From: a virus
DNA: 27,460 nucleotides
Reading direction: 5' to 3' (one strand)
IMG/VR virus record: IMGVR_UViG_3300044614_000502
Coordinates: 1-27,460 of that record
The notes below the pieces were generated by a model. The model ran no database searches and was not told the DNA's origin. It saw only the letters and a list, made by a program, of their open reading frames with translations. How positions within the stretch are numbered: position 1 is the stretch's first letter; the number at the start of each line of letters is the position of its first letter. Made by a program: the position numbers and the translations under genes. Below are positions 1-27,460 of the stretch, in pieces.

Positions 1-1700
1 GACTTATTACACCAGGAAATGTATCATCAGTAGATCGTATAGACTTCTCTAATGATTCTGTAACAGCACAGTCTAGAGGTTCATTAAGTTCAATAAACCG
101 AAGTTTATCAGCAACAGGAAACTCTAATTATGGTTGGTTTGGTGGTGGATTTCCTTCAGTATCAACGGTTAATCGTATAGATTTCTCTAATGATTCTGTA
201 ACAGCATCGACAAAAGGTTCATTAAATCTGGCAAAAGCAGATTTAGCATCAACTGGAAACTCTAATTATGCTTGGTTTGGTGGTGGGTCTATTACAACTC
301 CAGCAGTAGTATCAACAGTAGACCGTATAGATTTCTCAAATGATTCTGCAACAGCATCACCAAGAGGTTCGTTAAGTTTGGCAAGAGAAAGATTATCATC
401 GGTAGGAAATTCTAACTATGGTTGGTTTGGTGGTGGATATATTGCACCTACAGTTTATTCGACAGTAGATCGCATAGATTTTTCAAATGATTTTGCAATA
501 TTAACACCAAGAAGTCCATTAAGTTTGGCAAGACAAAAATCTTCAGCAGTAGGAAACTCTAACTATGGTTGGTTTGGTGGAGGTCTCATTCCTGGTCCAG
601 CATCAGTAGCAACAGTAGACCGTATAGATTTCTCTAATGATTCTGTAACTGCATCTGTAAGAGGTTCATTGGTGTCGGCAAAAGCAACTATGGCAGCAAC
701 AGGAAACTCTAATTATGGTTGGTTTGGTGGTGCAGAATCTCCAGCATTTGTATCAACAGTGGATCGTATTGATTTTTCAAATGACTTATTATCAGCATCA
801 CCAAGAGGTTTATTATTTACTGCAAGAGGTAATTTAGCAGCAACCTCAGGAGTTCTCAATATTCGCAGACAAAAAGCAGGGAATTTTGGTTGGTTTGGTG
901 GTGGATTATTACCAGCAGTATCAACAATAGACCGCATAAATTTCTCGAATGATTTATCAGCAGCATCACTAAGAGGTTCATTGAATGCATCCAGATATTA
1001 TATGGCAGCAACAGGAAACTCTAATTATGGTTGGTTTGGTGGTGGTGGTCCAGGATCAAAATCTACAGTAGAACGTATAGATTTTTCAAATGATTCTCCC
1101 ACAGCATCACAAAGAGGTCCATTGAGTTTAGCAAGAGATTTTTCAGCAGCAACAGGAAACTCTAATTATGGTTGGTTTGGTGGTGGAGATTCTCCAATAG
1201 GTAGAGTAGACCGTATAGATTTCTCGAATGATTTAGCAACAGCATCGGTAAGAACTGCATTTCCTGCTGCATCTGATGGTTTATCAGCAACAGGAAACTC
1301 TAATTATGGTTGGTTTGGTGGGGGACTTTCTGTTGTTGTGCGACGTATTGATTTTTCAAATGATTTAGCATCACCATCACCAAGAGGTTCATTTTTAGAA
1401 TCACGATTTAATGACGCAGCAACAGGAAACTCTAACTATGGTTGGTTTGGTGGTGGGTCTCCAAGTCATACGTCAGTTGTAGACCGTATAGATTTTGCAA
1501 ATGATTTAGCAGTTCCATTGAGAAGAGCAACATTATCTCTCGCAAAAGGTAGAATGGGAGCAACAGGAAACTCTAACTATGGTTGGTTTGGTGGTGGTTC
1601 TACTCCAACACGTATATCAACAGTAGACCGTATAGATTTCTCGAATGATTTAGCAACAATAGCAATAAGAAATCCATTAACTTTGGCAAGAGATAATTTA
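1..1700 (+). repeat. Tandem ~138-bp coding repeats, array 1 (12 units)
   Basis: Direct repeats of roughly 130-150 bp share near-identical blocks such as ggaaactctaattatggttg and gtagaccgtatagatttctc. Between the blocks the sequence varies in both length and content. The period is broken once, near 842-886. Strong DNA identity between units should favour recombination within this array and with the array at 3880-5670. Confidence 0.9.
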
Positions 1701-1727
1701 GATGCAACCTCCAACACAACAAGGTAA
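3..1727 (+). CDS. Kelch-like repeat protein, probable virion adhesin (5' partial)
   Basis: The reading frame is open from base 3, so the true start lies upstream; there is no internal start worth choosing. The protein is almost entirely tandem repeats of about 46 residues. Each has the aromatic-glycine core GNSNYGWFGGG, a variable 5-10 residue loop, then VDRIDFSND and a RGxLSxAR-like segment. This order (aromatic, GG doublet, variable loop, short strands) resembles kelch beta-propeller blades. Six repeats (the first cut by the edge) precede an irregular linker (about 842-886, SGVLNIRRQKAG), and six follow, ending in NTTR and a stop. Variation is concentrated in the loop after GGG, as expected for a binding face. 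The gene at 3476 has the same architecture, so the two look like paralogues. Role in host binding is inferred; an enzymatic role is not excluded. Confidence 0.85.
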   Translation, partial: LITPGNVSSVDRIDFSNDSVTAQSRGSLSSINRSLSATGNSNYGWFGGGFPSVSTVNRIDFSNDSVTASTKGSLNLAKADLASTGNSNYAWFGGGSITTPAVVSTVDRIDFSNDSATASPRGSLSLARERLSSVGNSNYGWFGGGYIAPTVYSTVDRIDFSNDFAILTPRSPLSLARQKSSAVGNSNYGWFGGGLIPGPASVATVDRIDFSNDSVTASVRGSLVSAKATMAATGNSNYGWFGGAESPAFVSTVDRIDFSNDLLSASPRGLLFTARGNLAATSGVLNIRRQKAGNFGWFGGGLLPAVSTIDRINFSNDLSAASLRGSLNASRYYMAATGNSNYGWFGGGGPGSKSTVERIDFSNDSPTASQRGPLSLARDFSAATGNSNYGWFGGGDSPIGRVDRIDFSNDLATASVRTAFPAASDGLSATGNSNYGWFGGGLSVVVRRIDFSNDLASPSPRGSFLESRFNDAATGNSNYGWFGGGSPSHTSVVDRIDFANDLAVPLRRATLSLAKGRMGATGNSNYGWFGGGSTPTRISTVDRIDFSNDLATIAIRNPLTLARDNLDATSNTTR

Positions 1728-1730
1728 TTT

Positions 1731-3464
1731 ATGAAATCAGGAGCAAGTGAAAGTTCTTATTTTTTTCTTGAAGAATATTATAAGTTTCCAGAAAACATTA
1801 TAGTTTCTCATTTACCACAAGAACTTCAACAATCAAATAAACCAATAAAAATCTTATGGTCGCAGCATTCTTACGACCAACCAGTTTATCTTAACTTTGA
1901 TTTTTCAATTTGTGATTTAATTGTCTCTCCATCTAACTGGTGTAGAGAACAATTCATTAAGTATCATCACATTCCCGAAGATAAAATCGTCACAATTCCA
2001 ACAGGTGTATCAAAACAATTCACATACTCCAGCAAAAAATCAAAGACATTCATTTATACTTCTATACCATATAAAGGTCTTGAAGTATTAGCACAAATCA
2101 TTCCTCATATTCCAGAGGCAACATTTAAGATTTTCTCTGCGATGAATCTTTATGACATTGAAGAAGACCCATATACAGAACTTTATGAGTATATCAAATC
2201 ATTTCCAAATGTAATCTACTCACCAGCAGTAGACCAAGCAGAACTGATATGGCACCTACAAGATGCTGCATTCTTTATTCATCCCAATATATGGGAAGAA
2301 ACATTCTGCGTTTCTCTTGCAGAAGCAATGTCTTGTGGATGTTTTCCAATTCTGACTGATATTGGAGCACTTCCAGAAGTTTCTAATGAGATTGCAAATA
2401 TTGTTCCAATGGAAGGAATCAGAACTACAAAAGGTTATCAAGTTACAGACAACTTCCTAAATAACTTTATAGATGCCTGCAAATCTGCATTATATTTCTT
2501 TGATACTGATAGGCAATACTACGACCAAATTTCACAATCTGTTTCACATTATGCTACTGAAACTTATGATTGGAAAAAAATTGCAAACGTTTGGAAACAA
2601 ACATTAGAACCATTTAGTAAAAACACTATGACTGAAAATTGTAACCAACTGCAAATTATTTCCCCAGAGGAAGCAGTAAGTAACGAAGAATATTTACAAC
2701 AGGCATTTCAAGAAGTACTTCGTTGGGAAGAAGCAGATAAAGAACTGGCACAAGGTAGAACCAATTTCCAGATTGAAAAGTTCTTTCTTCTAGAGCAATA
2801 CACAGTTCCTGCAGCATTCCAGGCAGCAATTAAGAATCGTCGTATTCTTGCCGAAGGATATATGCAGAAACTGATTGAGATGAAAGAGAAGGTTCGTGAG
2901 TTTGAGTATCGTTGGAAAGGTAAGAATACTGATGAACCTGTAGAGTGGCATACTTCAGGACCAAATGGTGGTTCCACAAAACTTTATTGGCACGATTTAG
3001 ATTCAATTTCAACTCAAAACTATCTGAAGTCTTGTGAGTTGGAGATTCGTGACCGCATTCAGCAGATGAATTTCTTTGATAAGATTATTAATCGTTTGAT
3101 TGAACTGAATGGTGGCAAGACAGTTACTAAAGAACAGTTTGAGGCAGAAGACCACGTTTATTGGGAACGTCGTTTTGCAGAGCAATCTCTGGATGAAATG
3201 GTAAGTTCCAAGACTGGTATTAGTATCGGTAATCTTCACTCAATGAGAAGAGGAACTGCACCTACTCTTGTGAGTGATGATACAAACAGAATCAAGAATG
3301 GTTATGGTTCACTTGCCGATGCGATTAATGACCCCGATAGATTCCTAAATACCTTACAGGAAAAAGTTCTCCGTGGTATTGAAGAAGTTACAAATACTGA
3401 CCTTGGTTTGCTTGCACCTGGAACCGAACAACATCAGCAACTTTTAGAATCCAGAAATCAATAA
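1731..3464 (+). CDS. GT4-like glycosyltransferase fused to a second conserved phage domain
   Basis: Residues 1-295 resemble the C-terminal half of a GT-B, GT4-family glycosyltransferase. HPNIWEETF is followed by SLAEAMSCG (a glutamate pair E190/E198 in E-x7-E spacing) and TDIGALPEV, the usual nucleotide-sugar binding region. The N-terminus is short for a full GT-B enzyme (the usual first Rossmann strand is missing), but an upstream start is blocked by the previous stop 4 bp away. From about residue 300 (an in-frame ATG at 2628) the protein changes character to a charged, mostly helical domain of about 277 residues that I recall as a stand-alone protein in cyanophages. Codon use also shifts there, with more cgt and c-ending codons. 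A fusion, or an overlooked internal start, is therefore likely. It sits between two repeat-adhesin genes, which suggests modification of a virion or host surface. Confidence 0.7.
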   Translation: MKSGASESSYFFLEEYYKFPENIIVSHLPQELQQSNKPIKILWSQHSYDQPVYLNFDFSICDLIVSPSNWCREQFIKYHHIPEDKIVTIPTGVSKQFTYSSKKSKTFIYTSIPYKGLEVLAQIIPHIPEATFKIFSAMNLYDIEEDPYTELYEYIKSFPNVIYSPAVDQAELIWHLQDAAFFIHPNIWEETFCVSLAEAMSCGCFPILTDIGALPEVSNEIANIVPMEGIRTTKGYQVTDNFLNNFIDACKSALYFFDTDRQYYDQISQSVSHYATETYDWKKIANVWKQTLEPFSKNTMTENCNQLQIISPEEAVSNEEYLQQAFQEVLRWEEADKELAQGRTNFQIEKFFLLEQYTVPAAFQAAIKNRRILAEGYMQKLIEMKEKVREFEYRWKGKNTDEPVEWHTSGPNGGSTKLYWHDLDSISTQNYLKSCELEIRDRIQQMNFFDKIINRLIELNGGKTVTKEQFEAEDHVYWERRFAEQSLDEMVSSKTGISIGNLHSMRRGTAPTLVSDDTNRIKNGYGSLADAINDPDRFLNTLQEKVLRGIEEVTNTDLGLLAPGTEQHQQLLESRNQ

Positions 3465-3475
3465 GGAGAAAGTAG

Positions 3476-5686
3476 ATGCCAGCAGGAGACGTATTTGGTC
3501 TTGATGGATTTTTTCTAAATGTATCAAATCCAGTTACGGTTTCTGCTGTAGATATTAATTCTACTGCTGCTGGTGCTGGTATTACAGTTGTAAGTGGAAC
3601 TTTAGATACTACTGCTGGTATTGCAACTCTGACTCTTTCTACTACTGCTGGTCTTTCTACTACACCTTTTTATACTGGTGTAAAGATTGCAGTTTCTGGT
3701 CTTGCAGATGCTGCTGGTGTTGCATATACTGGATATAATGGAAATTTTGTAGTCACAGGATTTGCAGGAACTACAACAGTTTCTTATGCAACTACTGGTT
3801 ATGTTGGTTCTGTGATTGCTGGTATTACCACAACTGGTTTGGTAATGTTAGTGACTGATACTACTGTTACAAATACAACATGGAGTAGTAATCAAACTCA
3901 CGGATGGTTTGGTGGTGGTTATACCACAGGACCAGCAATAGTATCAACAGTAGACCGTATAGATTTTTCTAATGATTCTGTAACAGCATCAGTTAGAGGT
4001 CCATTAAGTTCAGCAAGATATAGATTAGCAGCAACAGGAAACTCTAATTATGGTTGGTTCGGTGGTGGTGCTCCTGAGGCATCTCCAGCAGTATCAACAG
4101 TAGACCGTATAGATTTTTCTAATGATTCCTCAACAGCATCCGTTAGAGGTCCATTAAGTTCAACAAGACATAGATTAGCAGCAACAGGAAACTCTAACTA
4201 TGGTTGGTTTGGTGGTAGTACATCTCCAACATTTTCATCAGTAGTAGATCGTATAGATTTCTCTAATGATTCTTCAACGGCATCCGCAAGAGGTTCATTA
4301 AGTTTAGCAAAAGATTCTTTAGCAGCAACAGGAAACTCTAACTATGGTTGGTTTGGTGGTGGTGCTCCTGGACCAGTATCAGTAGTAGACCGTATAGATT
4401 TTTCCAATGATTCCTCAACAGCATCCGTTAGAGGTCCATTAAGTTCAGAAAGAAGTCGAATGGCAGCAACAGGAAACTCTAATTATGGTTGGTTTGGTGG
4501 TGGTTATACTCCAGCACCTCAAGCATCAATAGTAGACCGTATAGATTTTTCCAATGATTCTGCAACAGCATCAGTGAGAGGTCCATTGAGTCAAGAAAGA
4601 TATAATTTAACAGCAACAGGAAACTCTAACTATGGATGGTTTGGTGGTAAAACAGGAGAGACAACACCATTATCATCAGTAGATCGTATAGATTTCTCAA
4701 ATGATACTGGAACTGCAAATATAAGAGGTCCATTAAGTTCAGCAAAAGGTAGTGGGGGGGCAACATCAGGACAGGCAAGATCTCGCAGTACTACTATTCC
4801 AAAAACTGGAACTTATGGCTGGTTTGGTGGTGGTTTTATATCTCCAACATTTTCAGCAGTAGTAGATCGTATAGATTTCTCTAATGATTCTGCGACAGCA
4901 TCACCTAGAGGTTCATTGACTGCGGGAAGAGGATATTTAGCAGCAACAGGAAACTCTAACTATGGTTGGATTGGTGGTGGAAGAACTGCTGTACCAACAC
5001 CAGTATCAACAGTGGAACGTATAAATTTCTCTAATGATTCTGTAACTGCATCTGTGAGAAGTCCATTAACTATAGAAAGAGCCGTAACTGCAGCAGTAAG
5101 CAATTCTAATTATGGTTGGTTTGCTGGTGGTCTTAATCCTGGATCAACTCCGTCAACTATATCAAGAATAGATAGAATTAATTTTTCTAATGATACAAGA
5201 ATAAATATTAGAAATTCAAGTCCATTAATTCAAGTTAATGAAGCAGCAGTTGGAAACTTTAATTATGGTTGGTTTGCTAGTAATGGTGTTAATCGTTTGG
5301 ATTTTTCAAATGATGTAAATTCATTATCAACTAGAGGCAGTTTATCTCAAGGAAGAAGATCTTTAGCAGCAACAGGAAACTATGATTATGGATGGTTTGG
5401 TGGTGGGATTGTTATAGCAACAAGATCCACAAGAATAGACCGTATAAATTTCTCTAATGATTCCGTAGCAGCATCAGTTAGATCTTCATTTATTGCTGCA
5501 ACCGATGATTTAGCAGCATCAGGAAACTCTAACTATGGTTGGTTTGGTGGAGGATCTACTCCAACAACAGTAGCAACAGTAAACCGTTTAGATTTCTCTA
5601 ATGATTCAGTTCAAGCATCACCAAGAGGACCATTAAGTTTAGCGAGAAGTCAATTAGCAGCAACTGCCAATACACCAATAGGATAA
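3476..5686 (+). CDS. Kelch-like repeat protein with virion-type N-terminal domain
   Basis: The start is ATG 3476, with a good ribosome site (AGGAGA, 3466-3471). Residues 1-140 form a Ser/Thr/Gly-rich beta domain that looks like a phage structural or tail-fibre attachment domain. Twelve kelch-like repeats with the GNSNYGWFGGG core follow. Repeats 1-6 are regular. A break carrying SGQARSRSTTIPKTGTY (about 4765-4820) separates them from repeats 7-12, which are more divergent (IGGG, AGG and ASNG variants). The 6+6 layout suggests two six-bladed beta-propellers. The upstream gene has the same pattern, so this one shows what its missing N-terminus may look like. Likely a tail-fibre or adhesin protein; the receptor is unknown. 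Confidence 0.85.
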   Translation: MPAGDVFGLDGFFLNVSNPVTVSAVDINSTAAGAGITVVSGTLDTTAGIATLTLSTTAGLSTTPFYTGVKIAVSGLADAAGVAYTGYNGNFVVTGFAGTTTVSYATTGYVGSVIAGITTTGLVMLVTDTTVTNTTWSSNQTHGWFGGGYTTGPAIVSTVDRIDFSNDSVTASVRGPLSSARYRLAATGNSNYGWFGGGAPEASPAVSTVDRIDFSNDSSTASVRGPLSSTRHRLAATGNSNYGWFGGSTSPTFSSVVDRIDFSNDSSTASARGSLSLAKDSLAATGNSNYGWFGGGAPGPVSVVDRIDFSNDSSTASVRGPLSSERSRMAATGNSNYGWFGGGYTPAPQASIVDRIDFSNDSATASVRGPLSQERYNLTATGNSNYGWFGGKTGETTPLSSVDRIDFSNDTGTANIRGPLSSAKGSGGATSGQARSRSTTIPKTGTYGWFGGGFISPTFSAVVDRIDFSNDSATASPRGSLTAGRGYLAATGNSNYGWIGGGRTAVPTPVSTVERINFSNDSVTASVRSPLTIERAVTAAVSNSNYGWFAGGLNPGSTPSTISRIDRINFSNDTRINIRNSSPLIQVNEAAVGNFNYGWFASNGVNRLDFSNDVNSLSTRGSLSQGRRSLAATGNYDYGWFGGGIVIATRSTRIDRINFSNDSVAASVRSSFIAATDDLAASGNSNYGWFGGGSTPTTVATVNRLDFSNDSVQASPRGPLSLARSQLAATANTPIG
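3890..5670 (+). repeat. Tandem ~138-bp coding repeats, array 2 (12 units)
   Basis: Same repeat family as array 1. Units 1-6 are more uniform at the DNA level than units 8-11, where the RIDFSND core degrades to RLDFSND or RINFSND and the GG doublet is partly lost. The register break near 4765-4820 divides the array in half. Confidence 0.9.
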
Positions 5687-5689
5687 ATA
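5682..5689 (+). promoter_or_regulatory. T4-type late promoter (GATAAATA)
   Basis: The octamer matches the T4 late consensus TATAAATA at 7 of 8 positions. It lies 21 nt before ATG 5711, the same spacing as other candidates in this window. Confidence 0.55.
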
Positions 5690-5710
5690 CTTCAAACTAC
5701 ATTATTACTA

Positions 5711-6361
5711 ATGAATTTATTATCAAAAATTTTGATTGCACCAAAAGTCATCAGTCAAGAAGGTATTGATGCATTGGTTCATCATATGAAAACTTCAAAA
5801 ACAGAAGACCTTTCAGTATTTGACCCAGACAAATCCAATCAGACACGAGGAACTGAATGGATTACTGATAAGAAAACAAGAGATACTCAAATTGCACCCA
5901 TTGAACCTGTATTTCCACAGGTCAATGAACTGATGCATCACATTGTAAAGCAAGTTATTAATCCTTTTTATCAGTTTGAAGTTGATAGTAGTGAAGTTCC
6001 ACAACTACTTTGCTATGGTGTAGGAGGACATTACCAACCCCATATTGATGGTGAGGGTGTATGGACTGCACCAGACCAAACACAACTCTGGAGAAAGACA
6101 GTAGATCGTGATTTGTCAATGGTCTTATATTTGAATGATGGATTTGAGGGTGGAGATTTTGTATTTCCAGACCTTCATATTCGTGTTCGTCCTGAACCTG
6201 GTCTTTTAGTATGTTTTCCTTCCAATAGGTATTATCGTCACGGTGTAGAACCAGTCACTAAAGGAAACCGATACTCAATGGTGACTTGGATGACTGTAAA
6301 AGGATTTGAAAGTTTAGAAACACAATCCAATAACCTCAAATCTAAATATGGAGTGTGCTAA
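5711..6361 (+). CDS. 2-oxoglutarate/Fe(II)-dependent dioxygenase (prolyl-4-hydroxylase-like)
   Basis: The 216-residue protein has the iron-binding facial triad H111-x-D113 (in HYQPHIDGEG) and H177 (in YYRHGVEPV), plus R187 for the 2-oxoglutarate carboxylate (GNRYSMVTW). SMVLYLNDGFEGGDFVFP is the usual double-stranded beta-helix core. Known members hydroxylate proline or other residues, and cyanophages carry several such genes. It follows a repeat protein and has its own late promoter, so a substrate among virion proteins is possible but unproven. Confidence 0.85.
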   Translation: MNLLSKILIAPKVISQEGIDALVHHMKTSKTEDLSVFDPDKSNQTRGTEWITDKKTRDTQIAPIEPVFPQVNELMHHIVKQVINPFYQFEVDSSEVPQLLCYGVGGHYQPHIDGEGVWTAPDQTQLWRKTVDRDLSMVLYLNDGFEGGDFVFPDLHIRVRPEPGLLVCFPSNRYYRHGVEPVTKGNRYSMVTWMTVKGFESLETQSNNLKSKYGVC

Positions 6362-6367
6362 AGAAGA

Positions 6368-6814
6368 ATGATTACTTATACTTGGAGTATTTCTAGATTG
6401 GATTGTGCCCCATCGGAAAATGGATTGACGAACGTAGTAAAAGTTATCAATTGGGGACTAAAAGCACAAGATGAGAATGGATATTCTGCAGAATGTTCTA
6501 ATTCTTATCCTCTCTCATCACCAAGTTCAGAAGAATTTTTTGATTACTCAACTTTAACAAAAGAAACTGTGATTGGTTGGTTAGAAAGTAACCTTGATGT
6601 TGATTATTTGCAAATGAGACTTTCAAATGAAATCGCATCACAACACAATCCTCCGATCATTTCATTGCCTCTTCCTTGGGAGAATGTTTCTATAGAACAA
6701 ACATTAGAAGAAAAAATTGCTGATGGTTATAACCCTGACGCAAGGGATGGTGATGGAGATGGTATAGTTCAAGAAGGTACTGAATGGGAAAGACCTATAG
6801 ATACTGAGATATAA
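6368..6814 (+). CDS. Small conserved phage protein with Ca-loop-like C-terminus
   Basis: It starts 6 bp after the oxygenase stop. Residues 1-105 resemble a small protein found next to tail-fibre genes in cyanophages; the EEFFDYSTLTKETVIGWLES segment is the recognisable part. The tail (about residues 120-148) contains DARDGDGDGIVQEGTEWERP, whose alternating Asp residues look like an EF-hand or dockerin-type calcium loop. That ending recurs on phage structural proteins. Its position after the adhesin genes suggests a tail-fibre accessory or chaperone, which is inference. Confidence 0.7.
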   Translation: MITYTWSISRLDCAPSENGLTNVVKVINWGLKAQDENGYSAECSNSYPLSSPSSEEFFDYSTLTKETVIGWLESNLDVDYLQMRLSNEIASQHNPPIISLPLPWENVSIEQTLEEKIADGYNPDARDGDGDGIVQEGTEWERPIDTEI

Positions 6815-6838
6815 TTTATCTTCAAACCCAACAGAGTG

Positions 6839-6884
6839 ATTTTAGGTAGATTTTGATATCTTGTCAACACTTGACACCTAAAAT
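6839..6884. repeat. 9-bp inverted repeat ATTTTAGGT / ACCTAAAAT overlapping a -35 box
   Basis: Arms 6839-6847 and 6876-6884 are perfect complements. The right arm overlaps the last base of the TTGACA element at 6871. It could be an operator for the promoter below or a hairpin ending the upstream gene. Confidence 0.5.
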
Positions 6885-6899
6885 TGTTTGATGTATGAT
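6871..6899 (+). promoter_or_regulatory. Sigma70-type promoter, TTGACA-N17-TATGAT
   Basis: The -35 TTGACA (6871-6876) and -10 TATGAT (6894-6899) are separated by exactly 17 nt. The predicted start is near 6905-6906, exactly where the first hairpin of the candidate RNA begins. Confidence 0.8.
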
Positions 6900-6905
6900 G
6901 AATAA

Positions 6906-7000
6906 GTCTTCACAACTTTGTATCTTTGAGTTGTAAGACCCGTTCTGTGGTGGGGACGGTTTTCGAGGTGGAACATTGGGGGGCAACTGCCCCCTTTTTT
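6906..7000 (+). ncRNA. Candidate structured small RNA (~95 nt)
   Basis: Between a strong promoter and a strong terminator there is no reading frame of note, but there is clear structure. A first hairpin pairs GTCTT-c-ACAAC (6906-6916) with GTTGTAAGAC (6930-6939). A shorter CCGT/ACGG hairpin follows (6940-6959, G-rich loop), then a single-stranded stretch with TTTTCGAGGTGGAACATT, then the terminator stem. Predicted 5' and 3' ends coincide with the structure. I do not recognise the family. An alternative is a leader with an attenuator for the gene at 7035, but that gene has its own -10 box just after the terminator. Confidence 0.6.
6979..7000 (+). terminator. Rho-independent terminator
   Basis: A perfect 6-bp stem GGGGGC/GCCCCC (6979-6984, 6989-6994) with loop AACT is followed by six T. 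Confidence 0.9.
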
Positions 7001-7001
7001 C

Positions 7002-7010
7002 TGTTATGAT
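7002..7010 (+). promoter_or_regulatory. Extended -10 promoter TGTTATGAT
   Basis: TG-T-TATGAT starts directly after the terminator T-run, with no convincing -35. It would give a leader of about 18 nt without a Shine-Dalgarno site before ATG 7035. Confidence 0.55.
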
Positions 7011-7034
7011 ACTAGAAGTTCAAAAGCAAACCAG

Positions 7035-9218
7035 ATGTCCGTAAATCTAGAAGTCAAGGGTTCTCTTGCCAAATGTCTGGCAACTGAGAATCTTATCATC
7101 GAGCACAAAAAAGTTCCGACTGCAATGTTTGATGTGGATCGTCGTGTGTTGACTCTTCCTACCTGGGATAAAGCATCTGCGATTGTTTATGACCTTCTTG
7201 TTGGTCATGAAGTGGGTCACGCACTTTATACCGATAATATTGACTGGACTGAAGAATATCCTGAAGTTCCTAAAGACTTCGTGAATGTTCTGGAAGATGT
7301 TCGTGTAGAACGTCTGATGAAGAAAAAGTATCCTGGTCTTTCTCGGACTTTCTATAATGGTTATAATGAACTCAACAACGATGATTTCTTCTCCACTAAG
7401 GATGAGAAACTGGATGATTTGAGTTTTATTGACCGAATCAATCTGTACTTCAAGATCGGTGCATTTCATAACATTGCTTTCGGTGATGAAGAAAATGAGT
7501 TTCTGACTCGTGCTTCTTGTACCGAAACCTTTGATGAAGTGCTGCAACTTGCTCGTGAAATTACCGAGTTCGTGCAATACAAACGTCAGAAGGTAGATTC
7601 TATGCCCAGTGCTGGTGGTGAAGATGAAATGTCTGGTTCTGGTGGGGAAGAAGTTGAAACTCCTCAATCGCAATCTTCTGAAGATGGTGAGAATCAGGAC
7701 GGACAGAATAAAACTGAACTAGAACAAGATTCTCAGGGACAGTCTCAAACTGATGGTGAATCCTTTGGTGATGAGATGAATAAGTCTCTGGAAGCACCAA
7801 ATGGTGGTGGTTTTGGTCAGGAAGCAAGTAATCAGCACGGAGAAACTAATAAAGATGAATTGAAATCCAAAACTTCTCGTTCTTTTGATGAGAAGTCTCA
7901 GGACCTTGTGGATAAGTATGCTCATGAAACTCATTATGTGGAACTTCCCAAAATGAATCTTGAAACGATGGTGATTCCGAATGAGTTTATTCATCGTAAA
8001 GCAAAGGAGTTCTATACAAATAATAATAGTTGGATTCGTGATTCCTATGATGCTGCTTGTAAAGAATACAATATTTACAAGAAGTCTGCAGAAAAAGAAG
8101 TTTCTTATCTTGTAAAAGAGTTTGAGTGTAAGAAATCTGCAGACCAGTATGCTCGTTCTAGCACCGCTCGTACTGGTGTTCTAGACACACAAAAACTTCA
8201 TACCTATAAGTTCAATGAAGACCTGTTTAAGAAGGTCTCTGTGGTTCCTGATGGTAAGAATCACGGTCTAATTTTCATTCTTGACTGGTCTGGGTCAATG
8301 AATGAATTCATTCTGGATGCTTATAAGCAACTGCTAAATCTCATTTGGTTTTGCCGTAAAGTAAATATTCCTTTTGAGGTTTATGCCTTTACTGTAGATT
8401 GCAATTCTTATGTGGAACTGCAACCGAATCATCCTCCTGTTTATGAAAAAGTTGCTGGTGTTCTTGCACCTGAAAACTCTTTCCGTCTGATGAATTTTTT
8501 CACCAGCAAGACCAATAATCGTGTTCTTGAAGAACAACTCAAGAACATTTGGGTTGCTTGCTATTCTTATCAGAAACGGTCTGGTGCTGTTCCTCCTCAT
8601 CTTGACCTGTCTGGTTCTCCGATTGGTGAAAGTATCATTGCTCTTCATTCTTTGATTCCTGATTTTCAGGCAAAGAATAAACTGCAGAAGGTCAATGTTA
8701 TTTTTCTGACTGATGGTGAAGGGTATCAAAATTCTGTGACGGTTGAACGTAAAAAGTATGATAGTGATTCTTATATCGGTCATACAAAGTACAATCGTAC
8801 TGCAATTCGTGATCGTAAATCTGGTCGGATTTATCCTCCCCTGAATTATGATAATTTCCCTCGTTATGCGAAAGTTCTTCTTCAAACGGTAAAGGATAAG
8901 TTTCCAACTGTGAATCTCATCAATTTCCGTATCACTCCTAGTCGTGATTTTCAAACCTGCTATCGTTGGTATGGTGGTGATTATAACAACTATGATAGTG
9001 TGAAATCAGAATACAAAAAGAACCAATGTGTTCGTTTTGATAATACTGGATTTGACCAATTCAATGTGATTGCTTCTAGTTCTCTTGCACAAGAAGAGGA
9101 GTTCTCTGTTCCCGAGAATGCGACCAAGGCACAAATCAAATCTGCCTTCACTAAAGTTCTTGGCAAGAAAAGGACTAACAAAAAACTTCTGGGTTCTTTT
9201 GTTGAAATGATTGCCTAG
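7035..9218 (+). CDS. HExxH metallopeptidase-like / von Willebrand A protein (CobT-like partner of CobS)
   Basis: The 727-residue protein has an N-terminal domain with HEVGH (residues 58-62), a zinc-peptidase signature, and a downstream ED..VE pattern that could supply the third ligand. Residues about 190-285 are an acidic, Gln/Ser-rich linker. The C-terminal half is a von Willebrand A domain with the MIDAS motif DWSGS (417-421). VWA proteins pair with MoxR/CobS-type AAA+ ATPases, and the next gene is one. As I recall, cyanophages keep this gene beside cobS, and it is often labelled peptidase or hypothetical. Whether it cleaves anything, or acts like CobT in cobalt chelation, is not shown by the sequence. 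Codon use is richer in cgt and c-ending codons than the adhesin genes. Confidence 0.8.
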   Translation: MSVNLEVKGSLAKCLATENLIIEHKKVPTAMFDVDRRVLTLPTWDKASAIVYDLLVGHEVGHALYTDNIDWTEEYPEVPKDFVNVLEDVRVERLMKKKYPGLSRTFYNGYNELNNDDFFSTKDEKLDDLSFIDRINLYFKIGAFHNIAFGDEENEFLTRASCTETFDEVLQLAREITEFVQYKRQKVDSMPSAGGEDEMSGSGGEEVETPQSQSSEDGENQDGQNKTELEQDSQGQSQTDGESFGDEMNKSLEAPNGGGFGQEASNQHGETNKDELKSKTSRSFDEKSQDLVDKYAHETHYVELPKMNLETMVIPNEFIHRKAKEFYTNNNSWIRDSYDAACKEYNIYKKSAEKEVSYLVKEFECKKSADQYARSSTARTGVLDTQKLHTYKFNEDLFKKVSVVPDGKNHGLIFILDWSGSMNEFILDAYKQLLNLIWFCRKVNIPFEVYAFTVDCNSYVELQPNHPPVYEKVAGVLAPENSFRLMNFFTSKTNNRVLEEQLKNIWVACYSYQKRSGAVPPHLDLSGSPIGESIIALHSLIPDFQAKNKLQKVNVIFLTDGEGYQNSVTVERKKYDSDSYIGHTKYNRTAIRDRKSGRIYPPLNYDNFPRYAKVLLQTVKDKFPTVNLINFRITPSRDFQTCYRWYGGDYNNYDSVKSEYKKNQCVRFDNTGFDQFNVIASSSLAQEEEFSVPENATKAQIKSAFTKVLGKKRTNKKLLGSFVEMIA

Positions 9219-9228
9219 ACCACTTTGC

Positions 9229-9249
9229 GGGGTGTCCCTAAGGCACCCC
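9229..9249 (+). terminator. Possible terminator or processing hairpin, no T-run
   Basis: GGGGTGtCC (9229-9237) pairs with GGCACCCC (9242-9249) around a CTAA loop, 10 nt after the stop at 9218. The following sequence is AAACCCCCC rather than T-rich, so factor-independent termination is doubtful. Confidence 0.4.
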
Positions 9250-9265
9250 AAACCCCCCAAATCCC

Positions 9266-9286
9266 TGCTATGATTACGAAGTAATC
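9266..9286 (+). promoter_or_regulatory. Extended -10 promoter TGCTATGAT with overlapping palindrome
   Basis: TGC-TATGAT (9266-9274) overlaps the inverted repeat GATTAC-GAA-GTAATC (9272-9286). The same arrangement precedes the genes at 20050 and 24450. The leader to ATG 9297 is about 16 nt with no Shine-Dalgarno site. Confidence 0.65.
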
Positions 9287-9296
9287 AAACCAACCG

Positions 9297-10430
9297 ATGC
9301 CTAGCAAATCTAACATTATGACCGACCAAGCAATCTCTATTCTGAAAGAAAAGTTTGGCACCGAGTTTGGTGCTGATGCCGTTAAAGAAGTTGCAACGCA
9401 ACTCAATACAACTTATGCGACTCTTTCCAAGTATCTGAATCAATATAAGGTGGGTCGTGGTAAATGGAATCTGGAGGCAACCGTGCAAGAACTTGAAGAA
9501 ACTTACAACTCTCCTGCTGCAGAAGGTTCCGATACGGTTCCTGGTGTGGCAACTATGACCTCTGTTATTCAAAACCTTATTCCCAAAAAAGATGCTACCT
9601 TCGTCAGCTTTGGTAACTTTTCGGATATTAAGAAAGTTATTCAGTCTGGTCTATTCTATCCTTCTTTCATCACTGGTCTTTCTGGCAACGGAAAAACTTT
9701 CGGTGTGGAACAGTCTTGTGCCCAACTTAATCGGGAACTGATTCGTGTCAATATCACCGTTGAAACTGATGAGGATGACCTGATTGGTGGATTTAGGCTT
9801 GTGAATGGGGAAACTGTATGGCACAATGGTCCTGTGGTTGAAGCAATGGAACGTGGTGCAATTCTTCTTCTGGATGAGATTGACCTGGCATCTAACAAGA
9901 TTATGTGTCTGCAATCTGTTCTGGAAGGTAAAGGTGTCTTTCTGAAGAAGATTGGCAAGCACGTTGCTCCAAAGGCAGGATTCAATGTGATTGCAACTGC
10001 AAACACCAAAGGTAAAGGTTCTGATGATGGTCGTTTCATCGGCACCAATGTGCTGAATGAAGCATTCTTGGAACGATTCCCGATTACCTTCGAGCAGGAA
10101 TATCCTACTATTTCTGTGGAAACCAAAATCTTGACAAAGGTGGCAGAATCACTTAATATTCCTATGATTGGTGAGCACACCGATTTCATCAAACACCTCT
10201 GCACTTGGTCTGAGATTATTCGTAAGACCTTTGCTGATGGTGGTATTGATGAAGTGATTTCTACTCGTCGTCTGGTTCATATTATCAAAGCATATTCTAT
10301 CTTTGGTAAGAAAGACAAAGCACTCAAAGTTTGTCTGAATCGTTTTGATGATGAGACGAAAGCAACATTTGTTGAACTCTACGACAAAATTGACGCAGAA
10401 TTTCAACAAAACAACACAGAAGAGGGGTGA
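9297..10430 (+). CDS. cobS: MoxR-family AAA+ ATPase, cyanophage CobS-like
   Basis: The 377-residue protein has Walker A GLSGNGKT (127-134), Walker B ILLLDEID (189-196), and a sensor-like NVIATANTKG near residue 232. The GGFRLVNGETVWHNGPVVEAM segment is characteristic of CobS/MoxR proteins. The first 60 residues (ATLSKYLNQYKVGRGKW) look like a small helical DNA- or partner-binding domain. CobS in bacteria drives cobalt insertion in B12 synthesis; in T4-like cyanophages this is a core gene of unproven function. It is adjacent to the VWA protein, the expected partner, but has its own promoter. Confidence 0.85.
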   Translation: MPSKSNIMTDQAISILKEKFGTEFGADAVKEVATQLNTTYATLSKYLNQYKVGRGKWNLEATVQELEETYNSPAAEGSDTVPGVATMTSVIQNLIPKKDATFVSFGNFSDIKKVIQSGLFYPSFITGLSGNGKTFGVEQSCAQLNRELIRVNITVETDEDDLIGGFRLVNGETVWHNGPVVEAMERGAILLLDEIDLASNKIMCLQSVLEGKGVFLKKIGKHVAPKAGFNVIATANTKGKGSDDGRFIGTNVLNEAFLERFPITFEQEYPTISVETKILTKVAESLNIPMIGEHTDFIKHLCTWSEIIRKTFADGGIDEVISTRRLVHIIKAYSIFGKKDKALKVCLNRFDDETKATFVELYDKIDAEFQQNNTEEG

Positions 10431-10477
10431 TTCCCTTTTCTGTGATATATAGAACAAACTTTGCCCTTTTTCTTCCT

Positions 10478-10612
10478 ATGACTCAACTTTTTCTAGATAA
10501 AGACGCAGATACAATCTACGAAGAGCTCCAAGAAAATAACATCGAGGACAATCAAGAAGAAGAGTATAGAGAGGATAGAATGGACCAAATGATTTCAAGA
10601 TACGGCTATTGA
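10478..10612 (+). CDS. Small acidic hypothetical protein (44 aa)
   Basis: I chose ATG 10478 (MTQLFLDKDADTIYEELQ) over an in-frame upstream start that would add an implausible tail overlapping the cobS stop. It is strongly acidic (EDNQEEEYREDRMDQ). Function not recognised. Confidence 0.6.
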   Translation: MTQLFLDKDADTIYEELQENNIEDNQEEEYREDRMDQMISRYGY

Positions 10613-10626
10613 ATGGAGGAATGAAA

Positions 10627-10779
10627 ATGACTCAAGAAACCAAGGATTTAGTCAATCTTGATAAACACGAAGACCTAGAAAGTTTCGCAGAATATCTTGG
10701 GATTGATTATGAAGACCTTTACCAACTTCATCATAAGATTCAAAACGAAGATATTGACTTTGATGATTGGTCGAGGTAA
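10627..10779 (+). CDS. Small hypothetical protein (50 aa)
   Basis: Two in-frame ATGs exist, at 10621 and 10627. The ribosome site GGAGGA (10615-10620) touches the first but is 6 nt from the second, so 10627 is preferred. The product begins MTQETKDLVNLDKHEDL and ends DDWSR. It is acidic and helical, function unknown. A terminator follows. Confidence 0.7.
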   Translation: MTQETKDLVNLDKHEDLESFAEYLGIDYEDLYQLHHKIQNEDIDFDDWSR

Positions 10780-10786
10780 AATTTGA

Positions 10787-10808
10787 AGAGAGAGTTCCTC
10801 TCTTTTTT
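10787..10808 (+). terminator. Rho-independent terminator
   Basis: The stem AGAGAG/CTCTCT (10787-10792, 10798-10803) has loop AGTTC and a run of six T, ending 3 nt before tRNA-Arg. Confidence 0.8.
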
Positions 10809-10810
10809 AT

Positions 10811-10883
10811 GGGCACGTAGCATAATGGATAATGCACCAACCTTCTAAGTTGTCTATTGCTGGTTCGAGTCCAGCCGTGCCTG
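10811..10883 (+). tRNA. tRNA-Arg (anticodon UCU)
   Basis: A 73-nt cloverleaf: acceptor GGGCACG/CGTGCCT (G1-U72 wobble), D-stem GCAT/ATGC, anticodon loop CTTCTAA, T-arm GCTGG-TTCGAGT-CCAGC, discriminator G. The top pair of the anticodon stem is C-U. CCA is not encoded. UCU reads AGA, the arginine codon heavily used in the adhesin genes here. Confidence 0.95.
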
Positions 10884-10898
10884 TTTGTTTACTTTATA

Positions 10899-11066
10899 AT
10901 GCTTATGAACACTGACGGATACATTAGCAGTGATGGGATGTGGGCAGCAGTGCCCTGGCACAAAAATAAGTATATCTCCATTTATAATGGAGAACAAATA
11001 TGTGTTCATCATTCCCTTGAAACCGCAAAGAAATTTATTCAAAAGGAAACTCGTAGAAAAAAATGA
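10899..11066 (+). CDS. Small hypothetical protein (55 aa)
   Basis: The start is ATG 10899, or 10905 (MLM...). The product has aromatic, compact sequence (DGYISSDGMWAAVPWHKNKYISIY) and a basic tail ETRRKK. It begins 15 nt after tRNA-Arg and overlaps the next gene by ATGA. Function unknown. Confidence 0.65.
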   Translation: MLMNTDGYISSDGMWAAVPWHKNKYISIYNGEQICVHHSLETAKKFIQKETRRKK

Positions 11067-11326
11067 TTAGTGTAATTGAAACCTTTCAACAAAACGAAAA
11101 TGAAATCTATGTTCGTGGTATTGTGGAAGATGTAATTGAGATTTATCCTGCTACTCTTTATGACCCACCAGAATATGGTCCAGCACTTTGTGAAGCAAGT
11201 TTTGAACTGGATGAAGATGAAGTTATTCCTAAAGATGAAGATGCTTTGCTTGATTATCTAAATGAACTTTACCTTGATTGGAAAATTGTAGACACTAGTG
11301 ATTGCAATCTGGGATTTACTGATTAG
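11063..11326 (+). CDS. Hypothetical acidic protein (87 aa)
   Basis: The start overlaps the previous stop (ATGA), implying translational coupling. The sequence is beta-rich at first (ISVIETFQQNENEIYVRGIVEDV), then acidic with CEASFELDEDEV. No recognised domain. It resembles small conserved cyanophage proteins. Confidence 0.75.
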   Translation: MISVIETFQQNENEIYVRGIVEDVIEIYPATLYDPPEYGPALCEASFELDEDEVIPKDEDALLDYLNELYLDWKIVDTSDCNLGFTD

Positions 11327-11352
11327 ATAGATATAGAATTAGGAGTAGGGTT

Positions 11353-11553
11353 ATGGTTGCTCTGATACTTTCAACAACCATTATATCTTGTTCGCAAGCA
11401 ATTCAATTGATTGATAATGTAGTAAATGTGGTTGGTTTGAATAATCAACAAAAAACAGAAATCATTAAAGAAATAAAAAAGATTGTCCCATCCTGTCCAG
11501 TTATTGTAAAAGAAAATAAAAATGCCAAACCAATCAAAAAATCAAGCAATTGA
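11353..11553 (+). CDS. Small predicted lipoprotein (66 aa)
   Basis: The ribosome site AGGAG (11341-11345) is 7 nt from ATG 11353. The N-terminus MVALILSTTIISC is a short hydrophobic segment ending in a lipobox (IIS-C13), so lipid attachment at Cys13 and an outer-membrane location are predicted. The rest is amphipathic, then Lys-rich (KENKNAKPIKKSSN). It could act in lysis (outer-membrane spanin-like) or superinfection exclusion; neither is shown. Confidence 0.65.
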   Translation: MVALILSTTIISCSQAIQLIDNVVNVVGLNNQQKTEIIKEIKKIVPSCPVIVKENKNAKPIKKSSN

Positions 11554-11683
11554 CCTGATGCTTGAAGACCTTCATACAAAAAATATTGAAATTCGAATGA
11601 CAGCAAAAGAACTTGGTTGCGAAGAGGAGTTGGAAGATTTGAAAATAAATCTTATAGAATATCTTTATTCCTTAAAACAATGA
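11522..11683 (+). CDS. Small hypothetical helical protein (53 aa)
   Basis: ATG 11522 lies inside the end of the lipoprotein gene (32-bp overlap) and its stop overlaps the next start (ATGA). The product starts MPNQSKNQAIDLMLED and ends LIEYLYSLKQ. It is acidic and helical with no recognised family. Confidence 0.65.
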   Translation: MPNQSKNQAIDLMLEDLHTKNIEIRMTAKELGCEEELEDLKINLIEYLYSLKQ

Positions 11684-11910
11684 CATCCTATTACCTTTGG
11701 TTTGGGATTTTTATCTTTGTCTTCTACCTTGTAGCAACGGATGATAGTGTTGCTTATGCTTTCTTATTGGTTTCTAAAATTATAAAGTTTCAATACGAAA
11801 AAACAAAGTGGTGGTTGTTGAATAATCCGAGAAATCCAGTGGTGAAGTGGTTGATGTGGAAAAGAGCATTGAAACTTGCAAAAGAACTTGAAAAAGAATT
11901 TAAGAAGTGA
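11680..11910 (+). CDS. Small inner-membrane protein (76 aa)
   Basis: ATG 11680 is coupled to the previous stop. One clear transmembrane helix (YYLWFGIFIFVFYLVA) is followed by a strongly basic, Trp-rich cytoplasmic-type region (KWWLLNN..KWLMWKRALKLAKELEKEFKK). Function unknown. A promoter -10 box directly follows the stop. Confidence 0.7.
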   Translation: MTSYYLWFGIFIFVFYLVATDDSVAYAFLLVSKIIKFQYEKTKWWLLNNPRNPVVKWLMWKRALKLAKELEKEFKK

Positions 11911-11916
11911 TATAAT
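11888..11916 (+). promoter_or_regulatory. Sigma70-type promoter TTGAAA-N17-TATAAT
   Basis: The -35 lies at 11888-11893 inside the upstream gene and the -10 at 11911-11916, with TG in the extended position. It would start near 11923, giving a 20-nt leader before ATG 11943. Confidence 0.65.
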
Positions 11917-11942
11917 TAGTATTGTGTTTATTCACAAACATT

Positions 11943-12167
11943 ATGTCTAGAACTCATCGCAATCTTGAAGGAATGAATAGCGGAGCACTTCGTTTTCCGC
12001 ATACATTCAATGAAATACGTCAACTGGATGGAGTATTACACGAAGAAGACTTGGAGGGTCTTCCTGTTTCAGGTTTAAATCATATGAGAGCAAGAGAGCA
12101 TAATTTGCCGACTGCTTGGAATGACAAAGTTGTGAGTGGGTATTATCAAGAGGATTATGAAGAATAA
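11943..12167 (+). CDS. Conserved hypothetical protein (74 aa)
   Basis: ATG 11943 is chosen because it lies just downstream of a good promoter. The product begins MSRTHRNLEGMNSGALRFPH and ends YYQEDYEE; it is hydrophilic with an acidic tail. No domain recognised. Confidence 0.65.
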   Translation: MSRTHRNLEGMNSGALRFPHTFNEIRQLDGVLHEEDLEGLPVSGLNHMRAREHNLPTAWNDKVVSGYYQEDYEE

Positions 12168-12348
12168 GTGGAACGTTAATCCACAATCAGCAATCACTGT
12201 CGCCCGTCTAATCTCAGAATTAGAGGGCGTTTCTTATATTTTGGATTGTTTAGACGAAGCAGAAGATTTTAAATACATAGAAAAATTAAAAGAAAAGTAT
12301 TATAAAGAGTATTTTAAGAAAAAGAAAGAAGAGAAAAACGTTCAATAA
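12157..12348 (+). CDS. Small hypothetical protein (63 aa)
   Basis: ATG 12157 is preceded by AGAGG only 3 nt away; an in-frame GTG at 12136 is the alternative. The product begins MKNKWNVNPQSAITVARLIS and ends in a Lys-rich helix. A strong terminator-shaped hairpin (12201-12229) lies inside the frame, so expression of the full product is uncertain. Confidence 0.5.
   Translation: MKNKWNVNPQSAITVARLISELEGVSYILDCLDEAEDFKYIEKLKEKYYKEYFKKKKEEKNVQ
12201..12235 (+). terminator. Terminator-like hairpin inside a coding frame
   Basis: CGCCC-g-TCTAAT pairs with ATTAGA-GGGCG around loop CTCAGA (11 bp with one bulge), followed by TTTCTT. It could end the transcript of the gene at 11943. Confidence 0.45.
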
Positions 12349-12351
12349 ATA
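12344..12351 (+). promoter_or_regulatory. T4-type late promoter (AATAAATA)
   Basis: It matches TATAAATA at 7 of 8 positions, 22 nt before ATG 12374, and overlaps the previous stop. Confidence 0.5.
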
Positions 12352-12373
12352 ACACTATATCTGGGATTTTATA

Positions 12374-12700
12374 ATGCTTTCAACACAGTATCGTTTGCGT
12401 CTTGAAGCAATTTGTTCAAAAATTATACATCGTGAAGAAGTTAGTCTGGAAGATATGATTTGGTCGGAGAAACTTGCAAAAGCAAATCGCACTGCTGGAA
12501 CAATGCTTAGGCAAGCAAGAAGAACCGCAGAAAATCCCAATATGCAAAAAGGAGACCTTGATGATTTTTTAAATCAACTTGATATTGGAGGAACTGGCAA
12601 TGAAAGATTTGGTATCGGTGGATTTGATAGTGTCGATGATATTATTGATTTCTTTAGTGAAGGTAGAGATAAACCAGATGATTGGAGACAAAGAGATTAA
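12374..12700 (+). CDS. Conserved cyanophage protein (108 aa)
   Basis: It begins MLSTQYRLRLEAICSKI and has IWSEKLAKANRTAGTMLRQARR, an N-terminal sequence I recall as conserved in cyanomyoviruses without known function. The C-terminal half is Gly/Asp-rich (DIGGTGNERFGIGGFDSVDDIIDFF). A late promoter and the late neighbour at 12723 suggest a virion or assembly role. Confidence 0.7.
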   Translation: MLSTQYRLRLEAICSKIIHREEVSLEDMIWSEKLAKANRTAGTMLRQARRTAENPNMQKGDLDDFLNQLDIGGTGNERFGIGGFDSVDDIIDFFSEGRDKPDDWRQRD

Positions 12701-12706
12701 TAAATA
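12699..12706 (+). promoter_or_regulatory. T4-type late promoter (AATAAATA)
   Basis: It lies 16 nt before ATG 12723 and overlaps the stop of the previous gene. Confidence 0.5.
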
Positions 12707-12722
12707 AAAGAAAAAGTTTAAG

Positions 12723-12899
12723 ATGAAATCTTTTAGAGAGTTTCAAGAGCAAGTAGAAGAAGCACAAAAAAGAGCACTTGCATCTAAAGAACGTTCTATT
12801 GATTATGCAAAAACACAAGTTCGTGCTGGTATGAGACATAGAGCTCATGTTCATAGAGAGCTAGCACAAAAACAAAAAGTTGAAAAAAATATGATGTGA
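12723..12899 (+). CDS. Small protein with capsid-targeting-like N-terminus (58 aa)
   Basis: The N-terminus MKSFREFQEQVEEAQ resembles the T4 capsid-targeting sequence (MKTYQEFIAEA). The cleavage-type glutamate is in VEE-A rather than the usual I/L-x-E. The remainder is basic and helical (KERSIDYAKTQVRAGMRHRAHVHREL). It has a late promoter. Probably a packaged internal head protein related in signal to those at 16529-19509; its activity is unknown. Confidence 0.6.
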   Translation: MKSFREFQEQVEEAQKRALASKERSIDYAKTQVRAGMRHRAHVHRELAQKQKVEKNMM

Positions 12900-12923
12900 G
12901 ACACTTCACAAAGTGTCCCTCAC
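12896..12923 (+). terminator. Hairpin at gene end, no T-run
   Basis: GTGAG+ACACTT pairs with AAGTGT+CTCAC around loop CACA with a 2-nt bulge. A second 11-bp hairpin, CACCCTTTCCC/GGGAAAGGGTG, overlaps its last bases (12921-12948). The pair may terminate or stabilise the upstream transcript. Confidence 0.45.
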
Positions 12924-12946
12924 CCTTTCCCGTTCTTGGGAAAGGG

Positions 12947-12955
12947 TGTTATAAT
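12947..12955 (+). promoter_or_regulatory. Extended -10 promoter TGTTATAAT
   Basis: TG-T-TATAAT begins at the base of the 11-bp hairpin 12921-12948, with no -35 match. A consensus ribosome site (AGGAG, about 12969) and ATG 12981 follow. Confidence 0.6.
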
Positions 12956-12980
12956 ATGGAGAGAACCCAGGAGCACCACT

Positions 12981-13103
12981 ATGCCCGAAGAAAACACTAG
13001 TTATGTTTATCTGACTCACGAAGAAATGCTGGAAATTGCAGCACAACGAGAGAAGGGAAATCAACAAGTAGAAGAAACAATCGAAGAAGATGAAACCAAA
13101 TGA
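12981..13103 (+). CDS. Small acidic hypothetical protein (40 aa)
   Basis: It has its own promoter and AGGAG ribosome site. The product begins MPEENTSYVYLTHEEMLEIA and ends EETIEEDETK. Its stop overlaps the next start (ATGA), opening a long run of coupled small genes. Confidence 0.7.
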   Translation: MPEENTSYVYLTHEEMLEIAAQREKGNQQVEETIEEDETK

Positions 13104-13342
13104 AAAAGAAATCAGAAACGATTGAGTTCCCTCACGTACAGTTTCCTATTCTTGTTATACATAAAGATGGAAAGGAATTGAAAGACACTAAAAAGTGTTA
13201 TTTTCAAAATATGAATCACGCAGAGAAATACATCTCTAAGTGTAAATTGAAACAAAAAGATTATCAACTATTCATTAAACCTGGAACAAATGTGGAGACT
13301 GTGGTGCAAGGCACTGGGAGAAAAAGTAGGAAAAAACAATAG
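13100..13342 (+). CDS. Small basic hypothetical protein (80 aa)
   Basis: ATGA-coupled to the previous gene. It is Lys-rich (28 or so basic residues), with FPHVQFPILVIHKDGKEL and a basic tail GRKSRKKQ. No family recognised; nucleic-acid contact is possible. Confidence 0.65.
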   Translation: MKKKSETIEFPHVQFPILVIHKDGKELKDTKKCYFQNMNHAEKYISKCKLKQKDYQLFIKPGTNVETVVQGTGRKSRKKQ

Positions 13343-13496
13343 AGAAGCAGATAAGATTGCACTTATCAGAACAATTCTGTTTGCAACTTATTTGATTACC
13401 AACATATTCATATGTGCTGGGGTCATTCGTCATTGGAATGATGAAACCACAATTTATATTCAAGTCGATGGAGTTCAAAGTGGAACAACTTTATGA
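13290..13496 (+). CDS. Small membrane protein (68 aa)
   Basis: ATG 13290 lies inside the previous gene (53-bp overlap). READKIALIRTILFATYLITNIFICAGVIRHWND contains one transmembrane helix and matches a small cyanophage membrane protein I recall. The tail is polar. Function unknown. Confidence 0.65.
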   Translation: MWRLWCKALGEKVGKNNREADKIALIRTILFATYLITNIFICAGVIRHWNDETTIYIQVDGVQSGTTL

Positions 13497-13689
13497 TGAT
13501 TGCTTTTATGTAAAGCAAAAGAAATGGGGAACTTGGGGCAGTTACGATAAAGATGGCAAACCAATTATTACTTCATTGACTGAAGATAATTGTGTTAGGG
13601 CTACAAGATATTATTTGAAGTGGAAACAAGAAGGCAGCCTAAATGATGTAGGAGTTTCCTACGAGGGCACAGTGGGTGGAAAACTTTAA
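13468..13689 (+). CDS. Hypothetical protein (73 aa)
   Basis: I chose ATG 13468 (MEFKVEQLYDDCFYVKQKKW), since the upstream in-frame start would encode a shadow of the membrane protein. It is aromatic and basic, with WGTWGSYDKDGKPII. Function unknown. Confidence 0.6.
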   Translation: MEFKVEQLYDDCFYVKQKKWGTWGSYDKDGKPIITSLTEDNCVRATRYYLKWKQEGSLNDVGVSYEGTVGGKL

Positions 13690-13885
13690 ACATGGGGATA
13701 AAGTAATTTATATTGGTTGTACTCAAGACCAAATTAATTGGGGAAACAATGATGACCCAAGAAAAATTTTATTTGAAAATACTGCATATTTTGTAGAAAC
13801 AATAAAAATTCACTCTCAACATACAAAATTGACTTTGAGAGGAGTTTATGGTAATTTTAATAGTGTATGCTTTAAAAAAATATGA
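13676..13885 (+). CDS. Hypothetical protein, GTG start (69 aa)
   Basis: The only sensible start is GTG 13676, overlapping the previous gene by 14 bp. NFKHGDKVIYIGCTQ looks like a small SH3-like beta barrel strand pair. The end reads GVYGNFNSVCFKKI. Function unknown. Confidence 0.55.
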   Translation: MENFKHGDKVIYIGCTQDQINWGNNDDPRKILFENTAYFVETIKIHSQHTKLTLRGVYGNFNSVCFKKI

Positions 13886-14019
13886 CTAAAAGAACTTATA
13901 CGCAAAAAGATGGAACAGTTTGGGAATGGGAAGAAACTGCAGAACTTTCTAAGTTCATTAAAAAATTGCACACAAAAGAGCCAATTCCCCCAACTAGACC
14001 CAACAACGCCGTGGTTTGA
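13882..14019 (+). CDS. Small hypothetical protein (45 aa)
   Basis: ATGA-coupled to the previous gene. The product begins MTKRTYTQKDGTVWEWEETAEL and ends RPNNAVV. It overlaps the next candidate frame over 110 bp. Of the two, this one has the better start. Confidence 0.55.
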   Translation: MTKRTYTQKDGTVWEWEETAELSKFIKKLHTKEPIPPTRPNNAVV

Positions 14020-14122
14020 ATTCAACAGTTATGTTGAATGTTGTAATAGTTTAGAAAGACCAATTCGTATTCAAGGATTTATGAGATACCAAGCATATCT
14101 TAAAGAAATAGGAGTAATCTAA
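13910..14122 (+). CDS. Hypothetical protein (up to 70 aa; start uncertain)
   Basis: The C-terminal part from about residue 30 (TPWFEFNSYVECCNSLERP, GFMRYQAYLKEIGVI) looks like real coding sequence and ends in a TAATG overlap with the next gene. The first 30 residues run inside the gene at 13882 and may be a shadow; a non-ATG start or a past frameshift is possible. Confidence 0.45.
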   Translation: MEQFGNGKKLQNFLSSLKNCTQKSQFPQLDPTTPWFEFNSYVECCNSLERPIRIQGFMRYQAYLKEIGVI

Positions 14123-14346
14123 TGTTTAGGTGGATTGATAATTTTCTCAAACCGTATCAAGTTTCAATATCTGATAGTTCTATGTTTCAAAAAATTGTTA
14201 TGTTAGAAGAACGTATCGTAAAATTGGAACAGGAGAATGTAGAACTTATAAATTCTCTGTATGAAATTGAAAACAGACTACAAGCAAAGATTGACAATAT
14301 TCACCCCGTAACTTATAATCTAAGTAATTATACTCTTGACAAATGA
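14122..14346 (+). CDS. Coiled-coil hypothetical protein (74 aa)
   Basis: It starts in TAATG overlap and ends in ATGA overlap with ferredoxin. After [13 protein letters not shown] a heptad region ([27 protein letters not shown]) predicts a coiled coil, and HPVTYNL follows. It is familiar from cyanophages next to small metabolic genes. Function unknown. Confidence 0.7.
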
Positions 14347-14633
14347 CTTTTAATGTAACTCTCCGTTCCGCTGATGGAACCGAACAAACTATCCAGTGTC
14401 CCGAAGACCAATACATTCTTGATGCTGCTGAATATGCAGGTATTGACCTTCCTTCCAGTTGCCGTGCTGGTGCTTGCTCTGCTTGTGCTGGTAAGGTTGT
14501 GGAAGGTGAAGTGGATAATTCTGAACAATCTTTCCTTGATGATGACCAAATGAATGAGGGTTTCTCTATGCTTTGTGTTGCATATCCTCTGAGTGATTGT
14601 GTAATTCTTACGGAGCAAGAGGAGAATCTCTGA
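14343..14633 (+). CDS. petF: Plant-type [2Fe-2S] ferredoxin
   Basis: The 96-residue protein has the four cluster cysteines in the classic pattern CRAGACSAC plus a distal Cys (MLCVAYP), so C-x4-C-x2-C...C. Length and the VTL..DG..Q...C start are typical of photosynthetic ferredoxin. Cyanophage ferredoxins can feed electrons to bilin reductases or other host enzymes during infection; no such partner gene is in this window. It is translationally coupled on both sides. Confidence 0.95.
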
Positions 14634-14842
14634 TGTATGAAAATCTTTCTCAATACGAAAGAGCACTAGCACGTTTTGGAGATAAAGTTGGACTTATTGC
14701 GGGATTTGAAATTAGTGGAAAACTTTCACCTGAAGATGCTTATCAACAAATTAAAGAACTCTATAAAGACCTTAAGAAACTGCGTAAAAAAGAAAGACGT
14801 ATCTGGGGCAATACGGGCATCGGAACTACGAAAGTGCTCTAA
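14633..14842 (+). CDS. Conserved hypothetical helical protein (69 aa)
   Basis: ATG 14633 overlaps the ferredoxin stop by one base. [20 protein letters not shown] and a basic helix QIKELYKDLKKLRKKERR are followed by an odd short end GNTGIGTTKVL. The end may be abnormal, because a zinc-finger-like sequence continues in the +1 frame (see 14736). Confidence 0.65.
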   Translation: MYENLSQYERALARFGDKVGLIAGFEISGKLSPEDAYQQIKELYKDLKKLRKKERRIWGNTGIGTTKVL

Positions 14843-14954
14843 ATGTAATGAAGAAAAACCATTAGACAAAGAGTATTATCAAGTTGTAAAATCATTTAAA
14901 CACGGATATTCATATTACTGCAATGAGTGCAACAAACCCAAACCAAAAGATTGA
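14736..14954 (+). CDS. Zinc-ribbon-like small protein or out-of-frame tail
   Basis: In the frame +1 to the previous gene the sequence from about 14820 reads SELRKCSKCNEEKPL, then HGYSYYCNECNK, a CxxC...CxxC zinc ribbon of the kind seen in front of phage HNH nucleases. The only ATG of this frame (14736) lies within the previous gene, and the first 30 residues there look like shadow. It may be an independent gene with a poor start, a frameshifted tail, or a remnant of a homing endonuclease. Confidence 0.4.
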   Translation: MLINKLKNSIKTLRNCVKKKDVSGAIRASELRKCSKCNEEKPLDKEYYQVVKSFKHGYSYYCNECNKPKPKD

Positions 14955-15105
14955 TACTTTAAAGATTACTCAAAATGAAGATGGGTCTTATACTATGGAC
15001 TGGGACAAGGAAGACCCAAATTGGAAGTGGTTGAATGGATTGACTTCCAAAGAGATACAGGTTATTATGGAACAAGCAATCAAGGACTTTAATAATGAAC
15101 TTTGA
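14923..15105 (+). CDS. Conserved small cyanophage protein (60 aa)
   Basis: It starts inside the zinc-ribbon frame and ends overlapping the next start. MDWDKEDPNWKWLNGLTSKEIQVIMEQAI is a sequence I recall as conserved in cyanophages. Acidic, function unknown. Confidence 0.7.
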   Translation: MSATNPNQKIDTLKITQNEDGSYTMDWDKEDPNWKWLNGLTSKEIQVIMEQAIKDFNNEL

Positions 15106-15685
15106 CTACAAGAAGCATTCTCTTGAAAGACTTGAAGAGTGGATGAATGATGCTCTTTTGTCTTCGGAGGCATCTCCACAAGAAATATATGATGTAATTA
15201 AAAAAGCAACCGAAGAAAACTACCATTATTTCAAACATCACACAGGACGATGCTATGAACTTCTTGCTCTTCTGAATGGTAATGGTAAAGGTCATATTCC
15301 AGCATATGATGAATATGTTGATAAAAAAGAAAATCTTGTATGTGATAAGGATGATTTATCACCCGAATGTAAGAAATCCTGGAATGATTTTTGGAAAGTT
15401 GGGGAAGAATCTCATTATCCAGAAGAAGTAAAAGATAATGGTGTGCGTCCTTGTGGTCACAATGATATGAAAGCACTTCGTTATACTGATGAAGAACTGG
15501 ATGCAATGTGTGATGCTGCTGAAGCAAAAAACAAAGTGAAAACTTGGGTGGTTCCTGTTGATGATGACTACAATGTCACATTTCCAGAAGACCTTTTAGA
15601 ACAAATTAATTGGAAAGCAGGTGATGCAATTGAATGGCACAATCAAGGTGATGGTTCATTTAAACTGATTAAAAAGGAGAACTAA
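15095..15685 (+). CDS. Protein with AbrB/SpoVT-like C-terminal domain (196 aa)
   Basis: The N-terminal two thirds is helical with a conserved-looking block (HHTGRCYELLALLNG, DDLSPECKKSW, RPCGHNDMKALRYTDEE). The last 45 residues (WVVPVDDDYNVTFPEDLLEQINWKAGDAIEW) follow the AbrB swapped-hairpin pattern: a strand, FP..LL..., and a W-x-x-GD turn. AbrB domains bind DNA or serve as antitoxins; here it could be a phage regulator. It shares an operon with small unknown genes. Confidence 0.65.
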   Translation: MNFDYKKHSLERLEEWMNDALLSSEASPQEIYDVIKKATEENYHYFKHHTGRCYELLALLNGNGKGHIPAYDEYVDKKENLVCDKDDLSPECKKSWNDFWKVGEESHYPEEVKDNGVRPCGHNDMKALRYTDEELDAMCDAAEAKNKVKTWVVPVDDDYNVTFPEDLLEQINWKAGDAIEWHNQGDGSFKLIKKEN

Positions 15686-15687
15686 AA

Positions 15688-15912
15688 ATGGCACTGGGAA
15701 CACAAGTAGAAGAATCACTTAAAGAAGCACAAGAATCACTTCGCAATTCCCTTGCTTTTGCTGCAAGAACAGAACGACCAATGGTTTGTAGTGTGATTGC
15801 TGATTTAATTAGTCGTATTGATAGTGTAATACACACTGATTCTTTATTGGATAAACTGGAATCACGAAAACCAGGAAGTAGTGGTTTTTTCGGAACTATG
15901 TTTGGAGAATGA
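15688..15912 (+). CDS. Hypothetical helical protein (74 aa)
   Basis: The ribosome site AAGGAG (about 15674) sits at the end of the previous gene. MALGTQVEESLKEAQESLRNSLAFAARTERP is a helical repeat-like start. The ending SSGFFGTMFGE is followed by an overlap with the next gene. Function unknown. Confidence 0.7.
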   Translation: MALGTQVEESLKEAQESLRNSLAFAARTERPMVCSVIADLISRIDSVIHTDSLLDKLESRKPGSSGFFGTMFGE

Positions 15913-16277
15913 TGACTGAAAAACAACCTAACGAATTTGGTAAAGCACTACAAGAATGGTGGGATTCTGATGCTTGTAAAAAACTACAAGAAGCATCAGA
16001 ACAATCAGTTCAAAAAGCAGTAGGAAAGTATCATATGCTTTCCTCTGAAGATAAGTATGATATGGTCCAAGCAATCTGTCATATTATGTGTAAAGCAGAA
16101 AAAGAAGGAACCAGTCATCGTGGTCTTCAAGATGCTTTGGGTATCTATCCTGAAGGATTTTGGATTTCAGAACTAATGGACGTTCATAATTCTTTGTGGT
16201 CTGAATTTCATAAACGTAAAAATGATGCTGAGTTAGACCGAGAAATTCAATTGTTACGAGACTTTACGGAAACCTGA
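15909..16277 (+). CDS. Conserved hypothetical protein (122 aa)
   Basis: Coupled by overlap (ATGATGA; the second ATG is equally possible). The product is hydrophilic and helical: EFGKALQEWWDSDACKKLQEASEQ, then AICHIMCKAEKEGTSHRGLQDALGIYPEGFW. No recognised domain. It is the last gene of the coupled run from 12981. Confidence 0.7.
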   Translation: MMTEKQPNEFGKALQEWWDSDACKKLQEASEQSVQKAVGKYHMLSSEDKYDMVQAICHIMCKAEKEGTSHRGLQDALGIYPEGFWISELMDVHNSLWSEFHKRKNDAELDREIQLLRDFTET

Positions 16278-16293
16278 AGACATCCTTAAGGAA

Positions 16294-16323
16294 ACGACAT
16301 GTACCTAGATAGTGTGTTAGAAT
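16294..16323 (+). promoter_or_regulatory. Weak sigma70-type promoter
   Basis: ACGACA (16294-16299), 18 nt, then TAGAAT (16318-16323) with TG in the extended position. It lies ahead of the gene at 16351, which has a strong ribosome site (TAGGGGAG). Confidence 0.4.
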
Positions 16324-16350
16324 GCTAATATAAGAGTAGGGGAGTTTTCG

Positions 16351-16506
16351 ATGAGTTTAAGTAAAGAAGAATTTGAAGAAATGGATGTTTTACGCAAAGC
16401 AATTTCGCAAAATCCAGCATATGTGCATCCAGAAAAGCAAGAACGATTTACTGAACTCTTCGTCAAGTCTCTTTCTTATGTTGATTCTCCCATATATGAT
16501 AAATAA
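16351..16506 (+). CDS. Small hypothetical protein (51 aa)
   Basis: ATG 16351 follows a strong purine-rich ribosome site. The product begins MSLSKEEFEEMDVLRKAISQ and ends SYVDSPIYDK. The stop codon overlaps a late-promoter octamer. Function unknown. Confidence 0.7.
   Translation: MSLSKEEFEEMDVLRKAISQNPAYVHPEKQERFTELFVKSLSYVDSPIYDK
16498..16505 (+). promoter_or_regulatory. T4-type late promoter (GATAAATA)
   Basis: It lies 23 nt before ATG 16529 and overlaps the preceding stop codon. Confidence 0.55.
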
Positions 16507-16528
16507 TCAGAGATATTTTTGTGTCTAA

Positions 16529-17344
16529 ATGCTCCAAGAAGCAAAGAAAAGAGAGAAAGTTGCTAATGCATTTTTAGCAGCAACAATGGCAGCATCTGCT
16601 GCACAATCACCAAAGGATTTTGTGAAAACTGGACACATTGAAGCACCTGGAACTGCTTTGATGCAAATGTGGGCAAAGAAAAGAGGTGAAGCAGAGAGAA
16701 ACTTAGATAGTGGAAGAGTTTCACATCCAGCAAGAAATCGCAAGAAAAAAACATTCAAAGAGTTTGTAGAAGAATCATATATTAGTGAAGCACAAAGACA
16801 TTTTTCAAGTAGAGCAGAACTTGAAAAACATCACGGTGGAATTCCATCTGGATATTATGCAAACAATGCTGGCAGCACTGAAAATCCAAAGTGGAGATTA
16901 AAACCAAAAGAAGGTGGTGTTAAGGAAAGACAAGCAAGAGCAGAAAGAATTGCAAGTCTAAGTTCTTCATCAGAAAGAGAATCGGCAGATACTAAAGTAA
17001 GAAAGTTAAAAGCAAAAGGATTAGAAGCACATCATATTACTCCAACACATCATTCTGCAAAATTAAAAGCATCTATGAGTGATGCTGAGTGGGAAGCAAG
17101 AAAAGCAAGAGATGCAAAGATTGGTGTTTATCACGGGCATCATCCGAAGAATGTGATGGGCACAAAGAAATCCACTGACCCAGCAGATAAACCTGGAATT
17201 TACCATCGTGCTGGTGGAGCACACGAACTTGAAGGAAAGACAAAAGATATTGTTTCTGGACCAGGAAGTAGAGAGTCTGCAATTAGTCACAAAGAACTTC
17301 TTGCTGCTGCAGCAAGAAGAGCAAAGAGAAAAGCAAATAAATAA
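16529..17344 (+). CDS. Probable packaged head protein with HNH-like nuclease motif
   Basis: The 271-residue, basic, late-type protein has three parts. Residues 1-73 are an Ala-rich leader of unknown role (MLQEAKKREKVANAFLAATM). Around residue 75, KTFKEFVEESYISEAQ copies the capsid-targeting pattern of the neighbouring genes, with ISE-A as a possible prohead-protease site. The C-terminal half contains GLEAHHITPTHH, then YHGHHPKNVMG and YHRAGGAH. This His-His...Asn...His order resembles beta-beta-alpha-metal (HNH-type) nucleases. The signal being internal is unusual, and no start codon lies just before it. If packaged, the nuclease would be freed by cleavage and injected. It could instead be an inactive structural relative. 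Confidence 0.6.
   Translation: MLQEAKKREKVANAFLAATMAASAAQSPKDFVKTGHIEAPGTALMQMWAKKRGEAERNLDSGRVSHPARNRKKKTFKEFVEESYISEAQRHFSSRAELEKHHGGIPSGYYANNAGSTENPKWRLKPKEGGVKERQARAERIASLSSSSERESADTKVRKLKAKGLEAHHITPTHHSAKLKASMSDAEWEARKARDAKIGVYHGHHPKNVMGTKKSTDPADKPGIYHRAGGAHELEGKTKDIVSGPGSRESAISHKELLAAAARRAKRKANK
17336..17343 (+). promoter_or_regulatory. T4-type late promoter (AATAAATA)
   Basis: It lies 20 nt before ATG 17364 at the end of the previous gene. Confidence 0.5.
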
Positions 17345-17363
17345 AAATAAAAGTTAGAAAAAG

Positions 17364-17819
17364 ATGAAGACCTTCAGAGAGTTCTTAGAAGAAGCATATC
17401 TCGTTGAGATGCGTAAAGAGGATAAAGTTGCTGGAAAGAAGAAGACTCCTCTTTATCTAACTAAGAAATATAAAACTGTGCAAAAAGCACCAGAAGGTAG
17501 TGGTAAAAAGTGGGAAACAAAAACTGTTGAGAAAAAGCAAATCAACCCTACTGCTGACCTTGGAAGATACAAGCAAGGTAAAGTAGGTGGTTATCCAGCA
17601 ATTCAGGCAGGTGGAACTCACGGAGGACCTACAATGGGATTCAAACCACACGAACATGGTGAAGGTGGTTCTGGAAGAGGAGTGAAGAAGGAGAGAGGTG
17701 CAAAGACTGCACCAAAACCAGGAACAACTGCAACTGATAGAGTTCAAGCAAAACGTAAGGCAGCAGATTCTTGGAGAGGTCAGTATGGTGGTAGATATTC
17801 CATCTGGGGATCAAAATGA
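17364..17819 (+). CDS. Basic protein with T4-like capsid-targeting sequence (151 aa)
   Basis: MKTFREFLEEAYLVEM matches the T4 internal-protein signal (MKTYQEFIAEA), with LEE-A fitting the prohead protease rule (I/L-x-E then A/G). The rest is low-complexity, Lys/Gly-rich and basic (KKERGAKTAPKPGTT), like a DNA-associated internal protein. It ends RGQYGGRYSIWGSK. A late promoter precedes it and an ATGA overlap couples it to the next gene. Packaging inside the capsid is inferred from the signal. Confidence 0.7.
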   Translation: MKTFREFLEEAYLVEMRKEDKVAGKKKTPLYLTKKYKTVQKAPEGSGKKWETKTVEKKQINPTADLGRYKQGKVGGYPAIQAGGTHGGPTMGFKPHEHGEGGSGRGVKKERGAKTAPKPGTTATDRVQAKRKAADSWRGQYGGRYSIWGSK

Positions 17820-18910
17820 AAACTTATCAAGAATTTATTTCAGAAGCAAAGAAGTGTTGGCCTGGATATAAGAAGAAGGGCACTCAAAAACTCTTTGGAA
17901 AGACTTACAATCGTTGTGTAAAAGAAGATATTGAAGAACTTGAAGAAAGTTCTGGTGGTGAAAGAAGTGGTAAAAGAACCAGAGGTAAAGTAACTCTTGC
18001 CCGTGGTCGTGGTGCTGATATGGATAGACAAGAGAGAACTACAGCATCAGTTGCAAAAAAGGCAGGACTCAAAGGAACTGGTAAGTATTCAACTAAAGAT
18101 TTGAGAACCAAAGCAAAAGATTATACAACTTATGATAGTGAAGATACTGAAGATGATTATGGAAGCACTGAGCAAGACCATTATATCCGCACATATTCAT
18201 CAGCAAGAAAAGCAGCAAAGGGAGAACAACTCATTAAGAAGTTCAAATCAGCAGGAAGAACTGCGACTGGAATGACTAAACTCAAGACTGCACCTTCAAG
18301 TGAAAGTGTAAGAAGGGTGAAGGACTTGAAGAAGAGTATGTCTAAATCAGGTGCTAATAAGAGAGGTAAAGTTCACACTGTAGATGTAATGCATCGTGAT
18401 AGTGATGTTGGTAAAGGTGATAAAGACCAACAAATGGAGAGGGGTAGAAACTTTATTCAGGCACTTAAAGATACTCCGAAACATTTAAAGAGGGCAGGAG
18501 CAAAGAAAGGTGATACTGTAATTGGAAAACCAACTGCTGTGATGTCTGGTGAAGACAAGAAGACTGGTGAAGCAAAACGTGCAAAACTTTATAAGAAAAT
18601 CTTCGGCAAAAGGAGCACTGAAAAGTCCGCAAAAACTGGATTGATGACTGGTAAAGTTGATGAAGAATTTAAGCAAATGCCTGGTGAATTAATGAATCGG
18701 CAAATAAGAAAACTGAGTCAAAGTCAATCTAATTTGAGAAAAGGAAGACAAACTGAAAAAAAGAGAGATAGAGAAATTAAATATGATATGCAAATAAAAA
18801 GAATTCAAATGGCAGGAAAACAAGATTATAATAATGGAAAAGATTCTTATGATGTATTTTACAAAAATCCATTAGAAACTGGAAAAATTGTTAATCATAG
18901 ATTTAGATAA
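17816..18910 (+). CDS. Large basic protein with T4 IPIII-type capsid-targeting sequence (364 aa)
   Basis: The first ten residues, MKTYQEFISE, are the T4 IPIII/IPII signal with one or two changes, and ISE-A provides the cleavage site. KKCWPGYKKKGTQKLFGKT and NRCVKE follow, a short Cys-containing module I recall from several cyanophage proteins. The rest is basic, with a more folded-looking part (HTVDVMHRDSDVGKGDKDQQ, IGKPTAVMSGEDKKTG) near residues 185-270. It is cotranscribed with the gene at 17364. Likely an injected internal head protein; catalytic function unknown. Confidence 0.7.
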   Translation: MKTYQEFISEAKKCWPGYKKKGTQKLFGKTYNRCVKEDIEELEESSGGERSGKRTRGKVTLARGRGADMDRQERTTASVAKKAGLKGTGKYSTKDLRTKAKDYTTYDSEDTEDDYGSTEQDHYIRTYSSARKAAKGEQLIKKFKSAGRTATGMTKLKTAPSSESVRRVKDLKKSMSKSGANKRGKVHTVDVMHRDSDVGKGDKDQQMERGRNFIQALKDTPKHLKRAGAKKGDTVIGKPTAVMSGEDKKTGEAKRAKLYKKIFGKRSTEKSAKTGLMTGKVDEEFKQMPGELMNRQIRKLSQSQSNLRKGRQTEKKRDREIKYDMQIKRIQMAGKQDYNNGKDSYDVFYKNPLETGKIVNHRFR

Positions 18911-18922
18911 GATTGAATAATA

Positions 18923-18930
18923 TATAAATA
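18923..18930 (+). promoter_or_regulatory. T4-type late promoter, exact consensus TATAAATA
   Basis: Perfect octamer 21 nt before ATG 18952. The leader has no Shine-Dalgarno site. Confidence 0.7.
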
Positions 18931-18951
18931 AATACAAAACGATTTGTAACG

Positions 18952-19509
18952 ATGAACTCAAAAGACCTTTACAATCTCCAAGAAGCTTATACTCAAGTTT
19001 ATAATGAACTTGATGAAGAGAGAGCACCTGGTGTAAAACCTTATAAACCAAGTCGAACTCAAGCAGAAATTAGAGCAGACGAAAAGAAAGCAGCAAAGAA
19101 AAAAGCAGATGCTGGTAAAGATAAATCAGGTTACGGTCCTGAAGAGAAGTTCAAAAGTGATTGGAAACTTCGTGCAACTCCATCTTCAAAAAGTAAGAGA
19201 AAGGATGGAACTGAAGAAACAGTTTCTCAAAGAATGAATAGAGAAAAACCTTATGTGAAGAGAATGACAGGTCAAATGGCAAGAGAGTATGGTAGCCGTC
19301 ATGCTGCTGAAGTTACTCGTGTTGTCAAAGGTGCTGGAGAACCACAAGCAGTTACATATCCAAGAAAAGGAACTAAGAAAGAAGATTTTGATATGTTTGA
19401 TTTAATTCTTTCGCATCTTCTTGATGAAGGATATGCTGATACTCAAGAAGCAGCAATTGCAATTATGTCAAATATGAGTGAAGAGTGGAGAGATAGCATC
19501 ATCGGTTGA
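18952..19509 (+). CDS. Late protein with second-type packaging-like N-terminus (185 aa)
   Basis: MNSKDLYNLQEAYTQVYNEL is an N-terminal motif I recall recurring in cyanophage proteins. LQE-A fits the prohead-protease site. The middle is basic and low-complexity (KKAAKKKADAGKDKSGYG, then SDWKLRATPSSKSKRK). The last 45 residues (DMFDLILSHLLDEGYADTQE, AIAIMSNMSEEWRDSI) form a helical module also seen at the ends of other cyanophage virion proteins. The exact late promoter supports a virion role. Confidence 0.65.
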   Translation: MNSKDLYNLQEAYTQVYNELDEERAPGVKPYKPSRTQAEIRADEKKAAKKKADAGKDKSGYGPEEKFKSDWKLRATPSSKSKRKDGTEETVSQRMNREKPYVKRMTGQMAREYGSRHAAEVTRVVKGAGEPQAVTYPRKGTKKEDFDMFDLILSHLLDEGYADTQEAAIAIMSNMSEEWRDSIIG

Positions 19510-19531
19510 GGACCACTTCCCAAACCGTCCC

Positions 19532-19557
19532 AAGGTGCCCCAAAGGCACCTTTTTTT
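19532..19557 (+). terminator. Rho-independent terminator
   Basis: The perfect stem AAGGTGCC/GGCACCTT with loop CCAAA runs into a T-run to 19557. It ends the late cluster. Confidence 0.9.
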
Positions 19558-19558
19558 A

Positions 19559-19567
19559 TGCTATGAT
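19559..19567 (+). promoter_or_regulatory. Extended -10 promoter TGCTATGAT
   Basis: Directly after the terminator. A TTGGA-AA-TCCAA palindrome follows at 19569-19580, in place of the ATTAC palindrome found at sister promoters. Leader of about 14 nt to ATG 19588. Confidence 0.6.
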
Positions 19568-19587
19568 ATTGGAAATCCAAGAAGACT

Positions 19588-19998
19588 ATGGAACTGACTG
19601 TACTTGCTTACAAACTTGAAGATGGATTGTGGGCATTCGACCATCCACATAATAATACGGTTCAAGAACTCTTGATGAATGGAACCGAAGAAGCAATTGA
19701 CGAGCACTTTTATTTTGAAACTGGACGACACGCAGTTGCAGAAGACCAAATGGAAATCAGTTTGAATACAGAAGAACCTGATGATTATGATACTTTGCTT
19801 GTAAAAGAAGTATCTGATGAAGAAGGAACGACTTATAGTGATACGACACTTTGTATTCCTGTGTGGCTGTGTCCTTGGTTACAAGGATACTTTGGTGAAG
19901 TTCCTGAAGAAATTTATGTGAAAGTGCGTCCCATCAATCAAGGACTTGAATCTTTTGTGAAAAGGACAGGGATGAGACAGTTGCTGAACCGTCCCTGA
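19588..19998 (+). CDS. Conserved hypothetical protein (136 aa)
   Basis: ATG 19588 follows its own promoter. The pattern DGLWAFDHPHNNTVQELLMNG then EAIDEHF resembles a small phage/bacterial family in which a Trp-x-FD-P strand pair precedes an E-x-x-x-G-x-x-x-x-ID turn (possibly DUF6717; from memory). The C-terminal half has CIPVWLCPWLQGYFGEVPEE. Function unknown. Confidence 0.7.
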   Translation: MELTVLAYKLEDGLWAFDHPHNNTVQELLMNGTEEAIDEHFYFETGRHAVAEDQMEISLNTEEPDDYDTLLVKEVSDEEGTTYSDTTLCIPVWLCPWLQGYFGEVPEEIYVKVRPINQGLESFVKRTGMRQLLNRP

Positions 19999-20001
19999 CC
20001 C

Positions 20002-20043
20002 TTGCCAAGACCCCAGAACCCGTGCTATGATTGCAAGGTAATC
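20002..20043 (+). promoter_or_regulatory. Promoter TTGCCA-N18-TATGAT with overlapping palindrome
   Basis: The -35 is at 20002-20007 and the extended -10 (TGC-TATGAT) ends at 20031. The inverted repeat GATTGC-AAG-GTAATC occupies 20029-20043, the same position relative to the -10 as at 9266. Confidence 0.7.
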
Positions 20044-20049
20044 AAATGA

Positions 20050-20289
20050 ATGAGGCAAATGGAAGTCCTTGAAGTGACAAACTCCTCTGCTGTTGCTAAA
20101 GTTTCTTTTAATCAAGAAACCAGTGAAGTCGGTGTTGCTTACACTTACAAACCTGATAAGTTTTATATCTTCAAGTGTGATAGCATTGAAGGTTTCAAAG
20201 ACAGTCTTTATACTGCTTTTGATAATGGAGAAAGTGTAGGTAAAATGATTTCTCAAATGAAGAAAGATGGTATGCTGATGAGTGTGTAA
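20050..20289 (+). CDS. KTSC-like small protein (79 aa)
   Basis: The start is ATG 20050, or in-frame 20059 (MEVLEVTNSS). VTNSSAVAKVSFNQETSEV, then GVAYTYKPDKFYIF and a helix ending NGESVGKMI, follow the KTSC domain pattern (V-x-S-S-x-I, beta strands, AxSxGxxxxxxI). The domain is thought to bind nucleic acid but is poorly characterised. Confidence 0.65.
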   Translation: MRQMEVLEVTNSSAVAKVSFNQETSEVGVAYTYKPDKFYIFKCDSIEGFKDSLYTAFDNGESVGKMISQMKKDGMLMSV

Positions 20290-20305
20290 GTTCTCATCTT
20301 TTTAT

Positions 20306-20313
20306 GCTAAATA
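20306..20313 (+). promoter_or_regulatory. Weak late-promoter-like octamer (GCTAAATA)
   Basis: It matches 6 of 8 positions of TATAAATA, 28 nt before ATG 20342, just upstream of an HNH gene. Confidence 0.3.
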
Positions 20314-20341
20314 GGTGTATGTATATCACCATAACACCATT

Positions 20342-20773
20342 ATGTTTACCACTATTACTACTTGTCAAGGTTGTAGATGCGACATTCTTAATGAAAGAAT
20401 GACAAAAGGACGACTAAAAAAATGGTGTAGTAATGCTTGTAGACAGAAATGGCGTTATAAAAATGATGAAAATATCGTGAACAGAAACACTTATACCGAA
20501 CAAAAAGCAAGAGGTTATTCCAACAAATGGAAATCTCTTCAATATAAAGGTGGTAAGTGCCAATCTTGTGGAGAAAATAGACCAGCAACTCTATGCTTTC
20601 ATCATAGGGACCCTTCCCAAAAAGAATTAAAACTTGATGGGAGATCATTTGCGAATAGGAAATGGAAAACCATTAAAGAAGAAGTTGACAAATGTGATCT
20701 TCTTTGTCACAATTGTCATCATATATTACATTATGGTAATAGTTGGGAAGAGTTCTTACAAACGCTCGTCTAG
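20342..20773 (+). CDS. HNH homing endonuclease
   Basis: ATG 20342 is chosen (MFTTITTCQGCRC). A zinc finger (CQGCRCDIL, CSNACRQKW) leads to a classic HNH core: CQSCGENRPATLCFHHRDP, then KCDLLCHNCHHILHY, with paired CxxC metal sites. Such enzymes cut alleles lacking the insertion and spread among phages. The last 10 bp of the gene are the first 10 bp of the tRNA carrying anticodon CAU, so the gene abuts its likely insertion target. Confidence 0.9.
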   Translation: MFTTITTCQGCRCDILNERMTKGRLKKWCSNACRQKWRYKNDENIVNRNTYTEQKARGYSNKWKSLQYKGGKCQSCGENRPATLCFHHRDPSQKELKLDGRSFANRKWKTIKEEVDKCDLLCHNCHHILHYGNSWEEFLQTLV

Positions 20774-20837
20774 CAATCTGGTAGAATGCTCCAAACTCAT
20801 AATTTGGCGGAGAAGGGTTCAATTCCCTTGGCGAGCA
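20764..20837 (+). tRNA. tRNA with anticodon CAU (elongator Met or Ile2)
   Basis: A 74-nt cloverleaf: acceptor GCTCGTC/GGCGAGC (one T-G), anticodon arm CCAAA-CTCATAA-TTTGG, T-arm AAGGG-TTCAATT-CCCTT, discriminator A. It is not an initiator, since the first pair is G-C and the anticodon stem lacks GGG/CCC. It could be Ile2 after lysidine modification; sequence alone does not decide. Confidence 0.93.
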
Positions 20838-20839
20838 TC

Positions 20840-20917
20840 GCCGTGGTTCAAGACTTTAGATAAAATCCAGTGGGGCATTTATCAAAGAGTTTTGATTTAG
20901 ACTCACAACCACACGGC
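20840..20917 (+). other. Long-range stem region between tRNA genes
   Basis: GCCGTGGTT (20840-20848) pairs with AACCACACGGC (20907-20917) with a 2-nt bulge. Inside are two mutually exclusive hairpins, GATAAA/TTTATC and ATCAAA/TTTGAT, which share the ATC. No gene is credible here. It may be a processing or termination structure. Confidence 0.4.
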
Positions 20918-20922
20918 AACCC

Positions 20923-20951
20923 TTGACAATCACAACTCTCTGTGGTATGAT
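20923..20951 (+). promoter_or_regulatory. Promoter TTGACA-N17-TATGAT for tRNA-Leu
   Basis: Consensus -35, 17-nt spacer, strong -10. The predicted start (about 20958) is 2 nt before the mature tRNA 5' end. Confidence 0.8.
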
Positions 20952-20959
20952 TGTCTTAT

Positions 20960-21043
20960 GGGAGTATGGTGGAATCGGTAGACACACCAGACTTAAAATC
21001 TGTTGACCTTAAGGTCGTGGGAGTTCAAGTCTCCCTACTCCTA
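20960..21043 (+). tRNA. tRNA-Leu (anticodon UAA)
   Basis: An 84-nt class II tRNA: acceptor GGGAGTA/TACTCCT, anticodon loop CTTAAAA, variable arm GACC-TTAA-GGTC, T-arm GGGAG-TTCAAGT-CTCCC, discriminator A. CCA is not encoded. It reads TTA, a frequent codon in the adhesin genes. Confidence 0.95.
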
Positions 21044-21059
21044 TTGCCCGAAAGGGCAA
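21044..21059 (+). other. Perfect hairpin after tRNA-Leu
   Basis: TTGCCC-GAAA-GGGCAA, a 6-bp stem with a GNRA-type GAAA tetraloop, abutting the tRNA 3' end. No T-run follows, so processing or 3' protection is more likely than termination. Confidence 0.6.
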
Positions 21060-21093
21060 ATCGTAAACTCTAACTTATAGAATTATCTAACTT

Positions 21094-21675
21094 ATGATTA
21101 CGACTACTGAATTTAAAAACATCTGTGAAACTGAATTTGACTGGAACCTTATCTTTGGGGCAGTTAAAGATGCTTATTCTGATAAAGGATTTAAGAGTAA
21201 TTCAGATAACTTTTTGAGAGCAAAAGTATTTGAACTTGCTATTGCTTGTTTTTCACAGGTTGAATATATTGACGAAGATGGTGTTGATTTTCTCTTGAAA
21301 GTTCTTGAAGAACTTGTTCGTATTGAAGCAAAGTTCCTCAAAGGTTTCTTCAAAAAAGATGGAACCTGCAAAGATGTTAAGATGAAAAACTACCGAGGAG
21401 ATGTGAGTGAAGTTGCATTCAATCGGTTCAAAACAGAAGACAAGTTTGATTATGTAATGATTATCGACCGTGATGCTTATCGAGTTGCTATTGCTTCTCG
21501 TGAGACAGCACAGAAGTATTATGTAAGCAAAGGTGATGGGGTAATGGTTCAATTTCCTATCAATGAACTCACTGTTCTTGATTTGGATATTGCTAACTTT
21601 ACTTTTCCTGCGTCTCCTGATAGACTGTCTGACCTTCTTCGTGAAACGATGAATAACTGGATTAAGAACCGATGA
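21094..21675 (+). CDS. Unknown protein coupled to Dam; possible restriction endonuclease (193 aa)
   Basis: It overlaps the methylase start by ATGA. The helical N-terminal half is followed by KMKNYRGDVSEVAFNRF, then KFDYVMIIDRDAYRVAIASR and GDGVMVQFPINEL. This arrangement (short Lys/Arg-rich strand, FDxxxxID, a strand, then GDGVxVxxP-x-x-EL) resembles the C-terminal part of some type II restriction enzymes. I cannot place an unambiguous PD-(D/E)xK triad. Being an upstream coupled partner of a DNA methylase supports a restriction-modification pair. Other options are a methylase accessory or anti-restriction protein. Confidence 0.5.
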   Translation: MITTTEFKNICETEFDWNLIFGAVKDAYSDKGFKSNSDNFLRAKVFELAIACFSQVEYIDEDGVDFLLKVLEELVRIEAKFLKGFFKKDGTCKDVKMKNYRGDVSEVAFNRFKTEDKFDYVMIIDRDAYRVAIASRETAQKYYVSKGDGVMVQFPINELTVLDLDIANFTFPASPDRLSDLLRETMNNWIKNR

Positions 21676-22511
21676 AACAATTTCCGTTAAAGACAATGCT
21701 CCGTTACCCTGGAGGCAAGAGTAAAGCATTAAAAACTCTTGCTCCTTGGTTTCCAAGTGACTTCAAAGAGTTCCGTGAACCCTTCTTGGGTGGTGGAAGC
21801 ATTTCTTTAATGGTATCACAAAACTATCCAAAAGTTCCCATCTGGGTCAATGACAAGTATTATTACTTGTATAACTTTTGGGTTCAACTTCGTGATGACG
21901 GACAAGTTCTTAAAGATAAGTTGAGAGCAATCAAAGAAGAAGTGAATGGTGATGATAATGCACACCGAGAACTCTTTGATGATTACTCTCACACGATTGG
22001 TAATCTTGAACCAATCGACCAAGCAGTTGCGTTCTTTGTAATGAATAAGTGTTCTTATTCTGGTCTTACAGAGAACTCAACATTTTCAGTTCAAGCATCA
22101 CGTTCTAACTTCTCATTGGTTGGTATTGATAAACTTCCTAGGTATTCTTATATTATTAAGGACTGGAGGATTACAAACATTGACTATGAAGAAGTGATGA
22201 ACGCAGAGGGTGATGATGTGTTTGTATTTCTTGACCCACCTTATGATATTAAGGACTTCCTTTATGGAACTGGAAGAAAACTTCACTCATCATTCTCTCA
22301 CGAAAGATTTGCTGATGATGTGGATAAATGTCCTCATCGTTTTATGATTACTTACAATCTCAATGATTGGTTATTGAGTCGTTATAAAGAGTATAATCTA
22401 AATGAATGGAAGTTAAGGTATTCGATGGTTCATCGTGGTGAGAAAGGAACTCAGGACAATGTAAAGACTGAGTTGCTCATTACCAATTATACACTTGACT
22501 CCGTTGTATAG
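21672..22511 (+). CDS. dam: Dam-family DNA N6-adenine methyltransferase
   Basis: The 279-residue enzyme is of the D12/alpha class. RYPGGKSKAL and REPFLGGGSISL provide the SAM-binding motif, VNDKYYYLYNFW the acidic motif, and LDPPYDI the catalytic DPPY. Length and order fit Dam. T4-like phages use Dam to protect DNA; the target may be GATC but could differ. It is translated together with the upstream gene of unknown, possibly nuclease, function. Confidence 0.9.
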   Translation: MKQFPLKTMLRYPGGKSKALKTLAPWFPSDFKEFREPFLGGGSISLMVSQNYPKVPIWVNDKYYYLYNFWVQLRDDGQVLKDKLRAIKEEVNGDDNAHRELFDDYSHTIGNLEPIDQAVAFFVMNKCSYSGLTENSTFSVQASRSNFSLVGIDKLPRYSYIIKDWRITNIDYEEVMNAEGDDVFVFLDPPYDIKDFLYGTGRKLHSSFSHERFADDVDKCPHRFMITYNLNDWLLSRYKEYNLNEWKLRYSMVHRGEKGTQDNVKTELLITNYTLDSVV

Positions 22512-22523
22512 ATAGTGTATAAT
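22495..22523 (+). promoter_or_regulatory. Promoter TTGACT-N17-TATAAT for tRNA-Ser
   Basis: The -35 lies inside the end of dam and the -10 is perfect. The predicted start (about 22530) is 2 nt before tRNA-Ser. Confidence 0.8.
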
Positions 22524-22531
22524 TGATGAAT

Positions 22532-22616
22532 GGAAGTGTGTCCGAGTGGTTGAAGGAACTTGTCTTGAAAACAAGCATGGTGAAAGCCATCGTGGGTTCG
22601 AATCCTACCACTTCCG
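22532..22616 (+). tRNA. tRNA-Ser (anticodon UGA)
   Basis: An 85-nt class II tRNA: acceptor GGAAGTG/CACTTCC, anticodon arm CTTGT-CTTGAAA-ACAAG, variable arm ATGG-TGAAAG-CCAT, T-arm GTGGG-TTCGAAT-CCTAC, discriminator G as usual for serine. Confidence 0.96.
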
Positions 22617-22617
22617 T

Positions 22618-22633
22618 TGCTCCTTATGGAGCA
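22618..22633 (+). other. Perfect hairpin between tRNA-Ser and tRNA-Thr
   Basis: TGCTCC-TTAT-GGAGCA, 6 bp, filling almost the whole 21-nt spacer. Confidence 0.6.
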
Positions 22634-22637
22634 TAAT

Positions 22638-22709
22638 GCCCTTGTAGCTCAGTGGTAGAGCAATGGTTTTGTAAACCATTGGTCGCAAGTTCAAATCTTG
22701 TCGGGGGCT
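22638..22709 (+). tRNA. tRNA-Thr (anticodon UGU)
   Basis: A 72-nt cloverleaf: acceptor GCCCTTG/CGGGGGC with two U-G pairs, D-stem GCTC/GAGC, anticodon arm ATGGT-TTTGTAA-ACCAT, T-loop TTCAAAT, discriminator U (acceptable for threonine). Its last base is the first base of the next -35 box. Confidence 0.95.
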
Positions 22710-22737
22710 TGACAGAATTTTGATTCTGTCTTACAAT
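22709..22737 (+). promoter_or_regulatory. Promoter TTGACA-N17-TACAAT for tRNA-Gly, with hairpin
   Basis: Consensus -35, 17-nt spacer, -10 TACAAT. The spacer and part of the -35 form a perfect 8-bp hairpin GACAGAAT-TTTG-ATTCTGTC (22711-22730). The predicted start (22744) is 2 nt before tRNA-Gly. Confidence 0.7.
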
Positions 22738-22745
22738 CAAATAAT

Positions 22746-22820
22746 GCGGACATAGTTCAGTGGTAGAACGCTATCCTTCCAAGTTAGATGTCGTCGGTTC
22801 GAATCCGATTGTCCGCTCCA
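22746..22820 (+). tRNA. tRNA-Gly (anticodon UCC), CCA encoded
   Basis: Acceptor GCGGACA/TGTCCGC, D-stem GTTC/GAAC, anticodon loop CTTCCAA, T-arm GTCGG-TTCGAAT-CCGAT, discriminator U, then an encoded CCA (22818-22820). It is the only tRNA here with genomic CCA. There is one T-T mismatch in the anticodon stem. Confidence 0.95.
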
Positions 22821-22893
22821 GGGAGATTAACTCAGTGGTTAGAGTGTCTGCTTTACACGCAGAAAGTCCACAGTTCGAATCTGTGATTTCCCA
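22821..22893 (+). tRNA. tRNA-Val (anticodon UAC)
   Basis: It begins at the base after the CCA of tRNA-Gly, with no spacer. Acceptor GGGAGAT/ATTTCCC, anticodon arm TCTGC-TTTACAC-GCAGA, T-arm CACAG-TTCGAAT-CTGTG, discriminator A. Confidence 0.96.
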
Positions 22894-22894
22894 C

Positions 22895-22914
22895 TAGCAA
22901 TCATAAGATTGCTA
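22895..22914 (+). other. Perfect 8-bp hairpin between tRNA-Val and tRNA-Pro
   Basis: TAGCAATC-ATAA-GATTGCTA, one base after the tRNA. Confidence 0.6.
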
Positions 22915-22921
22915 AACATTA

Positions 22922-22993
22922 CGGGGTGTAAGTCAGCGGTAGACGGTTTGCTTTGGGAGCAAAAAGACACTGGTTCGATCCCAGTCACCCCGA
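22922..22993 (+). tRNA. tRNA-Pro (anticodon UGG)
   Basis: A 72-nt cloverleaf: acceptor CGGGGTG/CACCCCG (C1-G72 as typical for proline), anticodon arm TTTGC-TTTGGGA-GCAAA, T-arm ACTGG-TTCGATC-CCAGT, discriminator A. Confidence 0.96.
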
Positions 22994-22994
22994 C

Positions 22995-23017
22995 TTGGAG
23001 AATCTAAATATCTCCAA
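22995..23017 (+). other. Hairpin after tRNA-Pro
   Basis: TTGGAGA/TCTCCAA, a 7-bp stem with a 9-nt A/T-rich loop, directly downstream of the tRNA and upstream of the small gene at 23034. Confidence 0.5.
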
Positions 23018-23033
23018 ATACTACAAATTCATT

Positions 23034-23189
23034 ATGTCCTTAATTTCACAAAGAGATAGAGAAGTTGTAATTGAAGCACTGGACTTTTATCTTTTCAATA
23101 AAGGTAATGACTTTACTGAAGAAAAAAGAATGGAACTCAATGCACTTATGAATTGGATTAAAATCGAATACAACAAGAATGAAAATTAA
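23034..23189 (+). CDS. Small hypothetical protein (51 aa)
   Basis: I chose ATG 23034, because the longer frame would begin inside tRNA-Pro. MSLISQRDREVVIEALDFYL then NALMNWIKIEYNKNEN is helical and acidic, typical of small conserved phage proteins. It overlaps the next gene by 11 bp. Confidence 0.6.
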   Translation: MSLISQRDREVVIEALDFYLFNKGNDFTEEKRMELNALMNWIKIEYNKNEN

Positions 23190-23340
23190 TCTTTGGTACT
23201 GTAAAGAAATGAATCAATGGAGATGGACTCTTTGTGATGATCATCGTCCAATTGTTAAACAAGAATCAGGTCAAAGAGAAAATCTTCGTGATGCTATGAA
23301 TGATGTAGCAAACACTGTTGAGTATTTAATGAATACTTGA
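23179..23340 (+). CDS. Small hypothetical protein (53 aa)
   Basis: ATG 23179 lies in the end of the previous gene. MKINLWYCKEMNQWRWTLCD then NLRDAMNDVANTVEYLMNT. A Trp-rich strand pair followed by a helix gives a compact coding-like sequence. Function unknown. Confidence 0.65.
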   Translation: MKINLWYCKEMNQWRWTLCDDHRPIVKQESGQRENLRDAMNDVANTVEYLMNT

Positions 23341-23351
23341 CGTTTTTATAA

Positions 23352-23424
23352 TCCCCACGACCAAGCAAGCGAATGGGCCGAACTGTTAATTCGAGATAGC
23401 TAGGAGCGTTACCTAGGTGGGGAG
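23352..23424 (+). tRNA. Aberrant tRNA-Asn-like RNA (anticodon GUU) without canonical D- and T-loops
   Basis: Exactly 73 nt with intact stems: acceptor TCCCCAC/GTGGGGA (7 of 7), D-stem CCA/TGG (3 pairs), anticodon arm CGAA-CTGTTAA-TTCG, T-stem CTAGG/CCTAG (5 of 5), and discriminator G as expected for asparagine. The T-loop is AGCGTTA instead of TTCRANN. T8, A14 and the G18-G19 pair are also changed. So the residues that build the tRNA elbow are lost while the stems are kept. It may be a divergent functional tRNA, a tRNA mimic or a recent pseudogene. Confidence 0.7.
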
Positions 23425-23427
23425 TTT

Positions 23428-23446
23428 GAGTGTATTAATTACACTC
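23428..23446 (+). other. Hairpin between the Asn-like RNA and tRNA-Ala
   Basis: GAGTGTA-TTAAT-TACACTC, a perfect 7-bp stem. Confidence 0.6.
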
Positions 23447-23451
23447 ATTAT

Positions 23452-23524
23452 GGGGGCATAGCTCAATTGGTAGAGCACTTGATTTGCATTCAAGAGGTTT
23501 CGAGTTCGAGACTCGATGCTTCCA
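23452..23524 (+). tRNA. tRNA-Ala (anticodon UGC)
   Basis: A 73-nt cloverleaf: acceptor GGGGGCA/TGCTTCC with the alanine identity pair G3-U70, anticodon arm CTTGA-TTTGCAT-TCAAG, T-arm TCGAG-TTCGAGA-CTCGA, discriminator A. Confidence 0.96.
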
Positions 23525-23545
23525 TTGTGGAGAGTAAGGGAATAT

Positions 23546-23553
23546 TATAAATA
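23546..23553 (+). promoter_or_regulatory. T4-type late promoter, exact consensus TATAAATA
   Basis: Perfect octamer 21 nt before ATG 23575. Because the tmRNA begins only a few bases after that gene, this promoter may also transcribe the tmRNA. Confidence 0.65.
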
Positions 23554-23574
23554 ACTATAGTTGTGGAGAGCACT

Positions 23575-24114
23575 ATGGTTAGTTGTATTTGTAAAAAATG
23601 TGGGTCGCAGTTTGAAAAAATTAAAAGTGAATATAATAGGAAAATTAAATTGGGAACTCCATTTTTTTGTAGTTTAAAATGCTCCAGCAGTTCTCATGAT
23701 ACTTCTTATTTGGATAGTTGGAGAAAAAGTGAAACTAACAAAAATTTTATAAAGCAATTTAGTGGAAGTGATAAAGATGACTATTCTTCTTTTAGAGAAA
23801 CTTTAAAAAAAGTTAGAAGCAGAAGTAAATCTAAAAATAGAGAATGTGATATTGATTTGAATTATCTAAAAGAAGTGTGGGAAATACAAGAAGGCAAATG
23901 TCCTTATTTAAAAAGAGAATTAGTTCTTCCTTTGACTGACCAATCTCACGATAAATCAAATCCAAATTTAGTTGCTAGTTTAGATAGGATTGATAGTTCA
24001 AAAGGATATGTAAAAGGAAATATACAATTTATTAGCACGACTTTAAATTTTGCTAAAAACAAATATGCTGAAGATGTTCTCTTGAATTTAATTGAAATGT
24101 GTGCTACTATATAA
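23575..24114 (+). CDS. HNH homing endonuclease (EGKCPY...LDRIDSSKGY type)
   Basis: ATG 23575 is chosen over GTG 23563 because GGAG at 23565 then acts as its ribosome site. The N-terminal zinc finger (CICKKCGSQF, FFCSLKCSS) and the core EGKCPYLKRELVLP with ASLDRIDSSKGYVKGNIQF and NFAKN match a phage HNH/endonuclease VII-like family. It sits between tRNA-Ala and the tmRNA, with only a few bases to the latter, suggesting insertion beside a conserved RNA gene. Confidence 0.88.
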   Translation: MVSCICKKCGSQFEKIKSEYNRKIKLGTPFFCSLKCSSSSHDTSYLDSWRKSETNKNFIKQFSGSDKDDYSSFRETLKKVRSRSKSKNRECDIDLNYLKEVWEIQEGKCPYLKRELVLPLTDQSHDKSNPNLVASLDRIDSSKGYVKGNIQFISTTLNFAKNKYAEDVLLNLIEMCATI

Positions 24115-24117
24115 AGA

Positions 24118-24336
24118 GTTCAAGAGGATAAACCTCTATATTCCAACACATCGGGGCAGTACCGATTATCTCCATTTCGTGGGGATAAAATAGAATCGAC
24201 TGGGATGTATGTATTATCTGTTGACGGAACAAACAAACAAACGTAAACAACATTGTTGCTTTCTCTCGTCAAACAGTTTCTGTTTGAACTAAACGAGTGA
24301 GGGGGTTATAAGTTTCCTTCTTACCCAAAACTTACA
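24118..24336 (+). ncRNA. ssrA: Permuted (two-piece) tmRNA, cyanobacterial type
   Basis: The acceptor piece comes first. A T-arm-like ATCGG-GGCAGTA-CCGAT (24150-24166) is followed at once by TATCTCC and discriminator A (24167-24174). After a 6-nt spacer (TTTCGT) the coding piece begins GGGGATA (24181-24187), which pairs with TATCTCC in 7 bp; the third pair is G-U, the alanine identity signal. The conserved tmRNA D-region ATCGACTGG follows. The tag frame starts at 24243 and reads VNNIVAFSRQTVSV then TGA (24285-24287). CTCGT/ACGAG and AAACAG/CTGTTT stems surround the stop. An H-type pseudoknot follows: GGGT 24303-24306 with ACCC 24323-24326, and TAAGT 24309-24313 with ACTTA 24330-24334. TGTT..GGAA (from 24220) may pair with TTCCAACA before the T-arm as P2. 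The 5' boundary is approximate. CCA is not encoded. Confidence 0.9.
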
Positions 24337-24361
24337 AGGAGGTGTAATGCCTCCTATTTTT
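24337..24361 (+). terminator. Rho-independent terminator of tmRNA
   Basis: Stem AGGAGG/CCTCCT (24337-24342, 24350-24355), loop TGTAATG, then ATTTTT. Confidence 0.85.
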
Positions 24362-24417
24362 GTGCCTTGTGTCACTGTGAGGACTGGCACACAACCCCTC
24401 CAATGCCCTTGCAGACC

Positions 24418-24438
24418 TGCTATAATTACAGAGTAATC
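24418..24438 (+). promoter_or_regulatory. Extended -10 promoter TGCTATAAT with overlapping palindrome
   Basis: TGC-TATAAT (24418-24426) overlaps ATTAC-AGA-GTAAT (24425-24437), the same design as at 9266 and 20023. It is preceded by a C-rich stretch and no -35 match. Confidence 0.65.
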
Positions 24439-24449
24439 AAACAAAGCAA

Positions 24450-24860
24450 ATGAGTACAAGGTCACGCATCGGTATTGAACTCTCTGATGGTTCTGTATTA
24501 TCTTCTTATCACCATTGGGATGGATACCCATCTTGGTTGGGTCGTATTCTTACTACTCACTACAACTCCAAATCTCTTGCCGAAGAACTGATTGATGGTG
24601 GTGATATGAGTTCTTGCTGGACTGATACTCCATTTGATTGTGATGGTAAAGCATCCAAGTATGGTCCAAATTATTATTCCCTCCGTGGTGAGGATTGTCC
24701 TCCTCGTCTTGATGCTAATCTCAATGAGTATCTTGAAAATGGTGAAGAGTATGCTTATCTCTTTGTAAATGGAGAATGGGTATGCTATGATTGTTATAAG
24801 TATGAAGACGGAAAAACGTTTGAAGTCGTTGAAATCCCCTCTGGTGCTCTTGCAGTATGA
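24450..24860 (+). CDS. Conserved phage protein (136 aa)
   Basis: MSTRSRIGIELSDGSVLSSYHHWDGYPSWLGRIL belongs to a small protein family common in phages of many hosts, recognised by the IGIE...S-x-Y-x-H-x-DGYP block and ELIDGGDMSS. The C-terminal part has YAYLFVNGEWVCYDCY. No function is established. First gene of the 24450-27460 operon. Confidence 0.8.
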   Translation: MSTRSRIGIELSDGSVLSSYHHWDGYPSWLGRILTTHYNSKSLAEELIDGGDMSSCWTDTPFDCDGKASKYGPNYYSLRGEDCPPRLDANLNEYLENGEEYAYLFVNGEWVCYDCYKYEDGKTFEVVEIPSGALAV

Positions 24861-25063
24861 TGACTAAAGAAAAACGTAAAATGGTGAATGTTGAACCAAT
24901 TTCTTCAAAAGCAAAGAATCGGTTTGCAAACATTATGGATAATCTTCACGGATGCCACGTAGAACAAGAAAAAGGTGATATGATATTTCTTGCCTCTTTG
25001 AATAGGAAATACTTTATGTGGTTGCCGAAGAATGGAAACGAACATTGGAGGATTGTAAAATGA
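24857..25063 (+). CDS. Conserved small cyanophage protein (68 aa)
   Basis: The overlap ATGATGA allows either of two adjacent ATGs. MVNVEPISSKAKNRFANIMD then FLASLNRKYFMWLPKNGNEHW is a recognisable conserved cyanophage sequence of unknown function. Basic and aromatic. Confidence 0.75.
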   Translation: MMTKEKRKMVNVEPISSKAKNRFANIMDNLHGCHVEQEKGDMIFLASLNRKYFMWLPKNGNEHWRIVK

Positions 25064-25224
25064 CAGTAGAACTGAATAAACCAGAGATTGATGCTATTCT
25101 GACTTCACTTCAATTGCTTTCAAAACAAAATCAAATGATTGTTGAAGAAACTCTTTCGATTTCTGTCAATCAATTGTATAATAAACTCACAAGCATTCAA
25201 GAAGAACTTTATTATTCTCGTTAA
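25060..25224 (+). CDS. Small hypothetical helical protein (54 aa)
   Basis: ATGA-coupled. MTVELNKPEIDAILTSLQLL then QLYNKLTSIQEELYYSR is an all-helical sequence with heptad-like spacing, perhaps a dimeric coiled coil. Function unknown. Confidence 0.7.
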   Translation: MTVELNKPEIDAILTSLQLLSKQNQMIVEETLSISVNQLYNKLTSIQEELYYSR

Positions 25225-25229
25225 ATCAA

Positions 25230-25745
25230 ATGACTTACGACGCAACGGTAAAACTCTGCTACATCAACAACACTGAAGCAACTATTTCGAGTAAATATTT
25301 TCCAGAGATTGTTGATAAGCATTCAATTACGATTGAAGCACCTGCTCAAGATATGAATGTTTATCAGCACTTTGAACTGTTCAAGGCATTTCTTCGTGCT
25401 ATGGATTTTGCTGAGTATAGCATTATGGATGGTGCTTGCCGTCTTGCATTCAACGATAGTAACGATGGAGAACAGATGAAGAAGTTGATGAATGAATATG
25501 AACTGCAAGATAAGCAATATCACACTGATGATGAGTATTATGCATTAAAGGAAGAAGTTCGTGAGTTAAAAGAAAAACTTGCAAGAGTTCTTCCAGAGCA
25601 ATATAAAGAGTGGAATGGTTTAGTTCCTGGTTCAGATCAAGCATGTAGAGCAGGTTGCAAGTGCCCCGTGATGGACAATGCAGAGATGCCTAATGACCGT
25701 AAATGGGTGAATGGTGACTGTCCTCTTCATGGTAAAGCAAAATGA
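25230..25745 (+). CDS. Conserved hypothetical protein with Cys-rich tail (171 aa)
   Basis: The N-terminal half looks like an alpha/beta domain (TVKLCYINNTEATISSKYF, FELFKAFLRAMDFAEY). Then comes a helix (EEVRELKEKLARVL), then a Cys-rich end (ACRAGCKCPVMDN, DCPLHGKAK) that could bind a metal. I recall similar cyanophage proteins of unknown function. Confidence 0.7.
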   Translation: MTYDATVKLCYINNTEATISSKYFPEIVDKHSITIEAPAQDMNVYQHFELFKAFLRAMDFAEYSIMDGACRLAFNDSNDGEQMKKLMNEYELQDKQYHTDDEYYALKEEVRELKEKLARVLPEQYKEWNGLVPGSDQACRAGCKCPVMDNAEMPNDRKWVNGDCPLHGKAK

Positions 25746-25786
25746 AACCTAACTAATGAACTCTTTGTGTGAATGATTTGAATTTG

Positions 25787-25996
25787 ATGATGAAAATGTC
25801 TCTGATTGATACTCTCAACTACTTTATAGAAGACCAAGAAGGGCACCTACAATGTCTTGAATGGGACATTAGAGAGGAAACTAATTATGAGAACAATGAC
25901 CTTGATTGGTATTGTGAGCAGTATGATGAAGCAAAACAACGAGTAGAAGACCTTAAACAAATTAAAACTATCTTGGAGAAAAATGAGTCGGTTTAG
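25787..25996 (+). CDS. Small acidic coiled-coil protein (about 69 aa)
   Basis: Start uncertain: ATG 25787, 25790 and 25796 are all in frame, with no clear ribosome site. MSLIDTLNYFIEDQEGHLQC then EQYDEAKQRVEDLKQIKTI predicts a helical hairpin. The stop overlaps the next gene by 14 bp. Function unknown. Confidence 0.6.
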   Translation: MMKMSLIDTLNYFIEDQEGHLQCLEWDIREETNYENNDLDWYCEQYDEAKQRVEDLKQIKTILEKNESV

Positions 25997-26255
25997 TACT
26001 ACTGTTTCAACGATTGCTGCTCTGGGTACAATCGCAGCAACTTCTATTACTGCATATAAGGTCTTTGACAATCAACAAGAGAATAGTCAGAAACAACAGG
26101 TTATTATTGAAGACCTAAAGCAACAACTAGAAGCAAAAAAAGAACAACCTATTACTCCTCAAATTCAAGTAGTTCAGCAACCTGTAACTCCTCCAGTTCA
26201 AGTGGTTCAACCTCCTCTAACTCCTCCCCCTCCTGTGCTTCCCGAAAAACCATGA
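25983..26255 (+). CDS. Membrane-anchored, coiled-coil, proline-rich protein (90 aa)
   Basis: An N-terminal hydrophobic segment (STIAALGTIAATSITAYKVF) is followed by a coiled coil (QKQQVIIEDLKQQLEAKKEQ) and a repeated proline-rich tail (QVVQQPVTPP, QVVQPPLTPPPP). The layout suits a periplasm-spanning protein and recalls an inner-membrane spanin, but no lipoprotein partner overlaps it. Function unproven. Confidence 0.65.
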   Translation: MSRFSTTVSTIAALGTIAATSITAYKVFDNQQENSQKQQVIIEDLKQQLEAKKEQPITPQIQVVQQPVTPPVQVVQPPLTPPPPVLPEKP

Positions 26256-26446
26256 TTGCTTTTCTTGCTGCTTCTACAATTCTTCAATATCCCACACACT
26301 CATATCAACTGGAACATATGCCAGAAAGTGTAGCACGATATTGTGCGAGTGCTGTGGGTATTCCTTATGCTTCAGACAACTTCAGTCGTAATGATTGGGA
26401 ACGATTTAAAGAATGTGCCTATATGCAAATGGAGGAGAAGAAATGA
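26252..26446 (+). CDS. Small conserved, possibly exported protein (64 aa)
   Basis: ATGA-coupled to the proline-rich membrane protein. The short hydrophobic start MIAFLAASTILQ may be an export signal. HMPESVARYCASAVGIPYAS, then FKECAYMQ, has two Cys that could form a disulfide. It matches a small cyanophage protein I recall, function unknown. Confidence 0.65.
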   Translation: MIAFLAASTILQYPTHSYQLEHMPESVARYCASAVGIPYASDNFSRNDWERFKECAYMQMEEKK

Positions 26447-26595
26447 CTTATGAAGTCCAAACTTATGATTCCACAGATAAGACTGTGTATTATGAAGTTG
26501 TAGAAGATGCGATTGATTATGAGGATGCTCGTGATATAATTGTAGAGAAGTATCCAAACCGTAAAGTAATTGCTGTGATTGGAAAAAACAAATGA
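26443..26595 (+). CDS. Small hypothetical protein (50 aa)
   Basis: GGAGGAG sits just upstream of ATG 26443, which overlaps the previous stop. MTYEVQTYDSTDKTVYYEVV then ARDIIVEKYPNRKVIAVIG gives a beta-alpha-beta pattern. Function unknown. Confidence 0.7.
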   Translation: MTYEVQTYDSTDKTVYYEVVEDAIDYEDARDIIVEKYPNRKVIAVIGKNK

Positions 26596-26945
26596 GATTT
26601 GAAAACCCAACAAAATGGGAACTCTTCCTTGATGGATTTCGTAATGTCCTGTATATTCTTGACTGTTATGATGACGGTGATGAATGGGGTTATGGTGAGT
26701 TCTGGGAGAGTTTGAGTATTGGATGGTATCGAGAATACATCTATCCTTATGATGACCCATACAATCTAACCATCAGTCCAGAACGCAGGTTGAGATTAGC
26801 ACAAGAACCTGAGAGAATTACTTTGTCTGCAGAAGCATATGATGAACTTGTGCGACGAATCAATGAACCACAAGACCCTGCTGTGGTGGAAAGAATTAAA
26901 GAACTTATGAATCGTAAAGCACCTTGGGATGAAACAAATGACTGA
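26592..26945 (+). CDS. Protein with DUF1778/TacA-like C-terminus (117 aa)
   Basis: ATGA-coupled. The N-terminal part is acidic and aromatic (LDCYDDGDEWGYGEFWESL). The C-terminal part, ERITLSAEAYDELVRRINEP and VVERIKELMNRKAPWD, resembles the DUF1778 ribbon-helix-helix family (TLS-x-x-AYxxL-x-x-x-x-N-x-P) known from antitoxins, but no toxin gene is adjacent. In phages similar proteins may be regulators. Confidence 0.6.
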   Translation: MRFENPTKWELFLDGFRNVLYILDCYDDGDEWGYGEFWESLSIGWYREYIYPYDDPYNLTISPERRLRLAQEPERITLSAEAYDELVRRINEPQDPAVVERIKELMNRKAPWDETND

Positions 26946-27460
26946 ATTTCAACCAACTCCCCAGACACCAGAGCAAGTGGATACTGGTCTCCGTGATGCC
27001 TTTAGACAAGCAATCAAAGATGGTGTGATGGATGCTACTCCTTATTTTAAACAAATGACTTTCAAATCTGATATTGAAAAAACAGAAGCAGAAATCAAAG
27101 TGCTTCAAAAGAAACTGGAACTCCTCAAAGAGATTGAAACACATAAATCTCAACCACCAAGAATGAACCTTCAATATACTGTTAAGGGTGAGGTTGTCTC
27201 TTATAATGATGAGGTTTATTATCGTCTTGACTTTTCTGGTATGAACCACAATTGGTATAAGAAAAAAACTGATAATGGTGTGATTTTGGTAAAAATTACT
27301 GATGGTGAAACTCATCGTTTGCTTGAAGGTGTGTGGTTCAACGATGTGAAGAAGGGGAAGTATGATGATGTAGTTGATGAACCTTATAGGAATGTGAGAG
27401 CATATTGGGATGAGAAAGATAATCCAAAACCGATGGATGAGGTTGTGAATAGGTTAATTA
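26938..27460 (+). CDS. Hypothetical protein, 3' partial (at least 174 aa)
   Basis: ATG 26938 overlaps the previous gene and the frame stays open to the window end. MTEFQPTPQTPEQVDTGLRD is followed by a coiled-coil (IEKTEAEIKVLQKKLELLKE) and a beta-rich part (MNLQYTVKGEVVSYNDEVYY, WFNDVKKGKYDDV). No family recognised. Confidence 0.75.
   Translation, partial: MTEFQPTPQTPEQVDTGLRDAFRQAIKDGVMDATPYFKQMTFKSDIEKTEAEIKVLQKKLELLKEIETHKSQPPRMNLQYTVKGEVVSYNDEVYYRLDFSGMNHNWYKKKTDNGVILVKITDGETHRLLEGVWFNDVKKGKYDDVVDEPYRNVRAYWDEKDNPKPMDEVVNRLI

Follow-up and report, generated by a model that had tools for sequence, protein, structure and literature searches.

A viral permuted tmRNA gene with an alphaproteobacterial-type tRNA-like domain and a cyanobacterial-type tag

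Permuted tmRNA genes in phages and the gene in the window

A standard tmRNA gene has one half of the tRNA-like domain at each of its ends. Permuted tmRNAs, including those of phages, are already known. In passages of one survey, tmRNA was reported in 402 of 18,146 phage genomes, with 53 of 133 unique structures called two-piece by ARAGORN; the legend of its tmRNA tree describes lineages as common to the associated phages, phage Melnitz excepted, and the tmRNA of AG-345-P14 is mentioned (PMC9004378). Excerpts of two other papers describe phage tmRNA of little more than a tRNA-like domain (PMC4131195, PMC11915505), and a further paper combines tmRNA of E. coli with that of M. tuberculosis in chimeras that are, judged by its title, engineered (PMC4236655). 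A natural hybrid tmRNA was not found among the matches listed in the open-licence literature. The permuted tmRNA genes of S-CAM3, S-CAM1, S-CRM01, S-SSM7 and AG-345-P14 (L185-L189 in our set) are not annotated as such in their records; the records of S-CAM3 and S-SSM7 show a hypothetical protein there instead, and that of AG-345-P14 is entirely unannotated.

The stretch of viral DNA that was analysed here (27,460 bases, hereafter the window) contains a gene in which the acceptor half precedes the coding half and a 7-bp acceptor stem carries G3-U70, which we take to be the identity element for alanyl-tRNA synthetase (Table 1). The original prediction had described a permuted tmRNA with the acceptor half first, and this was borne out. 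All the features it listed were located: the TATCTCC-A/GGGGATA pairing with its G-U third pair (seven of seven pairs) and 6-nt spacer, and, in the expected order, a 5-bp T-arm-like stem, a tag frame, an H-type pseudoknot and a terminator. Two Rfam models matched far above chance, RF01851 (cyano_tmRNA) at 24101-24353 with 79.8 bits (E 5e-20; cut-off 70) and RF04321 (tmRNA_permuted) at 24124-24287 with 55.3 bits (E 2e-8; cut-off 47). The tag-core pattern NNIVxFSRQ, which reads NNIVAFSRQ here, has a single match in the window, and 100 shuffles gave none. Of the checks suggested with the prediction, the search with Rfam tmRNA models was thus positive, whereas ARAGORN reported no tmRNA in the window.

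Table 1. Features of the tmRNA locus, in positions of the window.
Feature	Position	Strand	Basis
HNH / endonuclease VII-like gene, abutting the tmRNA leader	23563..24114	+	PHROG endonuclease matches
AT-rich element TGCTACTATATAAA	24102..24115	+	TACTATATA common to L009, L165 and L461
Whole permuted tmRNA gene, precursor and terminator	about 24118..24361	+	RF01851 match; leader start
Conserved leader GTTCAAGAGGAT	start 24118	+	alignment with relatives
Acceptor piece: 3' half of tRNA-like domain and 5' strands of helix 2	24118..24174	+	pairing, cofold, alignment; 5' end putative
T arm with alphaproteobacterial-type loop	24150..24166	+	ATCGG 24150-24154, GGCAGTA 24155-24161, CCGAT 24162-24166
Acceptor stem 3' strand TATCTCC and discriminator A	24167-24173; A24174	+	7/7 pairs with 24181-24187
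Intervening spacer, 6 nt	24175..24180	+	between acceptor strands
Acceptor stem 5' strand GGGGATA, G3-U70 retained	24181..24187	+	pairing; G-U is pair 3
D-loop analogue AAATAGAATCGAC, alphaproteobacterial-type	24188..24200	+	loop comparison, Rfam slice
ATCGACTGG	24195-24203	+	read in sequence
Helix 2, 3' strands	24201..24219	+	24201-24209 with 24137-24145 (inner block); 24214-24219 with 24126-24131
Tag reading frame VNNIVAFSRQTVSV, resume codon GTA, stop TGA	24243..24287	+	
Hairpin CAAACAG/CTGTTTG at tag end	24270..24286	+	compensatory pair in relatives
H-type pseudoknot AGGGGG/CCTTCT and TAAGTT/AACTTA	about 24300..24334	+	pair counts
Intrinsic terminator hairpin, then ATTTTT	24337..24355	+	terminator scan

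The two mature pieces are predicted by cofolding to form the acceptor stem, the T-stem and helix 2, where the inner block of helix 2 was supported by the cofold and both blocks by pair counts. The spacer, which is 6 nt long in all 12 rows of the window's family (group A, below), would be removed on maturation. The terminator hairpin was called on both strands, giving two sites against a shuffled mean of 0.1. The AT-rich element ahead of the leader is a possible extended -10 promoter; a sigma-70 scan made no promoter call at 24102..24115.

Types of the tRNA-like and mRNA-like domains

Based on Rfam, the two domains of the gene were found to differ in type. For the tRNA-like slice 24136-24214, alpha_tmRNA (RF01849) was the best model of the clan with 29.2 bits (E 1.2e-7), a score obtained on 79 bases that lies below the whole-gene gathering score of 50; tmRNA_permuted, which is outside the clan, gave 31.5 bits on the same slice. 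The alpha_tmRNA consensus shows the loop GGCgGUA at this place. For the remainder, 24201-24361, cyano_tmRNA was best with 38.7 bits (E 1e-9). As a control, the equivalent tRNA-like slice of L025, a relative with an ordinary T-loop, gave 61.1 bits with cyano_tmRNA. The earlier label "cyanobacterial type" is therefore right for the tag and the mRNA-like part, whereas the tRNA-like domain is of the alphaproteobacterial type.

The loops show the same division. Within the phylum of a Methylococcales record (Pseudomonadota), RF04321 was above its cut-off in 157 of 398 genomes, and the best 30 of those loci had the T-loops GGCGGUA (25), GGCAGUA (3), GGCAGAA (1) and UUCGAUU (1). GGCRGUA or GGCAGAA was thus present in 29 of the 30 top-scoring Pseudomonadota loci; the alphaproteobacterial label of the GGCRGUA loops is read from the alpha_tmRNA consensus. 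On the cyanobacterial side, a sample drawn from genome contigs by the tag-core pattern held 120 loci among the matches listed, some of them not cyanobacteria and 15 without structure, and UUCGAUU was found in 104 of the 105 structures detected, with one odd loop. The GGCAGNA pattern, with spacers of 2-32 nt, was found in none of 386 genomes of the cyanobacterial phylum. The window has GGCAGUA and AGAAUCGAC rather than the UUCGAUU T-loop and the D-loop of the RF01851 type.

Two scans of IMG/VR were made for GGCAGNA in the permuted frame, and among the matches listed 246 of 255 passed the stem-pairing tests, 200 of them distinct. The original prediction had called the T-loop GGCAGTA non-canonical; instead it is the normal loop of another lineage, and a degenerate T-loop was rejected since hundreds of IMG/VR loci have this loop, as do Pseudomonadota genomes. 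The T-loop and D-loop also change together. Among the matches listed, G at loop position 2 goes with AG in the D-loop in 260 of 265 alpha-type or group A rows, and U at this position with GG in 120 of 121 other rows, a co-variation that is partly built in because 102 cyanobacterial rows among the 121 were pre-filtered for GG. In the unfiltered set, GG was present in the D-loop of all 104 UUCGAUU structures. We assume that loop position 2 and the D-loop dinucleotide are positions 55 and 18 of the tRNA elbow. A third loop combination, T-loop UGCGAUU with D-loop UAGAAUCGAC, was seen in L150, L154 and similar tmRNAs of phage contigs.

Relatives, tag endings and the phages that carry the gene

The tag-core scan of IMG/VR gave 28 contigs. 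Rfam found a tmRNA in 27; in the remaining one, L022, the tag-core match is a coincidence. Seven of the 28 carry the window's tmRNA sequence, and L021 and L026 nearly so. Five contigs (L004, L006, L020, L024 and L025; group B) have the window's mRNA-like domain with an ordinary T-loop. Scanning for the exact T arm gave 24 contigs, namely 23 of the window's family and L169, and scanning with the window's D-loop gave 44 stretches that included many chance matches and other tmRNAs. The family, filled out by these two scans, constitutes group A, of which 11 variants were aligned. The window and L025 have in common an exact run of 127 nt from 24245, with unlike T arms and D-loops, and their downstream proteins are 67% identical; the methyltransferases of the window and L006 are 94% identical. 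By these identities, the window and these group B members are related phages. Other RNA elements on these contigs were a group I intron (L010:882-1071) and an abiF RNA (L026:4809-4845).

L169 is a contig with short stretches that resemble cyanophages. Its cassette, running from about TCCAACACATCGG to ATCGACTGGG, is almost unchanged, and its tag end is like that of S-CRM01, whose own T-loop is of the cyanobacterial type. One tRNA-like cassette thus occurs on two mRNA-like backgrounds. L169 was the only other mRNA-like background found, the exact T-arm scan of IMG/VR included, and no donor of the cassette was found. S-SRM01 and B23, which have short stretches in common with L169, gave no permuted tmRNA. 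Neither the whole gene nor its coding part had a blastn match in INPHARED, so that no cultured phage with the chimera was found there, and the tRNA-like part gave chance-level matches only. L198 (about 552-862, minus strand) combines an alpha-type T-loop with a cyanobacterial-like tag, ANKIVKFERTAVAV, and is possibly another hybrid. It falls among alpha phages in the tRNA-like tree, and megablast of its contig stretch against INPHARED gave no match; as evidence on the donor it was set aside as too divergent.

ARAGORN missed the tmRNA of six group A loci and of L169, which makes seven of seven cassette loci in addition to the window, and in the same run it reported tmRNA in three of three group B loci and 11 of 11 others, L198 included. 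At gathering scores Rfam found the window-type group A genes, L461 with only 47.9 bits against 47, and no tmRNA in L169. Surveys may for these reasons undercount such genes.

Trees were made separately for the two domains. The tRNA-like tree held 76 rows out of 386 found, limited per group, over 49 columns, and its bootstrap was not settled; group A was placed with the alpha rows (100/100) and group B with the cyanobacterial rows, where one Pseudomonadota row, L431, is also found. In the mRNA-like tree (37 rows, 177 columns) groups A and B formed one clade (100/100), and a wider group with five other cyanophage rows had 87/99. In AU tests on the tRNA-like domain, with L029 left out, forcing A with B cost 34 log units (p-AU 0.043) and forcing A with all cyanobacterial-side rows gave p-AU 0.063. 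With 49 columns, the case for a chimera rests on the loops and Rfam more than on the tree tests. The two trees do not support the direct capture of a host gene, which had been proposed with the original prediction: the mRNA-like domain groups with cyanophage tmRNAs and the tRNA-like domain with the alpha type.

The structure is conserved in the 11 variants, in which 96.6% of the cells are paired, as compared to at most 52% in slid controls. No pair of the acceptor stem or T-stem is broken, and the T-stem is invariant. Acceptor pair 5 and one tag-hairpin pair are changed on both sides, in 10 cells against a shuffled mean of 1.9 (none of 500 shuffles as high); counted as pairs, there are 2 against 0.9 in shuffles, with 36 of 500 as high. 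The number of further pair types equals that of the shuffles (11 vs 11.0). Two helix-2 pairs fail in 5 of the 11 variants, one tag-hairpin pair in one and one pseudoknot pair in six, perhaps through the alignment. Overall the covariation support is thin. The resume codon is GTA in the window and GCA in the other 10 variants.

The tag frame of 14 codons is open and ends with a stop in all 25 cassette loci, the window included, and the tag ends in Val in each of them (TALV 13, TVSV 10, TSLV 1, and TAVAV 1, the last in L169). The window's tag ends in ...TVSV and lacks the Ala-Ala of cyanobacterial tmRNA, and group B tags end in TALV or TVSV. Host tags, found by a tag core that did not include the ending, ended in Ala-Ala in 106 of 106 cases among the matches listed, mostly as ...APVAA. 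The 27 phage tmRNAs of the tag-core scan end in AA (10), VA (2) or V (15). The endings of the cassette and group B tags look like a host ending from which the two final alanines were lost; for phage-tagged proteins the endings would be NNIVAFSRQTALV or TVSV. Ala-Ala is described as the most important element for E. coli ClpXP in an excerpt of PMC7652416. Tags ending in Val may spare proteins in cyanobacteria, though cyanobacterial proteases might accept them anyway. The mRNA-like domain and tag of the window are not those of RF01849. A rough tag search was done on 205 distinct IMG/VR sequences with alpha-type loops among the matches listed, group A loci included. A candidate tag of the form AN[DN]N...AA was present in 82 of them, and 108 had some candidate that ends in AA, which makes an alpha-type tag the common partner of the alpha-type loop.

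Megablast with the first 24 kb of the window gave 107 phage records, of which 100 bear the name Synechococcus phage, Cyanophage or Prochlorococcus phage, with a query coverage of at most 3% among the matches listed. The window, which has nine tRNAs, is a distant relative of T4-like cyanophages. Among 21 distinct records searched, mostly fragments, a 123-kb and a 247-kb relative each had two Photo_RC (photosystem reaction-centre) genes and the others none; the major capsid protein gp23 of the 247-kb relative (the record of L461) is 75% identical to that of Synechococcus phage S-B05. Their gene content indicates that these phages are cyanophages. SmpB was not found in the 21 records, many of them fragments, and a phage-borne SmpB partner was dropped, so that host SmpB would have to serve. 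Two long repeat proteins of the window (378-1727 and 3476-5686) have units like RIDFSND...GNSNYGWFGGG, and the second matched only PHROGs of unknown function.

The endonuclease gene next to the tmRNA leader had tblastn matches in 10 of 35 loci searched, some of them incomplete, and was rejected as a constant companion; it is a possible agent of local gene conversion. Another HNH gene, at 20342-20773, is 87% identical to L169 8994-9425 and is located beside tRNA genes in both; together with a further HNH gene in the corresponding stretch of S-SRM01, this suggests that such genes move through tRNA arrays.

Origin of the gene and comparison with known systems

We consider it likely that the gene encodes a functional cyanophage two-piece tmRNA that arose by recombination between lineages, in which an alpha-type tRNA-like domain was placed inside a cyanophage tmRNA, and that it acts in rescue with a tag lacking a degron. 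The exchanged block would comprise the T arm, acceptor stem, D-loop and spacer, with the leader, pseudoknot, terminator and cyanobacterial-type tag kept. As circular permutation puts both tRNA-like halves side by side, one short exchange could swap the whole domain; about 60-90 nt would hold the T arm, acceptor stem and D-loop, three parts that have to fit one another. Crossovers may have taken place in the conserved GTTCAAGAGGAT before the block, which has one or two differences in group B, and in TTATCTGTTGACGG after it, and homing endonucleases in the tRNA array may help such exchange. We infer that the precursor is cut at the spacer and receives CCA, that host AlaRS charges the RNA through G3-U70, and that host SmpB and EF-Tu bring it to stalled ribosomes. 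A tag without terminal Ala-Ala would then be added, by which ribosomes would be freed and the products not efficiently sent to ClpXP. Rescue during infection is plausible.

Three other explanations were weighed against recombination. A decoy that binds host SmpB or ribosomes and blocks host trans-translation would fit a tRNA-like domain from outside the host lineage and the failure to find SmpB in the 21 records. Passages of PMC4131195 describe a tmRNA cut down to the tRNA-like domain, that of phage DS6A (a similar molecule was tested), as inhibiting tmRNA, perhaps by titrating SmpB. We nevertheless regard a decoy as unlikely, because 25 of 25 cassette loci retain the 14-codon tag frame and its stop, for which a decoy would have no use. 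The same intact frames, together with the unbroken acceptor and T-stem pairs and the change on both sides of acceptor pair 5, make it very improbable that the gene is a decaying, non-functional relic, for which the low Rfam score, the failure of ARAGORN, the GTA resume codon of the window against GCA in the other 10 variants, and the helix-2 and pseudoknot pairs that fail in relatives could be cited.

The alpha-like loops could also have evolved by convergence within a cyanophage tmRNA, without any recombination. In favour of this, the AU tests (p 0.043 and 0.063) do not decide the matter, and the co-variation of D-loop and T-loop positions means that one change could drive the other. However, the T-loop agrees with the alpha form at all seven bases and the D-loop connector at most of its positions, and the same cassette is present on two different mRNA-like backgrounds, so we find convergence improbable, if somewhat less so than a relic. 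Recombination between lineages hence remains our preferred explanation.

A broader proposal, which we make only tentatively, is that the tRNA-like domain is a movable cassette with which phages rebuild a virus-specific rescue RNA from a foreign aminoacylation and SmpB-binding module and a degron-less tag. Tagged viral proteins might in this way be spared from ClpXP and ribosomes freed for viral translation, with a possible escape from host factors that act on host tmRNA. The gene is a naturally occurring hybrid of an RNA that nearly all bacteria have, present in 24 virus contigs of a lineage that infects photosynthetic bacteria. It suggests that tmRNA halves are exchangeable between deep lineages and that phages separate ribosome rescue from proteolysis, and it gives circular permutation an evolutionary consequence that can be tested, namely that a domain can be swapped in a single short exchange.

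In comparison to the cyanobacterial two-piece tmRNA (RF01851), the window has the same gene order, tag core NNIVxFSRQ and mRNA-like domain, but GGCAGUA and AGAAUCGAC where RF01851 has UUCGAUU and GGYUUCGAC, and a tag without Ala-Ala. With the alphaproteobacterial permuted tmRNA (RF01849) it has the T-loop and D-loop type in common, whereas its tag and mRNA-like domain are not of the alpha type. The tmRNAs of S-CAM1, S-CAM3, S-CRM01, S-SSM7 and AG-345-P14 are likewise phage-borne and permuted with a cyanobacterial-like tag core, but these have cyanobacterial-type T-loops and other tag endings, and the window gene had no blastn match in INPHARED. Mycobacteriophage DS6A also has a phage-altered tmRNA, which in the passages of PMC4131195 is little beyond a tRNA-like domain and has no tag. 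The two-piece tmRNA of phage Melnitz and the pelagimyophages is a marine phage tmRNA that, like that of the window, does not match the host lineage; in the excerpt of PMC9004378, however, the whole Melnitz gene is described as alpha-related and not as a chimera of domains.
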